From a virus, in the IMG/VR virus record IMGVR_UViG_3300042923_000371, positions 1-55,383 of that record: 55,383 nt of DNA. The stretch is one strand, 5' to 3'. The translations under genes and the position numbers were made by a program. This document shows, in pieces, positions 1-55,383 of the stretch. Every line of letters begins with the position of its first letter. Position 1 is the stretch's first letter. Below the pieces are notes generated by a model. The model worked only from the letters and a program-made list of their open reading frames with translations, did not search any database and was not told the DNA's origin.

Positions 1-127
1 GATTGAATGTTGCTAAAAAAGGAAAGACAGTCGTAATGTTTACGCAAGAAATGGAAGCTTACGAAGTCTTTGAAAGAATAATAGCAAATCAATCATATGT
101 GCCAATGGACAACTTAATTGAGAAATT
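1..127. repeat. Terminal direct repeat, left copy
   Basis: These 127 bases are identical to the last 127 bases of the window (55257-55383). The reading frame of the helicase gene continues across the join without a break. The simplest reading is that the sequence is one circle cut at an arbitrary point, with an assembly overlap left at both ends. A genuine phage terminal repeat would not normally fall inside an essential gene, and 127 is a common maximum assembly word size. Confidence 0.95.
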
Positions 128-695
128 CGAGGATATCGATGAAACCACAAAAGATATTTACTTTAGCAAAATAATAAATAAGTCTAACGAACTTTCAAAG
201 CTACCGATAAAAATGATTGACCGTACAAGACTTACAACAGCAACCATAAGAACAGAATGTCAGCAGTTTGAGAATATAGGACTAATAATTATTGATTACT
301 TACAACTTATGACACCTGTAAAAAGTGAACAAAATAGAAACTTGGAGATTGCACAAATAACAAGAGAATTAAAAATATTAGCATCTGACCTCGGCTGTCC
401 TATCCTTCTACTGTCACAGCTTAATAGAGTTAAAAATGAAACTGATATGCCATCACTGAACGATTTAAGAGATAGCGGAGCCATTGAACAAGACCTTGTT
501 AAGTCAATGATGTTATGGAAAACGGATATTGAAAATAACAAAATTGGCTTAGTTATTAATAAGAACAGGAGAGGAAGTACAGGAGCAGTTGAGTTTAAGT
601 TTGAAGGTAAGTATATGATGTACACCGAACTAGGGTTATATGACATGAAAAAAGCTAAGAAGAATAAAAAAAGTGATTGGAGTGATTTTGATTGA
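1..695 (+). CDS. dnaB: Replicative DnaB-like helicase, C-terminal part (gene split by the window ends)
   Basis: This is the C-terminal ATPase domain of a RecA-fold hexameric helicase that unwinds DNA at the phage fork. The first two bases complete a glycine codon begun at the other end of the circle. Joined to 54635-55383 the protein is 438 residues, a normal DnaB length. Visible motifs are the Walker B segment LIIIDYLQLM, LLSQLNR, and the SGAIEQD and KNRRG segments of the DnaB motifs. The Walker A motif lies in the other fragment. An in-frame TTG at base 3 is internal and not a start. The stop overlaps the TTG start of the next gene. Confidence 0.93.
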   Translation, partial: LNVAKKGKTVVMFTQEMEAYEVFERIIANQSYVPMDNLIEKFEDIDETTKDIYFSKIINKSNELSKLPIKMIDRTRLTTATIRTECQQFENIGLIIIDYLQLMTPVKSEQNRNLEIAQITRELKILASDLGCPILLLSQLNRVKNETDMPSLNDLRDSGAIEQDLVKSMMLWKTDIENNKIGLVINKNRRGSTGAVEFKFEGKYMMYTELGLYDMKKAKKNKKSDWSDFD

Positions 696-886
696 ACGAA
701 TATCAAAAGAGGTTACACAAAGAAGTAAAAGAGCTTTCGAACGTAAGAAAGTTAAGCTATAAGCGTGCTAAAAAAACTATCAACACTATCAAGAAATATG
801 AAATTTATACACCATGTGAAGATTGCGACTATTGCTATTGCACAAAGAAGAAAAATAAACTTGCATATTGCAGAGATAGATTATAG
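692..886 (+). CDS. Small cysteine-rich hypothetical protein
   Basis: A 64-residue basic protein that begins at a TTG overlapping the helicase stop (TTGA), which implies translational coupling. The C-terminal half has five cysteines in a CEDCDYCYC cluster followed by a later CRD, suggesting a small metal-binding knuckle. The N-terminal half is a lysine-rich helix. It lies in the early replication operon, so a DNA- or replisome-associated role is possible but not shown. I do not recognise the family. Confidence 0.7.
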   Translation: MNEYQKRLHKEVKELSNVRKLSYKRAKKTINTIKKYEIYTPCEDCDYCYCTKKKNKLAYCRDRL

Positions 887-898
887 GGAGGTAGAGGA

Positions 899-1192
899 AT
901 GAATGATATTGAAAGAGCAATAGAAATTTTAAAAAATGAAATAAAAACAAGCTTTAGCATTCTTGATGCATTACCTGAAAAAAGCAGAGATAGGGCAACT
1001 GATTTAACAAATAAAATAAAGGCATACGGTTTGGCAATAGAAGCACTAAAAAAGCAGAATTCAATTAAGCCATTTCAACATCAAGGGCATTGTGGCAAAT
1101 GTATATGTGAAAAAATACTAGGTAGTGTGCATATTAATTATTGTCCTGAATGTGGTCAAAAATTAGATTGGTCAGAGGTAGAAAATGAATAG
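899..1192 (+). CDS. Hypothetical protein with C-terminal zinc ribbon
   Basis: A 97-residue protein preceded by a good ribosome binding site (GGGAGG). Residues 1-50 are predicted helical and charged. The C-terminus carries HCGKCIC and CPECGQKLDW, a CxxC/CxxC zinc-ribbon arrangement common in small early proteins of Firmicutes phages. The end overlaps the start of the next gene by 8 bases. Function unknown; early operon context only. Confidence 0.8.
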   Translation: MNDIERAIEILKNEIKTSFSILDALPEKSRDRATDLTNKIKAYGLAIEALKKQNSIKPFQHQGHCGKCICEKILGSVHINYCPECGQKLDWSEVENE

Positions 1193-1529
1193 ATTAACTA
1201 AAGATGACCCTGTTTATTACAAGGTAGAAGTTAATAAATTAATCAAACAAGCTAAACAAAATGGACTAGAAGTCGGCTATGAAATCAATAGCTCTGATAA
1301 CAAAATTAAGACTGCTAAAGTATTATTTATGAATGATATCGGTGAAATAGCAGCTGCAACTGTATATGAAGAAGCTGAAAAAGCATCGAAAGACAGTTAC
1401 AAAGAATGTAGCCAAGATAAACAAAAACGTATAAATTGCAATATTGGTGAAGGTGTGAATAATTGGGATTGTTATAGTGATTGTGCGTTTTGGGACGGTG
1501 AAGAATGCACTTATAACAAAGATAAATAA
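1185..1529 (+). CDS. Hypothetical early protein with cysteine-rich tail
   Basis: A 114-residue acidic protein starting inside the end of the previous gene (ATGAATAG overlap). The first 70 residues look like a small alpha/beta domain. The last 35 contain five cysteines (positions about 83 to 108), including a CYSDCAFWDGEEC stretch that could bind metal. It shares its opening residues MNRLT with the next gene, a common start in the family of small clostridial phage proteins that follow DnaB. No function assigned. Confidence 0.75.
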   Translation: MNRLTKDDPVYYKVEVNKLIKQAKQNGLEVGYEINSSDNKIKTAKVLFMNDIGEIAAATVYEEAEKASKDSYKECSQDKQKRINCNIGEGVNNWDCYSDCAFWDGEECTYNKDK

Positions 1530-1541
1530 TGGAGGTGGAAA

Positions 1542-1973
1542 ATGAATAGGTTAACTGAAAAATTCATGGATAAAGTTGTGTTACCAAATATTCCAATGGA
1601 AATAAAAAATAAGAAAGATTTAGAAGAATATCACGAAGTAAGAAGGAATATTGAAAATAAAATAATTAAGCTTGCAGCTTATGAAGATACAGGACTAGAG
1701 CCAAAGGATGTATTAACAGCAACAGAATTAGTGAATATTGATGTTGCATTAAAAAAAGCAAATTACGCACTTGATGAATTGAAAGAATACAAAGACTTAG
1801 AAGAACAGGGCTTATTAATAAAATTGCCTTGTAAGGTTGATAGCGTAGTTTATGCAATAAAAGACGGAGAAATCAAGGTAATTAGATGTGATTATACTGA
1901 CGGATATGGTTTTGTCGAAGTAAATGGCTATACAGATGATATTGATTGGGAATTACAAAATAGATTTTTCTGA
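1542..1973 (+). CDS. Clostridial phage hypothetical protein, frameshifted near its end
   Basis: A 143-residue protein with a strong ribosome binding site (GGAGGTGG). It has the hallmark LAAYEDTGLEPKDV segment near residue 45 and the LIKLPCKVDSVVYAI segment near residue 100 of a widespread clostridial phage family of unknown function. Members of the family usually end in a segment like DFGKTVFLT-EEAE-AL. Here that segment is present but in the +1 frame directly after the stop (see 1969-2040). The break sits in a run of five T bases ahead of TGA-C. This is either a one-base expansion of the run or a recoding site. Confidence 0.85.
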   Translation: MNRLTEKFMDKVVLPNIPMEIKNKKDLEEYHEVRRNIENKIIKLAAYEDTGLEPKDVLTATELVNIDVALKKANYALDELKEYKDLEEQGLLIKLPCKVDSVVYAIKDGEIKVIRCDYTDGYGFVEVNGYTDDIDWELQNRFF

Positions 1974-2040
1974 CTTCGGGAAAACAGTATTTCTAACACA
2001 AGAAGAAGCTGAAAAAGCACTATCAAAGGAGGATAAATGA
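1969..2040 (+). other. Out-of-frame C-terminus of the preceding gene
   Basis: Read one base forward of the 1542 gene, this stretch encodes SDFGKTVFLTQEEAEKALSK and a few more residues before a TGA. That matches the expected C-terminal block of the same family. Removing one T from 1965-1969 would fuse the two into a protein of about 165 residues. The TGA at 2038-2040 overlaps the ATG of the next small gene, as expected if this is the true natural end of the upstream gene. Confidence 0.75.
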
Positions 2041-2129
2041 GTAATTTCATAGCTTTTGTACTAGGCATGACAGCAGGCATGACATTATTCGGAATTTATT
2101 TATGGATGGAGGATAAGAATAAGGGTTGA
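2037..2129 (+). CDS. Tiny single-pass membrane protein
   Basis: A 30-residue ORF with an excellent ribosome binding site (AAAGGAGGATAA) that overlaps the end of the frameshifted upstream gene. The sequence is almost entirely one hydrophobic helix (SNFIAFVLGMTAGMTLFGIY) followed by a short charged tail (DKNKG). Peptides of this kind are common in this position in clostridial phages. Its stop overlaps the TTG of the next gene. Membrane location is likely; function unknown. Confidence 0.65.
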   Translation: MSNFIAFVLGMTAGMTLFGIYLWMEDKNKG

Positions 2130-2290
2130 ACATAATATATCACTATAAAAACAAAATATTAACGCAAGAAACAGCAGAAAAGGAACGCAAGCAAAGGTAT
2201 TTTTACAGATTCTTCAAGTTGTATGTAGTTAGGCGGTCAGAGGTTGAGGGAGAAAATCAACATGTTTATTTAGAGAAAATTGGAGGGTAA
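2126..2290 (+). CDS. Small basic hypothetical protein
   Basis: A 54-residue ORF that starts at a TTG overlapping the stop of the membrane peptide (TTGA). It is rich in Lys, Arg and Tyr (RKQRYFYRFFKLYVVRR) and ends inside the ribosome binding site of the next gene. The tight overlaps on both sides and the absence of an alternative reading support it being translated, although it has no strong Shine-Dalgarno site of its own. Function unknown. Confidence 0.5.
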   Translation: MNIIYHYKNKILTQETAEKERKQRYFYRFFKLYVVRRSEVEGENQHVYLEKIGG

Positions 2291-2294
2291 GGGA

Positions 2295-2852
2295 ATGGAA
2301 AGAGCTTTTATAGTATTGAAAGACAGTGAGTATAGCAAAGATTTGGACAAGTATGTTGAGTTGTCAAATGAGCAAAAGAAATTCATAAATAAATATTTTG
2401 ATGAAAAGGGCATCGAAGCAAAGGCTTATATAATTAGTGGAAATGGTTCAATAAATGAACCGTTCGAAGATTGGAAAAAAGATGATATTAGGCTACGTAT
2501 TGAAGCTACGGAAAATGACTTAATCAAGTTCGGAAAAATGTTGTGTAAGAAAGGTGATGGATTGAATAGATTTAAGGCAAAGTCTGAAATCGGCAAAGAT
2601 TTTGCACAAAGATGCGTTGATGAAAAAGTTGTTATAAACTTACATGAACCATGGTTAAGAGATTACTTTAAAAGTTTAGGTTACAGAGGATTTGGATTTC
2701 ACAGATTCACTAATAATGACAATATGTATTTGAAAATAGACAGCGATTGCGTAAGTTCAACTGATACACCTAAAGGATTTATAGAAGTAAAATTGAGTGA
2801 GTTTTATAAGGCATATGAAGAAGTTGAAAAAAATAATACGGAGGATAAATAA
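2295..2852 (+). CDS. Hypothetical early phage protein
   Basis: A 185-residue protein. The ATG at 2295 is preferred because GGAGGG lies 7 bases upstream; an in-frame TTG at 2280 is inside that site. The sequence is mixed alpha/beta with many charged residues and a C-terminal acidic, asparagine-rich tail. No catalytic motif is recognised. It precedes a cluster with SSB and a RecU-like nuclease, so a role in DNA metabolism is plausible only by position. Confidence 0.75.
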   Translation: MERAFIVLKDSEYSKDLDKYVELSNEQKKFINKYFDEKGIEAKAYIISGNGSINEPFEDWKKDDIRLRIEATENDLIKFGKMLCKKGDGLNRFKAKSEIGKDFAQRCVDEKVVINLHEPWLRDYFKSLGYRGFGFHRFTNNDNMYLKIDSDCVSSTDTPKGFIEVKLSEFYKAYEEVEKNNTEDK

Positions 2853-3113
2853 TTGAACATTAAAATTGACAAGAACTATTCATTAAAAAGTGACCCAAGA
2901 AATGTAATCTTGGTTGAAAACAAAACAGTACAAGATGGAAATAACAAAGGCACAGAGTACGAAAGCACGATAGGTTATTATGGAAATATTGAACAAGCTT
3001 TAAATGGCTATCTAAACGTTAAGATTAACACAAGCGAAGCAACAAGTATCAAGGAATTGCTAGACGAGATTAAGGGTGTAAAGGAAATAATAAAAGGAAT
3101 GTTGGAGGTGTAA
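2853..3113 (+). CDS. Small conserved phage protein upstream of SSB
   Basis: An 86-residue protein using a TTG start 9 bases after GGAGG. It follows the pattern of a family of clostridial phage proteins in which a short beta-rich N-terminus (IKIDKNYSLKSDPRNVILV) is followed by GYYGNIEQALNGYL and a C-terminal helix. It is usually found next to single-stranded DNA binding protein genes, as here. Biochemical function is not known. Confidence 0.75.
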   Translation: MNIKIDKNYSLKSDPRNVILVENKTVQDGNNKGTEYESTIGYYGNIEQALNGYLNVKINTSEATSIKELLDEIKGVKEIIKGMLEV

Positions 3114-3115
3114 GA

Positions 3116-3529
3116 ATGAACAAATTTATAGTAACAGGAAATCTAACTAAAGATAGTGAATTGAAATTCGTACCATCAACAGGTATGGCTGTTTGCAAGT
3201 TTTCTATTGCGAACAATGAAGGTTATGGAGATAAAAAAACAGTTAATTTTTTTAACTGCACAGCGTTTAAAGCCACAGCAGAAGCTGTTGCAAATTACAC
3301 GCACAAAGGAAGTAAGGTTTTAATTGAAGGTAAAGTACAGTTAGGCTCTTATGATAAGAAAGACGGAAGCGGAAAAGCCTATACTACCGACATAATTGTA
3401 AATTCTATTGAGTTTTTAGACAGCAAAGCAGATAGACAAGCACAGCCACAAGGACAAGAAGGAAGTTTCTTTGATGATGGCGAAGATGTGTTTGAACCTG
3501 TAGAGGATGACAGTACATTACCATTTTAA
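3116..3529 (+). CDS. ssb: Single-stranded DNA-binding protein
   Basis: A 137-residue SSB that coats single-stranded DNA during phage replication and recombination. The OB-fold opens with NKFIVTGNLTKDSELKF, followed by VNFFNCTAFKATAEAVANYTHKGSKVLIEG, the typical SSB core. After a short glutamine-rich linker the acidic tail ends in DDSTLPF, the protein-partner docking tip. Start ATG follows a GGAGGTG site. Its neighbours, a RecU-like nuclease downstream and DnaB upstream, fit a replication module. Confidence 0.95.
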   Translation: MNKFIVTGNLTKDSELKFVPSTGMAVCKFSIANNEGYGDKKTVNFFNCTAFKATAEAVANYTHKGSKVLIEGKVQLGSYDKKDGSGKAYTTDIIVNSIEFLDSKADRQAQPQGQEGSFFDDGEDVFEPVEDDSTLPF

Positions 3530-3542
3530 AAAATATAAATAA

Positions 3543-3568
3543 GAGAAGTCGCTAACACAGGACTTCTC
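3543..3568 (+). other. Hairpin between ssb and a small membrane gene
   Basis: GAGAAGTC at 3543-3550 pairs with GACTTCTC at 3561-3568 across a 10-base loop. There is no T-run after it. Instead the ribosome binding site AGGAGG follows directly. It is therefore more likely a messenger processing or stability element, or a translational control hairpin, than an intrinsic terminator. Confidence 0.5.
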
Positions 3569-3583
3569 GAAGGAGGAAAAAAT

Positions 3584-3739
3584 ATGCTTAGCATGTTATT
3601 AATTTTATTAGTAGGTTTTGTATATTTACCAGTGATTGCACTTTACGCAACAGGAGATATAGAAACTATTAGATTTATAATAATTACAATATCAGTAGTT
3701 GGATTTACATTTCTTGCTTATAAATTCGATTGGGAGTGA
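3584..3739 (+). CDS. Two-helix small membrane protein
   Basis: A 51-residue ORF with an AGGAGG site 8 bases upstream. Two hydrophobic segments (residues about 2-20 and 30-45) are separated by a short polar loop (ATGDIETIR), so it should be a hairpin membrane protein with a short tail. It overlaps the translation signals of the RecU-like gene. Unknown function. Confidence 0.65.
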   Translation: MLSMLLILLVGFVYLPVIALYATGDIETIRFIIITISVVGFTFLAYKFDWE

Positions 3740-3744
3740 TGCGG

Positions 3745-4224
3745 ATGAACAGTGGAAAGAAATTTGAGACCAATTTCAAAAATTCTGTACCTGACAATAT
3801 ATTCTTTTACAGATTCAGAGATGGTACAAGTAGTTGGTCTAAACAAGAGAATACTAGATTTCAAGCAAAAAACATCTGCGATTGCATGATGTATGACGGA
3901 CAGTATTTGTACTTGCTAGAGTTAAAATCACACAAGGGTGAAAGTCTCCCATTGTCGGCAATTAGAGAAAATCAAGTCAAGGACCTATTATCAGCAAGCA
4001 AACACGAAAACGTTATAGCTGGATTGATAGTAAACTTTGCGGACAAAGAACAAGTTTATTTCATGGACATTGGTTTAGCTGAAAAATGGTACAACAACGG
4101 TATTAGGAAAAGTATTCCATTGTCAGAGTTTAAAGAAAGTTGTATTGAGATACAAGCTACAAAGCTAAAGACAAATTACAGATATGACATAGATAGATTT
4201 ATAAAAGATGTTGTTAAGAAATAG
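3745..4224 (+). CDS. RecU-like Holliday junction resolvase
   Basis: A 160-residue nuclease of the RecU/PBP-related factor A group, which cuts four-way DNA junctions during replication and recombination. The opening residues GKKFETNFKNSVP are typical. The nuclease core has an acidic residue around D46 in NICDCMMYDG and the E-x-K pair at E59 and K61 (LLELKSHKG), followed by SLPLSAIRENQ. I chose the ATG at 3745 because GGGAG lies 8 bases upstream; in-frame TTG/ATG codons at 3730 and 3739 sit in that site. It is shorter than host RecU (about 200 residues), as in other phages. Confidence 0.85.
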   Translation: MNSGKKFETNFKNSVPDNIFFYRFRDGTSSWSKQENTRFQAKNICDCMMYDGQYLYLLELKSHKGESLPLSAIRENQVKDLLSASKHENVIAGLIVNFADKEQVYFMDIGLAEKWYNNGIRKSIPLSEFKESCIEIQATKLKTNYRYDIDRFIKDVVKK

Positions 4225-4236
4225 GGAGGTAGAGGA

Positions 4237-5226
4237 ATGAGGTTTAAAGTAGGCGATGCGGTAAAGGTTATAGAAAATAAGAATAGGTTTTATTCAAAGG
4301 AAATGAAGGAATTAATTGGTGAAATTTGCACAATATTTCGTGTTAAGAAAGATGAGTATAACTTGGTAGAAGATGATAATAAATGGTGTTGGGGCGATGA
4401 TATGCTAGAGCCAGCAGAAGAAAAACAGCCTGAACAAGTAATCAAAGACCAAGTCCAGCAGATAGCAGAAGAAAACGAAAGACAATGCAAAACCTGTAAA
4501 CATAAAAGCGAAACACTAACACAAGAGCCATGCCGAAGCTGTGATGAAGATTTGTTGGACAAGTGGGAAGAAAAAGACTGTGATAGTTGTAAATATAGTA
4601 ATGCTTGCAAATATCCGTTAGGAAAGGCTAATAAGCATTGTTTAAGTTGCTTTGACTATGATGAGTGGAAACCAATAATGAACAAAATGAAAATCATTTT
4701 AATATCAGGCAAGGCACAGCACGGAAAAGATTCAGCAGCTAACATAATAAAAAGCAAGCTTGAAAGTCTAGGTAAGAAAGTATTAATTGCACATTATGGC
4801 GACCTAGTGAAATACACTTGTAAGACATTCTTTAACTGGAATGGTGAAAAAGACGAGCAAGGCAGAACGCTACTTCAAAGAGTTGGAACGGATGATATAA
4901 GAGCAAAATATCCCAACTTTTGGGTTGAATATGTAAAAAGTATACTAGATGTGTTTAACGGAGAATGGGACTATGTTATTATTCCAGACACAAGATTTCT
5001 TAATGAAATTGAATTGATGAAGGCAAACTTTGATGATGTAACAGACGTATGCGTTATTAGAACTAACTTTATAAGTTCGCTGACAGAAGAACAAAGAAAG
5101 CACAAGTCAGAAATTGCATTGGACGAACATATATTTGACTACTACCTTGTAGCAGAGGACTTAGGAATGCTAGAAAGAAAAGTTGATAACTTCATTAAAG
5201 AATTGGAGGTTGACAAATGCCAATAA
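4237..5226 (+). CDS. Three-part protein with C-terminal deoxynucleotide kinase-like domain
   Basis: A 329-residue protein with unusual architecture. Residues 1-58 resemble a small SH3/KOW-like barrel (FKVGDAVKVIENKNRFY). Residues 84-139 hold nine cysteines in CxxC and CxxCxxxxxC clusters (CKTC, CRSC, CDSC, CLSC), probably binding zinc. Residues 150-325 form a P-loop kinase with GKAQHGKDS at 158-166, like phage deoxynucleoside monophosphate kinases. The kinase would supply dNDPs for phage DNA synthesis. An internal ATG at 4678 precedes the kinase domain but lacks a good ribosome site. The end overlaps the next gene by 10 bases. Confidence 0.8.
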   Translation: MRFKVGDAVKVIENKNRFYSKEMKELIGEICTIFRVKKDEYNLVEDDNKWCWGDDMLEPAEEKQPEQVIKDQVQQIAEENERQCKTCKHKSETLTQEPCRSCDEDLLDKWEEKDCDSCKYSNACKYPLGKANKHCLSCFDYDEWKPIMNKMKIILISGKAQHGKDSAANIIKSKLESLGKKVLIAHYGDLVKYTCKTFFNWNGEKDEQGRTLLQRVGTDDIRAKYPNFWVEYVKSILDVFNGEWDYVIIPDTRFLNEIELMKANFDDVTDVCVIRTNFISSLTEEQRKHKSEIALDEHIFDYYLVAEDLGMLERKVDNFIKELEVDKCQ

Positions 5227-5432
5227 GACTTATGCAAGTAGGACAAACATATAACATTCAAATTGACGTAGTTGACGAAGATGATGCAACCGCAAGGCTA
5301 AAAAAGAAATACATTCCAGCAGAGTTTTTAAAAGAATTTCCTTGCTTTTACTTATTTCAAACGAAAAACTACAAAACGACAATACATAAGCAAGACAGCC
5401 GAAGGAAACCGATGTTGATTATGGAGGTGTAA
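5217..5432 (+). CDS. Small hypothetical protein, beta-rich
   Basis: A 71-residue protein that begins inside the previous gene, with GGAGG 8 bases before its ATG. It opens IRLMQVGQTYNIQIDV, which resembles small barrel-like proteins in phage early operons that start with a conserved VGQ-Y motif, and ends basic. No catalytic signature. Unknown function. Confidence 0.65.
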   Translation: MPIRLMQVGQTYNIQIDVVDEDDATARLKKKYIPAEFLKEFPCFYLFQTKNYKTTIHKQDSRRKPMLIMEV

Positions 5433-5433
5433 A

Positions 5434-5688
5434 ATGAGTGCCAAAATTATAGAAACTTTAATGCTTGATAAAGAATACTATTTTGTAAACGACATTGTAA
5501 AAATTACAGTGTTAGATAAAGAAAAGAATAAAGAAAATATATCTTTAATAGGGAGAATTATTGAATTAAATAAAGATTACGGATTAGTAAAAAACTCTGC
5601 TATTGAATTAGATACATCGTTTGAGTTTAATCAAAATTCTGTGGTTATACCCTTGCAGAGAATAGTAAGTATTGAAAAAATAAGATAG
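5434..5688 (+). CDS. Small hypothetical early protein
   Basis: An 84-residue protein directly after the previous stop, with GGAGGTG before the ATG. It is predicted mostly beta strand with a central KENISLIGRIIELNKDYGLV segment, reminiscent of a small barrel. It precedes the ArpU-like regulator. I do not recognise the family. Confidence 0.65.
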   Translation: MSAKIIETLMLDKEYYFVNDIVKITVLDKEKNKENISLIGRIIELNKDYGLVKNSAIELDTSFEFNQNSVVIPLQRIVSIEKIR

Positions 5689-5699
5689 GAGGTAAACTC

Positions 5700-6161
5700 T
5701 TGACAAATGAAACCATAAAACAAATGCTTTACAACTACAAGAAGCTTGACAAATGGATATTAGATTGTGAAAAGGAACTAAGTTTTATTAAAGAAAAAAT
5801 AGATGTCTTGTACAGTGTAGGAATTAGTACATTGTCTAATATGCCCCATGGAACAGGAATTTCAGACAATACATTTAATGCAGTAGACGGAGTAATCGAA
5901 CTAAAAGAAACCTATAATGAACGGTCAAAGGTTATTGCAAAGGAATTAAAGGAATACTACAAGCAAAAAGAACTTGTTGAGTGGATATATCCGCAGCTTA
6001 GACCGTTGCATCAGGAAATTATAGAAAAGCGATATTTTCAGAATATGGCATGGAAAGAAATATATGCAGAATCACAATTAGAAATGCAATCATACCTTGA
6101 TGCGAATACTAAAATGTATAAAGTTATTAATGGACTACTAAAACAAAAAGCAGAGAATTAA
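5700..6161 (+). CDS. ArpU/sigma-region-4-like late gene regulator
   Basis: A 153-residue protein of the phage transcription regulator type that ends early operons in Firmicutes phages and switches on late genes. It uses a TTG start 8 bases after AGGAGG. The N-terminal two thirds are helical. The C-terminus (about 103-150) has a helix-turn-helix-like stretch, LHQEIIEKRYFQNMAWKEI then a recognition helix, as in ArpU/RinA-like proteins and sigma region 4. Being the last gene before a bidirectional terminator and the start of the late region supports the role. Assignment by pattern; the exact DNA target is unknown. Confidence 0.75.
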   Translation: MTNETIKQMLYNYKKLDKWILDCEKELSFIKEKIDVLYSVGISTLSNMPHGTGISDNTFNAVDGVIELKETYNERSKVIAKELKEYYKQKELVEWIYPQLRPLHQEIIEKRYFQNMAWKEIYAESQLEMQSYLDANTKMYKVINGLLKQKAEN

Positions 6162-6175
6162 ATCTCTGCTTTTTT
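6145..6175. terminator. Bidirectional intrinsic terminator
   Basis: AAGCAGAGA at 6148-6156 pairs with TCTCTGCTT at 6163-6171 around a 6-base loop. The + strand is followed by a T-run and the opposite strand by a run of T as well (A-run at 6145-6149). It separates two converging operons whose last codons it overlaps. Confidence 0.9.
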
Positions 6176-6409
6176 CTTTGATTCTGCTATATAGTTTTCA
6201 ATTTGCGAAAATGTATAACCTCTGTTAATGAGATATTTTATAATCATTTCAGTAATAAATGTTGCTGTTGGCTTATCTTCAAATTTTAATTCATCAGTAA
6301 AAAGCTTTTTAAGTCCTTTAGGCAAGTCAACCGACAAAGTATCGTAATTAATTTTTCTAAAGTTTTGCCTGTATTTCTTAGCTTGCTCTGTTTCGTCCCA
6401 TTTTCCCAT
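6158..6409 (-). CDS. Ribbon-helix-helix-type hypothetical protein
   Basis: An 83-residue protein, last in the leftward operon, with GGAGG before its ATG. After a polar N-terminus it shows a beta-strand/two-helix pattern, DTLSVDLPKGLKKLF then a helix ending in EMIIKYLINRG, typical of Arc/CopG-like DNA-binding dimers. It could be an operon autoregulator. Its stop overlaps the stop of the ArpU-like gene on the other strand. Confidence 0.65.
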   Translation of the reverse strand: MGKWDETEQAKKYRQNFRKINYDTLSVDLPKGLKKLFTDELKFEDKPTATFITEMIIKYLINRGYTFSQIENYIAESKKKAEI

Positions 6410-6424
6410 TGTGTGTCCTCCTGT

Positions 6425-6661
6425 TTATCTTGCTAATTTACAATATTTATCTATAACTCTATCTGCCATACTCCATACTAAGACATTTACTTCTTTATAA
6501 CTTTCGGCTCTTGCAACTTGTTCCCATATAGCTCTATCAATTTCGCTCATGCTTTCAAAAGCTTTATCTATATTATTTTGTCTTACTGCTGTAAGTTGAC
6601 GTTTTTGCCATCTTTTAAGTTGTTCATTTAATTTGATTTGTTCTTGTTCTGTATAAGTCAT
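6425..6661 (-). CDS. Hypothetical helical protein
   Basis: A 78-residue, all-helical charged protein starting within the end of the recombinase gene (ATG overlaps its stop) with GGAGGAAAG upstream. It has no recognisable motif. Its tight coupling to the recombinase suggests a shared role, for example as an accessory or directionality factor, but that is inference only. Confidence 0.65.
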   Translation of the reverse strand: MTYTEQEQIKLNEQLKRWQKRQLTAVRQNNIDKAFESMSEIDRAIWEQVARAESYKEVNVLVWSMADRVIDKYCKLAR

Positions 6662-7527
6662 TCTTTCCTCCTGTTTAGTGGGTTATTCTTAACCGCTTCT
6701 TTCAATTGCTTGTTATCAATATGTGTATATATTTGTGTAGTTGCCACGCTTTCATGCCCTAATATCTCCTGTAATGCTCGAATATCTGTGCCGGATTGAT
6801 ACATTAGGGTGGCTGCGGTATGTCTTAGCTTGTGTGGTGAGCCTTTTAAACCAGCTAAAGCTAAATACTTATCTAGCATAGATTCAATGCCTTTTGCTGT
6901 CATTCTCATTTTGCGGTTACTTATAAATAATGCCTTATCGTTTAAATCTTTCCTACACGTCATATAATCGTCTATGGCTAACAAAACACTGTCATTAAGG
7001 TAAATAGTCCTTTCCTTATTACCCTTGCCGATAACGGTCAATATATCGCCTTGAATATCGTCTGTATTAATATTCACTAATTCGGACAACCTTAAACCAC
7101 TGTTAAGAAATAATGTCACTATTGCAAAGTCTCTCTTGTTGTCAATCACACTTAAAAGCTTTTCGGCATCTTCTAGTTTATAATAAATCGGCAACCGCTT
7201 TTCAATTTTAGGCGTTTCTAATTCTAGTGTCGGATTATACTCAATAACTTTTAACGTTACTTGTAGGTATTTAAAGTAACTTTTAAGGCACGCAATACGT
7301 CTTGCCTTACTTTTATTTGAATTACCCCTCTCGTTGCTTAAAAACGATATAAAAGCGTGTAGGTCTGTAATGGTTATTTTCTTTAATTCCTTTATGCTGA
7401 TTTCTTTTTTCTTAAATCTTGATTTTAAAAAGTCAAAGAAAATATTTAGGTCCTTTTCGTATGCTGTTATTGTGTTGTCGGATTTTCCTTTTATGTCTTT
7501 CATGTAATTTAGATAATCGTCAATCAT
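6658..7527 (-). CDS. XerC/XerD-like tyrosine recombinase
   Basis: A 289-residue site-specific recombinase that breaks and rejoins DNA through a covalent phosphotyrosine. The N-terminal SAM-like core-binding domain (residues 1-90) contains the typical SDNTITAYEKDL. The catalytic domain has R146 (SGLRLSEL), K168, H232-x-x-R235 (HKLRHT), H258 (LGH) and nucleophile Y267. I start at the ATG at 7527, which has AAGGGG upstream. A longer frame to a TTG at 7599 lacks a ribosome site. It is distinct from the lysogeny integrase at 41786-42868, so it may resolve circular multimers or invert a segment. Confidence 0.88.
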   Translation of the reverse strand: MIDDYLNYMKDIKGKSDNTITAYEKDLNIFFDFLKSRFKKKEISIKELKKITITDLHAFISFLSNERGNSNKSKARRIACLKSYFKYLQVTLKVIEYNPTLELETPKIEKRLPIYYKLEDAEKLLSVIDNKRDFAIVTLFLNSGLRLSELVNINTDDIQGDILTVIGKGNKERTIYLNDSVLLAIDDYMTCRKDLNDKALFISNRKMRMTAKGIESMLDKYLALAGLKGSPHKLRHTAATLMYQSGTDIRALQEILGHESVATTQIYTHIDNKQLKEAVKNNPLNRRKE

Positions 7528-7639
7528 TGTATCGCCCCTTTCAAAATCTTCGTGTAGGCATTTTAACCTTGTTTTAACGTAAGATAATATATCAGCCAAG
7601 CAAATGTTTGACTGATATATTACTTTTGTTGAAGAAACC

Positions 7640-7798
7640 TTAAATTCTTAAATGGTTAATCAGGTGTAAATCATCTTTCATGTTGTCTATTAATGCAACT
7701 AAATTATCTCTTAGCTTTTTTACTTTATCTGTATCACTTTTGTCGATTGCATCAATATACTTATCAACCAATTCTTTTAATAATTCTTCTTTGCTCAT
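7640..7798 (-). CDS. Small helical hypothetical protein
   Basis: A 52-residue ORF with an AGGAGG site 7 bases before its ATG. The whole sequence is a charged amphipathic helix (SKEELLKELVDKYIDAIDK). It belongs to the leftward chain of small genes, whose spacers share a common CTCATAGGAGG module. Unknown function. Confidence 0.65.
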   Translation of the reverse strand: MSKEELLKELVDKYIDAIDKSDTDKVKKLRDNLVALIDNMKDDLHLINHLRI

Positions 7799-7809
7799 TT
7801 CATGTCCTC

Positions 7810-7971
7810 CTATGAGTTTAATTTTATAATTTCGGTATGATATTCTTTGTGGTTTAAATTAATATTAATACCTCTTTCCATTCGTTCGGCTGCTCTGAGC
7901 GATTCTGTTGATTCTAATTCCTGCACAACCTTACCTTGATTATCTTTTATTACAACTTTAAATTTTTCCAT
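7810..7971 (-). CDS. Small hypothetical protein
   Basis: A 53-residue ORF with AGGAGGACGG before its ATG. It opens with a beta hairpin (EKFKVVIKDNQGKVVQEL), followed by a helix and a C-terminal strand. Its stop codon lies in the repeated CTCATAGGAGG module that supplies the ribosome site of the following gene. Unknown function. Confidence 0.6.
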   Translation of the reverse strand: MEKFKVVIKDNQGKVVQELESTESLRAAERMERGININLNHKEYHTEIIKLNS

Positions 7972-7992
7972 TGATACCGTCCTCCTATGAGT

Positions 7993-8253
7993 TTAATTTT
8001 CGGCTGATAAAGCTTGTATATTGTAATTTTCTATAAAATCCCTTATATATTGCGGATGCTTGCTCATTGGTAAATCTTTCATATCATATCTTGTATTTAC
8101 TCTTGTTAATAATGAGGCGTGTTTATAGTTGCCATATTTTATATGAATATGGTATTTTTCACACATTACGACATCCCCATTTTTGAAATTATCTGACCCT
8201 TTATTTTTTAATTCTTCTCTTGTTAAAATATACATATTGTCTTTGTTAAACAT
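7993..8253 (-). CDS. Hypothetical protein
   Basis: An 86-residue protein with AGGAGGG before its ATG. It has a short barrel-like segment around NGDVVMCEKYHIHIKYGNY, with several histidines and tyrosines. The stop precedes a copy of the CTCATAGGAGG spacer shared with the neighbours. No family recognised. Confidence 0.65.
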   Translation of the reverse strand: MFNKDNMYILTREELKNKGSDNFKNGDVVMCEKYHIHIKYGNYKHASLLTRVNTRYDMKDLPMSKHPQYIRDFIENYNIQALSAEN

Positions 8254-8293
8254 CTATACCCTCCTATGAGTTTTTAAAATCTTCGATAAACCC

Positions 8294-8377
8294 CTATAAA
8301 TCAATCTTATTTTCAACTATTGCCGATACTCCTATAAATACCAATAAGAATAAATTCATTGATAAAAAAGTTCCCAT
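8294..8377 (-). CDS. Tiny membrane peptide
   Basis: A 27-residue ORF with a near-perfect ribosome site (AAGGAGGAATT). It encodes a single hydrophobic helix (MNLFLLVFIGVSAIV) with a short charged end. Its ribosome site overlaps the -35 box of the oppositely oriented promoter at 8387-8415, so transcription of the two strands may interfere. Confidence 0.5.
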   Translation of the reverse strand: MGTFLSMNLFLLVFIGVSAIVENKIDL

Positions 8378-8386
8378 AATTCCTCC

Positions 8387-8415
8387 TTGAATTAAAAGGC
8401 GGAATCGGTTATAAT
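8387..8415 (+). promoter_or_regulatory. Near-consensus sigma-A promoter facing right
   Basis: TTGAAT at 8387-8392 and TATAAT at 8410-8415 are separated by exactly 17 bases. The promoter points rightward inside a leftward operon and should start a transcript near 8422. Only about 65 bases downstream lies a strong intrinsic terminator. Confidence 0.7.
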
Positions 8416-8421
8416 AACCTT

Positions 8422-8489
8422 ACCCGCCTGATTGGTGGTTGGTGTAGCATCTCGATTGCTTGCAGGCTTCGTGCTACACCATTTTTATT
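8422..8489 (+). ncRNA. Candidate short antisense or regulatory RNA
   Basis: The predicted transcript of about 65-70 nt has no start codon with a ribosome site. It ends in a hairpin, TGGTGTAGCA (8440-8449) with TGCTACACCA (8472-8481), followed by TTTTT. Promoter, short body and terminator form a complete small-RNA unit on the strand opposite to the surrounding genes. The 3' end overlaps the last codon of the gene at 8488-9081, so it could pair with that message. Confidence 0.55.
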
Positions 8490-9081
8490 AGTCCATCATG
8501 CACCATTGATGCGTTCTGATTTTGTATTCACTCAATATTTGCATTGCGTCTTCCATTCTTGTTGATTCGTTAAAACTGTCTGTTAATGCCTTCCAAGCTT
8601 TTTTCAGTCCTCTTGATGTCTTGTTGTAAAATGCAGGTTCATTGTAGCTATCTTTTAAATCTCTTCCGAATACTTCTTTTTCGCTTTGTAATTCAATAAT
8701 ACAATTGGAATTTTTCAACTTATTATCAGTGATTTCAACTTCTTTGAATCCGAATCTGTTAATAAATGTTTGAAGCTTTTCGACTTGTTTGTCTTGATAT
8801 TCATTAAAAGCTTTTTCAGTTACGAATCTTGTTGAGCCATTGCCTTTATCAATTTCTGATATCATAAATTCAGATATCATTTTAATTTCTCTTTCTACGT
8901 CGATTTCCTTTAATGTATATGCTTGATTACTGCTATTGTAATTAGTAATTTCAAACCATCCTGGGCAATTTGCCATATCGCCACGATAATATATTTTTTG
9001 TCCTGTTTGGTATTTGCAAGATGCTTCTTTCTTGACTTCTTGTGTTCTCATATTTGGGAACTGTATTATTTTAGCTGCCAT
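8488..9081 (-). CDS. Hypothetical protein of the leftward operon
   Basis: A 197-residue protein with GGAGG before its ATG. The N-terminal third is beta-rich (GQKIYYRGDMANCPGWFEITN); the remainder is helical and charged. It is the largest unknown of this operon. No catalytic motif is seen. A convergent small RNA terminator overlaps its end. Confidence 0.75.
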   Translation of the reverse strand: MAAKIIQFPNMRTQEVKKEASCKYQTGQKIYYRGDMANCPGWFEITNYNSSNQAYTLKEIDVEREIKMISEFMISEIDKGNGSTRFVTEKAFNEYQDKQVEKLQTFINRFGFKEVEITDNKLKNSNCIIELQSEKEVFGRDLKDSYNEPAFYNKTSRGLKKAWKALTDSFNESTRMEDAMQILSEYKIRTHQWCMMD

Positions 9082-9085
9082 TGTT

Positions 9086-9271
9086 TCAATCCTCCATTAA
9101 ATAATTTATTAATTCTTTAATACTTTCTGATTCTTTGACTGTATTTCCGTCTTTGTCTATTAAATAATAGTTGTAATAGTAATCTTTTCTATCTCCCAAG
9201 CATTGCTTTTTATAAACATTTAAGTTTTTAGCTTCTGCGAATGCTGTCAAGGCTTTTAATGACCATCGCAT
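9086..9271 (-). CDS. Small hypothetical protein
   Basis: A 61-residue ORF with GGAGGG before the ATG. A helix is followed by a tyrosine-rich strand pair (DYYYNYYLIDKDGNTVKE) and a final helix. It lies between a structured RNA spacer and the 8488 gene. Unknown function. Confidence 0.65.
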   Translation of the reverse strand: MRWSLKALTAFAEAKNLNVYKKQCLGDRKDYYYNYYLIDKDGNTVKESESIKELINYLMED

Positions 9272-9337
9272 GTTTATCCCTCCATGAATTTAATTTTTAA
9301 TTGATAAACCATTATGTCAATTTCTATGTCTGTAAGC

Positions 9338-9382
9338 GTTGAGGGCATTTCTGCCCTGTTGGAATCTTACCAACCTTGCAAC
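9338..9382 (-). ncRNA. Three-way-junction RNA motif, copy 1
   Basis: On the minus strand this 45-base spacer folds into a compact three-way junction: outer stem GTTG/CAAC (9338-9341 with 9379-9382), a 6-bp stem AGGGCA/TGCCCT closed by a GAAA loop, and a 5-bp stem GTTGG/CCAAC with the 7-base loop TAAGATT. A CAAG linker joins the outer stem to the 7-base-loop stem. A second copy with different stems but the same plan is at 9602-9654. It lies directly after the stop of the 9391 gene. Confidence 0.55.
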
Positions 9383-9390
9383 CTCGGGAC

Positions 9391-9573
9391 TTATTCTGCT
9401 CTGAAATTAACACAGTCACAATTTTTTAATGCTATACTATCTGCTATATATTCTTTTGCTACTTCTATTGCTTCTTCTTCACTTTCTGCTGATACTGCTT
9501 GCAATGTTCCTGTGTGGTATTTTCCTGCTCCCTTATCATAAATGGTATTCCAACTAACTTTGTATTCTCTCAT
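9391..9573 (-). CDS. Small hypothetical protein
   Basis: A 60-residue ORF with GGAGG before its ATG. Strand-helix-strand pattern: REYKVSWNTIYDKG, then an acidic helix ESEEEAIEVAKEYIADS, then CDCVNFRAE. It is flanked on both sides by the paired structured RNA motifs. Unknown function. Confidence 0.65.
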   Translation of the reverse strand: MREYKVSWNTIYDKGAGKYHTGTLQAVSAESEEEAIEVAKEYIADSIALKNCDCVNFRAE

Positions 9574-9601
9574 TTTATACCTCCAATTTTATTGCCTTAT
9601 C

Positions 9602-9654
9602 AGGTTGAGCTTTGGGGAATCTCTTCCCCTGCTGAATTTCACAGCCTTGAACCT
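9602..9654 (-). ncRNA. Three-way-junction RNA motif, copy 2
   Basis: Minus-strand fold: outer stem AGGTT/AACCT (9602-9606 with 9650-9654), a 6-bp stem GGGGAA/TTCCCC with loop GAGA, and a 4-bp stem GCTG/CAGC with the 7-base loop TGAAATT. The CAAG linker, GNRA-type tetraloop and 7-base loop are shared with copy 1 at 9338-9382, while the stem sequences differ by compensating changes. It sits between two small genes. Confidence 0.55.
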
Positions 9655-9672
9655 TGCCCTGTTTAATCGTTT

Positions 9673-9837
9673 TTATTTATTCTGCCAAATTTCAAGTTTT
9701 ATAATTATTTTTTCTAATTCATTAGCTTCTTTCTTTGCACCAATCTCAAGTAATTTATAATATTTATGTCTTAATTCGTCTTTTTCGTGGTTTACAGAAC
9801 TTTTTAATTCTTCAATTTTTTCGTAATTTTGGTTCAT
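9673..9837 (-). CDS. Small coiled-coil protein, first gene of the leftward operon
   Basis: A 54-residue ORF with GGAGGTAG before its ATG. It is a continuous charged helix (NYEKIEELKSSVNHEKDELR and on) consistent with a short coiled coil. It is the first gene after the leftward promoter at 9869-9897. Unknown function. Confidence 0.65.
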   Translation of the reverse strand: MNQNYEKIEELKSSVNHEKDELRHKYYKLLEIGAKKEANELEKIIIKLEIWQNK

Positions 9838-9868
9838 TTCTCTACCTCCGATTTATTTGATTAACTAC

Positions 9869-9897
9869 ATAATATCACATATCCAAGTATCATGCAA
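9869..9897 (-). promoter_or_regulatory. Promoter of the leftward operon
   Basis: On the minus strand TTGCAT (9892-9897) and TATTAT (9869-9874) are 17 bases apart, placing the start near 9862 and leaving a leader of about 25 bases before the first ATG. It is divergent from the late promoter at 9978-10006. The inverted heptamers TGTAACA/TGTTACA near 9918 and 9998 could be shared operator halves. Confidence 0.6.
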
Positions 9898-9977
9898 GAT
9901 AATTTAAGTTAAACAATTGTAACATTTATAAAATCACAACAAATCATTGAAATACTATATAATAATATATTTAACTA

Positions 9978-10006
9978 TTGTTTTAATTAAATCAATGTGT
10001 TACAAT
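9978..10006 (+). promoter_or_regulatory. Probable late-region promoter
   Basis: TTGTTT (9978-9983) and TACAAT (10001-10006) with a 17-base spacer predict a start near 10013. It faces the terminase operon and is followed after about 145 bases by a strong terminator, so its full output would need read-through. Confidence 0.6.
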
Positions 10007-10012
10007 GTAGCA

Positions 10013-10158
10013 GTAAAGTTATTTCAATAACTTAACAATTTTACCGGAACTATTAGAGAGCAGTCTTAATAGTTACACCAAAATGCGGTAGGAATTTCGC
10101 AATGACTACCCAATATAACATAAAGGAAGCAGTTACCCCTTAGCTGACTTCTTTTTTT
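10013..10158 (+). ncRNA. Terminated structured leader RNA ahead of the late operon
   Basis: The predicted transcript contains three hairpins: AAGTTATT/AATAACTT (10016-10033), AACTATTA/TAATAGTT (10048-10074) and GGTAG/CTACC (10087-10110). It ends in an intrinsic terminator. No plausible ORF with a ribosome site is present. Its position resembles the short terminated leader upstream of the late genes in lambda, where an antiterminator allows read-through. That parallel is inference. Confidence 0.55.
10126..10158 (+). terminator. Strong intrinsic terminator
   Basis: GAAG plus CAGTTA (10126-10135) pairs with TAGCTG plus CTTC (10141-10151), with one bulged A and a 5-base loop, followed by seven T residues. 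Confidence 0.85.
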
Positions 10159-10239
10159 AATGTCAAATCAAATGCAGTGGCGGAAAGGGTAACGCATCTA
10201 AAGAATACATAGCTTATAGACGTATATTAAAATGGTTGG

Positions 10240-10295
10240 CTGTGCGGTGAAAGTCCGTAATAGAGTTGACGAACGTGCAAGGTCCAATTCCTTGC
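10240..10295 (+). other. Structured 5' leader of the terminase small-subunit gene
   Basis: Two hairpins precede the terminase gene: CGG/CCG with a 7-base loop (10245-10257) and GCAAGG/CCTTGC with a 7-base loop TCCAATT (10277-10295). The second looks like a tRNA T-arm, but no matching acceptor stem was found, so a functional tRNA is unlikely. It may be a remnant of a tRNA-like structure or a leader fold. The rest of 10160-10320 shows no gene. Confidence 0.4.
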
Positions 10296-10333
10296 CTGCA
10301 ATTTTAAAAATAAATAATTAGGAGGTGCTTTTA

Positions 10334-11026
10334 ATGGCACAGAAGAAAAAAGCTGTCACTAGCACAGCCGCCAATATAAAACAAAAAACTAAAGGTACAA
10401 ATATACCACCCACAGATGAAACGTGCGTTAAAACTCAATCTGTGACCTCTGATAATGATATAAATGATAAAAACTTAGAAGTTAAGCCTGGCGGAATCAA
10501 AAAAGACGGTCAACCATGGATTCCTGGTCGTAAAGCTGTCGAAGAAAAATTAACTCCTGATTTCTTGGCCCGTTTAACTGCTTATGCATCACAATCTATT
10601 TCAAATTTAAAGATAGCTGAAATGATAGGTATATCGTCAGCATCATTTTATAAATTAATGGGCGAAAGTCCTGATTTTAAACTTGCTTACGAAAAAGGCA
10701 TAGATTACCGAAAATATGAACTAGAAAAAGCACTTATTAAAAGAGCAGAAGGCTACACAGCAGAAGAAAAGCAAACAGTTATTACAGATGACCCTGAAAA
10801 GGGAAGAATAGTTAAAAACACTGTTACTCAAAAAAACTATGTTCCAGATACTACTGCTTTAATATTTAGCTTGAAAAACCTTTATGGCGATAAATATAAA
10901 GATAGAGTTGAATCGGTTAATACTGTAAACATAAATGTGCAACAAATTCAGAACATTCCCGATGAAGAACTGTTGAAATATGCGAATATGGATTTAATTG
11001 AGGATGCCGACTATCAGATAGAATAA
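10334..11026 (+). CDS. terS: Terminase small subunit-like DNA-binding protein
   Basis: A 230-residue protein that should recognise the packaging site and present phage DNA to the large terminase. The start is the ATG at 10334, 8 bases after AGGAGG; an in-frame GTG at 10325 is part of that site. Residues about 1-60 are a polar low-complexity tail. A helix-turn-helix (SNLKIAEMIGISSASFYKLM) lies near the middle, followed by a helical region and a conserved terminal block, TALIFSLKNLYGDKYKDR, seen in many phage small terminase or terminase-associated proteins. Next structural gene, terL, is 3.5 kb away, an unusual separation. Confidence 0.8.
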   Translation: MAQKKKAVTSTAANIKQKTKGTNIPPTDETCVKTQSVTSDNDINDKNLEVKPGGIKKDGQPWIPGRKAVEEKLTPDFLARLTAYASQSISNLKIAEMIGISSASFYKLMGESPDFKLAYEKGIDYRKYELEKALIKRAEGYTAEEKQTVITDDPEKGRIVKNTVTQKNYVPDTTALIFSLKNLYGDKYKDRVESVNTVNINVQQIQNIPDEELLKYANMDLIEDADYQIE

Positions 11027-11029
11027 TTT

Positions 11030-11550
11030 TTTTAAACCCCTTTTAGTGGGAGGAAACATGATTAATTAAAGAAAAGCTACACGCATTTATAAAAAGGATA
11101 TTATTCTCAAATATGAGAAATACAATTATCAAAATGATAAATGGCTGAAAATACACGTTTTCTTAATCAATAAATTATATGAAATAATAACTATTATTAC
11201 GCATATGGCTAATTTTCAATACTTTCACAACAGCAAATTGCCTATTTCCGAAAATCCCCTTTTTAACCACAGAGAAAATACCTCCTGCTCTGTATGTTAA
11301 TGAGGGGATATATACTGCAAAGCTGATAGGGTATGCTGATGCCTGATGTATTGGAAAGCACAGGACCACCCTTCCCCTTTTTACCGGGGAGTGGGTTGGA
11401 GAAATAGGTAATCATAGTTAGCCCCTCCAAGACACACAAAATCACCTAGCAATAACACCCTTAAAGATAAGCATAAATTAACAAGCTTAAAGGGTAGGGG
11501 GGTGTAAATAAAGACACTCAAAAATATAATTTTTATTTTTTTAGAAGTAA
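11030..11550 (+). ncRNA. Large structured non-coding region, candidate large RNA
   Basis: The gap 11027-11715 has no convincing gene. The first 500 bases are packed with helices: TTCTC/GAGAA (11104-11119), TTATC/GATAA (11126-11140), a long nested hairpin ATATG..CATAT with AATAATA/TATTATT inside (11177-11206), ATCCCC/GGGGAT (11254-11259 with 11304-11309) enclosing CAGAG/CTCTG (11270-11292), a GC-rich hairpin at 11366-11398, and ACCCTT/AAGGGT enclosing TAAGC/GCTTA (11457-11495). A T-rich tail follows at 11529-11542. A ribosome site with ATG at 11060 leads to a stop after three codons. A decayed gene is the main alternative. Strand is assumed from the operon. Confidence 0.45.
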
Positions 11551-11613
11551 TTAAAACCGTCCGAATTTGCTAAGGCAATTCGTACAATAAGATTAATAAG
11601 GTACGGATTGAAT

Positions 11614-11658
11614 GTTTCACGGTTAGTTATTGTTCAAATTATAATAGTTTCACGGTTA
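11614..11658 (+). repeat. Direct repeats flanking a -10 box upstream of the RepL-like gene
   Basis: GTTTCACGGTTA occurs at 11614-11625 and 11647-11658, 33 bases apart (about three helical turns). TATAAT lies between them at 11640-11645 with no good -35 box, so the upstream repeat occupies the -35 position. This looks like a promoter controlled by a protein binding the repeats, or a pair of iterons for the adjacent RepL-like protein. Imperfect palindromes at 11568-11606 lie just upstream. Confidence 0.6.
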
Positions 11659-11715
11659 TTTTTTTGGAATCAAATTATCCCAATAAATTATATTTAACAA
11701 AGTAGGTGATGTGCT

Positions 11716-12324
11716 TTGCAATTAGGAGAAAATGAATTCTTACTGTTTAACCCTGATACAGGGGAGATAAAAGGAATATTTGATAGCGAAACACAGACTA
11801 TTAGAAGCAAGGCACAAGTTGAATATTACAATAAACATAAATTTGAGATAAATGCGGACAAGGTGTATGACTTTGGACAGAGTGGTAAATTTAATATGTT
11901 TAGTACATTTTCAATAGAGCAATTAGCAAATGAAGGACTAACAGGCACAGATTATAGAGTATTACTCTTAATGATGTCTGGGGTAGGATACAAAACAGGC
12001 TATATATCAATGGGTAATAATCATTCTATGACACCTGAATGGATGGCTAAGAAACTAGATATTGATAAAAAGACAGTAGATAGAATTTTAAAGAAGTTAA
12101 TTGATAAAGGAATTATAGCAATAAACATAACAGAAAAAAAGAAATCATACTTTATGAATCCATACATCCAATATAAAGGCAGATGGATAAGTAAAGACTT
12201 ATATTGTATGTTTAAAGATACAAAGTGGGCGAAGCAAGCAGCAGAAGAACGAGAGAAAGAACTAAAAAGGCGAGAAGCTATGGAAATTAGTAAAGAGAAA
12301 AGAAAGTATTTAGGAGTTGATTAA
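11716..12324 (+). CDS. RepL-like winged-helix protein
   Basis: A 202-residue protein using a TTG start after AGGTGATG. A central winged-helix domain (about residues 75-155) carries FRVLL-like TDYRVLLLMMSG, DIDKKTVDRILKKLIDKGII and the terminal YFMNPYIQYKGRW. These are the marks of firmicute plasmid RepL replication proteins and related phage DNA-binding proteins. The C-terminus is a long charged helix. It could act as a transcription factor or replication initiator. Its place between the terminase genes and next to direct repeats is notable. The family call is from motif shape only. Confidence 0.7.
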   Translation: MQLGENEFLLFNPDTGEIKGIFDSETQTIRSKAQVEYYNKHKFEINADKVYDFGQSGKFNMFSTFSIEQLANEGLTGTDYRVLLLMMSGVGYKTGYISMGNNHSMTPEWMAKKLDIDKKTVDRILKKLIDKGIIAINITEKKKSYFMNPYIQYKGRWISKDLYCMFKDTKWAKQAAEEREKELKRREAMEISKEKRKYLGVD

Positions 12325-12657
12325 ATGGACATTGTAGTTACTATACCAAAATCAGAATACAAGAATGACGATAAAGAAACATTTGACATAATAAACAATG
12401 ACTTTACAGCATTTTGGACATTCAAACGTGCATTTCCTAAAAAACTATATAAAGGCGATAAAGTATATTTTGTAAAACATAACAAAATAGATAGTTCAAT
12501 GGTAGTAACAGAAGTTTGCAGTGAATATCAACAAATATGTGCTACGACAAATAGAACGTGGCAAGGTCATATTATCATGTTAGACGATTTGAATGATGAA
12601 AGAGATTTGAATATTGAAGTTAAAGGCTTTCAAGGCTTTAGATATAAATGGTGGTGA
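12325..12657 (+). CDS. PUA/ASCH-like hypothetical protein
   Basis: A 110-residue protein starting right after the previous stop (TAAATG). The FWTFKRAFPKKLYKGDKVYFVKHNKI segment and the final VKGFQGFRYKWW match a family of small PUA-like barrel proteins found in phages and mobile elements, likely to bind nucleic acid. The start has a weak ribosome site (GGAGTTGA). It is in the late operon between RepL-like and phosphoesterase genes. Confidence 0.7.
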   Translation: MDIVVTIPKSEYKNDDKETFDIINNDFTAFWTFKRAFPKKLYKGDKVYFVKHNKIDSSMVVTEVCSEYQQICATTNRTWQGHIIMLDDLNDERDLNIEVKGFQGFRYKWW

Positions 12658-12663
12658 TTCCAT

Positions 12664-12864
12664 GTGAAAAAGATAACTATATACAGTAAATGGGATGTAG
12701 ACAAGCTAGAATGTGTTTGCTTGCTGTCAAATCCCCTATGCGATAGATATAAACAATGTGAAGAATTAGACCTTGTTCTTAACGTGTACGGAGATATAGA
12801 AGAATGTATGCGAAACAGGAAGTATAAAAAAGAACATGGTGTAGTAAAGCAAATTGGAAAGTAA
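12664..12864 (+). CDS. Small hypothetical protein, GTG start
   Basis: A 66-residue protein with cysteines at CVC and CDRYKQC. The GTG is chosen because the overlapping ATG leads straight into a stop and GGTGGTGAT lies upstream. This GGTGAT-type ribosome site recurs in front of the following genes. Unknown function. Confidence 0.6.
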   Translation: MKKITIYSKWDVDKLECVCLLSNPLCDRYKQCEELDLVLNVYGDIEECMRNRKYKKEHGVVKQIGK

Positions 12865-12876
12865 AGTGGTGATTAG

Positions 12877-13269
12877 ATGAAGGAATATAAAAATGGTGAT
12901 TTTACTAACTATTATGATACTTCTATTTTGCCAAGTGGACAAACTATAAGAATTGAATTTCAAGAAGAATGGGGCAAATCGAAAAATTTTTACAATATAT
13001 ATTTGGTTACTTCACATAAAAGAAGGCAAGCTGATTCAACTTATGGAATTGCAACAGGTAAAGATGGTTTTAAGGGTTTATTATGGGTTAAAAATAAAAT
13101 AATTGAATTTGAAAAATTCATAAAAGAAAAATATCCTGATATTCACGTAATAATTTATTGTGATTGGACTGATAACAGAAGAAGAAAGATATATGAACGT
13201 GGTTTATCTAATATTGGATATAAATACAATTTTTTATTCAATAAAAAAGTTTTAAGCAAAACAATATAA
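12877..13269 (+). CDS. Hypothetical protein
   Basis: A 130-residue protein with GGTGATTAG before its ATG. Strand-rich N-terminal half (SGQTIRIEFQEEW), then an alpha/beta part with HVIIYCDWTDNRRRKIYERG, loosely similar in shape to a small acyltransferase-like or phage DUF fold. No catalytic residues can be named. Codon usage is like its neighbours. Confidence 0.65.
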   Translation: MKEYKNGDFTNYYDTSILPSGQTIRIEFQEEWGKSKNFYNIYLVTSHKRRQADSTYGIATGKDGFKGLLWVKNKIIEFEKFIKEKYPDIHVIIYCDWTDNRRRKIYERGLSNIGYKYNFLFNKKVLSKTI

Positions 13270-13283
13270 AAGTTGGTGATTGA

Positions 13284-14360
13284 ATGAGTAGTATTCCAAT
13301 AGAAGTTAAGAAGAAATGCATTGAAATGTCAAAGAATGGTATGACAGCAAGAGAAGTTTACACCGAATATTACAGTAAAACATATGATACAAGCTTTGAC
13401 GGATTCAGAGGAATGTTGAAGAAGTGGAAAAGAAAATCATATGCAGATGATGCGATACTAGAAGTTGGAAACCTTGATTATAAATTTACACCATATGCGA
13501 CAACAGTACAAGTCAACAAAGACGGTGAAATCACTCAAAGTTGGATAAAGTCAAAGACTAGCGATAACATTTATCTTGAATTAATTGAAAACATTAATAA
13601 TTTGAAACCATTTGAACCTATTACTAAACGTGAAAAACAATCAGTAGATAGAATGTTAGAAATACCCTTTGATGATATGCATTTTGGTGTAGCTACTTTT
13701 GATGATTACGAAGATACTTTGCAAGATACACTTGAAATAATGGAATCACATCAATATAAAGAAATTAATGTAATTATAGGTGCTGATTTATTACATACAG
13801 AAGATTTAAAAGGTCATACGTCTAATGGCACATATATAGGCGAGATTGATGTTCCTAAAGCATATAACGATACATTAAGATTTTACTTTGCTTTAATGGA
13901 AAAAGCATTAAATTGTAGCGAAAGAGTTAAAGTCACATATTCAATAGGAAATCATTCAGAGACATTAAGCTGGACAATAGTACAAGTTCTAAAGGTTAAG
14001 TTTCCACAAGCTGAATATGACGATTCTATTGATGAATTAAGAAAAGTTATTATATATGGCAATATATTTATCGGTTTAACTCATGGCGATACTATTAAGA
14101 GTAATCTAAGAGATGTAAAAGACTTGTTTATTGAAGAAAATACAATGGCATACGCTAAAGCTAAGATAAAAGAAATTCATGTATCGCACTTGCATTTACT
14201 GAAAGAAACAGGAGATATGAACGGTTGTGTAGTAAGAAGATTATCAACTAAAGTTCCTGCTGATAAATGGAGTAAGAAACATGGTTATACAACAGGAGTT
14301 AAAAGATTTATGTTGTTTGAATACAGTTCAGACAAACTGTTATCAATACATTATGTTTAA
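13284..14360 (+). CDS. Calcineurin-like phosphoesterase with N-terminal helix-turn-helix
   Basis: A 358-residue protein next to the terminase. Residues 1-50 look like a small helix-turn-helix (MSKNGMTAREVYTEYY). The rest is a metallophosphoesterase: D131-x-H133 (DDMHFGV), GAD at 166-168, GNH at 222-224, HGD at 267-269 and H302-L-H304. Together they can bind two metal ions. Such enzymes cleave phosphodiesters and occur beside terminase genes in several Firmicutes phages; the substrate is unknown, DNA or nucleotides being most likely. Ribosome site GGTGATTGA. Confidence 0.85.
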   Translation: MSSIPIEVKKKCIEMSKNGMTAREVYTEYYSKTYDTSFDGFRGMLKKWKRKSYADDAILEVGNLDYKFTPYATTVQVNKDGEITQSWIKSKTSDNIYLELIENINNLKPFEPITKREKQSVDRMLEIPFDDMHFGVATFDDYEDTLQDTLEIMESHQYKEINVIIGADLLHTEDLKGHTSNGTYIGEIDVPKAYNDTLRFYFALMEKALNCSERVKVTYSIGNHSETLSWTIVQVLKVKFPQAEYDDSIDELRKVIIYGNIFIGLTHGDTIKSNLRDVKDLFIEENTMAYAKAKIKEIHVSHLHLLKETGDMNGCVVRRLSTKVPADKWSKKHGYTTGVKRFMLFEYSSDKLLSIHYV

Positions 14361-14365
14361 ATACA

Positions 14366-14464
14366 ATGGCAGTTCATTTGCAAGAACGTAAGTCCAAACC
14401 CTACCAAGCCACTTAACAATGCGTAACAAGGTAGGTCTGATGCTAGAGCAATCTAGCATATTTT
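14366..14464 (+). other. Structured spacer between phosphoesterase and tRNA, ending in a terminator-like hairpin
   Basis: About 100 bases without a gene. GTTC/GAAC (14372-14387) and CCTACC/GGTAGG (14400-14435) are followed by an 8-bp hairpin ATGCTAGA/TCTAGCAT with a GCAA loop (14440-14459) and ATTTT. The last could be an intrinsic terminator or a processing signal for the tRNA that follows immediately. The first hairpin resembles a tRNA D-arm, so a decayed tRNA is possible. Confidence 0.45.
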
Positions 14465-14535
14465 GCCGATATAGTTCAATGGTAGAACAACTGTCCTGTA
14501 AATAGTAAGCGTGGGTTCAATTCCCTCTTTCGGCT
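14465..14535 (+). tRNA. tRNA-Thr (anticodon TGT), with C at position 33
   Basis: A 71-base cloverleaf: acceptor GCCGATA/TTTCGGC (one T-T mismatch), D-arm GTTC/GAAC with GG in the loop, anticodon arm ACTGT/ATAGT with loop CCTGTAA, 4-base variable loop, T-arm GTGGG/CCCTC with loop TTCAATT, discriminator T. The anticodon TGT (14497-14499) reads ACA, a very frequent threonine codon in this genome. The base before the anticodon is C instead of the near-universal T33, which may lower function. The CCA end is not encoded. Confidence 0.8.
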
Positions 14536-14559
14536 TTTTCGTTAAAAGGAAGTGATACA

Positions 14560-16248
14560 TTGTCAGATAAAGAAAAATCAATACTTGAACAAATGCCTTT
14601 ATGGCAAAGAAAAATTATTAGCACTAGAGAAATGGAACGTAGGAAAATTGTTAGAGATATTACATATTTCTTTGAAAACTACATGTTCATTGAAAATAAA
14701 GATGGAAAAACACCAGAAGAACGTTCAGTGCTATTTAAAATGTTTCCTGAACAGAAAAGAGTATTGGAAGAAATAGAAAGTAAATCAAAAAACGTAATAA
14801 TAAAAGCTAGACAATTAGGGTTAACATGGTTAGCAGTAGGATATGGAACGCATGGTTGCATAAGAACTCAACAATATACAGTAGCAATATTATCACAGAC
14901 AGAAGAGTATATGTTTGCAGCAATAGACAGGGTAGAATATGTACTTATGCGACTTCCAAAGTGGTTAATGCAAGAGTATAAAAAGGAAACAGCAGAACAC
15001 AATAGCACGTATTTGTATGAAAAAAAATCAGACGAAGTTATTATATATCATCCAACGGGAGTAGACGGAGTAAGGGTTACAAGTAAAATTAATGGTTATG
15101 TATCAACAGAGCGTTCAGGTCGTTCTATAACAGCCGATTTAATAATACTAGATGAATGGGCATTCCATGATAATGCTGAATTGGTATTCGCAGGAATTGG
15201 ACCTACAATCAATAGACCTGACAGTGGTAAGCTAATAGGAATAAGCACTAATAAAAGGGGTTCGTTTTTTGAAGAAATTGTACTAGATTGTATTGAAAAT
15301 AATGCTGAAATGGGCTTTAATTTACTATTTTTATCAGTTTTTGCAGACCCTAGAAGAACACAAGAATGGTACGAACAAACTAAGAAAACATTCAAAAACA
15401 CATGGCGACAAGAGTACCCAGAGAAAATAGAAGATGCTTTATCGGCAGGCGATTTGACAGCTTTTCCAGAGTTTTCAAGAGAAATACACGTTTGTGAACC
15501 ATTTGAGATACCTAAACATTGGGTTAGGTGGGCTAGTTGCGATAATGGAATGGGCGGAACAAGAGACCCATTTTGTTGGCTTAAAGCAGCAATATCCGAA
15601 GATGGAACAACATACGTTTATTATGAATATTCAACAGAAAAAGGCAAAGGTGATTCAACATATTATTCAGACCAAGCAGTTAAATTTATGGATGATTGCA
15701 AAATAGATATAACAGACGAAGTAAGACAAGAAATAGAAAGTTATCATTTAGGATTTGAAACTGATGAAGTTGAGCAATACGCATTTGAAAAACTTCAATA
15801 TGTAGTTTTTGGACTAGATGCATTTAATAAAGATGTAGCCAAAGGAACAGGAAAAAGCCTTATGGATATATATAAAAATGCAGGCTTTTCATATCCGGCA
15901 GTTAAAGCAGTTACGGAACGAAAGCTAGGCAAAGACACTATACATGAATATTTAAAACCGTTTGATGATTTGATAACAGGTAAGAAAACAGCTAAGTTGC
16001 AAATATTTAATTCGTGCAAATATTTGATAAGTCATTTACCTAAGTTGGTAGTTGATGAAAACAATCCAAATGTAATAGCTGGAAATTCAGCTATTGACAA
16101 TACGGCAGATGCCTTAAAATATTTATTGATTGGTAGTCCAAGAAACGGCACTCAAAAAATTGAAATGGAAGAAACAAATGTTGCAAAATTTAAAAAATCT
16201 AAAATTAAAAAATTACATGGTAGAAAACAGAAAGGAGTAATAAATTAA
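14560..16248 (+). CDS. terL: Terminase large subunit
   Basis: A 562-residue packaging motor that pumps DNA into the prohead with ATP and cuts it. It uses a TTG start after GGAAGTGAT. The ATPase part shows a Walker A-like KARQLGLT (82-89), Walker B LIILDEW (194-200) and the coupling motif ISTNKRGSF. The C-terminal RNase H-like nuclease has acidic positions at SCDNG, FGLDAF and DNTADAL. It follows the tRNA gene. The stop overlaps the ATG of the next gene. Confidence 0.93.
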   Translation: MSDKEKSILEQMPLWQRKIISTREMERRKIVRDITYFFENYMFIENKDGKTPEERSVLFKMFPEQKRVLEEIESKSKNVIIKARQLGLTWLAVGYGTHGCIRTQQYTVAILSQTEEYMFAAIDRVEYVLMRLPKWLMQEYKKETAEHNSTYLYEKKSDEVIIYHPTGVDGVRVTSKINGYVSTERSGRSITADLIILDEWAFHDNAELVFAGIGPTINRPDSGKLIGISTNKRGSFFEEIVLDCIENNAEMGFNLLFLSVFADPRRTQEWYEQTKKTFKNTWRQEYPEKIEDALSAGDLTAFPEFSREIHVCEPFEIPKHWVRWASCDNGMGGTRDPFCWLKAAISEDGTTYVYYEYSTEKGKGDSTYYSDQAVKFMDDCKIDITDEVRQEIESYHLGFETDEVEQYAFEKLQYVVFGLDAFNKDVAKGTGKSLMDIYKNAGFSYPAVKAVTERKLGKDTIHEYLKPFDDLITGKKTAKLQIFNSCKYLISHLPKLVVDENNPNVIAGNSAIDNTADALKYLLIGSPRNGTQKIEMEETNVAKFKKSKIKKLHGRKQKGVIN

Positions 16249-16646
16249 TGAACTTAGGAATACACAAAGCACTAAACAAACGCAGATGCGGAATACACTA
16301 CACCTGCAAAAATGTAGCAGAACACTATATAGGGGATAAAGATAAACCACAAGACCCACATAATTATTATTTATGTGATGAACATTTAGAATTGCTATAT
16401 CAAGAACTAAGCAAGCGATACTCTGACGGTCTTAAACGTTCCCTAGACGAACAAAACAACGTAGGTAATATAAAAGGTCAATCAGCCATAAAAGATTATC
16501 TAACAGCCTTGTACGACAACAACGGAGTAATCTCAAAAGCAAAAATGGTTGAGATATGCCAAAAGCATGGAATAGACTTGCCAGAAGAAACACCGAACAT
16601 GAAAACATTAATGGAAATGCTGTTTATGGACGAATTAAAAAGCTAG
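16248..16646 (+). CDS. Hypothetical zinc-finger-like protein
   Basis: A 132-residue protein whose ATG overlaps the terL stop (TAATG). The N-terminal 50 residues hold a C-x6-C / C-D-E-H pattern (CGIHYTCKNVAEHY and YLCDEH) that may bind zinc. The C-terminal part is a helical tail with a DYLTALYDNNGVISKAKMVE element. It lies in the packaging module; function unknown. Confidence 0.7.
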   Translation: MNLGIHKALNKRRCGIHYTCKNVAEHYIGDKDKPQDPHNYYLCDEHLELLYQELSKRYSDGLKRSLDEQNNVGNIKGQSAIKDYLTALYDNNGVISKAKMVEICQKHGIDLPEETPNMKTLMEMLFMDELKS

Positions 16647-16655
16647 GAGGAATTT

Positions 16656-16994
16656 ATGTTAATACCAGAAAAAGTAAGGATAGGAAGTTGCGACTATGAA
16701 GTAATATTGACAGATAAACCAATACTTAGAGAAGGTCAACAATGTTATGGACATATTGATTTAGAGCATCGTGAAATTGAAATAGACAACACATTACAAG
16801 ACATTCAAGGGCAAGAAATTACCTTGTTGCATGAAATAGCACACGGAATAATATACGAAAGAGATTTGAAATTGCAAGACGAAGAATTTATTGTTCATGA
16901 ACTTGCAAAGGCACTTCATCAGATAATCAGAGATAACCCAATAATGTTTTTAAATGAAGATGATATTGAATTTGTAGAGGAGGAAACACAATGA
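16656..16994 (+). CDS. Small HExxH metalloprotease-like protein
   Basis: A 112-residue protein with AGGAGG before its ATG. It has LLHEIAHGII near residues 58-67, the zinc-binding HExxH motif of gluzincin-type peptidases. A third ligand may be in FIVHELAK (a second HEL). The fold and size resemble the minimal ImmA/IrrE or SprT-like domains found in clostridial phages. In ICEs such proteases cleave repressors, but here the late-operon location argues for another substrate. Its end overlaps the next start. Confidence 0.75.
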   Translation: MLIPEKVRIGSCDYEVILTDKPILREGQQCYGHIDLEHREIEIDNTLQDIQGQEITLLHEIAHGIIYERDLKLQDEEFIVHELAKALHQIIRDNPIMFLNEDDIEFVEEETQ

Positions 16995-17326
16995 TAGTAA
17001 ATTATGATAATGCAACAATAGAAATTAAATTTAGACAGCCTATGGAAGTTGTTAAAATTGAGAATGTAATGAATATATCAACAGAAAACGGATATATGGT
17101 AATTACAACTCGCAACAACAAGAAATATATTTATAGTGAAATGTATGTAATGTCTATTGAACAACTAGATGAAGTAAACTGGAAAGAAATGATGAAAGTA
17201 GAATTGACTAGGCGAGAGATGTTAAGGGCAAAACTTAATGAGATAATCAAAAAAATGAACGGTAATCAATTATATGAGTTAGAAAAGTATGTTAATGAGG
17301 TGAAAGTAGAATGTTCAAACCACTAA
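16991..17326 (+). CDS. Hypothetical protein
   Basis: A 111-residue protein that starts at ATGATAG overlapping the upstream stop. The N-terminal half is beta-rich (NATIEIKFRQPMEVVKIENV), the C-terminal half helical. The last 16 bases overlap the start of the GroES-like gene, whose ribosome site lies inside this frame. Unknown function. Confidence 0.65.
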   Translation: MIVNYDNATIEIKFRQPMEVVKIENVMNISTENGYMVITTRNNKKYIYSEMYVMSIEQLDEVNWKEMMKVELTRREMLRAKLNEIIKKMNGNQLYELEKYVNEVKVECSNH

Positions 17327-17577
17327 ATAACATGGTAATCATAAAAAAACTAGAAGAAGAAGTAAAAAGTAAGTCAGGAATTATACTATCAGCAAGCACA
17401 GAGGACAGAGAACGGAACGATTTAGGCGAAGTTGTTGCAGTATCAAATGACATTACTGAATTAAATATCGGCGACAAGGTTATTTATTCAAAGTACGCAG
17501 GAAGTACGCTAAAGCAAGGCGGAGAAGATTACTTGATAATAAACATAGATGATATTTTGGCAGTTAAGGAAGAATAA
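17311..17577 (+). CDS. groES: GroES-like co-chaperonin
   Basis: An 88-residue protein closely following the GroES plan: FKPLNNMVIIKKLEEE at the start, a mobile loop VKSKSGIILSAS around residues 18-29 that docks on GroEL, LGEVVAVS, then GDKVIYSKYAGSTLK and the ending EDYLIINIDDILAVKEE. Its role would be to cap the host GroEL chamber, as T4 gp31 does, to fold the capsid or other virion proteins made later in this operon. GAGGTG lies upstream of the ATG. No GroEL is encoded here. Slightly shorter than host GroES (about 94-97 residues). Confidence 0.92.
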   Translation: MFKPLNNMVIIKKLEEEVKSKSGIILSASTEDRERNDLGEVVAVSNDITELNIGDKVIYSKYAGSTLKQGGEDYLIINIDDILAVKEE

Positions 17578-17578
17578 T

Positions 17579-17812
17579 TTGAACGATTTCGAAGAAAAAT
17601 TAGCTGAATATGCACATAATCAGTGGAGCGGTTGGATGGAATACTTATTTAATAAGTCTACCAAAAATGACGATGGAACAGTTACTATTCCTAAATGGGC
17701 GGTAGATAGATGGGAAAGACAAATAAATACGGACTATGAACATCTAAACGAAGAAGAAAAAGAATCAGACAGAAAAGAAGCACAAGGAATGATTAAGATA
17801 ATGAACAACTAA
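17579..17812 (+). CDS. Small conserved phage protein
   Basis: A 77-residue protein with a TTG start at 17579, 7 bases after AAGGAAG. It contains HNQWSGWMEYLFNKS, TIPKWAVDRWERQ and EEEKESDRKEA, a pattern known from many Firmicutes phage proteins of unknown function. A longer frame from 17549 overlaps the GroES-like gene and has no ribosome site. The gene is followed by a terminator. Confidence 0.75.
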   Translation: MNDFEEKLAEYAHNQWSGWMEYLFNKSTKNDDGTVTIPKWAVDRWERQINTDYEHLNEEEKESDRKEAQGMIKIMNN

Positions 17813-17833
17813 ACACTTTAATAGTGTTTTTTT
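17812..17833 (+). terminator. Intrinsic terminator
   Basis: AACACT/AGTGTT (17812-17828) with a TTAAT loop and a run of T residues. It follows the stop codon directly and may trim the first late transcription unit. Confidence 0.85.
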
Positions 17834-17857
17834 ATTACTCATTTTAGGAGTGATTAC

Positions 17858-18151
17858 ATGGATAAATGTTGTTACTGTGATACCGAATACAAGATTATTC
17901 ATAACAACAGAGATTACACTTTAGTAAATCTTAAAGGAAATTATGAAAATCATGGTCATTTTTGTAAAGAAAGTAGCTGTCATTTACTGATAAGACTTAT
18001 GCGAAAACAAATAGTGCCGAAATCAAGGTATTTACAGAACGCAGTATTAAGGATAAGCACAGACGAAAAGTATAAGCAGAAAGTATTGAATAAACAAGAG
18101 AAATTGAAAAACAAGCAACAATATATGAATGTTAATAATGGATTCAGGTGA
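17858..18151 (+). CDS. Small zinc-ribbon-like hypothetical protein
   Basis: A 97-residue basic protein with AGGAGTGATT before its ATG. CCYCDTEYK and HGHFCKESSC give two cysteine pairs for a zinc knuckle in the first 45 residues; the rest is a lysine-rich helix. Likely nucleic-acid binding. Unknown function. Confidence 0.65.
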   Translation: MDKCCYCDTEYKIIHNNRDYTLVNLKGNYENHGHFCKESSCHLLIRLMRKQIVPKSRYLQNAVLRISTDEKYKQKVLNKQEKLKNKQQYMNVNNGFR

Positions 18152-18160
18152 GGTGATTAA

Positions 18161-18490
18161 ATGGAATTATACGGTTCAGATTTAAAAAATATAAGCATGA
18201 CTAGAGGTGACAGCGAGAGTTTAACTGTAAAAGGCTTATCTTTAGTCAATGGCGATGCTATATACATGACTGTACGAACAAACGTAAATACAGCAAGAAA
18301 AGAATTATTCAAGGAAATAACTGAATTTGTAAACGGTGAAGCAGTAATTGGAATAACACCAGAAGATACTAACAATTTAAGATTTTCAACATATGTGTAC
18401 GACATTCAATTAACTAGAGCAGACGGAACAGTAACCACAATCATAAAACCTCATGAGTTTAAAGTGGAAGGAGAGGTTACTTATGATTAA
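18161..18490 (+). CDS. Structural protein, baseplate/fibre-associated type
   Basis: A 109-residue beta-rich protein. The pattern MTRGDSESLTVKG, NGDAIYMTVRTN, VYDIQLTRADGTVTTII is that of small Ig-like virion proteins found ahead of collagen-like fibre genes in clostridial phages. It probably joins the fibres encoded next to the particle. Its end overlaps the start of the following gene by 8 bases. Confidence 0.65.
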   Translation: MELYGSDLKNISMTRGDSESLTVKGLSLVNGDAIYMTVRTNVNTARKELFKEITEFVNGEAVIGITPEDTNNLRFSTYVYDIQLTRADGTVTTIIKPHEFKVEGEVTYD

Positions 18491-18908
18491 TATCGAATGT
18501 GTTATTGGTGCTGATGGTGTTATTAATGCTTCAATAAGTAAAGACTTAGTTATCAATGTTGATGTAATAAGTTCTGGTCCACAAGGTAAGACAGGTCCGA
18601 AAGGTGACAGAGGAATAACAGGGCTAACAGGACCATTAGGACCGCAAGGAATTCAAGGGAATCAAGGTTCACAGGGTGAACAGGGAATACAAGGCATACA
18701 AGGTGAAACAGGTATACAGGGTATTCAAGGCATTCAAGGACTTAAAGGCGATAAAGGTGACAGAGGAACCGACGGAGTAATAACAGAAATAAGCGGTCAA
18801 TATGCTTTTCAAATAATAGACGGTGATTTATATGTTTTATATCCTGATGATGCGACAGCACCTGATTATAGTATAAATGAAGACGGATATTTAGTATTAG
18901 CATTGTAA
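18483..18908 (+). CDS. Collagen-like repeat protein (short)
   Basis: A 141-residue protein starting at the ATG at 18483 after GGAGAGG. A beta-rich N-terminus (about 35 residues) is followed by about 22 Gly-X-Y triplets ([13 protein letters not shown]... [10 protein letters not shown]) and a C-terminal knob of about 35 residues ending in DGYLVLAL. Such trimeric triple helices form rigid fibres on phage heads or tails. Confidence 0.85.
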
Positions 18909-18921
18909 AGGAGTGATGAAA

Positions 18922-20877
18922 TTGGCACAAATAATTTTAGGTAAAGTAGTGGGCGAACAAGGACCACAGGGAATACAAGGACCGCAAGGCGAACAAGGAC
19001 CACAAGGGGAACAAGGCATACAAGGAGAGCAAGGCATTCAAGGAATACAGGGTATTCATGGTGAACAAGGACCGCAAGGACCACAAGGCGAGCCTTCAAG
19101 TGTAAATAATATAGATGCAGTAGACGGAAATATAACTTTAAATTCTGAAGATGTACCGTATGACAAAACAGAAAGCGAAATGACTGCCACAAATGTTAAA
19201 GATGCTATTGATGAACTTAAGGAATTAAACAATACTTTAAATGCACAACTATTTAAAACTGCTTATGTTATTAACGTTTTAAATGAAGGCGCAAATGGGG
19301 ATGACTTTACTGACGATACCATCCCGATAAATGCTGCTATCTCTAAAGCTGTTACATATAAAGCCGAAGGGCATAAGGTGACACTATATTTTCCACCATC
19401 AAAAGGGTATAAAACGACTAGCACTATCACAGTTGAAACAGGTATTAATGTAATAATGGACGCTCCAATAATTTATTATGGTACAGCCAACGAACCAGCA
19501 CTGATTATTGGTGAAACTGGCACAGCAAATTTAATTGTAAAATTAAAACTTGATGTAAAAAGAAACACAAAATCAGATTGGACGTCAGAGGATTGCATTG
19601 GTATACGGTTAATAAACTGTAATACATGCAAAATAGAAATTGTTGAAGCACTGTACTTTACGAAAGGTATTGAATGCATAGGTTCTTCGGGAGGATTTGC
19701 TTATAACGAAATATATCCTCGGTTATTAATTGGCAATAAATATAATCTCGACCTTACTAACGAGAATTCTGGAAGTGGAGTAGGTTGGTGTAACGAAAAC
19801 AATTTTTTTGGTGGTCGTTATGGAACGGAAAGCGGTTTAAATGTTGGTGTGTCTCGCTATGGTGTACGCATCACTTCTAAAGATGGCACATATAAAGGAA
19901 ATAACAATAATGTATTCCATAAACCTAGTTTTGAGATGGGAGCCTCAGTTTCAAACCCTAATGAATCTATTCCAGTTTTAATCGAACATGGTAATCAAAA
20001 TAAATTTTATGATTTTAGAAACGAAGGCAACTCTCAAATAGTTGCAAGAATTAGTAATGATTCAACTGAAAATGTATTATCTGCTGGGTATGGGTTGAAT
20101 AATGTGGAAGATTTAAGTAATTACCCAACCACAAGGGCAATTTCAACCAGAGAAGAGTATAAAGATGGGGCAAATAATTGCATATTTATATCAGGTTCTT
20201 TGCACAAAAAAGCTTGTTTTTCAAATGGAGCAACCTCTGTAAATATTCCCAATGTACACATAGCATCTTCATCAGCGGCTTTGGCATATAGTTCTCTTAC
20301 AAATATAACCCTAAACGCAGACTATCTTGAATTACCTTCAACTAGAGGAGTAGGTATATTTGTAAAAACACAGCGTTGTAAGCGTTTTGTCATACGCAAA
20401 GATGTTGAGTTAAGTAACGGTGGACGTATTGCAATACGATGTTATGACTCCGCCGGAAATGTATTAACTAATGCGGGAAGTGGACATCCTTATATCAAGG
20501 GGGCAACAGGTCAAACTTTTAATTACACTACAAGTTTTGGCGGTGTTTATTCTACCATTGGAGACAGCGAAATAGATACATATTTCGTAGTTGGTAACGA
20601 TGTGGATAGTATAGCGATAGAATTAATAGGAGGTACACAACCACTTAGAATTAGAAGTTTTTCTATATTTGCGATAGATACAAAAAGTGCTGCTACATGG
20701 GTGGGATATGAGGAAATAATAGCAGGGGTTAATACAGGAACAGCTGCACCGACAGCAGGCACATGGGGAGTAGGAAGGCGGGTTATTAATTCAAGCCCTA
20801 CGGTTGGGCAACCTAAAGCATGGATATGTACCGTGGCAGGAACACCTGGAACGTGGGTTAGCGAAGGTAATTTATAG
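18922..20877 (+). CDS. Large collagen-like fibre protein with beta-helix-type body
   Basis: A 651-residue virion fibre. I start at the TTG at 18922, 9 bases after AAGGAG, giving [17 protein letters not shown], the usual opening of this family; GTG and ATG codons just upstream lie too close to the ribosome site. Residues 11-60 are Gly-X-Y repeats. The centre resembles a pectate-lyase-like parallel beta helix ([20 protein letters not shown]). The C-terminus ends in a small domain ([30 protein letters not shown]) common on receptor-binding fibres. It probably recognises the host surface. Confidence 0.85.
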
Positions 20878-20927
20878 CATATAAGAAAAATAATAATGAA
20901 TTAAGTTTAGGTAATAAAAGAATAATC

Positions 20928-20951
20928 GGGGAGTCTAGCACTTCCCTTTTT
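20928..20951 (+). terminator. Intrinsic terminator after the fibre gene
   Basis: GGGGAGT (20928-20934) pairs with ACTTCCC (20940-20946) around CTAGC, followed by TTTTT. Confidence 0.8.
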
Positions 20952-20979
20952 AACGCTTAAAAATAAAAGGAGGAATAAT

Positions 20980-21243
20980 TTGAACGATTATATTTTCATA
21001 ATTGCGATGTTGTTTGTAATTTACGCTTTAACAGTAATAAGCTTAACATCATCAATGAATAAAAAAGACAAGCAACACGCAGAAGAGAGAAAACAATGGA
21101 CAGAAGAGAGACAAGATTTGCTTAACAGATTAATGGCAAAGAATACAACAGAATACATTCAGATTAAAAAACAAGACAAGCCGACAGTGATAACAGACGG
21201 TGAAATTCTTGGTGACGATTACTATAACGGAATACTTAACTAA
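20980..21243 (+). CDS. Small membrane-anchored protein
   Basis: An 87-residue protein using a TTG start after AGGAGG. Residues 3-24 form one transmembrane helix (YIFIIAMLFVIYALTVISL), followed by a charged coiled-coil-like stretch (HAEERKQWTEERQDLLNRL) and an acidic tail. It lies between fibre and portal genes. Function unknown; it could be a membrane-associated assembly or lysis accessory. Confidence 0.7.
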   Translation: MNDYIFIIAMLFVIYALTVISLTSSMNKKDKQHAEERKQWTEERQDLLNRLMAKNTTEYIQIKKQDKPTVITDGEILGDDYYNGILN

Positions 21244-21269
21244 GAGAGTGAATAACTCTCTTTTATTTT
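21242..21269 (+). terminator. Intrinsic terminator
   Basis: AAGAGAGT/ACTCTCTT with a GAATA loop and a T-rich tail, directly overlapping the stop of the membrane protein gene. It lies just upstream of the portal gene. Confidence 0.85.
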
Positions 21270-21292
21270 GTAAAGAAAGGCGGTGATAATTA

Positions 21293-23335
21293 ATGCAATA
21301 CAGCCAAATGTTTAATGATGTTTATTCCAAAGTAACTACTCCGACAGGCTTTGCAGAAGGTTTAGCTTTTAAACACTATAACGAAAGAAAAGAACAAAGA
21401 AAATTCAAGCGTAAACTAATAAATGACAATGAAAAGATAGCATATATCAAACAAGAATACGAAAGACGAAGATTAGAACGTTTGTATTTTGAGTTGAAAT
21501 GGCAGCTTAATATGGCATTTATCGAAGGCGAACAGTATCAATATATCTCTAATGTTACTAACGACCTAGTTGAATTTCCTAAGTTGCTAAAAGCACAGGA
21601 AAGAGAAGCATATAACCATATATTGCCGATATGGACTACAAGACTTGCTAAGTTATCAAGACTTAATTTAGTCTTTAAAGCAAGACCAGCAACCAACGAT
21701 ACTGATGACGTGCATAATGCTTATATCACTACAAGGCTATTAGAGAATTGGAATACAAACAATGAGTTAAACGAAGCACAGAATAACGCTAATGCATGGA
21801 TGGAAACAACAGGCACAGCAATATGGAAAACAATATGGAATCCTAGTAAGGGTAAAAAGCTAGGAATGTCACAAGACGGTACATATATCAAAGAAGGTGA
21901 CGTTGAAAATGTTATATGTTCACCATTCGAGATATTCCCTGATTCAAGCTATAACAGTGATGTTAAGTTCTGCAAGAACATTATTCATGCTAGAGCAGTA
22001 GACATTGATTACGTTTATGACAATTTTGATGTTGATTTACCGGGAGAAAAGCTTAATGTATTTGCTAGTGGAATGAACCTAATGCATAACATGAGTAATC
22101 AACTTAAAGGTAATGACACTAAGAAAAAAGATGATGTTATTTTACTGTATGAGTTTTACGAAGTACCGACAAAGGACTATCCTAACGGAAGATTGATTAT
22201 TTGCTGTGACAATTACGATAAGCTGTTATACGAAGGTGAATTGCCATATATAAACGCAGAATACAACAACAGGGAATTACCTTTCAGACTTCAACGTTCA
22301 ATTATTCGACCTGGATATTTTTGGGGAAAGACAGTAATTGACAGCTTGATACCTGTTCAGCGTAGATATAACGCAATTAAAAATCGTATGACAGAGTATT
22401 TAAAGACCGTTGCAGTAGGTATAACAGTAGTTGACGAAGCAACAGCAGAGAAAAACAACCTTGAAACCGAAGAAATTGCACCTGGTGACATGATTATATA
22501 TAACCCAAGTGAAGGAACGCAAGTTCCAACATTCATGCAGACACCACCATTGCCGAATGAGTTCTTTAACCAAGAGAACGCAGATATGGCTAACTTTACT
22601 AAAATGAGTGGTACAAGTGAAATATCAAGGGATAGTTCAGCACCAAGCGGAATTGAAAGCGGTAAAGCACTTACCATACTAAACGAGCAAGACGAAACAA
22701 GACTATCATTAACAGCAAGGCAAATACAAGATTGTATGTTAGCAGTAGCAAAACAGACCATGTATTTGTACAAGCAATTTGCTAGCAATGAAAGAGTTTT
22801 GAGAATAGTTGGTAAAGGTGATGCAGTAAAAACAGAAAGTTGGGATAAGAACACTCTAACAGCAGAGGACATTATCATTGAAGGTGTTGCAAGAATAGGC
22901 GAAACCTTAACACAAAAACGTAACATGATAATTGAATTATTAGGATTGGGATTGTTTAGAGATTCTAACGGAATGATAGACGATTCAGCTATTCTTGAAA
23001 AATTAGAGTTTGGCGATACAGACGTAGGACTTGACAACAAGAGATTAGAGAAAATCAAGTCTAACGAACAGAATATCAAAATGAGTACAGGACAGCCACA
23101 AAGAGTTGATTTCTTTGAGTTGCACCCAGTAGCAGTAGATACACATACAGAATATATGTTATCGGCTGAATATGAACAATTGCCAGACGAAATTAAAATG
23201 ATATTCCAACAACATTTAGTAGAACATTTAAATTTTATTCAACAGCAAGCAATGCAACAGCAAGCACAACAAATGCAAGCACAACAGCCAAAAGGCAGAA
23301 AACAAGTAGATATAAACGAAGGGAGTAATATTTAG
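21293..23335 (+). CDS. Portal protein
   Basis: A 680-residue dodecamer-forming protein at the unique head vertex through which DNA enters and leaves. The order and size (before scaffold and capsid), the long helical N-terminus, the central VQRRYNAIKNRMTEYLKTV helix region and SSAPSGIESGKALTILNEQDE are typical of podovirus-type portals. The C-terminus is rich in Gln (QQQAMQQQAQQMQAQQ), probably disordered. A GTG-coupled small gene overlaps its stop. Confidence 0.85.
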   Translation: MQYSQMFNDVYSKVTTPTGFAEGLAFKHYNERKEQRKFKRKLINDNEKIAYIKQEYERRRLERLYFELKWQLNMAFIEGEQYQYISNVTNDLVEFPKLLKAQEREAYNHILPIWTTRLAKLSRLNLVFKARPATNDTDDVHNAYITTRLLENWNTNNELNEAQNNANAWMETTGTAIWKTIWNPSKGKKLGMSQDGTYIKEGDVENVICSPFEIFPDSSYNSDVKFCKNIIHARAVDIDYVYDNFDVDLPGEKLNVFASGMNLMHNMSNQLKGNDTKKKDDVILLYEFYEVPTKDYPNGRLIICCDNYDKLLYEGELPYINAEYNNRELPFRLQRSIIRPGYFWGKTVIDSLIPVQRRYNAIKNRMTEYLKTVAVGITVVDEATAEKNNLETEEIAPGDMIIYNPSEGTQVPTFMQTPPLPNEFFNQENADMANFTKMSGTSEISRDSSAPSGIESGKALTILNEQDETRLSLTARQIQDCMLAVAKQTMYLYKQFASNERVLRIVGKGDAVKTESWDKNTLTAEDIIIEGVARIGETLTQKRNMIIELLGLGLFRDSNGMIDDSAILEKLEFGDTDVGLDNKRLEKIKSNEQNIKMSTGQPQRVDFFELHPVAVDTHTEYMLSAEYEQLPDEIKMIFQQHLVEHLNFIQQQAMQQQAQQMQAQQPKGRKQVDINEGSNI

Positions 23336-23625
23336 TGAAATATAGAAAAAAACCAGTAGTAATCGAAGCAGTACAATGGAACGGCAATGACCATAGAGAA
23401 ATGTATAATTTTCTTACTGGTGACGTAGATGGATACATACAACCAAGTGGTAGCAATTTCTACATTGACCATAATAAAGTTAAAGGTGGGTTAATTATAA
23501 AAACTTTAGAAGGTGAGCATATAGCAAGCATAGGAGATTACATTATAAAAGGTGTAAACGGAGAGTTTTATCCATGTAAGCCTGACATATTCGAGAAAAC
23601 ATATGAAATAGCGGAAGGAGAGTAA
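23335..23625 (+). CDS. PGDYG-domain-like small phage protein
   Basis: A 96-residue protein from a GTG that overlaps the portal stop (TAGTG). The sequence KYRKKPVVIEAVQWNG, LEGEHIASIGDYIIKGV and GEFYPCKPDIFEKTYE is the well-known small phage protein with a G-DYIIKG core. It is found in many Firmicutes phages; function not established. Confidence 0.8.
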   Translation: MKYRKKPVVIEAVQWNGNDHREMYNFLTGDVDGYIQPSGSNFYIDHNKVKGGLIIKTLEGEHIASIGDYIIKGVNGEFYPCKPDIFEKTYEIAEGE

Positions 23626-23631
23626 TATATA

Positions 23632-24426
23632 ATGAGTAAATTTTTACAAGGACTAAAATTGCAGTTGTTTGCAGACGGTGGAGGAGAGCCAACACCTCAA
23701 CCAACACCAACACCACAACCGCAAGCACAGCCAATACAACAGCAACCACAGGTTGATATAAATGAATTAGTATCTAATATATCGAATAGGATAAATGATA
23801 CGTTAAATCAAAGATTATCACCTATTGAACAAAGAATGAATCAGCCGACAGCAGAACAGCTAGAAGCACAGAATGAACAAATAAGACAACAGTTTGAAAG
23901 CAATCCTTTAGAGTTTGTTAAGAGTATTCAGCAACAAGCCAAGGAACAGGCTTTAAACGAATTTAAAACACAGTATGACCCTATGATTAAGCAAACACAG
24001 ATGTTAAACAGTAAACTAACATGGCAAGACCAGATAAGGCAGTTTACATCGTCTAACCCAGAAGCTGCGAAGAGTATGCCACAGATTACAGAAACACTAA
24101 GAAACAATCCTGAATTATTAGGAACAAAAGACCCTTTAGGAAATGCTTATAAATTAGCAATAGCAAATAACCTAATGGGAAACGGTGATGTTGTACAAGG
24201 TGTTTTAGGTAATGAGGAATACAGACAACAGATAATGCAAAACCCAGAATTAAAGCAAGCAATAATTAATGAGTATCAGCAAGGTTTAAATAGCGGTCAG
24301 CAAGGTTTACCGCCAATAATGGGTAACACACAAGGCGGAAGTATTCCTGCAAGTGGCGGAGAGTTACCAAAGAATTTAAAAGAAGCTAGAATGGCAGCAA
24401 TGCGAAGATTTCAACAACAACAATAA
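23632..24426 (+). CDS. Scaffold protein
   Basis: A 264-residue, helix-rich, Gln/Pro-rich protein just before the capsid gene. It opens MSKFLQGLKLQLFADGGGE, the usual LQLFA start of phage scaffolds, followed by a PTPQP linker and a charged helical body (SPIEQRMNQPTAEQ). It would organise capsid assembly and leave the head before packaging. Ends with a basic helix typical for capsid contact. Confidence 0.85.
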   Translation: MSKFLQGLKLQLFADGGGEPTPQPTPTPQPQAQPIQQQPQVDINELVSNISNRINDTLNQRLSPIEQRMNQPTAEQLEAQNEQIRQQFESNPLEFVKSIQQQAKEQALNEFKTQYDPMIKQTQMLNSKLTWQDQIRQFTSSNPEAAKSMPQITETLRNNPELLGTKDPLGNAYKLAIANNLMGNGDVVQGVLGNEEYRQQIMQNPELKQAIINEYQQGLNSGQQGLPPIMGNTQGGSIPASGGELPKNLKEARMAAMRRFQQQQ

Positions 24427-24438
24427 GTCATAGTTATC

Positions 24439-24461
24439 AACACCTAAAGGGTGTTTTTTTA
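24439..24461 (+). terminator. Intrinsic terminator or attenuator before the capsid gene
   Basis: AACACC/GGTGTT with a short loop and seven T residues. The 90 bases up to the capsid gene contain TTGTC/GACAA repeats but no clear promoter. It may tune scaffold to capsid ratios. Confidence 0.8.
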
Positions 24462-24554
24462 TTGTCTTTTGTTAATAGACAATGTAAACAGAACAGGCTT
24501 AACTCACCAACGAGTAAACTAAAAAAATTATAAAACATAAAGGAGAAAAAGAAC

Positions 24555-25730
24555 ATGGCAGTAACATTAGCATACTTAAACGAGGTTTTACAGAAAGATT
24601 ATTTACCGGGATTTAAAGCACAACTTAACGAGGAGTTATCATATTTCTACAAACTAATGGAAAAGAACACTGACCCTGCATTGGGAGCAGATTCAACTTT
24701 CTTAGTAACTTTTGGTAGAAATGGCGGAATTGGTAACAGAGCAGAGGATGGAAACGTGCCTGATGCTAAGTCAGCAGGAAGAAAGCAAATCAGCGTATCA
24801 CCTAAAAACTTTTACGCTAGAATTGCACTTTCTGACAGATTAATAAAATCAGGCAAGACAGGTGCAGCATTTGTAAACGCACTTGACCTTGAAATGGAAG
24901 AATGCTTTAGAGATTCTAAAGATTCTTTGAACAGACAGTTGTTTGGTGATGGTACAGGAACATTGACAACAGTTAAAACAGCAGTTGCAGTTGCTGACGA
25001 TGAAGTTGTTGTAAACAATGCTAAATTCCTATATCCGAACATGGTAGTTGACGTTATCGCAATAGCTGACGGTACAGTAACAAAATCAGGCTTAGTTATT
25101 AAGAACGTTGACAAAACAACAGGAACAGTTACTTTCACAGCTACTACAACAGCAGCAGAAGGCGACAGAATTGTTACAAGTGGTTCTTACAACCTAGAAA
25201 TTACAGGTTTGAAGAAGATAATGACAGTTGACAACACTATTTACGGTGTTGACAGAAGTGCTAATAAATGGTTTAACCCTGGAACATTAACAGCATCTTC
25301 AACAGTATTACTTGATGATGACTTAATGGAAAAGGCTATTCAGACCGTTGACCTTGAAAGTGGAAAACAACCTGAAATTATCCTAGCTGGATATTTAGCA
25401 CAAAGAGTATTAAAGAACTATCTTGCACAGTACCAAAGATACACAACTATTGATACAAGATACGATGCTGGACATTCAACAATGTCTTATGACGGTATTC
25501 CGGTTGAAAGAGATAAATACCAAGATGACGATGTTATGGACTTCTTGAACATTCAAGACACATTCACAATGTTGTCAATCGGTGAGTTATTCGATTGGAT
25601 GGACTTAGACGGTGCAGTATTAAAGGCAGTAAGCGGAAAAGCACAGTATGAAGCTATTTTAACATCATACGCAGAAGTAATGTGTAAACAACCTAACGCT
25701 AACGTTAGAATTAGCGGAATAGAAGCATAG
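24555..25730 (+). CDS. Major capsid protein
   Basis: A 391-residue HK97-fold-type head protein, in the standard place after scaffold. Features are the N-terminal helix VTLAYLNEVLQKDYLPGFKAQL, the central EDGNVPDAKSAGRKQ loop, an inserted beta-rich domain (about 135-215) and the conserved end region VMCKQPNANVRISGI. It has the best ribosome site of the late genes (AAAGGAG) and codon use suited to high expression. Residue 141-210 insert resembles small Ig-like insertion domains. Confidence 0.88.
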   Translation: MAVTLAYLNEVLQKDYLPGFKAQLNEELSYFYKLMEKNTDPALGADSTFLVTFGRNGGIGNRAEDGNVPDAKSAGRKQISVSPKNFYARIALSDRLIKSGKTGAAFVNALDLEMEECFRDSKDSLNRQLFGDGTGTLTTVKTAVAVADDEVVVNNAKFLYPNMVVDVIAIADGTVTKSGLVIKNVDKTTGTVTFTATTTAAEGDRIVTSGSYNLEITGLKKIMTVDNTIYGVDRSANKWFNPGTLTASSTVLLDDDLMEKAIQTVDLESGKQPEIILAGYLAQRVLKNYLAQYQRYTTIDTRYDAGHSTMSYDGIPVERDKYQDDDVMDFLNIQDTFTMLSIGELFDWMDLDGAVLKAVSGKAQYEAILTSYAEVMCKQPNANVRISGIEA

Positions 25731-25744
25731 TAGGAGAGGACTAA

Positions 25745-26152
25745 ATGAGGAAAGAATTATTAATCAGTCGCTTTCAAAAGTTAGGATATAAACTCATAAC
25801 GAGCGATTCTTACAATATTGCTAAACGAATTGAAAAGTATGATAGTGATTTGGTTCTTTTCTTCAATCCTGCAAGAAAAAGGTATGAGATTCATTCTTGT
25901 ACCTTTTTTCCTTCTAGTAGACCTACATACGTTTGTGGAAGTCCTTATTTAGATGCTGAACTTATACTTTACATGAAGAGAGCAGACAACAGGACAGAGT
26001 TTGGCTTTAGGGAAAAAATGGACTTGCTGGATAGAGAAGAACGACAAAGAGAGATAGAGAAGAGCAAGAAAGAACAGGACATACGAGATAATGTAATTTC
26101 TAGTATAAAGAAAGAAGATAAAGGAGTACGACACTTCTATATGGGAGGTTAA
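25745..26152 (+). CDS. Hypothetical protein between capsid and adaptor
   Basis: A 135-residue protein after GGAGAGG. The N-terminal half is strand-rich (KRYEIHSCTFFPSSRPTYVC); the C-terminal half is a charged helix (REKMDLLDREERQREIEKSK). Position after the capsid protein suggests a head completion or minor virion protein, but no family is recognised. Confidence 0.65.
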   Translation: MRKELLISRFQKLGYKLITSDSYNIAKRIEKYDSDLVLFFNPARKRYEIHSCTFFPSSRPTYVCGSPYLDAELILYMKRADNRTEFGFREKMDLLDREERQREIEKSKKEQDIRDNVISSIKKEDKGVRHFYMGG

Positions 26153-26156
26153 ATGT

Positions 26157-26702
26157 ATGACCGTACAAGAAATTTATGATTACGCTTTACTATTAAGCGG
26201 TTTTGATGAAATACCAACCGATTATGTTTACTTATATATCAATGAATGTATGAACGACTTAGCTGAAAGATTTGATTCAGCAGGGAAAAAAGAAACAACT
26301 TATCTATACGGTATAGATGAAGATTGGACGGACCTACCAAGTGGGTGTTTAGCAGTTAAAAGAGTGTTTAAAGACAATACACCATATAGTGAGTTTGTTG
26401 TCGAGAACGGACAGATTAAATTTGACGAATCAGGCGAATACAAAGCAGAAATTTTAACATCACCTAGTAGAGTAACAGCATTAACAAACACACCTGAAAT
26501 TAATCAATTATTTCATGATGCTATTGCGTATTATGTTGCTTACAAAGAATCAACAAGAATATTTATGCACGAAGATTTGACACAGGGAAACAACAAAATA
26601 TTACTATTTACAGAGTATAACCGTAGAGCAGAACAAGCCAATAACAAGATTAGAGGAATGAAACGGTCAAGAAGTAGAATGAGATATCCAGACTTCATGT
26701 AA
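26157..26702 (+). CDS. Head-tail adaptor protein
   Basis: A 181-residue protein with GGGAGG before its ATG. A helical start (TVQEIYDYALLLSGFDEIP), a beta-rich centre (GQIKFDESGEYKAEILTSP) and a final basic helix (RMKRSRSRMR-like) match the gp4/Gp6-type adaptors that bind beneath the portal of short-tailed phages. Assignment relies on pattern and position. Confidence 0.7.
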   Translation: MTVQEIYDYALLLSGFDEIPTDYVYLYINECMNDLAERFDSAGKKETTYLYGIDEDWTDLPSGCLAVKRVFKDNTPYSEFVVENGQIKFDESGEYKAEILTSPSRVTALTNTPEINQLFHDAIAYYVAYKESTRIFMHEDLTQGNNKILLFTEYNRRAEQANNKIRGMKRSRSRMRYPDFM

Positions 26703-26715
26703 GGAAGTGTTAATA

Positions 26716-28746
26716 ATGAATTATAAAGGTTATTTTGATTTTAGCGGTGGATATAATGATACTACCGTTCAAGATATATTAAAAGACAATGAATTGTCAA
26801 CTTGTGAGAATGTCAATATTTCTCCAAGAGGTGAACTGTTACTAAGAGACGGAACATCTAAAATAAACGACACTTCTAAGAATGCAGAGATAACAAGACG
26901 TTTTGAGTATTTAATTAGAGATACATCTATTGTATTAGAAGTTTACAATAAAAAACTTTACCGTGTAGGAAGTCCTGATGTTTTAATACAGACATTAATT
27001 TCAGACAAGCCATATTTCCTACAACAACAAGACGTTATTTATGTTACAGACGGTCAAGAAGTGTATGAGATAGGACAGAAAGACTACTTTTCAAATGTAG
27101 GAACAGTAGACGTAAAGAAAGACAATATAATTCAAGTAGTAGATGATTTTTCCGTTACAACAGTAGCTGGAAACTTCTACAAAGCAAAATCAGACTTAGG
27201 AAGTATTGACCTTAATCTAGCCACATATACAGACACTACAAAGTGGGATAACGTAACAGATATACGATATGCAACATCTAATATTATAAGACCTTTAAAG
27301 TCTTATGTAGCAGGCAAGAAAGAGAAAACAGAAATATCTATCTTTGGAACAGTGACAGAAGCAGGATATATCACTATAACATTAAATTCAGTTGAACATG
27401 ATATAACATTATTAAAAGACAAAACAGCTAGAGAAGTAGCGACACAGATAGCAGGCATGACTATTGAAGGCTATACAGTAACAGCTAAACAAAACGTAGT
27501 AACCTTTGAAGCTAACGACATAGGTTATAAGGAAAATTGTTTAGTAGAGTCATACAACACAGGATTGTCATTAGTAGCCAATGTTGATGTAAATGGTGAA
27601 GATGACGACAACATACTAACGGAAGTAAAGAAATGTACTAAATTTATTCATCATACTAAAAGTGGAAGATACGTTGCGACAGGAAACCCTAACAAACCAT
27701 ATGCTATATATTTTAGTGAAGCATTACAATTAAATTACTTTAAAAAGTTCAACATATTAAGTCCAACATCATCAGAGGGTAGTGCAGTATGCTTAGTCAA
27801 TATGCTTGACAGTGTATTAGTAGGGTATAGACACGCATGGTTTGAATACACAGGAATAGACCCTGCGACAGATGGTGTTTGGAGAAGATTGGCTATTCCT
27901 TTTGGTTGTGCTGCCGAGTATTCAGTTCAAGTATTAGATTTCTATAATTTCGTTTACTTAGCTGATAACGGACTGTATCAAGTATCGGCAAACATATTAA
28001 ACCAATACGGTGTTGTAATGCAGAACAATACAGCAGTTAAAAATATAAGTGACGATAAAATAGAAAACACGATTAAATCAATTATTGATAAAACTAAATG
28101 TGTATCAGTATATCATAATGGAATCTATTATCTAGCCTATAATGACGTTATAGGAACAAATAATAAGATTCTTTTATATTATTCAGATAAAAAAGCTTTC
28201 ACTTTGTATAGTGGAATACAAGCCAATGATTTCCTTTATAGGAAAAATGGAGACTTGGAAATAGCAAGTAAAAATTATTCTTTGAAATTTATAAACACAA
28301 AGCACGCAGATGTTGATATTAACACAGGCGGAGAAAAAAGAATTGAAATAGAAATTAAAACATCAAACTTAGCTTTAAATAATTTTGTATCAGAGAAATT
28401 TATTGATAAGTTGTTTGTACAAGCTAACATAAGTTCTGAATCATTATTAGAACATTTAAGAGCATTAATAAGAATCGACTATGAATCTACTAACATAATT
28501 GACACTAACTTTCAAGAGTTACAAAGTGGTTTTGTTTGGGGCAATCCTTGGGGTACACCATGGGCAAATCATACTACAACAATGCAATCGACTTTCATTA
28601 GAAAGAAAGGTAACAGAATAGCATTGTCTTTCACAAACAAAGGTTTAACGGATATAGGTTCTAATATAATATTTTACGGTTTCGTAATATCCTACAAGGA
28701 ACTTACACCGCATCAACCTATATCTAATTTAAGATTTAAGAGGTGA
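26716..28746 (+). CDS. Tail hub / DNA-stabilisation-like protein
   Basis: A 676-residue protein (start ATG at 26716 after AAGGAAG). It opens FDFSGGYNDTTVQDILKDNE, the opening typical of short-tail nozzle or stabilisation proteins that seal the head, and has repeated beta-propeller-like segments (VLEVYNKKLYRVG, TDGQEVYEIG, SVLVGYRHAWFEYTG, VYLADNGLYQVS). In P22-like viruses the equivalent protein plugs the portal. Supports a podovirus architecture. Confidence 0.75.
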   Translation: MNYKGYFDFSGGYNDTTVQDILKDNELSTCENVNISPRGELLLRDGTSKINDTSKNAEITRRFEYLIRDTSIVLEVYNKKLYRVGSPDVLIQTLISDKPYFLQQQDVIYVTDGQEVYEIGQKDYFSNVGTVDVKKDNIIQVVDDFSVTTVAGNFYKAKSDLGSIDLNLATYTDTTKWDNVTDIRYATSNIIRPLKSYVAGKKEKTEISIFGTVTEAGYITITLNSVEHDITLLKDKTAREVATQIAGMTIEGYTVTAKQNVVTFEANDIGYKENCLVESYNTGLSLVANVDVNGEDDDNILTEVKKCTKFIHHTKSGRYVATGNPNKPYAIYFSEALQLNYFKKFNILSPTSSEGSAVCLVNMLDSVLVGYRHAWFEYTGIDPATDGVWRRLAIPFGCAAEYSVQVLDFYNFVYLADNGLYQVSANILNQYGVVMQNNTAVKNISDDKIENTIKSIIDKTKCVSVYHNGIYYLAYNDVIGTNNKILLYYSDKKAFTLYSGIQANDFLYRKNGDLEIASKNYSLKFINTKHADVDINTGGEKRIEIEIKTSNLALNNFVSEKFIDKLFVQANISSESLLEHLRALIRIDYESTNIIDTNFQELQSGFVWGNPWGTPWANHTTTMQSTFIRKKGNRIALSFTNKGLTDIGSNIIFYGFVISYKELTPHQPISNLRFKR

Positions 28747-28750
28747 TAAT

Positions 28751-29437
28751 ATGGCGATACAACAAGAAAGAATATTTAATGCTGATGTAGGACAAGATAG
28801 CGTAGGTAATGCGGGACCTGATGCATTAGAGCAAGATTTAGACAACCTTTATGGAAACAAAGCATGGAAAGATGAAGTGTTAACATTAACAAATACTACA
28901 GCATTTACACCTACACTTGACTATCACCCAATGACTAAAAAGTTTATGGAAACTTATGCAACAGAAAACTTTATGGAAAAGATTACTTATGATTCTACAG
29001 GTAACGGTGTAGTTGATGATGCTGAAAAGGTAAACGGACATACCGTTGAATCAGATGTACCTTTAGATGCTGTATTTACAGATACAGTATATACACACCC
29101 GTCAACTCATGATGCAAGTATGATAGTGCAAACTATAAATGCACAAACAGGAACAACTTATACAGTAGTCGGAACAGATGCAGGAAAAATTGTAACGCTT
29201 AATAATGCAGATGCTATAACAGTAACATTACCTCAAGATTTAGATTTAGCTTTTAGTATTGGCAAGAAAATTGACTTTATAGTCTTAGGTTTAGGCATGG
29301 CAACTTTTCAAGCCGGAACAGGAGCAACATTAAGAACACTATCAACAGCAGTTACAAAAGGACAATACGCATTCGTAACAGCTATCAAAATTGCAAGTAA
29401 TACATGGTTAATAAAAGGTGATTTAAACACTATTTAA
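28751..29437 (+). CDS. Tail fibre-like structural protein
   Basis: A 228-residue protein with AGGTGATAAT before its ATG. Residues around 95-120 contain VNGHTVESDVPLDAVFTDTVYTHPST, a hallmark of tailspike and fibre proteins, followed by a beta-rich C-terminal region (IVTLNNADAITVTLPQDL) of a small virion-fibre or adhesin fold. It probably attaches to the tail hub encoded just before. Confidence 0.75.
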   Translation: MAIQQERIFNADVGQDSVGNAGPDALEQDLDNLYGNKAWKDEVLTLTNTTAFTPTLDYHPMTKKFMETYATENFMEKITYDSTGNGVVDDAEKVNGHTVESDVPLDAVFTDTVYTHPSTHDASMIVQTINAQTGTTYTVVGTDAGKIVTLNNADAITVTLPQDLDLAFSIGKKIDFIVLGLGMATFQAGTGATLRTLSTAVTKGQYAFVTAIKIASNTWLIKGDLNTI

Positions 29438-29454
29438 AGTGAAGGAGTGATATT

Positions 29455-30876
29455 ATGGCATTAGGAAGTTTATTAGGTGCAATAGGAAGTGGACTTGCAA
29501 AAGCAGCTTCTAATTACGCAAACGAAAAGAAAAAGAACAATACAACATCATCAAATTCAGCTAGCAATAACACAACAAAAACAACTACAACACCAACTAC
29601 AACACCAACTAACGCAACAAACGAACACGCAAGTTATATCAATCAGAATTATCAAGGTGGCTTAGGTGCTTACACAAAGCTACAACAAGACAGGTATAAT
29701 CAAGCGTTACAAAACAATGATGTTGATTTATTAAACAGATTAAATGCCGATTCTCAAAAGGTAGGCTATAACTTAACAAATCAAAATGTTGCACCACAGT
29801 TCAATGCACAACCTTATATAGACCAAATTAACGCATTAATGAATGAGAACTATCAAAATCAATTATCACAGATACCCATGCCGGATTATTCTATGTATGA
29901 AAAAAACATGAATAATTTTCAAGACGATATGGCATCTCTGCTAGGCACTTTAGAGAATTATCAAGGTGCAGATTCTATGAGTATGGACGAAAGCATGGCA
30001 AGAGCATATTCACAGCTAAACGGAATCTACAATGCTAATCTTGATAAGACTTTAGAGAACTACAACAAGAACGCAGTATCAAGGGGAATGTTTGGACAAC
30101 TTCCTGTTGAAGCTTTAAAACAAAATGCAATAAGCGAAACTGAATTAAATAAGTCTAAGGCTACAAATGACTTAGCAACAAATTTATTCGGTCAAGATTA
30201 TAATATGGCTAGACAGAAAGATGCTGATTTTTACAAGAATATTAATCAGCAAGCAGGGCTATTAACTAATCTGTATAACACAGAAGCCGACCAATATCAA
30301 AATGCTATCAATGAATATATGAATACTGTCAACATGGCAAACATGAAAGATGATAGTTATTATAACGATATTGCTCGACAATTAGACTTAATCAATAGCC
30401 AATATGGAGCATCGCAAGACCAATATAACAATGCTTTAAAATCTTTTTCAACTAACTATGATATTCAATCAAACGATAAAAATCAGCAGTACGAACAAGC
30501 GTTAAATAAGTTTAACATGGGATATGCCGACCAAAGTGTAGCTGACATATTAGGTGTTCCTTTAGGACAGCTACAGCAAATCATAGCTAATTCTATGAAA
30601 AGCAAAAAACCAGTGGACAATAAGCCTAAACTTGATGTTCAAGAATTAACAACATCAGCTAGATTATTAGCAAATCAAATGTACCCTGACGGTCAATATA
30701 CACAAGACCAATATCAAGAAATATATGATTACTTGTATGGCTTGTGGACAGACCCACAGGGTAGCACTATCAATAGAGAAATTGAAGATGAAGTAACAAG
30801 GCGGGCAATGATAGAAGATATGCAGTCGGGCAATTTACCTGGACTAGGTGGCAGTATATTTGACTTAGTAAGATAG
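29455..30876 (+). CDS. Internal virion / tail-tip protein, Asn-Gln rich
   Basis: A 473-residue protein that starts with a glycine-alanine rich helix (LGSLLGAIGSGLAKAASNYA) and a Thr-rich linker, then long amphipathic helices rich in N, Q, Y and M (NINQQAGLLTNLYNTEADQY). Such composition and position just before a giant protein are typical of internal proteins ejected with the DNA by short-tailed phages. The amphipathic N-terminus could insert in membranes. Function by analogy. Confidence 0.65.
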   Translation: MALGSLLGAIGSGLAKAASNYANEKKKNNTTSSNSASNNTTKTTTTPTTTPTNATNEHASYINQNYQGGLGAYTKLQQDRYNQALQNNDVDLLNRLNADSQKVGYNLTNQNVAPQFNAQPYIDQINALMNENYQNQLSQIPMPDYSMYEKNMNNFQDDMASLLGTLENYQGADSMSMDESMARAYSQLNGIYNANLDKTLENYNKNAVSRGMFGQLPVEALKQNAISETELNKSKATNDLATNLFGQDYNMARQKDADFYKNINQQAGLLTNLYNTEADQYQNAINEYMNTVNMANMKDDSYYNDIARQLDLINSQYGASQDQYNNALKSFSTNYDIQSNDKNQQYEQALNKFNMGYADQSVADILGVPLGQLQQIIANSMKSKKPVDNKPKLDVQELTTSARLLANQMYPDGQYTQDQYQEIYDYLYGLWTDPQGSTINREIEDEVTRRAMIEDMQSGNLPGLGGSIFDLVR

Positions 30877-30887
30877 AGGTGATTTAA

Positions 30888-33800
30888 ATGAAAGGCGAAC
30901 AATTATACAAACAATTAAAACTTGGAGAGATAAATAAATCACAGCTTACAAATAATGAACTAGGCGAAGTCTACAAATACATGATAGATTCTAAAAAAGT
31001 ATCAGCAAGCGAGATTAAGCCTGCGGTAGCTGAAAGATTTAATTTAAACACTGTCAGTGCTACACCTAAAAGAACAGAGCCTTTTAAAGTTTCTGACTAT
31101 GCTAGGGTAGAAACTTCTAAGACCACACAGCCAATATCACAGCCACAGCCAATAGAAAAACCATCATTGTTGAGTAAACTTGGGTTTAATTCATCACCAT
31201 CAATAAATCTATATCCTACAAGGGATATGAGATACCAGCCACAACCAATGCAACCTATGCAACAACAATCCGCTAACCCTGAAAATGAGTTAGCGGATTT
31301 ATTGACTAATCTTAGCACAGGTAATACAGGAAGAAACCCACAAGGAACAACTGTTAAATATAACGAGAATCCTGTAACTTGGGAAGAGACACCGTTAAAG
31401 GCAGCAGCAGCTAATATTGTTCAAGGCTTTAATACATTAGGTAGAGCAGGCGGGAATATAGTTGATATGACATTGGGTGATGCAAATATTCCTATCGTTG
31501 ACAAATATCTAGAAGATATGAGGATAGCAAAGAATACATCTGATGCTAAAATTGCAAACATAAACAAAGGAACAATACAAAATTTTGCAGGACAAGTATT
31601 TCAAGGAGTAGGGCAAGCTATACCAAGTGTAGCAACAGCTTTGTTTACTGCTCCGTATTCAGCAGCAAATGCAACAGGTAATTTATTAACACAAGGCGGT
31701 ACACAATTAGTTAATAATGTTGCTATGGTTAAAAACCCTACAATGCTATTTAAAGCACAACAGCAAATTACGGATATGTTTAAGAATCCACAGCTTGCAA
31801 CTTCCATGATTCAAAGTGTAGGAATGCAGTACGAACAAGCATTAAATGCAGGAGCAACAAAAGAACAAGCTATAAATTCAGCTATAACAGGTGGCGTTCC
31901 AAGTGGACTTATTGAGGTATTAGGTGGTACAGAATCATTAAGTAAAATGCTAACATCTAAAATGCCTATCGGTAGAGCAATGCTAGAAAGTGGACTTGGT
32001 GAAGCATTAGAAGAAATTATACAATATCCTATTGAAAACTTAGGACAAAAAATTGCATTCGATAAAGATATGCCTTTGTATTCAACAGAGGAACAAGCAA
32101 TAATCAATCCTAAACAACAATTAGAAGCAGGAGCAGTAGCATTTACATCAAGTGCATTAATGGGTGGTGCTGGTAGTTTTATAAATTCAAGTTTAGATAA
32201 ATTGAATAATAACTTTAACAAGAAAATCGAAACTTTACCGCCACAGAAAAAAGAACAGGCTTTAACAATTAAAAAGGTAATAGACGAAAGTTTACCACAG
32301 ATATATGAAGCTGCTTTGCTAGAAGAAGATACAAAGCCTGTAACTGATTTATTTAATCAGTTAGAAACACAATATCCAGAACTTTCAGAATACCTCGAAG
32401 GACATTTAACTAATGTAAATACTTTAAAAGTTGAATATATTTCTAATGCAAAGCAAAACAGCAATATATCAGAGCCAACTACACAGCCGACAGCAAACGA
32501 AAATATCAAAGTCGAACAAATAGTCAATGACGATATAAATATCGCAGAAACAACATTAAAAGACGTTAACGAAGATATTAAAGAAATTGACATACAACCG
32601 ATTGATAATGTTTTCGATTTACAGACACTTAATGAAAATAATAAAATGGTTACGCAACCGATAGATGAAGAAGCTATTGAAGTTCAACCTATCGAAGAAA
32701 TAGAAATGCCGACAGCAGATGATTATTTCTTAGATGAAGAAGTAAAAGAAGATGTTCAAGAGGAAGTACAAGAAGAATACCCTAACGGAACAATTATTAA
32801 AGCCAAGAATGGCGAAACTTATACAGTAACTTCTATGAACGAAGATACTTATGTTGTTACGAACGAAAGAACGAAACAAGAGAACGAATATTCTTTAGGT
32901 GGGTTGAAGAGGTTGGGAACTGTACAAGGAAATGCTTTAAAAAATAATGGCGAACAACCTATAATTGAAGATGTTGTAAATGAATCAGACAATCAACGAC
33001 TTACTTATACAGAAGGTATAGAAAGTAATACAGAGACCATTAAGCCTTTAACAGAGAATAAAACTAACACTAGCGAGCAAACGCTCAATGAAGATATAAA
33101 CGTTGCTTTAAGAAAGAATAATGACGTACAGGAAGAAAATAACACATCACAGCAAGAGGAAATTAACGTACCTTCACAATTCTTAGGTGAAACACCTATC
33201 AATCCTCTAGCAAATGAAGACGGATACATTAAACTAGGTAATGAACAGCCAGAGCCGATTAATAAAAAGTTTACCTATGACAATGAAGAACTAGAAACAC
33301 AGCATAAGAATAACAGAATTACAAAAGCTAGTAAATTGGAAAAAATAAAAGAGTTGGCAAGTGAATTTAAAAAGGCTGCTACTAGGACATTTAGAGATAT
33401 AGACCCTAAACTTTCAGAAAATGCAGAAATCTTGAAAGAATTAATTAGATACCCGAAACTCAAATCAATATCAGGTGATGAAACGACTAGAGTGCTTTTA
33501 GATATAATCGAAAGGGAAAACGAAGGACTTTCAGCAGAGGAATATAACAGATTTGAAAGATTTGTTTTCTTAGCTGACTTAATGGAAGAAATAGAATCAG
33601 GAAGAACATTGCCTGGACTTTGGACAGAAGAATCGGTTAAAAGGAATTACAATAACCTTAAAGCTTCACTTAATGAAAACATTCAAAAGGCTGTTGATAG
33701 AAGGAAAGCTTATTGGGATAATATAATTAAAGATTATTTAAGTGCTATGGAATCTATTGGTTTTGATGTTAAAGATAGATTCGATAAAAAGAACTATTTC

Positions 33801-36011
33801 AGACACCAAGTTTTAGAATATGTTAATGCTAAGAACTTAGCAGGGGCAGGAAGTAAAGTTAAGGTAAAGCAAAGAGGTTACACAAAGCAAAGAAAAGGTA
33901 CTGAAAAAGCTATCAACGAAGATTATATACAAGCTGAATATGAAGTGCTTGCAACAATGCTTTATGACAAAGAAGTTGCTTTAATGCTTAAAAGAATTGA
34001 TAAAAACTATGGAATCAAAGGACAGCTAAAAGCACAGGCTAAAGAAGAGAACAAAGCCATAAAAGAACGAAATGAAATATTAGCAGAAGGAGACCCAAAG
34101 GAAGAAAGAGTTACATGGAAAGATTTAATACCGGAAGGCTATACAACTTGGCAACCAATAGCAGGGAAACACTTATTCACAGCTAACACTATATCGGAAA
34201 AATTTGCAGAAGCATTAATCACTGATACTTTAGACCAACTGTCAACATCTGATAAGAAAGTAAAAGAAATGTTAGTTATGGGATTGGATAAAGAGCAATT
34301 TGTATTACCTGTAAATATAGCCGACACTTTGGATAGAGTTTATAACAATCAGCAACAAGATAAATTACTTCAACAAATACTAAGTACACCTTTAAATATA
34401 TGGAAATCTTGGGTATTAACAGTAAATCCTAGACAGGTAGTCAAATATAACCTTAGAAATATAACAGGTGATATTGACGGTCTAATGGCAGCAGCAGGAT
34501 TTAAAGCTTTCAATCCTAAACTTGTAGGCAGGGCATCAAAAGAGTTATTTAATTCTATGAGATTTGGAAGATTTACAAAGGACTTGTTAGAGTTTAGAGA
34601 CAAAGGCGGCTTTCAAGATTTAATGTACGCACAGGAACTAGGCGAACTTAATGAAATGAAGCAGTTTAAAATCTACAACAAGAATGACACTGATAATATT
34701 ATCAGAAAAGCAATTAAAAAAATGCCTGGACTTAATCTTTATACTGACTTTACGGAAAACTTGACGAATTACAGAGAAAGTATATTCAGATATTCAGCTT
34801 ATTTATATTTTAAAGAAGATATAAAAAAGAACGGTAAGCCTACTTATTATGGTGCTTCTAACAGAAACAGAATTGATGGACTAAAGACTATTGAAGATAA
34901 AGCTTATCAGTTAAGCAAAGATGCTTTAGGCTCATATGATGAAATTACGGAAGTAGGGCAAGCAATTAAAAAGTATCTGATACCTTTTTATAGTTGGAAT
35001 GAAGTTAATATGAAACGTTATAAGAGGGTATTTGAGAACACAATCAAAGATATTAAAGCACAAGAGGAAGTCGGTAAAAAGGTAATGTCTGGACTACAAT
35101 TAACAGGATATACAGGACTTAATGCGACAAGATTAATAGGCAAAATGACAATAAGAGTTTTATTTGCATCTGCTTTATTAATGGCATGGAATAGGTTTAT
35201 GTTTCCTGATGATGATGACGAATTGCCAGATGATGTTAAGAATACACCTCATTTAACTTTAGGTAGAGATGAAAAAGGCAATATAATTTATTTTAGTAGA
35301 TTGGGTGCATTGAATGATGTTTTTGATTGGTTTGGCTTAGACCAAATATATACTGACGTTCAAGATATAATGAAAGAAAGAAAAACAGTTAAAGAGCAAG
35401 CGGAAGATATGGCGATTGCACCATTAAACAAGTTGCTAAATTCCATAAGTCCATTTATCAAAACACCGGTGGAAATTCTAAGCGGAAGTTCATACTATCC
35501 TGATTTTAGGAATCCAAGTGCTATAAGAGATAAAAGTTATTATATTGCAAACTCTTTAGGACTAGGAGAGGAATACAGACGAATAGCTGGACTGCCTGTT
35601 GAAACTTCATATGCTGAAACATGGCAGAAAGCTTTGATATACAAAAGCAATCCAGAGGTTAATGCTTACTACAAAGCTATCGACCTTAAATATCAGTTTG
35701 AAGAAAAAGTATTGAAGCAACAATCAGGTAGAATGTTAGGCGGTAGCGAAAAGTCCGAGGCGCTTTATTATTACAAAATGGCTTTGAAGTATGACGATAA
35801 AAAGGCTGCGGATAAATATTTAAAACTCTACTACAAATTAGGCGGTACTGATAAAGGACTTAAACAAAGTTTAGGCTCTTTAAATCCTATGTATGGTTTA
35901 GTGGAAAAAAGAGGGGAACGAGAACAATTTGAGAAATGGCTTACAGAGGAAGAAAGACAAATATTAGATATTGCAATGAAATATTTCGAAAATCTAATAG
36001 AACAGAAATAA
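30888..36011 (+). CDS. Giant polyvalent / ejection protein (1,707 residues)
   Basis: The largest gene. Residues about 150-430 are Ala/Gly-rich amphipathic and hydrophobic helices (FAGQVFQGVGQAIPSVATAL) suited to membrane contact. Residues 500-770 are acidic and low complexity. A helical core follows, and residues about 1170-1480 contain SWVLTVNPRQVVKYNLRNITGDID, DALGSYDEITEVG and IPFYSWNEVNMKRYKRVF, like the LPD38-type domain of large polyvalent phage proteins. These are packed in the head and ejected with DNA. No peptidoglycan hydrolase or polymerase motif was recognised. RBS GAGGTGATT. Confidence 0.7.
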   Translation: MKGEQLYKQLKLGEINKSQLTNNELGEVYKYMIDSKKVSASEIKPAVAERFNLNTVSATPKRTEPFKVSDYARVETSKTTQPISQPQPIEKPSLLSKLGFNSSPSINLYPTRDMRYQPQPMQPMQQQSANPENELADLLTNLSTGNTGRNPQGTTVKYNENPVTWEETPLKAAAANIVQGFNTLGRAGGNIVDMTLGDANIPIVDKYLEDMRIAKNTSDAKIANINKGTIQNFAGQVFQGVGQAIPSVATALFTAPYSAANATGNLLTQGGTQLVNNVAMVKNPTMLFKAQQQITDMFKNPQLATSMIQSVGMQYEQALNAGATKEQAINSAITGGVPSGLIEVLGGTESLSKMLTSKMPIGRAMLESGLGEALEEIIQYPIENLGQKIAFDKDMPLYSTEEQAIINPKQQLEAGAVAFTSSALMGGAGSFINSSLDKLNNNFNKKIETLPPQKKEQALTIKKVIDESLPQIYEAALLEEDTKPVTDLFNQLETQYPELSEYLEGHLTNVNTLKVEYISNAKQNSNISEPTTQPTANENIKVEQIVNDDINIAETTLKDVNEDIKEIDIQPIDNVFDLQTLNENNKMVTQPIDEEAIEVQPIEEIEMPTADDYFLDEEVKEDVQEEVQEEYPNGTIIKAKNGETYTVTSMNEDTYVVTNERTKQENEYSLGGLKRLGTVQGNALKNNGEQPIIEDVVNESDNQRLTYTEGIESNTETIKPLTENKTNTSEQTLNEDINVALRKNNDVQEENNTSQQEEINVPSQFLGETPINPLANEDGYIKLGNEQPEPINKKFTYDNEELETQHKNNRITKASKLEKIKELASEFKKAATRTFRDIDPKLSENAEILKELIRYPKLKSISGDETTRVLLDIIERENEGLSAEEYNRFERFVFLADLMEEIESGRTLPGLWTEESVKRNYNNLKASLNENIQKAVDRRKAYWDNIIKDYLSAMESIGFDVKDRFDKKNYFRHQVLEYVNAKNLAGAGSKVKVKQRGYTKQRKGTEKAINEDYIQAEYEVLATMLYDKEVALMLKRIDKNYGIKGQLKAQAKEENKAIKERNEILAEGDPKEERVTWKDLIPEGYTTWQPIAGKHLFTANTISEKFAEALITDTLDQLSTSDKKVKEMLVMGLDKEQFVLPVNIADTLDRVYNNQQQDKLLQQILSTPLNIWKSWVLTVNPRQVVKYNLRNITGDIDGLMAAAGFKAFNPKLVGRASKELFNSMRFGRFTKDLLEFRDKGGFQDLMYAQELGELNEMKQFKIYNKNDTDNIIRKAIKKMPGLNLYTDFTENLTNYRESIFRYSAYLYFKEDIKKNGKPTYYGASNRNRIDGLKTIEDKAYQLSKDALGSYDEITEVGQAIKKYLIPFYSWNEVNMKRYKRVFENTIKDIKAQEEVGKKVMSGLQLTGYTGLNATRLIGKMTIRVLFASALLMAWNRFMFPDDDDELPDDVKNTPHLTLGRDEKGNIIYFSRLGALNDVFDWFGLDQIYTDVQDIMKERKTVKEQAEDMAIAPLNKLLNSISPFIKTPVEILSGSSYYPDFRNPSAIRDKSYYIANSLGLGEEYRRIAGLPVETSYAETWQKALIYKSNPEVNAYYKAIDLKYQFEEKVLKQQSGRMLGGSEKSEALYYYKMALKYDDKKAADKYLKLYYKLGGTDKGLKQSLGSLNPMYGLVEKRGEREQFEKWLTEEERQILDIAMKYFENLIEQK

Positions 36012-36032
36012 CAAAGCTTAATATGTGAATAA

Positions 36033-36058
36033 GGACAGTGTTTTTATACTGTCCTTTT
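36033..36058 (+). terminator. Intrinsic terminator
   Basis: GGACAGT/ACTGTCC with an 8-base T-rich loop, followed by TTTT. It separates virion genes from the lysis cassette. Confidence 0.8.
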
Positions 36059-36090
36059 ATATTGTCGAAGGACGTTAAATGAGGTGGTTA

Positions 36091-36417
36091 ATGGAAGATT
36101 GGGTTAAGGAATATTGGATAAAGGCATTATTTGGCGGTGTTATTAGTGCCTTTGGTGTATCGGTAGCTTGGGCGAAAAAGAAGTTTAAAAGGCAAGTAGC
36201 TTTAGAGTTAGGCATTCAAGCTTTATTAAGAAATGAAATAAGACAAGCATACAAGGAATGTGTTAACAAGGAATATTGTTCATTAGACGATATGGAAAAT
36301 ATTCAAGATATGTATGACAGTTACCATGCTTTAGGTGGTAATGGCTCTGTTACTAGGCTAATGGAGAAATTAAAAAAAATGGATACGGAAAAACCTATAA
36401 AAGAAAAGGAGTGTTAA
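36091..36417 (+). CDS. Membrane protein of the lysis cassette
   Basis: A 108-residue protein; the ATG at 36091 is 4 bases after GAGGTGG, and a longer frame starts at 36079. A hydrophobic helix (about residues 10-27, IKALFGGVISAFGVSVAW) precedes a cytoplasmic part with LLRNEIRQAYKECV and MYDSYHALGGNGSVTRLMEKL, a conserved clostridial phage protein that sits next to holins. It may be an accessory holin or antiholin. Overlaps the next reading frame slightly. Confidence 0.75.
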   Translation: MEDWVKEYWIKALFGGVISAFGVSVAWAKKKFKRQVALELGIQALLRNEIRQAYKECVNKEYCSLDDMENIQDMYDSYHALGGNGSVTRLMEKLKKMDTEKPIKEKEC

Positions 36418-36419
36418 AA

Positions 36420-36632
36420 ATGGAAGAAAAGAAAGAAAAAACTTTTAAGGGTCAGTTAGCAAAATTAATTGATGTAAAAAGTATTGTAACGATAGCTTTA
36501 GTATTTACTTTGGTATTTGTGGTAGTAAGCGGTAGACCAGTGGAAGAAAAAATATTATTACTTTTTTCTAACTGTGTTACAAGTATAATTACATACTTTT
36601 TTACAAAGAAAGACCAACAGAAAGCAGAATAG
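36420..36632 (+). CDS. Holin
   Basis: A 70-residue protein starting at the ATG at 36420, 7 bases after AAGGAG. It has a charged N-terminus (EEKKEKTFKGQ), a hydrophobic helix (SIVTIALVFTLVFVVVSG) and a second one (ILLLFSNCVTSIITYFFT), then a charged tail. This is the plan of small two-helix holins that permeabilise the membrane and release the endolysin encoded next. Confidence 0.8.
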   Translation: MEEKKEKTFKGQLAKLIDVKSIVTIALVFTLVFVVVSGRPVEEKILLLFSNCVTSIITYFFTKKDQQKAE

Positions 36633-36634
36633 GA

Positions 36635-36655
36635 GCGGTAGAAATACCGCTTTTT
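36635..36655 (+). terminator. Hairpin with T-run between holin and endolysin
   Basis: GCGGTA/TACCGC with a GAAA loop and TTTTT. It may limit or attenuate endolysin expression. Confidence 0.75.
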
Positions 36656-36670
36656 AAAGAGGGTGATTTT

Positions 36671-37951
36671 ATGAGTTATTTAGTAATACTAGATGCAGGG
36701 CATGGATTGAACACGTCAGGAAAAAGGACACCGCCATTTGATGACGGAACAGTAATGTATGAAAATGCATTCAACAGGGATATTGTTAGACGAATAGATT
36801 CTATGCTAGAAAGTGAAAATGAGGTTGATGTATTTTTTACAACTACTGAAAAAAGAGATATTCATTTAGATGAAAGAGTAGGCAGAGTTAATCAACTATA
36901 CGAAAAGGTTAAACCATTATATGACAAAATAGTTTTAGTATCTGTTCATGCTAATGCCATGAAAGATTATTGGAATGATATAGGAAACGGAACAGCTACT
37001 TTTCATTATCCCGGGAATGAAGTTGACGAGAAATTTGCAGAAGTTATTCAAAAGAATCTCATTGCTAAGACAGGACTTAAACCTCATAGGGGCGGTGTTG
37101 TTGCAGCAGACTTTCAAATAATCAGAGATGTGTCATGTACTGCTTGTTTGTGTGAATGTGCTTTTATGGACAACAAAGAAGAAGCTAAGTTATTAATATC
37201 TGATGATTTTAGACAAGCTTGTGCAGAAGGTATTGTAAACGGACTAAAGGAGTATTTTGGAATTAAGAAAGAAGTTGATAACATGGAATATAAAAAGTAT
37301 AATGACAGAATACATGAACTAAAAAGCAACGTTGAGGAATTAGATGTAAAAATAGTTGATAAGAAAATCTTTGATATTACCGAATATACTAATTGTACTA
37401 ACGGAACATTTTATTGGTATGACGATAAAGGAAAAACATATCCTACAAGCATTTTATATGCGGATAACACAATTTATCAAAATTTAGCAAATCACTATTT
37501 AAGATTCAATGCTCCCCAATCTGTTTTCATAGTTTATAAAAATGATACGGTTGACATGAAACGTATTAAGAGTATATCAGAACTCAAATTAGATGATATA
37601 AGGCTTGTTGTAGGTGGTTTAGGTTTAAGGAATACCTTAGATACTACATTTAAGTATTCTCCTGTTACAGAGGGCTTTAAAGGGCTATATGCTGACGTAC
37701 TAAGAAAGACTAATAAAACAGTGCTAGGTTATAACAAGCGATTAAATAAAGTGTATTTATTGACCGTCAAGAACGCAACTCATGGCGAATTATTGGACAT
37801 CGTTTCTGATAACAGCACAGGCGAAGCTTACGACCTTGCAATTTCATTAGATGGTGGCGGTAGCACCTTTATGGATGCTAACAAAGAATATGTTTTCGAG
37901 GGGCAAGATTCAAGACGAATTAATAACATAATAGGCTTTAACTTAGACTAG
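36671..37951 (+). CDS. Endolysin: amidase plus phosphodiester glycosidase domain
   Basis: A 426-residue protein. Residues 1-195 are an N-acetylmuramoyl-L-alanine amidase (Amidase_3 type): zinc ligands H11 in DAGHG, E31 and the His of VSVHANA, and the catalytic Glu in CLCECAFM. It would cut the stem peptide from the glycan. After a short linker, residues about 230-426 match the NAGPA/DUF2233 phosphodiester glycosidase fold, with TVKNATHGELLDIV, AISLDGGGST and RRINNIIGF. That domain may cleave or bind cell-wall sugar phosphates. No signal peptide, so export depends on the holin. Confidence 0.88.
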   Translation: MSYLVILDAGHGLNTSGKRTPPFDDGTVMYENAFNRDIVRRIDSMLESENEVDVFFTTTEKRDIHLDERVGRVNQLYEKVKPLYDKIVLVSVHANAMKDYWNDIGNGTATFHYPGNEVDEKFAEVIQKNLIAKTGLKPHRGGVVAADFQIIRDVSCTACLCECAFMDNKEEAKLLISDDFRQACAEGIVNGLKEYFGIKKEVDNMEYKKYNDRIHELKSNVEELDVKIVDKKIFDITEYTNCTNGTFYWYDDKGKTYPTSILYADNTIYQNLANHYLRFNAPQSVFIVYKNDTVDMKRIKSISELKLDDIRLVVGGLGLRNTLDTTFKYSPVTEGFKGLYADVLRKTNKTVLGYNKRLNKVYLLTVKNATHGELLDIVSDNSTGEAYDLAISLDGGGSTFMDANKEYVFEGQDSRRINNIIGFNLD

Positions 37952-37970
37952 GGAAACCTAGTCTTTTTTT
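37946..37970 (+). terminator. Strong terminator of the late operon
   Basis: GACTAGG/CCTAGTC with a GAAA loop and seven T residues at the end of the endolysin gene. Confidence 0.92.
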
Positions 37971-37984
37971 ATTTATAAAAACGT

Positions 37985-38014
37985 TTGTATCTTTTTTGTT
38001 TTTAGTGTTATACT
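37985..38014 (+). promoter_or_regulatory. Promoter of the secreted-protein gene
   Basis: TTGTAT (37985-37990) and TATACT (38009-38014) with an 18-base spacer lie between two strong terminators. They make the next gene an independent transcription unit. Confidence 0.6.
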
Positions 38015-38041
38015 ATATAAAAAAGGTGGAGGGAAATACTA

Positions 38042-38707
38042 ATGAAAAATAAAATTAAAATTTTAGTTATCGTTTTTGCTTTAATTCTGACAACTCCTGT
38101 ATTAGCTGATAGCATCATGGAATCAATAAATGTAGTTATGAACACTGTTAAGGTCCAAGTCAACGGTCAAGACTTAAATTCTGAATCTATATTATATAAT
38201 GGAACAACTTATCTTCCTTTAAGAAAGGTTGCTGAATCTGTGGGAAAAGATGTTGCTTGGAATCAAGAAACTATGACAGCAAATATTGTTGATAAAGATT
38301 TACCGGGTGTTATTACAAGTGGATTTAGTGATGATAGTTATATGGCAGACTTTACTGATGGCTTTGGCATTATGCTAAGCATTAATAAAGAAACAAGAAC
38401 TGCTACTGAATTAAAAGCTAAAGAAGGTATTGTTTTAGGCACATATACTAAAGAAATAAAAGATAAATCCACCATTACTAAACCAACTATTACAGGTTTT
38501 AAAGATGGAAACAGAATCAATCCTGTTAAGTATGAAACGTATAGTTTAATTATTCCACAACAATTTAAAGAAGGTTTTCATAAGGTAGATTTCTTTGAAA
38601 ACTTCAATAATGATTCTGATTCTATTGGTGCTATTTACTTCAATGACAATGTTGATAGTATTTATTATGATGACGGAATACATAAATGCAAATTATACTT
38701 TAAATAG
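38042..38707 (+). CDS. Secreted protein with copper-amine-oxidase-type stalk domain
   Basis: A 221-residue protein. Residues 1-22 are a Sec signal peptide (KNKIKILVIVFALILTTPVLA, cleavage after VLA-D). Residues about 35-85 carry VKVQVNGQDL, ILYNGTTYLPLRKVAESVGKDVAWN, the stalk domain typical of clostridial surface proteins. The rest is beta-rich and unknown. With its own promoter and terminator and no role in phage growth it is a probable moron gene, expressed by the lysogen and acting outside the cell. Lysogenic conversion is inference. Confidence 0.8.
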   Translation: MKNKIKILVIVFALILTTPVLADSIMESINVVMNTVKVQVNGQDLNSESILYNGTTYLPLRKVAESVGKDVAWNQETMTANIVDKDLPGVITSGFSDDSYMADFTDGFGIMLSINKETRTATELKAKEGIVLGTYTKEIKDKSTITKPTITGFKDGNRINPVKYETYSLIIPQQFKEGFHKVDFFENFNNDSDSIGAIYFNDNVDSIYYDDGIHKCKLYFK

Positions 38708-38719
38708 TAGTAAGCTTAC

Positions 38720-38745
38720 GAGGGCAGATGTCGCCCTCTTTTTTT
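38720..38745 (+). terminator. Intrinsic terminator of the moron gene
   Basis: GAGGGC/GCCCTC with a 7-base loop and eight T residues. Confidence 0.9.
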
Positions 38746-38772
38746 ATGCCTAAAAATATTTTTTAATATTAT

Positions 38773-38818
38773 TTGGTAACATTTTTATTTAGTAGTCATA
38801 TTATACCGTATCAATTAA
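38773..38818 (+). promoter_or_regulatory. Promoter/operator of the plasmid-like cassette
   Basis: TTGGTA (38773) and TATTAT (38799-38804, spacing 20) are a suboptimal promoter. A GTATCA site (38808-38813) is just downstream. GTATCA or its reverse also occurs at 41689, 41709-41725, 44068 and 44130, near the phage repressors, so this cassette may be held off by the same repressor. Confidence 0.45.
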
Positions 38819-38842
38819 TATTAATTAGTAAGGAGGTGCGAA

Positions 38843-39016
38843 ATGCCTAAACCGTTGCATTTAACTTTTAAGAAAGAAGAACAAGAAATATACGATTGGT
38901 TATGTTCACATTCCACTAAAGGAGGTTATATCAAAGATTTAATTAAAGCTGATATGTTGGCACATAAGAAAAGTAGTCAAAAGGTAATGAAAGGTTTTTT
39001 AACCTTAGAAGAATAA
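38843..39016 (+). CDS. Small ribbon-helix-helix-like protein of the plasmid-like cassette
   Basis: A 57-residue protein with AAGGAGGTG before its ATG. LHLTFKKEEQEIYDWLCSH then GGYIKDLIKADM is the strand-helix-helix layout of small plasmid and ICE-associated DNA-binding proteins. It is the first gene of the cassette that encodes the split translocase and replication-relaxation protein. It may be an autoregulator or an accessory factor for origin recognition. Confidence 0.7.
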   Translation: MPKPLHLTFKKEEQEIYDWLCSHSTKGGYIKDLIKADMLAHKKSSQKVMKGFLTLEE

Positions 39017-39022
39017 TATAAA

Positions 39023-39073
39023 CTCCCCCAGCCGACCAAAGCATACAGGGGAGAACACACAAGGGTGTTTTTT
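39023..39073 (+). other. GC-rich hairpin followed by a terminator-like hairpin
   Basis: CTCCCC (39023-39028) pairs with GGGGAG (39048-39053) around a 19-base loop; then AACAC/GTGTT (39054-39069) is followed by TTTT. It is unusually GC-rich for this genome and lies between two genes of a plasmid-like cassette. It may be an attenuator or part of a transfer or replication origin. Confidence 0.5.
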
Positions 39074-39124
39074 ATATGTTAACAAATAGCTTGTCTTATG
39101 TGTGTCGAATTATAGGAGGGTATT

Positions 39125-39313
39125 ATGAAAGAAATTATTACCAAAAGAATTAAACAATTAGAAAAGGAACTTAAAGCACTTGAAAATAAACGTATAACCA
39201 TGAATGACGTTGATTTATATAGAGAAGTTTATATTGAAATTACTTTACACAAAACGCAGATTAATTTATTAAATCAGATGCTAGAGCAAGAGAATTTTCA
39301 AATTGTTTTATAG
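39125..39313 (+). CDS. Small coiled-coil protein
   Basis: A 62-residue protein with AGGAGGG before its ATG. It is one long charged helix (KRIKQLEKELKALENKRI) suggesting a dimeric coiled coil. Found in the same relative position in other cassettes of this type as I recall them, but no function is known. Confidence 0.65.
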   Translation: MKEIITKRIKQLEKELKALENKRITMNDVDLYREVYIEITLHKTQINLLNQMLEQENFQIVL

Positions 39314-39323
39314 GAGTGAGTAT

Positions 39324-39524
39324 ATGAGTAAGCTTGAAAAGTATATTAAAAATATTTGTTATGATGCTTTAGAAAACTCAATAGAAAAATCTAACAAGAA
39401 AGGTATTAAATATTTACGTTGGGAAATTGAGAACGGTGTTATTGACAAAGACCAATTTAACATAAAACTATATGGCACTACTGATGAATATAAAATTAAA
39501 CAATTAAGGAAGAAAATTACATGA
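39324..39524 (+). CDS. Small hypothetical protein of the cassette
   Basis: A 66-residue basic protein. The ATG at 39324 follows AGGAGTGAG; a longer frame starts at 39303. Helical N-terminal half (KLEKYIKNICYDALENSIEK), then a strand pair and a final basic helix. Unknown function. Confidence 0.65.
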   Translation: MSKLEKYIKNICYDALENSIEKSNKKGIKYLRWEIENGVIDKDQFNIKLYGTTDEYKIKQLRKKIT

Positions 39525-39549
39525 GGAAAACAACGCAAAATGATTTTGT

Positions 39550-39652
39550 TCAGAACTGCACTCCACATCCGTTTCGTTTGTTCTGATAAGTTCATTTTAA
39601 ATTTGTCCTTATGTTGATATAACAATATCATATTATTCAAATATATTTGAAT
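39550..39652 (+). other. Cluster of three inverted repeats, candidate origin/oriT or operator
   Basis: TCAGAAC/GTTCTGA (39550-39586) with a GC-rich 23-base loop, GATAT/ATATC near 39616-39629, and a perfect 18-base palindrome ATTCAAATATATTTGAAT (39635-39652) lie within 100 bases between two small genes and the translocase genes. Only tiny ORFs are possible here (for example 21 codons from 39521). This density of repeats in a cassette with a replication-relaxation protein suggests a nick or binding region. Confidence 0.45.
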
Positions 39653-39688
39653 GAGTGATTGAATACTTGCTTGAAGGAGGTAATTAAT

Positions 39689-40132
39689 ATTAATTCGTAT
39701 AAAATAGCAGAAAAAGAAATGTACACATTCTTAGGAAGTTTAGGTTTATTGTTTGCAAACAATATAATATATTTTATGCCACAAATTTTATTGATTAGTT
39801 TAACAGCTTTGTCAGGTGGCATGATGATAAATGTATTTATAGAGAGTAAATGGAAAACACTTTTTACAAATTTAGGTCTTGTTAATACGCAAAAGCAAAC
39901 TCCAAAGCTGATTAGAAAAGAAAAAAATGACCTTGGAGATAGGTATATATTTACGATTCCAGAAGGTTATTGTTTAAGCGATTTTGAAAAAGTACACGAA
40001 GAATTAGAAGTGGCATTGTGTAAGTCTTTAAAGCTTGATTTGACGAAAGATTTTAACATAGCAATGCAAATATTCGATGCTGAATATAAAAGCGTTTATA
40101 AGCCTAATAAGGAGGTATATTTGAATGAATAA
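39689..40132 (+). CDS. Membrane subunit of a split FtsK/TcpA-like translocase
   Basis: About 147 residues. Two hydrophobic helices (LGSLGLLFANNIIYFMPQ and LISLTALSGGMMINVFIE) are followed by a cytoplasmic domain with YIFTIPEGYCLSDFEKVHEELEVAL. That is the block found between membrane helices and motor in single-chain FtsK/TcpA-type proteins. A very strong ribosome site (AAGGAGGT, 39674-39681) has no ATG, GTG or TTG at normal distance; an ATT at 39689 is best placed. Other possible starts are TTG at 39671 or ATG at 39719. It overlaps the motor gene by 8 bases in a different frame. Confidence 0.7.
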   Translation: MNSYKIAEKEMYTFLGSLGLLFANNIIYFMPQILLISLTALSGGMMINVFIESKWKTLFTNLGLVNTQKQTPKLIRKEKNDLGDRYIFTIPEGYCLSDFEKVHEELEVALCKSLKLDLTKDFNIAMQIFDAEYKSVYKPNKEVYLNE

Positions 40133-40931
40133 AATGATTTATGCAATAGGGGTAACAATCACAGCTAAAGGTGAAGCGATAGTTTATATTGACCTAGAAA
40201 ATCAACCTCATGTGTTAGTTGGTGGAATAACAGGCAGCGGAAAGACTACATTTTTGAAATGCTTATTGACAGGTATGGTATTAAATGATGTTGACATTAT
40301 TATAATTGATATGAAAATGGGAGGAGATTACAACGTATTCAGATACTATAAGAATCTGAAAGCATTTGTCAAAACAGTTGCCGAAGCTGATGTTGTTATT
40401 GAAAAAATCAAAGCTATAAAAGATGAAAGATTTTCTATGCTTGATAAAACTAACTGTAAAGATTTTACAGATTATAACCTAAAACATAACAATGAAATGA
40501 AACCTTTAGTTATTCTGATTGAGGAATATACCATGCTATCTAAAGACAAAAATTTTAACAATGAATTGAATATCATTTTAGCACAGGCTAGAGCAGTAAA
40601 TATAAAAGTTATTCTTTCAGTGCAACGTCCTTGTCAAGATAATTTAGATTCTAGGCTAAAAGCTAACCTTAATCATACGGTAGCGTTTAAGGTAAAGAAT
40701 ACTTATAACAGTGAAATATTGCTTGATAAAGGTGACTTAAGGGCGGTAAAAGATTTACACGGTAGCGGTGAAGCTATACTCTCAAACGATACCCAAGATG
40801 TTATGTTTAAAAGTTTTTTCTTAGAAGATAGAGAAATTAAAAAAATGATAAGGGATAGATTAAATTACAATAAACGTGTTGTTGTTAGGGAAACTGTTCA
40901 AGCAAAGGATGCTAAAGAAGGAATAATATGA
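40125..40931 (+). CDS. FtsK/TcpA-like DNA translocase motor subunit
   Basis: A 268-residue ATPase with Walker A GGITGSGKTT (about 33-42), Walker B PLVILIEEYTML and the sensor region SVQRPCQDNL. It resembles the motor of FtsK, and of coupling proteins in Tn916-type and Clostridium plasmid conjugation. It lacks membrane helices, which are supplied by the gene just upstream. It would pump DNA at the membrane or deliver it to a transfer apparatus. The stop overlaps the start of the replication-relaxation gene (ATGA). Confidence 0.85.
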   Translation: MNKMIYAIGVTITAKGEAIVYIDLENQPHVLVGGITGSGKTTFLKCLLTGMVLNDVDIIIIDMKMGGDYNVFRYYKNLKAFVKTVAEADVVIEKIKAIKDERFSMLDKTNCKDFTDYNLKHNNEMKPLVILIEEYTMLSKDKNFNNELNIILAQARAVNIKVILSVQRPCQDNLDSRLKANLNHTVAFKVKNTYNSEILLDKGDLRAVKDLHGSGEAILSNDTQDVMFKSFFLEDREIKKMIRDRLNYNKRVVVRETVQAKDAKEGII

Positions 40932-41431
40932 TTACTGATAGAGATTGGAATGTAGTTGAATTTGTTACTAAAATTCCTTGTTATACAGATACTTTAATAA
41001 AATTATTCTATCCTACTTCTGAAAGAAACGGTTACAACAGATTGGCTTTTCTGCATGACTATTTGTATCTAAAACGTACTAGGCATGGAGCCAATGACAG
41101 ATATTTTTATTTCACTAAAAAGGAACCAGCACAAAAGAAGCATCTTGATTTATTGGCAAAAACTTATTTGTGGTTAATTAACAATGGTTATACAGTTGAT
41201 ATTTTGACCGTACAAACACAAATAGGTAACATACGACCAGACATGACTTGCACGATAGAACGTAATGGTAAGAGTGTTATAATGGCTGTGGAGATACAAA
41301 GAATGTTTGATAGTGAGAAAATAAAGAAGTATGAGGAATCAGAATTTAAAAAACTGTTATATGTATCAGATAAAAAATTGGTAAGTAATAAGATAGAGGT
41401 AATCAATCTAAACAAAAAAGAACTGCCATAA
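40928..41431 (+). CDS. Replication-relaxation family protein
   Basis: A 167-residue protein that starts ITDRDWNVVEFVTKIPCYTD, with a winged-helix-like RLAFLHDYLYLKRTRHG segment, the opening of the replication-relaxation family found on Firmicutes plasmids, ICEs and prophages next to FtsK-like genes. The C-terminal half (PDMTCTIERNGKSVIMAVEIQ) has the look of a PD-(D/E)XK-type nuclease fold: D-x..-E-x-Q. Its likely partner is the translocase encoded just before. Confidence 0.8.
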   Translation: MITDRDWNVVEFVTKIPCYTDTLIKLFYPTSERNGYNRLAFLHDYLYLKRTRHGANDRYFYFTKKEPAQKKHLDLLAKTYLWLINNGYTVDILTVQTQIGNIRPDMTCTIERNGKSVIMAVEIQRMFDSEKIKKYEESEFKKLLYVSDKKLVSNKIEVINLNKKELP

Positions 41432-41447
41432 AAAGCAGTCCTTTTTT
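41418..41447 (+). terminator. Intrinsic terminator of the plasmid-like cassette
   Basis: GAACTGC/GCAGTCC with one mismatch and six T residues, overlapping the end of the last gene. Confidence 0.75.
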
Positions 41448-41491
41448 GTTAATTTTTAGCTTGAAAATTTCCAATAAGTCAGTATAATATA

Positions 41492-41746
41492 ACTAACAGC
41501 ATATGGATTGTAGCAACTCATAACTAACAAATAGCCTTAAAACCGTTGAAAATACTACATACCGTTTTCATTGGTAATGAAGAGGTCGGCAGTTCGAGTC
41601 TGCTCGTAAGCTCTTTTTTTATGCCTTTTTAAACTAACATAATGTTGAAATTTCAATACTTGTAAGAAATTTTCATTCTATACGGAACGTATCAATTGAA
41701 ATATATGCTGATACTATGCGTATCATACAATTACACATAACTAACA
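41492..41746 (+). promoter_or_regulatory. Four ACTAACA repeats, probable integrase arm sites
   Basis: ACTAACA occurs in direct orientation at 41492, 41523, 41633 and 41740, usually inside ATAACTAACA. Two lie left and two right of the tRNA-derived core at 41566-41612. This is the layout expected of arm-type binding sites for the N-terminal domain of a lambda-type integrase. Confidence 0.65.
41566..41612 (+). other. attP core: 3' half of a host tRNA-Thr(GGT) gene
   Basis: The sequence reads as the 3' 47 bases of a tRNA: anticodon stem TTTCA/TGAAG with loop TTGGTAA (anticodon GGT at 41573-41575), variable loop AGGTC, T-arm GGCAG/CTGCT with loop TTCGAGT, acceptor 3' strand CGTAAGC and discriminator T, then a T-run. 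No 5' half is present upstream. Integration at this place would recreate an intact tRNA-Thr(GGT). It is next to the integrase gene. Confidence 0.85.
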
Positions 41747-41785
41747 AACAGCTACAAATATCTTAAAAAAATAAATAACTTTTAG

Positions 41786-42868
41786 TTATTCCATTTTTTC
41801 CATTTGTTCATGTAAGAATTTAGCATTAATATCAACGTATTGTTTTTTAGTAAAGTTAATGTCTGTATGACCCATCATATCTTCGATAGCTTTATCGTCT
41901 AGTCCTGCCATTTTCATCTTACTTGCAGCAGTATGTCTAAATGAGTTTACACCATAGTCATTTAATTTTAATCGTTCAACTAAAGGTTGATGATAGTATT
42001 CTCGATAGTATTCATATCGCACTTTTTCGCCATCTTTAGTAAATAAATATTTCGACTCAGGGAATTCATTATAAAAATACTTAATATAAGGCATTACTTT
42101 AGAGTGAATAGCAATTAATCTGTCTGTTCCTTTCTCAGTCTTGCCACCACCAATAATCAATCCGTTTTCTAGGTCTATATTTTTATCTTTTTTAAGGTCT
42201 AAAAATTCATTTATCCTCAATCCTGTATAAGCCAAGATTAATGATGATTTAGCAATTCTATCATCATCATTCTTAAACAGAGTGTCAATATCTTCTTCTG
42301 GAAATGCAGTAACCTTGCCTGGCTTAATGCCCCTTAAACTGATAAATTGGGCATAATTCACGTTTAACAGCTTATACTTAATTAATTCATCATACATTCG
42401 CTTTATCAAACCTTTAATGCGTGTTAATTTACCATGTGATGATTTTGCATCAGGGTCATCGATTAGATTATCAATTATATCCTGAAAGTCCATATAGTTT
42501 AATGAATACAATGATTTGTTTTTTAAAGATTCTAAAGGATAATATGAAGCATTCAAGCTATTCATGTAATCTTTATTTCGATTTTCCTTTTCGCATTCTT
42601 TTACAATTATCTTAAATATTTCATCGATTGTTGTTTTTTCACTTACCTTTTCGCTTATAGAAGGAACATAATCTAATAATGCTTTCATAGCTTCATCATG
42701 TTCTTCAAAGTACCCTATTATATGTTTTATTTGTTTGCTCTTTGATTCTTCTGTTTCATCTGTCCAACCTTTTGTTACACAAGCTACCCATGGTCTGCGT
42801 CTATTCCCTGATAGTCGATAGACCGTCCCTGAACCATTCAGCCTACGGTAATTTTTCTTTCGTGCCAT
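41786..42868 (-). CDS. int: Tyrosine integrase of the prophage
   Basis: A 360-residue lambda-type integrase that recombines attP with the host tRNA-Thr gene. An arm-binding N-terminus (about 1-65, RRLNGSGTVYRLSGNRRRPWVA), a core-binding domain, and a catalytic domain with R218 (TGLRINE), K243/K246, R311-H312 in NSFRHTA, H334 (MMGHTD) and Y344 are visible. The usual first His of the HxxRH motif is Asn here. GGAGG precedes the ATG. It is transcribed leftward toward attP, from a promoter at 42899-42929. Confidence 0.92.
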   Translation of the reverse strand: MARKKNYRRLNGSGTVYRLSGNRRRPWVACVTKGWTDETEESKSKQIKHIIGYFEEHDEAMKALLDYVPSISEKVSEKTTIDEIFKIIVKECEKENRNKDYMNSLNASYYPLESLKNKSLYSLNYMDFQDIIDNLIDDPDAKSSHGKLTRIKGLIKRMYDELIKYKLLNVNYAQFISLRGIKPGKVTAFPEEDIDTLFKNDDDRIAKSSLILAYTGLRINEFLDLKKDKNIDLENGLIIGGGKTEKGTDRLIAIHSKVMPYIKYFYNEFPESKYLFTKDGEKVRYEYYREYYHQPLVERLKLNDYGVNSFRHTAASKMKMAGLDDKAIEDMMGHTDINFTKKQYVDINAKFLHEQMEKME

Positions 42869-42898
42869 ATTTCCTCCTTTTAATATTACTTGTCTTAT

Positions 42899-42929
42899 AT
42901 TATAACACGTTTCGTATAAAATTAAACAA
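42899..42929 (-). promoter_or_regulatory. Integrase promoter
   Basis: On the minus strand TTGTTT (42924-42929) and TATAAT (42899-42904) are 19 bases apart. TACGAAACGTG between them forms an imperfect inverted repeat that might be an operator. Confidence 0.5.
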
Positions 42930-42945
42930 AAAAATAAAAGTAGTC

Positions 42946-43260
42946 TTAGTAACCACTTTTAATATACTTTTTAATGTCAACTATCCGTTTTTCAATGTCA
43001 ATCATTTGCTTTTCAATTTCTTCAATATCTTTTACTAACTTCCCCCTATCGATATTTTTAGTTTCTTTTCCTATAAGATAGTCGATAGAAGTTTCATAAA
43101 AAGATGAAAGTTTAATTAAAGTTTTCAACCCAGGCATTCTATAACCATTTTCATAAGAACTTAAAGTTGATGCTTTTATCCCAATTTGTTTAGCTGATTC
43201 TTGAAGTGTTAAGTTTTTTTCGTTCCGTAACTTTTTTAATTTCTCCCCAAATGCTTTCAT
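42946..43260 (-). CDS. XRE-family transcriptional regulator
   Basis: A 104-residue repressor-like protein. Residues 5-62 are a lambda-repressor-type helix-turn-helix: LKKLRNEKNLTLQESAKQIGIKASTLSSYENGYRMPGLKTL. The C-terminal 40 residues form a coiled coil (IEEIEKQMIDIEKRIVDIKK) for dimerisation. No ribosome site precedes the ATG, and the promoter at 43269-43297 places the message start at or within a base or two of the ATG, so the message is probably leaderless as for lambda cI from PRM. It lies between integrase and the SOS-linked ORF. Confidence 0.85.
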   Translation of the reverse strand: MKAFGEKLKKLRNEKNLTLQESAKQIGIKASTLSSYENGYRMPGLKTLIKLSSFYETSIDYLIGKETKNIDRGKLVKDIEEIEKQMIDIEKRIVDIKKYIKSGY

Positions 43261-43268
43261 AATAAAAA

Positions 43269-43297
43269 ATCATAGCATAAAATATGGAAATTTTCAA
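43269..43297 (-). promoter_or_regulatory. Promoter for a leaderless regulator message
   Basis: Minus strand TTGAAA (43292-43297) and TATGAT (43269-43274), spacer 17. Only 8 bases separate the -10 box from the ATG of the XRE gene. GTATAAA/TTTATAC (43313-43338) lies just upstream as a possible operator. Confidence 0.6.
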
Positions 43298-43365
43298 ATT
43301 TATTTACGAATTGTATAAATTATATATTGATTTTATACATTCAAGCTGTTAAACTATAAATAAGT

Positions 43366-43412
43366 AAATTTCGACAAACACACCCTTAAATTATGAGAAG
43401 GTTTGCCGAATG
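43366..43412. promoter_or_regulatory. Imperfect inverted repeat in the switch region
   Basis: TTCGACAAAC and GTTTGCCGAA face each other across about 24 bases between the XRE gene and the rightward promoter at 43433. It is a candidate operator of one of the two repressors. The remainder of 43300-43430 shows no gene. Confidence 0.45.
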
Positions 43413-43432
43413 ATATTTTAGAGGGAAATACA

Positions 43433-43480
43433 TTGACTTTTTTATAATTCTAAATTATAATTAAGTCGAACAAACATTCG
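43433..43480 (+). promoter_or_regulatory. Near-consensus promoter with LexA-like box
   Basis: TTGACT (43433-43438) and TATAAT (43456-43461), spacer 17. The start region carries CGAACAAACATTCG (43467-43480), which fits the Gram-positive LexA box CGAACRNRYGTTYG with one mismatch. TTATAATT/AATTATAA (43442-43460) is a palindrome over the spacer and -10, perhaps a second operator. An RNA polymerase site fully blocked by LexA until DNA damage is the natural reading. Confidence 0.65.
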
Positions 43481-43506
43481 ATACTTAATGTAACTAGGGG
43501 GAAAGG

Positions 43507-43650
43507 ATGGATAACGAGGATAGGTGTGCAATGTTACTAAGGGATATTAACATCTTATTGACAAAAATACCCCAAGATGAAGAATATTTAATCTTCATCA
43601 AAAAATTAATCAAATCTTACATATCATTAAAAAAACAGCACTTATTATAA
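43507..43650 (+). CDS. Small SOS-linked ORF, candidate antirepressor
   Basis: A 47-residue protein (MDNEDRCAMLLRDINILL...) with GGGGGAAAGG before its ATG and the strongest promoter of the lysogeny region. It is mostly helical with one cysteine. It lies between two repressors, is read in the opposite direction to both, and ends at a terminator. Small SOS-controlled proteins in this position in other phages inactivate the repressor; no sequence similarity is claimed. Confidence 0.65.
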   Translation: MDNEDRCAMLLRDINILLTKIPQDEEYLIFIKKLIKSYISLKKQHLL

Positions 43651-43665
43651 GTGCTGTTTTTATTT
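43631..43665. terminator. Bidirectional terminator
   Basis: CAGCACTT/AAGTGCTG with a 5-base loop; A-run on the left and T-run on the right serve both the 47-residue ORF and the leftward repressor gene. Confidence 0.9.
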
Positions 43666-44016
43666 TATAACCTTATGCCATGCGATAATTTCTTCATGCG
43701 AAAGCTTTGATAATTTAATTATAAGTTCATTTAATTTAGTATCTTTTTTCATCATTAAAATATTAATTGCATCTGTTAGTGTGTGGTCATCATTATCTAT
43801 AAAAGTATATAATCTTTTTATATCAGTCTTTCCTAGCAAATAATCAGTATCAACATTAAAATAATCAGCGAAAATTTCCAGTGTTTCAAGATTAGGTTCA
43901 CGAATACCTTTTTCATAATGAGATAATAAACTTCTATTTATTCCTGTCTTGTCTGATAATTCTTGTTGTGTTAATGTTGATTCTGTTCTTAATAGTCTTA
44001 ATCTATCCTTAAACAT
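43660..44016 (-). CDS. XRE-family repressor (CI-like)
   Basis: A 118-residue DNA-binding protein with AGAAGGAAG before its ATG. Residues 4-60: RLRLLRTESTLTQQELSDKTGINRSLLSHYEKGIREPNLETL, a classic helix-turn-helix, then DYFNVDTDYLLGKTD. A helical C-terminal region could dimerise. It has no self-cleavage peptidase domain of the LexA/CI type, so induction must work through another route such as a small antirepressor. Divergent from the Cro-like gene at 44200. Confidence 0.88.
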   Translation of the reverse strand: MFKDRLRLLRTESTLTQQELSDKTGINRSLLSHYEKGIREPNLETLEIFADYFNVDTDYLLGKTDIKRLYTFIDNDDHTLTDAINILMMKKDTKLNELIIKLSKLSHEEIIAWHKVIK

Positions 44017-44061
44017 ATAATCTTCCTTCTTTTTAGATTTAGTTTCCTTTTACATTATACA

Positions 44062-44157
44062 CAAATCGTATCAAAATAAAAGCAAAAAGTTACACAAATT
44101 GTATTACGTTTTCTTAACAATATTTTACTTGATACTTTAAGTAACAATAACTATAAT
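44062..44157 (+). promoter_or_regulatory. Early promoter and operator region between repressor and Cro-like gene
   Basis: TTGATA (44129-44134) and TATAAT (44152-44157), spacer 17, drive the rightward early operon. GTATCA (44068-44073) and TGATAC (44130-44135) are in opposite orientation; the second overlaps the -35 box. A leftward TATAAT at about 44053-44058 (ATTATA on the + strand) would serve the repressor gene. Confidence 0.65.
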
Positions 44158-44199
44158 AAAATTATACAATAAGTAACAATAAAACTAAGGAGGAAAAAA

Positions 44200-44439
44200 A
44201 TGGACAAACTAATTATTGCCAAAAGATTAAAAAATATTCGCAAAGAACAAAAGATTTCACGAGAAAAGGTAGTCGAGGACTTGGGCATCAGTTATTCAGC
44301 ACTTTCAGCCTATGAAATAGGTCAAAGAATCCCAAGAGATTACATAAAATTAAAGCTAGCAGAGTATTACAAAACTACTGTACAAGCTATTTTTTTTACC
44401 CCCGATGATACAATTTGTAACATTGAGGAGGAGATATGA
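44200..44439 (+). CDS. Cro-like XRE regulator
   Basis: A 79-residue protein, first gene of the rightward early operon, with AAGGAGG before the ATG. RLKNIRKEQKISREKVVEDLGISYSALSAYEIGQRIPRDYIK is a compact helix-turn-helix. It probably competes with the divergent repressor for the operators between them. Its stop overlaps the next ATG. Confidence 0.85.
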   Translation: MDKLIIAKRLKNIRKEQKISREKVVEDLGISYSALSAYEIGQRIPRDYIKLKLAEYYKTTVQAIFFTPDDTICNIEEEI

Positions 44440-44633
44440 AAGTAACAGTAAGTAAAGCAGCACAGTTATTAGGAATGTCTACACAAGGTTTGCGAATTGC
44501 GATGCAGAGAGGAAAATTTACTTACTTTGGTGAAGCATGGAAGAATGAAGAAAAATGGACTTACTACATAAATGATAACAGGTTAAAAGAATACATAGGA
44601 ACAGAACACCTGAACAACGAGAAAAAAAACTAA
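44436..44633 (+). CDS. Excisionase-like / MerR-type small DNA-binding protein
   Basis: A 65-residue protein with GAGGAGG before its ATG. VTVSKAAQLLGMSTQGLRIAMQRGKF then a WxxxxxWTYYINDNRLKEYI end matches small HTH_17/Xis-type proteins that bend DNA. It could be the excision directionality factor for the integrase, or an early regulator. Confidence 0.75.
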   Translation: MKVTVSKAAQLLGMSTQGLRIAMQRGKFTYFGEAWKNEEKWTYYINDNRLKEYIGTEHLNNEKKN

Positions 44634-44648
44634 AACCAAGGAGGAAAA

Positions 44649-44813
44649 ATGACCTACAAAGAACTATGGAAGAAACAAAACCCTGACAAGAATTTTGACA
44701 CAGCAGGTTGCAGAGATTATGAATTTTCAGAACTCTTGCAAGTGTCTAAAAACTGTGATGACAAAAGATGTACAAGTTGTTGGGATGAAGAATGCGAGAA
44801 GGAGGAGGAATAA
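44649..44813 (+). CDS. Small cysteine-rich early protein
   Basis: A 54-residue ORF with AAGGAGG before its ATG. The C-terminal part has C-x-D-x-x-C-x-x-C-W-x-x-x-C (NCDDKRCTSCWDEEC), a likely zinc knuckle; the N-terminus (MTYKELWKKQNPDKNFD) is typical of small clostridial phage proteins. Unknown function. Confidence 0.7.
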   Translation: MTYKELWKKQNPDKNFDTAGCRDYEFSELLQVSKNCDDKRCTSCWDEECEKEEE

Positions 44814-44815
44814 AA

Positions 44816-44953
44816 ATGCCTGTTGGATATTCCAGTACGTTGTCATTAAGCAGAATATTTTCAAAATACCCAAGTTTTAGTAATTATATTGAACGTATAA
44901 GCAAACGCAGAAAGAAAAAGCCTAGTTGGAATCAGAAGAAAAGAAAAAGATAG
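44816..44953 (+). CDS. Small very basic protein
   Basis: A 45-residue ORF whose ribosome site (AGGAGGAGG) lies at the end of the upstream gene. The C-terminal 20 residues are almost all Lys/Arg (RISKRRKKKPSWNQKKRKR), suggesting nucleic-acid or membrane surface binding. Unknown function. Confidence 0.55.
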   Translation: MPVGYSSTLSLSRIFSKYPSFSNYIERISKRRKKKPSWNQKKRKR

Positions 44954-44962
44954 GGAGGACAA

Positions 44963-45205
44963 ATGAAAATATTTTTATTCTATGTAAACATTGGATTGGC
45001 AATTTCAATTATTGAATTGATTTTCTTAAAAAATGAGCAAGGTAAGGAATTATTTGAAAAAGTAAGGGACTTTTTAAATATAGGTGGAACGATAGCAATG
45101 CTTTGCTTGGTACTGATTGTCTTTCCTATAACAGTATTATTAGCCCCAATAAATCTCATTTCAAGATTTATCAATACGCTAATCAAATTAATTAAAAAAA
45201 GTTAA
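44963..45205 (+). CDS. Two-helix membrane protein
   Basis: An 80-residue protein with GGGAGG before its ATG. Hydrophobic helices at about 2-21 (IFLFYVNIGLAISIIELIFL) and 42-68 (TIAMLCLVLIVFPITVLLA) flank a short charged loop. Early membrane proteins of this kind often affect superinfection or host processes; no evidence for a specific role. Confidence 0.7.
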   Translation: MKIFLFYVNIGLAISIIELIFLKNEQGKELFEKVRDFLNIGGTIAMLCLVLIVFPITVLLAPINLISRFINTLIKLIKKS

Positions 45206-45229
45206 AAGATAGGAGGAATATATAAGACA

Positions 45230-45484
45230 ATGGATAAACCTGAATTAATCAGTTCTTGGGAAGAACTTAAAGAAGTAAAATCACCAACGCATGATTTAGA
45301 TATTGATTTAGAGCATTGCAATGGCTGGATAAATCCCAAAAATGGCGATGAGGATAGTTGGGAAGGCAGATACTACTTATCTACACATACGTTTTATGGT
45401 AGTCAATTTAAACAATCTACGGAGATATTACAAGCGTGTGGTTTTAATGTTGAGTTAGCAAATTGGGATGAAGAGGAGGAATAA
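45230..45484 (+). CDS. Acidic hypothetical protein
   Basis: An 84-residue acidic protein. The ribosome site (AGGAGG) is about 12 bases upstream, longer than usual. Sequence features WEELKEVKSPTHDLDIDLEHCNGWI and LSTHTFYGSQF; it is a family often seen in clostridial phages. No function known. Confidence 0.65.
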   Translation: MDKPELISSWEELKEVKSPTHDLDIDLEHCNGWINPKNGDEDSWEGRYYLSTHTFYGSQFKQSTEILQACGFNVELANWDEEEE

Positions 45485-45486
45485 CC

Positions 45487-45669
45487 GTGAAACGCATATG
45501 TTCTAAATGCTCTAGACCGTGGAGTGTAAGCAATCGGAACAAAGACGGAAAGTATATATGTCCTTATTGTAATAAAAAAAGACCGCTTCTTTGTGAGAGG
45601 GGAAGCAGCCAAAACAAAAACTATCAAGACAATTATAAGCAATTAGCTAGTAGTTGTCAAGTGAGGTAA
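45487..45669 (+). CDS. Small zinc-ribbon protein
   Basis: A 60-residue protein using a GTG start after GAGGAGG. CSKCSRPW and CPYCNKKRP form a CxxC/CxxC zinc ribbon, followed by a polar tail. The pairing with the sigma factor gene just downstream (overlapping frames) suggests a transcription-linked role, by inference. Confidence 0.65.
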   Translation: MKRICSKCSRPWSVSNRNKDGKYICPYCNKKRPLLCERGSSQNKNYQDNYKQLASSCQVR

Positions 45670-45671
45670 AT

Positions 45672-46247
45672 ATGAAACTTACGGAAGAAGAAAAGAAAAA
45701 GGTTGAAGATAACTTAGCATTAGTGAATTACCTAATTAAAAAATATTCGTTTGCCTTAAATGGCAGTTATGATGACTATTTTCAAGCTGGTGCATATGGA
45801 CTGTGTTTAGCAGTTAAGCGATTTGATGAAAGCAGAGGAACGGAATTTAGCACGTTTGCATCAATGTACATTATCGGCTATCTAAAAAGATATTACAGAG
45901 ATTTTTCTCATGGTCCTGTTAGACCGCCTAGGAGCAGTTTTGATAATGACAACAAGCCTACATATCTGTACATAGACGGATTGATGAACGATGAAACGAA
46001 TGATTGCTTTAGCGGTTACGATTTTATAGATGCCGGAGAAGAAAGCAAAGAGAATGAAGTAATCACCAAGATAGTGTTTAAAGAAGCTAGAAACAAGCTT
46101 AAAGAACGTGAAAAGGATATTTTTGATTTACTATCCAAAGGTGCTACACAAGTGAAAATTGCTGATGAATTAAAAATATCACAAGCACAGGTAAGCAGAA
46201 TACAAAAGAAAATCAAAGCTAAAGTTAACAACTTTATAAGGAGTTGA
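45672..46247 (+). CDS. Phage-encoded sigma-70 family factor
   Basis: A 191-residue sigma factor. The start is the ATG at 45672 behind GTGAGGTAA. Region 2 (about 12-78) reads LVNYLIKKYSFALNGSYDDYFQAGAYGL and then EFSTFASMYIIGYLKRYYRD, the core-binding and -10 recognition helices. Region 4 (about 140-188) is LKEREKDIFDLLSKGATQVKIADELKISQAQVSRIQ. It resembles SigB/SigF-group factors of spore formers but is shorter. It would redirect host RNA polymerase to phage or sporulation-like promoters. Confidence 0.88.
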   Translation: MKLTEEEKKKVEDNLALVNYLIKKYSFALNGSYDDYFQAGAYGLCLAVKRFDESRGTEFSTFASMYIIGYLKRYYRDFSHGPVRPPRSSFDNDNKPTYLYIDGLMNDETNDCFSGYDFIDAGEESKENEVITKIVFKEARNKLKEREKDIFDLLSKGATQVKIADELKISQAQVSRIQKKIKAKVNNFIRS

Positions 46248-46254
46248 TACGGAA

Positions 46255-46872
46255 GTGAGTACAAAGCTAAGTGCCATTATCGGACAGTACAGAAATATAC
46301 TTGCTACCGATGGCATTGTGGATAAAGAAGAATTAATCGAAATGCTGAAAGTTGACACTGAAATAATAGTCAAAGATTACAACAAATTAGCAGATAAAAT
46401 TTTAGACAACATAGAGGAATTAAAAGCCTATGCCTTACCAGTAAATAAAAAGCAAGCAGAAAAAGACCGCATGAAATTGTACAAGCAAGGATTGAGTGAC
46501 GAAGAGATTGCTCTAATAGAAGGTGTCACTTCAACCACAATATACAGTTGGCGAAAGGTAAGAAAATTATCAACTAATCTTACTAAGCTTCAACGTGAAA
46601 AAGCAGAAAAATATGAAAAGCGATTGGAGTTTTACAATCAAGGTTTAACGGACAAGGAAATTGCTGAAAATTGTAATGAGAAGGTTAGTACTATTAAAGG
46701 TTGGCGAGAACGTAACAAATTAACTGCAAATTCAGACACTATAAAAGAAAAGTGCTTAAAAATGCTTGATGAAGGCTGCGGAGTAAAGGAAGTTTCAGAA
46801 TCACAAAACATCTGTTCAACAACATTGTACAAATGGAAAAGTAGGAGGAAAAAAGCTAATGCAAAAATATAG
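46255..46872 (+). CDS. Triple helix-turn-helix repeat protein
   Basis: A 205-residue protein from a GTG start after AAGGAGTTGATACGGAA. Three copies of a resolvase/transposase-like helix-turn-helix follow each other at about 72-105 (KLYKQGLSDEEIALIEGVTS), 122-156 (EFYNQGLTDKEIAENCNEKV) and 166-200 (KMLDEGCGVKEVSESQNICS), each ending in a WR/WK basic helix. It should bind a long, repeated DNA site. The gene overlaps the next one by 14 bases. Confidence 0.75.
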   Translation: MSTKLSAIIGQYRNILATDGIVDKEELIEMLKVDTEIIVKDYNKLADKILDNIEELKAYALPVNKKQAEKDRMKLYKQGLSDEEIALIEGVTSTTIYSWRKVRKLSTNLTKLQREKAEKYEKRLEFYNQGLTDKEIAENCNEKVSTIKGWRERNKLTANSDTIKEKCLKMLDEGCGVKEVSESQNICSTTLYKWKSRRKKANAKI

Positions 46873-47299
46873 ATGTGAGGAATGCGGACGGATATTTAAT
46901 AAGCCTGTTGAAATTCAAGAGGAACATGGAGAAGTATTTGTAGTATGTCCAACCTGCCTAAGTACAGATTACTGTAACGTCTTTAAATGTTCTTTGTGCG
47001 ACAGATATATAACTTATGATGAAATACACAAGGATATATGTTACGAGTGTGCAACTAAGGAATACGCCGACAGGCTAGGTTTAAAATTCATCGAAGTCAA
47101 CAAAGATTTCTACCTTGATTTTTACGGTGTTGAAAAGGTGGACAAGGATTTAAAGTCAAATTTAATTGAAATTTTAGAGAAAGACTTTTTAAGCAAGGTT
47201 GACATGGACACTGACTGGAACAAACAGCTTAAATCAGTTAAAGAATATTGCTTGGAAGATATTGACGATTGGATTGAGTTTTTAAAGGAGGAAATCTAA
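46859..47299 (+). CDS. Zinc-ribbon hypothetical protein
   Basis: A 146-residue protein with GGAGG upstream. Eight cysteines in four CxxC pairs (CEEC, CPTC, CSLC, CYEC) in the first 65 residues suggest two zinc sites; the C-terminal half is acidic and helical. It sits between the triple-HTH and YyaC-like genes. Unknown function. Confidence 0.7.
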   Translation: MQKYRCEECGRIFNKPVEIQEEHGEVFVVCPTCLSTDYCNVFKCSLCDRYITYDEIHKDICYECATKEYADRLGLKFIEVNKDFYLDFYGVEKVDKDLKSNLIEILEKDFLSKVDMDTDWNKQLKSVKEYCLEDIDDWIEFLKEEI

Positions 47300-47875
47300 A
47301 TGTTTGATAGGTTATTTTCAAAAGACAAACGACTACCGCTAGAAGTTCATTTTAAGAACAGCTTTGCAATAAATAAAATTTCTGATTTTCTAACTGACTA
47401 TTTGACGAGTGATTCAGCGATTGTATGTATCGGAACGGATAAATGTATTGTTGACAGTTTAGGACCTTTGGTTGGTACTTTTCTTTCAAAACAAGATATA
47501 GGAATTGACGTATATGGAACATTATCTAGTCCTGTACACGCTAAAAACATGGATGACTACATAGAAATGATAAGCAAGAAGAATTATAGCAATGTCATTG
47601 CAATAGATGCTTGTTTGAGTAATAAAAAAGGTCAAGGAATAATTGAGGTTAGGGAAGGACCTATAACACCTGGGAAGGGAGTCGGAAAGGTATTACCTGA
47701 AATCGGTGATTATTCCATAATCGGAATTGTTGATACAAGCAACAAAGAATTTCACGAATTAGTTCAAGGTACACGTCTTTCATTAATTTATGAAATGGCT
47801 GAAATTATTTCAAGCGGTGTAGTAAGTGCGGTAAATAATAAAAAGTTATATAAGGAGGTAGCAAATTGTTTATAA
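47300..47875 (+). CDS. yyaC: YyaC-like sporulation protein (DUF1256, GPR-like fold)
   Basis: A 191-residue protein matching host YyaC motif by motif: VCIGTDKCIVDSLGPLVG (42-59), VYGTLSSPVHAKNM (71-84), VIAIDACLSN (99-108), GPITPGKGVGKVLPEIGD (120-137) and GTRLSLIYEMAEII. YyaC is a conserved protein of spore formers related in fold to the spore protease GPR. Its presence in the phage early operon near a sigma factor is unusual. GGAGG precedes the ATG. The catalytic state is not known. Confidence 0.88.
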   Translation: MFDRLFSKDKRLPLEVHFKNSFAINKISDFLTDYLTSDSAIVCIGTDKCIVDSLGPLVGTFLSKQDIGIDVYGTLSSPVHAKNMDDYIEMISKKNYSNVIAIDACLSNKKGQGIIEVREGPITPGKGVGKVLPEIGDYSIIGIVDTSNKEFHELVQGTRLSLIYEMAEIISSGVVSAVNNKKLYKEVANCL

Positions 47876-48252
47876 GAAGTCAGGATAAAAAGATGCTTTT
47901 AAATTTTAAAAATCTAACAGTAATAGGAAAGGATAAAGAAAATAATATTTATGTTGTTGATAGTCCAATAGCTTACCCTGGTCCAATTTTGGCAATCGGC
48001 ACATATTCCACAGAAGAAAAAGCGTTGAAAGTGTTGGACATGATTGAAGAAAATTACAGAAAAGTTGGAATTGCCAAAATTGGCGGACTTAATTGCTATG
48101 AGGTTGATTACTCATTTCAGATGCCGGCAGACACAGACCTAGACGAACAAGAAGTTACAGAAGTTACAGAAACAGAAAAAGAGTTAGAAGATGCTTTAAA
48201 TTCTGTAAAGAATTATAAAAATATGTTGTTCGGTGGTTGCAATGGCAATTAA
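47866..48252 (+). CDS. Hypothetical early protein
   Basis: A 128-residue protein with a TTG start overlapping the end of the YyaC-like gene, after AAGGAGGTAG. A strand-rich N-terminus (LLNFKNLTVIGKDKENNIYVV), a helix with EEKALKVLDMIEENYR and an acidic, Glu-rich tail. Precedes the exonuclease; function unknown. Confidence 0.65.
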   Translation: MFIRSQDKKMLLNFKNLTVIGKDKENNIYVVDSPIAYPGPILAIGTYSTEEKALKVLDMIEENYRKVGIAKIGGLNCYEVDYSFQMPADTDLDEQEVTEVTETEKELEDALNSVKNYKNMLFGGCNGN

Positions 48253-48886
48253 AACAAGGGAAGAATGGCTTAAAGTTAGGCAATCTGGAATTGGAGCATC
48301 AGAATGTAGTGCGATTGTTGGTCTTAACCCTTATTGCACGAATATCGAACTTTGGGAGTACAAAACAGGCATCAAAGAGCCAGAAGATATAGGCGATAAG
48401 CCATATGTTAAATACGGAACAGAAGCGGAAAAGTATTTAAGAGGATTGTTTGCACTAGACTTTCCACAGTACAAAGTAGGTTACAAAGATTTTGATGTTG
48501 TTAGGAATGAGAAATATCCGTTTATATTTGCCACTCTTGACGGTAGGTTGATTGAGAGGGATACAGGCAGACGAGGAATATTAGAGATTAAGACAACAGA
48601 AATTTTGAAAAGCCAACAAAAAGAGAGTTGGAAAGACCAAGTGCCTAGTAACTATTTTTGTCAATTATTATGGCAACTATTAGCGACAGGGTGGGAGTTT
48701 TCAGTATTAAAGGCGCAGCTAAAGACGACATTTGGTGATGAAGTTTATTTACAGACAAAACATTATCACGTTGAACGGTCAGATGTAAAGGAAGATTTAG
48801 AATATTTACAAGAAGAAGCTATCAAGTTTTGGGAAAAGGTACAAAAAAAACAATGCCCTGACTTGTTACTTCCAAACATTTTATAA
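48242..48886 (+). CDS. YqaJ-type viral exonuclease
   Basis: A 214-residue nuclease of the YqaJ/lambda Exo group, which resects double-strand ends to give RecT a 3' strand. ATG at 48242 is preferred over an upstream GTG because the protein then opens AIKTREEWLKVRQSGIGASECSAIVG, the family's usual start. Catalytic features: YGTEAEKYLR, FIFATLDGRL (Asp) and ILEIKTTE (E-x-K), then NYFCQLLWQLLATG. It is followed by DUF1351 and RecT, the standard pair. Confidence 0.92.
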   Translation: MAIKTREEWLKVRQSGIGASECSAIVGLNPYCTNIELWEYKTGIKEPEDIGDKPYVKYGTEAEKYLRGLFALDFPQYKVGYKDFDVVRNEKYPFIFATLDGRLIERDTGRRGILEIKTTEILKSQQKESWKDQVPSNYFCQLLWQLLATGWEFSVLKAQLKTTFGDEVYLQTKHYHVERSDVKEDLEYLQEEAIKFWEKVQKKQCPDLLLPNIL

Positions 48887-48904
48887 AAATTAGGAGGAAA
48901 AACA

Positions 48905-49243
48905 ATGAACGCAGTTGAATATTTAAAAATTAAAGAAAGATTATGCAAAAATGCAACATGCATTGATTGTCCGTTAAATCATAGAAATAATGGTTTAAAC
49001 AACACATGCGGAGTGTTTGAAAAAAAGCATCCCGACCAAGCAGTAGAAATAGTTGAAAATTGGAGCAAGGAACACCCTGTTAAGACTTATTTGTCGGTGT
49101 TGTTGGAGAAGTTCCCGAATGTAAAGTTAGATGAAGGAATACCGACAACGTGTCCGTATCATTTATTTAATATAGATAATCGCAAATGCCCCAGTTTAAT
49201 ATGTGTTAAATGCTGGAACAGAGAATACAAGGAGGAAATATGA
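48905..49243 (+). CDS. Cysteine-rich hypothetical protein
   Basis: A 112-residue protein after AGGAGG. CKNATCIDCPLN, CGVF and a C-terminal CPSLICVKCW suggest two small metal sites separated by a helix. The same family appears in the recombination module of many clostridial phages. Function unknown. Confidence 0.7.
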   Translation: MNAVEYLKIKERLCKNATCIDCPLNHRNNGLNNTCGVFEKKHPDQAVEIVENWSKEHPVKTYLSVLLEKFPNVKLDEGIPTTCPYHLFNIDNRKCPSLICVKCWNREYKEEI

Positions 49244-49773
49244 AGAAATCAGAACTAAAAACAGGAATGAGAGTACGAATGAGAAACAATGAAATTTATT
49301 TAGTGCTTAAAGATGTTGATACTGAAACTTATGGACATCAAGACATTATATTTGTTAGAAAATACGGTTTTATGACTGGAAGTAATTATGACGAAAATTC
49401 AATGAAAATATGTGGAAGTAGTAGTGATTTCGACATTATGGAGGTTTTCAATGTTGAAAATAATATTCCTTTCAGTTCTAGCGTACTTGATTTAAGTAAA
49501 AGACATTCAATCTGGCAACGTCAAGAATTCACAGAAGAACAAAAGGAAATATTCAAGGCACTTAGATTGTTGGGATTTAAGCATATTGTTAGAGATAAAA
49601 ATAATAACTTATATACCTATATACTAGAGCCCATAAAAAACAATACATATTGGGTGAGTAATGGGGATTGCAATGATTACTTAAAACTAAGGGTAAATGA
49701 AAATTTATTCAGCTTCATCAAATGGGAAGATGCAGAACCGTTCGAAATACCAATAATAGAAAAGGAGAACTAA
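49240..49773 (+). CDS. Hypothetical protein with N-terminal barrel-like start
   Basis: A 177-residue protein. The ATG at 49240 overlaps the upstream stop (ATGA) and follows AAGGAGG. It opens KKSELKTGMRVRMRNNEIYLVL, a short barrel motif common at the start of phage early proteins, followed by a mixed domain ending in SFIKWEDAEPFEIP. Unknown function. Confidence 0.7.
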   Translation: MKKSELKTGMRVRMRNNEIYLVLKDVDTETYGHQDIIFVRKYGFMTGSNYDENSMKICGSSSDFDIMEVFNVENNIPFSSSVLDLSKRHSIWQRQEFTEEQKEIFKALRLLGFKHIVRDKNNNLYTYILEPIKNNTYWVSNGDCNDYLKLRVNENLFSFIKWEDAEPFEIPIIEKEN

Positions 49774-50649
49774 ATGGAATTTAAAATCACACCATATCAA
49801 AAAATAAGCACAATAGAATTTAACTACGCAGAGTTAAAGGCTGAATTAGCAGACAAGCTAGTCAAGTATAAAGGCACTACATATGACGATTCAGCAATAT
49901 CACTAGCAAAGAAAGACAAAGCAAATCTAAACAAGCTAAGAACAGCTATCGAGGACAAGAGAAAAGAAATCAAAAAGGACTTGTTAGAACCTTATACTTT
50001 GCTGGAGTCACAAATAAAGGACATTGTTTCAATGATAGACAAGCCTGTGCTAGAGATTGATACACAAATCAAGAACTATGAGGAAAGAGTTAAGGCAGAC
50101 AAGCAAGCTGAAATTCAATTCTACTTTGATGAGGTTGTAGGAAATTTAAAAGACATTTTGAAACTAGACAAGCTGTTTAACGACAAATGGCTGAACGTAA
50201 CCTACAACATGAAGAGCATCAAGGAAGAAATTGACGAATCAATCAAGCGTGTTAATGCAGATTTAGAAGTTATCAAAGGTTTAAATTCAGAATTTAACAC
50301 AGAGTTAATGAATGAATATTTATACAACTTTGATTTATCGGCAGTTTTAAGAAAGAAAACTATGCTTGAAGAACGTAAAAAGGCTATTGAAGAACTTGAA
50401 CAGAAAAAACGAGAACAAGAGTTAGCTAGAAACAATCATACAGACACTACAAGCAACCTTACGCAAACGAAAAACACTCAACCGACTATTTATATTACCG
50501 AACAACAAACAAGCGTTAAAGACGACGTAAAGACCTCACAAGAAAATATTATCACTCTTGACTTTAGGGTGTGGGGTACGCAGGAACAAATTTTAAAATT
50601 AAAAATGTTTCTAAATCAAAATGATATGAAATTTGGGAGGGTTGAGTAA
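49774..50649 (+). CDS. DUF1351 protein, RecT partner
   Basis: A 291-residue helical protein. It shows the DUF1351 layout: a short N-terminal beta strand, FNYAELKAELADKLVKYKG, DDSAISLAKKDKANLNKLRTAI, and KEIKKDLLEPYTLLESQIKDI, long coiled coils and a small C-terminal domain (LDFRVWGTQEQILKLKMFL) . Such proteins accompany RecT in phages and are thought to help recombination, though the biochemical role is not settled. Confidence 0.85.
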   Translation: MEFKITPYQKISTIEFNYAELKAELADKLVKYKGTTYDDSAISLAKKDKANLNKLRTAIEDKRKEIKKDLLEPYTLLESQIKDIVSMIDKPVLEIDTQIKNYEERVKADKQAEIQFYFDEVVGNLKDILKLDKLFNDKWLNVTYNMKSIKEEIDESIKRVNADLEVIKGLNSEFNTELMNEYLYNFDLSAVLRKKTMLEERKKAIEELEQKKREQELARNNHTDTTSNLTQTKNTQPTIYITEQQTSVKDDVKTSQENIITLDFRVWGTQEQILKLKMFLNQNDMKFGRVE

Positions 50650-50918
50650 TGAGTGAAAGAGAAGAAATTTTAGAATCACTTGAACCATTATTCGAGCAAG
50701 CAGAAAAAGAAAAATTATGGTTTTATTGCAGTTATCAAGATATGTGGTTTTCTCCAAGAGAATTAAAAGATATGCAAAAGGCTGGTCGTTTTGTATGGGG
50801 AGCAGTTAATTGGACTTTAAGAGACCCACTTAATAAAGTAAAAGAAATAGAAGTAAAAATTGAGAATTTAAGAAACGCAAAAGATAATTTTATTAAAAAA
50901 ATCGAGGAGGAAATATAA
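50649..50918 (+). CDS. Small hypothetical protein
   Basis: An 89-residue acidic helical protein that starts at the TAATG overlap with the previous gene. It contains LWFYCSYQDMWFSPRELKDM, a family often found next to RecT genes. Function unknown. Confidence 0.7.
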   Translation: MSEREEILESLEPLFEQAEKEKLWFYCSYQDMWFSPRELKDMQKAGRFVWGAVNWTLRDPLNKVKEIEVKIENLRNAKDNFIKKIEEEI

Positions 50919-51911
50919 ATGGTAAACAACTCATTAGTGCAAAAAACACAGAAACAAAAATTTAGCGTAGCAATTCAGGGCGATGCTTACAAAAACTTAA
51001 TCAACAACACTCTAGGCAATCCAAAGAAGGCAGAAAGATTTATTGCTGCGGTATCAAGTGCAGTAGCTGTCAATCCGGCATTACAAGAATGTGATGCAGG
51101 CAGTATTGTTTCATCAGCATTGTTAGGTGAAAGCTTGAATTTGTCACCTAGTCCGCAGCTAGGACAGTATTATATGGTTCCGTTTAATGACAAGAAAAGA
51201 AACTGTAAAATTGCAACTTTTATACTAGGTGCTAAAGGTTACAAACAACTTGCTATGAGAAGTGGACAGTATTTAGACATTGATGTTATAGAAGTCAAAG
51301 AAGGCGAGTTTAAAGGCAGAGATAAGCACACAGGTAAACAGAAGTTTGAATTTATTGAAGATGAAAACGAAAGAGAAAAACTTGAAACAATAGGCTACTT
51401 AGCATACTTTGAACTTTTGAACGGTTTTAAAAAGAGTATTTATTGGACTAAGGAAAAAATGGAAGCACACGCTGACAAGTATTCAGCAGCTTTTAGTCTA
51501 AAAAGTTACAAGTTACTTCAAGAAGGCAAGATACCACAATCTGAAATGTGGAAATATTCTTCATATTGGTATACCTCATTTTCACAAATGTCGGAAAAAA
51601 CAATGATTAGACAGTTAATTTCACAGTGGGGAATCATGTCAATCGACTTACAAAAGGCCTTTGAAGTTGATATCGATGCTGAACAAAAGGAAACTGCTGA
51701 ATTTGTTGAGAATGAAACTGTTGATAATTTCTTTGAAGATACCGAAACACCGGAAGAAGTTAAGCAAGATGAAGTTATTCAGCCTGATAAGAGCAACAAA
51801 ACTACTAAGAACGATAAAAACAAAGCGGTAGATATGCACGAAGTAGAAGAAGGTTTGACGGAAGAAGAAAAAGCGATATTCGGACAAGAAAACTTCTTCA
51901 ATGAACAGTAA
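50919..51911 (+). CDS. recT: RecT-family single-strand annealing protein
   Basis: A 330-residue recombinase that pairs complementary strands after YqaJ resection. Diagnostic segments: NNTLGNPKKAERFIAAVSSAVAV, SIVSSALLGESLNLSPS, QLGQYYMVPFNDK, ATFILGAKGYKQLAMRSG and SEKTMIRQLISQWGIMS. The C-terminal 80 residues are acidic and variable, perhaps binding SSB or the DUF1351 protein. It is preceded by GAGGAGG. Confidence 0.93.
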   Translation: MVNNSLVQKTQKQKFSVAIQGDAYKNLINNTLGNPKKAERFIAAVSSAVAVNPALQECDAGSIVSSALLGESLNLSPSPQLGQYYMVPFNDKKRNCKIATFILGAKGYKQLAMRSGQYLDIDVIEVKEGEFKGRDKHTGKQKFEFIEDENEREKLETIGYLAYFELLNGFKKSIYWTKEKMEAHADKYSAAFSLKSYKLLQEGKIPQSEMWKYSSYWYTSFSQMSEKTMIRQLISQWGIMSIDLQKAFEVDIDAEQKETAEFVENETVDNFFEDTETPEEVKQDEVIQPDKSNKTTKNDKNKAVDMHEVEEGLTEEEKAIFGQENFFNEQ

Positions 51912-51940
51912 GAAGGATAGGGGGAGTAATCCCCTTCTTA
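51910..51940 (+). terminator. Hairpin after recT, weak terminator
   Basis: AAGAAG with GGGGA pairs with TCCCC and CTTCTT around a GTAA loop. No long T-run follows, so it may be an RNA processing or partial termination site at the join to the replication module. Confidence 0.5.
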
Positions 51941-51955
51941 TAAGGTGGTGATAGA

Positions 51956-52048
51956 TTGGATGTTAAATGGATAAAAATTGCAACAAATATGTTTGACAAT
52001 AGAAAAATAAAGCAGATAAGGGAACCATTTTATTGGCTGGGTTTGTAG
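51956..52048 (+). pseudogene. Truncated replisome organiser N-terminus
   Basis: A 30-codon frame from a TTG after GGTGGTGA encodes DVKWIKIATNMFDNRKIKQI, then an unrelated REPFYWLGL and a stop. The first 20 residues match the start of the phage replisome organiser N-terminal domain (KWIKI-TD-FDDEKI). The rest of that domain is missing. The HNH and DnaD-like genes follow, so the original gene was probably lost by replacement. Short enough that a functional peptide cannot be excluded. Confidence 0.6.
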
Positions 52049-52062
52049 AAAGGAGTTAAATC

Positions 52063-52821
52063 ATGGCAAAGCGAAAGATAATTTCTAAAAAATTAAGGTT
52101 TGAAGTATTTAAAAGAGATAGTTTTACTTGTCAATATTGTGGAAGAATGGCACCTGATGTTGTATTAGAGGTTGACCATATCAATCCTGTTGTCAATGGT
52201 GGCGATAATGACATCATGAATTTAATAACTTCTTGTTTTGACTGTAATAGAGGTAAAGGCAAGAAAGTATTATCGGAAAACGAAACAATTAAAAAGCAGC
52301 AAGAACAATTAAAAGAATTAAACGAAAAACGAGAACAGTTAGAAATGATGCTCAAATGGAAAAAAGAATTAAGCAAATTTGAAGATGAACAGGTTCAAAA
52401 GTGCAATGAATTATTATCTGAATATGGTCGTTCATTAACAGAGAAAGGTAAGAATGATTTTAAAAAATGGATAAAAAAATATGGTTTCATTGAAGTTTAT
52501 GAAAATTTTCAGATTGCTTTAGAACAATACGTTGATGAAGATGATTCTACATCTTATAGCAAAGCAATTAACTATGTTCCAAAAATTATCAACAATAAAA
52601 TATTAGAACAAAACGACCCAATGTTACCTAAAAAACATTACATAAAGGGCATTTTAAGGAACAGAGGAATGCTTTACAACGAAGGCAGATTATATAAATT
52701 TCTTAATGCAAATTTTGTTAATGATAATTGCTATAACGCTGTAAAAAATATAGCTTGTAACTGTAATAATTGGTCTGATTTTTGGGAGGAAATTAATGAA
52801 GTCTGGGACGGTGATTGGTAA
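52063..52821 (+). CDS. HNH endonuclease with long helical tail
   Basis: A 252-residue protein. Residues 11-70 form an HNH domain: FEVFKRDSFTCQYCG with C23-x2-C26, VDHI (D38-H39), NPVVNGGDNDIMNL and CFDCNRGKG (C58, C61). The rest is a coiled coil (QQEQLKELNEKREQLEMMLK) and a C-terminal domain that could bind the replication proteins. HNH proteins of this plan lie next to DnaD-like genes in many Firmicutes phages and may assist replication rather than home. GGAG precedes the ATG. Confidence 0.85.
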   Translation: MAKRKIISKKLRFEVFKRDSFTCQYCGRMAPDVVLEVDHINPVVNGGDNDIMNLITSCFDCNRGKGKKVLSENETIKKQQEQLKELNEKREQLEMMLKWKKELSKFEDEQVQKCNELLSEYGRSLTEKGKNDFKKWIKKYGFIEVYENFQIALEQYVDEDDSTSYSKAINYVPKIINNKILEQNDPMLPKKHYIKGILRNRGMLYNEGRLYKFLNANFVNDNCYNAVKNIACNCNNWSDFWEEINEVWDGDW

Positions 52822-53648
52822 TGGGAATTTCAAGAATTGTCAATACTGACTTTTGGACAGATGCGAAAGTTATTGACTGTTATTCTCCAGAAGATAAATA
52901 TTTTTGGCTTTATCTTTTAACTAATCCACAGACTAGACAACTAGGTGTTTATAAACTTCCTAAAAAAATAATGGCATTTCAATTAGGCTACAGCCTTGAA
53001 GCAGTGCAAGTATTATTAGACCGTTTTCAAAATAAGTACGAAGCAATTATGTATTCAGACGAAACACAAGAAATTGCTATCTTAAATTATTTAAAGTATT
53101 CAATTGTAAAGGGTGGAAAACCTGTTATTGATTGTATTGCTAAAGATATTAGTCAAGTAAAAGATATTGCACTATTAAAAGTAATATATAGAAAAACTCT
53201 AAATTTTAATGATGACAGAGATACCATTAACGCAATTAGAGAAATGCTTTCTGTATTTGATAATGATAATGATAATGATAATGATAATGACAATGACAAT
53301 GACAGTATCGTACCACGATTCGTTGACGATTCGTTGGCGAATCGCAAAAAGCCTAAAATTAAAAGGATTTTCACTGGTGAAGATAAGGAATACTTATTAG
53401 CAAAATATCTATCAAAGTGTATTGCTGAAAGATTAGACAAGCCTTTAAGAGATGAAAAGACATTGCAGAGTTGGACAAGTGAATTTAATAAAATGGTTAG
53501 GCTTGATAAGTTAGACATAAATGAAATGAAAGATGTTCTAGTTTTTAGTCAAAAGGATGACTTCTGGAAAACAAATATTTTGTCAGCAAGTAAATTCAAA
53601 AAGCAGTATTTAACATTACTAGCCAAAATGAAACAAGAAGGTGATTAA
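52821..53648 (+). CDS. DnaD-like / replication initiation protein with ND repeats
   Basis: A 275-residue protein (ATG overlaps the HNH stop, TAATG). The N-terminal winged-helix part (about 1-100) reads RIVNTDFWTDAKVIDCYSPEDKYFWLYLLTN and KKIMAFQLGYSLEAVQVLLDRF, as in phage replication initiators. A linker of alternating Asn-Asp (about residues 147-161) is encoded by a hexamer repeat. The C-terminal part (KTLQSWTSEFNKMVRLD) resembles the helical DnaD-type region. It would load the DnaB helicase encoded downstream. Confidence 0.8.
   Translation: MGISRIVNTDFWTDAKVIDCYSPEDKYFWLYLLTNPQTRQLGVYKLPKKIMAFQLGYSLEAVQVLLDRFQNKYEAIMYSDETQEIAILNYLKYSIVKGGKPVIDCIAKDISQVKDIALLKVIYRKTLNFNDDRDTINAIREMLSVFDNDNDNDNDNDNDNDSIVPRFVDDSLANRKKPKIKRIFTGEDKEYLLAKYLSKCIAERLDKPLRDEKTLQSWTSEFNKMVRLDKLDINEMKDVLVFSQKDDFWKTNILSASKFKKQYLTLLAKMKQEGD
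53259..53303 (+). repeat. GATAAT/GACAAT hexamer tract
   Basis: Seven tandem hexamers (GATAAT, last two GACAAT) inside the DnaD-like gene encode a flexible Asn-Asp linker. Length can change by slippage in multiples of six, changing the linker without breaking the frame. Confidence 0.85.
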
Positions 53649-53651
53649 TTA

Positions 53652-54617
53652 ATGCCAACAATAGAAGAACTGAAATATTTACAATCACAGCCATTAGAAA
53701 GAAAGATAAATATTACAATTACAAGAATCATTGAATGGTATCAACGATTTAATGGACAAGTATATGTATCATTTAGCGGTGGTAAGGACAGCACAGTTTT
53801 ATTAGACCTTGCAAGACGAATTTATCCTGATATAGAAGCAGTATTTATTGATACAGGGCTTGAATATCCAGAGATAAGAGAATTTGTTAAGACTAAAGAT
53901 AATATTACATGGCTAAGACCTAAGATAAACTTTAAAGAAGTTATTGAGAAGTACGGCTACCCTGTAATTAGTAAAAGAGTGAGCAGACAACTACATGATG
54001 TAAAAAAACATGGAAAAAGTTGTTGGGCATGGCGATGTTTTGATGGTGAAGAAAAAGGAAGTTATGAAATGAAGCGATATAAGTATTTGATTGATTCACC
54101 TTTTAGAATTTCTGATAAATGTTGTGCCGTAATGAAAAAGGCTCCTGTTAAGGAATACGGAAAGAAAGTCAACAAAAAAGCAGTTATAGGAACAATGACA
54201 GACGAAAGTCAACAAAGGCAAACAACTTGGTTACAACAAGGTTGTAATGCTTTCGATAATAAAAACCCTATATCAACTCCAATGAGTTTTTGGACAGAGC
54301 AAGATGTTTTACGTTATCTAAAAGAAACGAAAATACCATATGCAAGCATTTACGGAAATATAGTTGCTAAAACAAAGCTGGTTAGCATGGAAGAATTAGA
54401 ACAGTTAGTAATGGAAGAAGTACCGACAGATTTAATGACAACAGGAGTAAACCGCACAGGATGTATGTTTTGTATGTTTGGTGTTCATTTAGAACAAGAG
54501 CCTAACAGATTTCAAAGAATGAAAATAACACATCCGAAGCAATACGATTATTGCATAAGAGAAGAAAATGGCTTAGGACTAGGAAAAGTATTGGACTATA
54601 TCAATGTTAAGTATTAA
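53652..54617 (+). CDS. PAPS-reductase-family protein
   Basis: A 321-residue adenine-nucleotide alpha-hydrolase (PP-loop) with SFSGGKDST (41-49), FIDTGLEYPEIREFV, WLRPKINFKEV, and two paired-cysteine motifs (DKCCAVMKKAP and CMFCMFG) that may coordinate a metal or cluster. Such genes occur in many phage replication modules. Possible roles are sulphur metabolism or DNA modification like phosphorothioation (DndC-like), but no partner dnd genes are present. Preceded by GGTGATTAA. Confidence 0.85.
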   Translation: MPTIEELKYLQSQPLERKINITITRIIEWYQRFNGQVYVSFSGGKDSTVLLDLARRIYPDIEAVFIDTGLEYPEIREFVKTKDNITWLRPKINFKEVIEKYGYPVISKRVSRQLHDVKKHGKSCWAWRCFDGEEKGSYEMKRYKYLIDSPFRISDKCCAVMKKAPVKEYGKKVNKKAVIGTMTDESQQRQTTWLQQGCNAFDNKNPISTPMSFWTEQDVLRYLKETKIPYASIYGNIVAKTKLVSMEELEQLVMEEVPTDLMTTGVNRTGCMFCMFGVHLEQEPNRFQRMKITHPKQYDYCIREENGLGLGKVLDYINVKY

Positions 54618-54634
54618 GAAGGAAGGTGGTTAAT

Positions 54635-55383
54635 TTGAAAAACACAAATTTAGAACTTGAAAACAGTATAGTAGGAATCTTATTTACATCATTCAACGAC
54701 ACAATAAAGCATTTTGACTTACTAAAATCAGAATATTTTACACAGAAAATAAACCAAGACATAATCGAAAAAGCTAAATTCTGTTATGTTAACAAAGAAG
54801 ATTTTACAGAGTATACCGCACAAGAACATTTAAAAAACTGCGGATATACAAATCAAATGGTTATTAATCACCTTGTTAGCTGTTCAGAAAATGTAATAAC
54901 AAAATACGCTTTAAAAAGTAATTTAAACATTCTAAGAGGTTTATATCAAAGACGGAAATTTGAAGAAATTCTAACACAAGAATTAAACAGCACAGAGGAA
55001 TTAAATTCAAGCATAGAAAAATTACTACAAGGACTTTATGAATTAAAAAACGGAACAAACGACAACAGAAAAGTTAAAACAATGTTTGATGTTTCTCTTG
55101 AATACTTAGATTTTTTAACTAACAAAGATGACGGAAATAGATGTGACACAGGTTTTTCGTTGATTGACAGTATGCTAAAAGGAATGTTTAAAGGACAATT
55201 AATAGGTTTAGCAGCAAGACCAGGTTGTGGAAAATCAGCTTTTAGCACAGCAATCGGATTGAATGTTGCTAAAAAAGGAAAGACAGTCGTAATGTTTACG
55301 CAAGAAATGGAAGCTTACGAAGTCTTTGAAAGAATAATAGCAAATCAATCATATGTGCCAATGGACAACTTAATTGAGAAATT
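54635..55383 (+). CDS. dnaB: Replicative DnaB-like helicase, N-terminal part (gene continues at base 1)
   Basis: The first 249 codons of the helicase, from a TTG start 5 bases after GGAAGGTGG. Residues 1-105 form the helical N-terminal domain (LELENSIVGILFTSFNDTI and on). After a linker the ATPase domain starts with DTGFSLIDSMLKGMFKGQLI and Walker A ARPGCGKS (194-201). Codons from 55259 onward duplicate the window start, and the frame runs into 3-695 for a 438-residue protein. Confidence 0.93.
   Translation, partial: MKNTNLELENSIVGILFTSFNDTIKHFDLLKSEYFTQKINQDIIEKAKFCYVNKEDFTEYTAQEHLKNCGYTNQMVINHLVSCSENVITKYALKSNLNILRGLYQRRKFEEILTQELNSTEELNSSIEKLLQGLYELKNGTNDNRKVKTMFDVSLEYLDFLTNKDDGNRCDTGFSLIDSMLKGMFKGQLIGLAARPGCGKSAFSTAIGLNVAKKGKTVVMFTQEMEAYEVFERIIANQSYVPMDNLIEK
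55257..55383. repeat. Terminal direct repeat, right copy
   Basis: Identical to bases 1-127. It lies inside the helicase gene after the Walker A region. Confidence 0.95.

Follow-up and report, generated by a model that had tools for sequence, protein, structure and literature searches.

A short T-loop-like junction RNA related to RAGATH-36 lies in two gene spacers of a phage operon

The DNA analysed here, called the window, is a whole IMG/VR virus record of 55,383 bases from an unclassified phage. Described phages are very distant from it, since its large terminase gave only partial matches, with less than 60% identity, among 50,697 phage records. When viral contigs were searched via the flanking proteins, no relatives were found for the 60-aa, the 197-aa and the terminase proteins, and the integrase had one distant match. 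A leftward gene run extends over positions 6158-9837, with a tyrosine integrase inside (6658-7599). The gaps between its genes are mostly short, except for three long ones (9574-9672, 9272-9390 and 8378-8487), each of which contains a folding RNA. The features around the first two are the following:

9673-9837, minus strand: 54-aa gene upstream of copy 2, the open reading frame with which the leftward operon begins
9601-9661, minus strand (9605-9661 without the outer CAGG/CCUG pairing): copy 2 of the element, detected by model R1 and by a blastn homologue with compensatory changes
9391-9573, minus strand: 60-aa gene between copies 1 and 2, with no protein family assigned
9332-9394, minus strand: copy 1 of the element, matched by RAGATH-36 and by model R1
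9086-9271, minus strand: 61-aa gene downstream of copy 1, with the ribosome-binding site GGAGGG

The 3' end of each copy lies 28-61 nt from the next start codon, and the UAA stop codon of the 60-aa gene falls within the 5' strand of the P1 stem of copy 1. An internal intrinsic terminator was looked for in the leftward operon, and none was found ahead of the operon end, around 6145-6174. The sole tRNA of the window (14465-14535) is on the plus strand, opposite to the elements.

Two other segments of the window were also inspected. The third long spacer (8397-8487, minus strand) shows a 10-bp hairpin, GGTGTAGCA..TGCTACACC, followed by GGCGGGTAA[GGTTATTATAACC]GATTCCGCC, a segment that resembles the T-loop GGUAAGAUUCC interrupted by an inserted hairpin. 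It sits ahead of an unlisted 27-aa membrane-like ORF (8294-8377), the fold z-score of 8254-8490 is -3.5, and no homologue of the spacer was found among phages. On the plus strand, around 300 nt without a gene (10020-10320) precede the rightward operon, with a hairpin that has a T-run at about 10128-10158 and then GTGCGGTGAAAGTCCG...GCAAGGTCCAATTCCTTGC, which includes another 7-nt T-loop-like loop; this region had no Rfam match, and its overall fold was not clearly better than that of shuffled sequences.

A previous sequence-only reading had proposed that the spacers at 9338-9382 and 9602-9654 fold on the minus strand into one and the same three-way-junction plan. This plan was written as a descriptor, in which CAAG precedes a stem of 4 bp or more carrying a TRARATT loop, followed in turn by a stem of 5-6 bp with a GNRA loop. 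It matched exactly twice in the 55 kb, both times in these spacers and on the minus strand, and 150 dinucleotide shuffles gave no match. Even without CAAG and GNRA these were the only two matches, with a shuffle mean of 0.35. The common plan was thus borne out, as was the location of both copies, although their lengths had to be corrected from the relatives described below, which give 9332-9394 for copy 1 and 9605-9661 or 9601-9661 for copy 2.

In its corrected form the element consists of a P1 stem with a 3-nt RAG bulge, a 4-nt CNNG linker, a P2 hairpin with a 7-nt UNNRAUU loop similar to the tRNA T-loop, a variable P3 hairpin, and the closing strand AAMGCUY. The conserved flanks, RAGGUU on the 5' side and AAMGCUY on the 3' side, had been missed before. 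In copy 1, P1 is UAAG(UCC)C-GAG-GUUG paired with CAAC-G-CUUA, the linker is CAAG, P2 is GUUGG[UAAGAUU]CCAAC, P3 is AGGGCA[GAAA]UGCCCU and the closing strand is AACGCUUA; the UCCC insertion is peculiar to this copy. In copy 2, an outer CAGG/CCUG pairing encloses a P1 of GGGC-AAG-GUU with AAAGCUC, followed by the linker CAAG, P2 GCUG[UGAAAUU]CAGC and P3 GGGGAA[GAGA]UUCCCC. The outer stem proposed at first for copy 1 (GUUG/CAAC) agrees with the family, whereas that of copy 2 (AGGUU/AACCU) is probably wrong, as homology backs GGGC/GCUC plus CAGG/CCUG, and the homologue from phage THSA-485A, described below, folds with an outer GCAGG/CCUGC. For both copies the minimum-energy prediction contains the hairpins P2 and P3. 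The folding energies alone are only moderately better than those of shuffles (z between -1.5 and -2.6), a point in favour of chance hairpins in A+T-rich spacers.

A blastn search of phages with copy 2 gave one good match (76% identity over 92% of the query, E 0.01), in the Thermoanaerobacterium phage THSA-485A:

CP003186, 3459-3518, minus strand: THSA-485A element, on the coding strand of an unannotated gene spacer

The stop codon of Tsac_2836 directly precedes it, and its other end is around 45 nt before Tsac_2835; like copy 2, it occupies the interval between a stop codon and a small gene. The strands preserved between the two are CAGGGCAAG, UGUGAAAUUCA and GCUCAACCUG, in such a way that both share CAGGGCAAGRUUC, UGUGAAAUUCA and AAMGCUCAACCUG, and the stems are maintained through five double-sided changes (one pair in P2, four in P3) with no pair broken. 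Kept strands, compensated stems and genic position therefore place both in one spacer element. Substitutions that break the stems in homologous spacers had been named as the outcome that would count against the motif, and in THSA-485A the stems survive. By contrast, its P3 sequence is entirely different, its P3 loop is not GNRA, a single copy was found, and its flanking genes are unrelated to those of the window, including the 60-aa gene compared with the following gene. The GNRA loop, present in both window copies, is absent from the relatives and is not diagnostic as had been supposed; a tertiary contact through it was rejected because the loop is not conserved. What does not vary is the T-loop, together with the RAG bulge and the strand AAMGCUY.

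Two further observations concern this phage. A CRISPR array (L085, 289-340; G629:C40) with 26 repeats (GTTTCAATTCCTTATAGGTAGGCTAAAAAC) holds a spacer that agrees at 34/37 bases with the THSA-485A element, over its 3' part and the adjoining flank, so that here the copy carried by a related phage was sampled as a spacer. In the next spacer of THSA-485A itself (L081, 5430-5565) there are two tRNA T-arm-like hairpins, GAGGGTTCGAATCCCTC and GCAGGGTTCGATACCCTGC, with neither a tRNA call nor any credible Rfam family.

The element was then compared with known RNA families. With Rfam at gathering thresholds, only the tRNA was detected in the window. In a permissive scan, copy 1 aligned with the first third of RAGATH-36 (RF03104) with 26.1 bits (E 6e-5 for the phage genome), far below the gathering threshold of 70 bits of this family, and copy 2 had no match to the Rfam model up to E 5. 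The RAGATH-36 5' domain combines a P2 with the loop UAMGAUU, a P3 and AACGCUUA. Copy 1 reproduces it letter for letter in the loop and the closing strand; its AACGCUUA is the family consensus, and its GGUAAGAUUCC differs at one loop position that is variable in the family too. Copy 2 is a variant, with the loop UGAAAUU and the closing strand AAAGCUC. The RAGATH-36 3' domain (positions around 48-128 and beyond) is absent, as the 3' half of the copy 1 alignment enters the next gene, and the 3'-domain motifs GGAARTGCTRCC and AAGTGCAYCCTTG occur in the window only at chance level.

RAGATH-36 cores were gathered from viral contigs and genomes by degenerate patterns, and sixteen of them, all from other phages and with the window excluded, were used to build model R1, in which the P1-P2 hairpin was cut and the P3 loops shortened in order to describe the compact form. 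Over all positions of the window, the best R1 score was that of copy 1 (27.1 bits, E 2e-6), with copy 2 next (15.7 bits, E 0.013) and a third match at 8.8 bits, the E-values of our home-made models R1, R2 and R3 being rough. As copy 1, along with the Rfam consensus, had suggested the patterns, its own result is not wholly independent; copy 2 was not involved. Standard pairs fill 98.5% of the pair cells of the 16 cores; 43 changes are double-sided, and none of 500 shuffles was as good. R1 gave only 10 bits to the THSA-485A element; model R2, with the window copies included in its training, gave it 23.2 bits (E 2e-5 in 8.5 kb). Ten representatives were also aligned, window and THSA-485A rows included, and 97% of the cells pair, with a covariation score reached by 0/500 shuffles.

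The true cores read, from 5' to 3', AAGCGAGGUU(CGA), an optional hairpin, P2 with UAMGAUU, P3 and AACGCUUA. The upstream strand AAGCGAGGUU pairs with AACGCUU, which makes the RAGATH-36 core a closed junction. As a side result, the Rfam model lacks this invariant upstream strand (CGAGGTT, mostly AAGCGAGGTTCGA) that closes the junction, most RAGATH-36 copies fall below the Rfam gathering threshold, and the motifs GGAARTGCTRCC and GTGCAYCC are conserved downstream (L009-L018, L034, L035, L037, L038 and L072).

These data show that the copies are a real conserved element, with sequence and fold kept in unrelated phages through compensatory changes, and that it lies on the coding strand, in spacers, independently of the adjoining genes. 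That the structures are chance hairpins with an accidental likeness to RAGATH-36 is very improbable. Apart from the moderate folding energies, what speaks for it is that the sequences behind R1 were gathered with patterns partly suggested by copy 1; against it stand the absence of the descriptor from the 150 shuffles, the top ranks of both copies in the window with R1, and the homologous THSA-485A spacer with its compensatory changes. A conserved covarying junction RNA that occurs twice in one operon, as originally proposed, is supported. Its description as new-looking holds for the free-standing variant and not for the fold, which is the 5' domain of RAGATH-36. The element is a minimal free-standing variant of a known, uncharacterised RNA kind, not a wholly new one.

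In other phages, a co-oriented tRNA lies 158-639 nt downstream of 11 of the 17 RAGATH-36 cores, and other cores precede an ORF with a ribosome-binding site. Where the 3' domain is present, it carries the motifs GGAARUGCURCC and GUGCAYCC and can end shortly before a tRNA, in such a way that in several phages the full RAGATH-36 reaches almost to the tRNA 5' end. It is missing in three cores (L009 at 12282, L011, and the first copy of L037), and paired cores occur around 0.4 kb apart in L009 and around 1 kb apart in L037; the window copies resemble this core-only, paired type. In L011 a UAA stop codon lies within the 5' strand of P1, as in copy 1, and in L016 and L017 the RAGATH-36 copies are within tRNA arrays, not at operon starts. 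Two other RNAs were seen on these contigs: RAGATH-16 accompanies RAGATH-36 in L009 (3230-3300) and L014 (10860-10930), and L017 also has a Pistol ribozyme.

Further free-standing copies were sought, since many hits in leftward phage operons had been predicted. This abundance was not found: beyond RAGATH-36 proper, THSA-485A provided the one additional free-standing spacer element of the copy 2 type. With copy 1, blastn gave chance-level matches only, and neither pattern nor DNA searches of Clostridia and Bacillota_A genomes detected a further copy. Models R2 and R3 found none either in around 790 Clostridia or Bacillota_A genomes, where the weak matches were chance-like except for the RAGATH-36 of one genome (G012), but the first-look filter used there also missed the THSA-485A element, so these negatives are weak and rarity is not proven. 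A DNA pattern of the copy 2 style had 14 matches in viral contigs; 12 belong to a single family of tail-fibre-like coding sequences, and the stems were present in none of the 14. Among the new loci found with the degenerate RAGATH pattern, only L072 is a real one; its P2 loop, UAAAAUU, fits the T-R-A-R-A-T-T form described initially. Other candidates were discarded: L083 looks like intron sequence, and the genome pattern matches L036, L039 and L040 are coding coincidences. As L039 received 24 bits from R1, matches selected by pattern can mislead.

With respect to its role, each copy would be an autonomous RNA fold of around 57-63 nt, a compact free-standing form of the RAGATH-36 5' junction domain that a polycistronic phage transcript carries in its untranslated spacers. 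The 7-nt P2 loop may adopt a T-loop and dock on the unpaired junction purines (the RAG bulge and the CNNG linker), as its sequence suggests, and such docking would produce a rigid, compact platform. The element would fold at the boundary between genes, at the stop codon of the upstream gene or directly behind it, and ahead of the ribosome-binding site or tRNA that comes next. There the element may work in cis on the transcript, and not on one gene, marking or insulating the boundary by stabilising the RNA, by steering its processing, or by contact with the transcription machinery. The mixed downstream genes and the location at gene ends (UAA in P1 of copy 1 and L011) favour such a transcript-level element. 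We give a probability of around 50% to this main reading, a cis-acting transcript element at the gene boundary (stability/processing or antitermination) and not a gene-specific switch. Within it, an action on stability or processing is a tentative proposal and antitermination a doubtful one; the former is put slightly ahead because no internal intrinsic terminator was found and some RAGATH-36 copies are within tRNA arrays.

The short distance between both copies and the next start codon would also suit a translational control element or riboswitch for the following gene, in which the leader junction exposes or hides the ribosome-binding site, perhaps upon binding of a ligand or of the encoded protein. 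One predicted fold of copy 1 even pairs the UCCC insertion with the Shine-Dalgarno sequence GGGA. However, we estimate that 4-base Shine-Dalgarno complements are expected by chance in leaders that long, for which this pairing was rejected as a mechanism, and UCCC is only in copy 1. The genes downstream are moreover unrelated between the window and THSA-485A, and in RAGATH-36 the same fold is ahead of tRNAs more often than of genes. Translational control is for us an unlikely explanation.

That the copies are a piece of a structured non-coding RNA acting in trans, released from the transcript as small RNAs, is quite unlikely. Rfam classes RAGATH-36 as Gene; sRNA, and tRNA processing would free the RNA in those phages where it ends just before tRNA 5' ends. 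There is also the precedent of ROOL and GOLLD, large RNAs hosted by phage tRNA islands (PMC12286853). By contrast, the 3' domain is absent from the window and THSA-485A copies, which are situated between close genes, with no adjoining terminator or tRNA. Kinship with ROOL or GOLLD was discarded, as no Rfam match to them appeared in the loci searched.

A further reading, which we put forward only tentatively, is that the element belongs to an unrecognised, widespread class of phage cis-RNA, a junction module locked by a T-loop that unrelated phages would employ as a portable boundary element of polycistronic RNAs. This module would be an RNA-only antiterminator or a processing/stability switch, with RAGATH-36 as a fused form and the free-standing copies as the minimal form. 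With around 60 nt and two natural copies between small genes, the minimal form shows the autonomous part of RAGATH-36 and makes reporter tests easy. Should it act on transcripts regardless of the gene that follows, it would serve as a portable part for regulation, and the same part would explain why phages place RAGATH-36 before tRNA arrays.

Compared with RAGATH-36, for which we know of no function, the element shares the 7-nt P2 loop (UAMGAUU in the family) closed by G-C, followed at once by a variable hairpin and then by AACGCUUA; both are found in phages, in intergenic positions and co-oriented with the downstream gene. The upstream strand CGAGGUU (mostly AAGCGAGGUU) is in 17/17 cores, and the window has CGAGGUU or GGGCAAGGUU. 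The window copies differ in that they lack the 3' domain, the P1-P2 hairpin and the adjoining tRNA array typical of the family, and for this last reason their function may differ. Within RAGATH-36 the P1-P2 hairpin is missing only in L010 and L072, with linkers CUCG and CGUG versus CAAG in the window.

The T-loop motif, found in the tRNA T-arm and other RNAs, is defined by a reverse-Hoogsteen pair U1-A5 and a purine intercalated from elsewhere. The P2 loops seen here (UACGAUU, UAAGAUU, UAAAAUU and UGAAAUU, i.e., U-N-N-R-A-U-U) have its 5-nt core (U1-N-N-R4-A5, within a stem-closed loop) by the sequence criterion, and share with it the 7-nt length and the closing G-C. Unlike in the T-arm, the position equivalent to 55 is A or G instead of U, and there is no tRNA body. 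The RAGATH-36 P2 CGGUACGAUUCCG and the T-arm CGGUUCGAUUCCG are one base apart, which explains that a tRNA T-arm at an integration site (L051/L056) appeared as a false match.

Finally, the cis-acting reading has a narrower form, counted within it, in which the element is an RNA-only processive antiterminator of the HK022 put type: the nascent element would bind RNA polymerase and make it resistant to both Rho-dependent and intrinsic termination over an operon with little translation or a tRNA array. In put, the nascent RNA suppresses termination through the beta' zinc-binding domain. By description, the likeness is that of a structured nascent RNA of the same size class (around 60-70 nt) close to where an early phage operon starts, with two per phage and without need of a gene-specific partner. 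The element is likewise near the operon start, after the first gene, in the window and THSA-485A, and in RAGATH-36 phages it precedes tRNA arrays, which are untranslated. As no internal intrinsic terminator was found before about 6145-6174, there is, in contrast, no obvious target to overcome, and some RAGATH-36 copies are within the tRNA arrays, so this narrower form seems improbable. HK022 has two put sites of around 70 nt each, putR lying around 270 nt from its promoter, and put is V-shaped, formed by two long stem-loops with a triplex (PMC9378689). Whereas put thus has no T-loop junction and occurs once per operon, the element described here is a T-loop junction closed by P1, with two copies in one operon.
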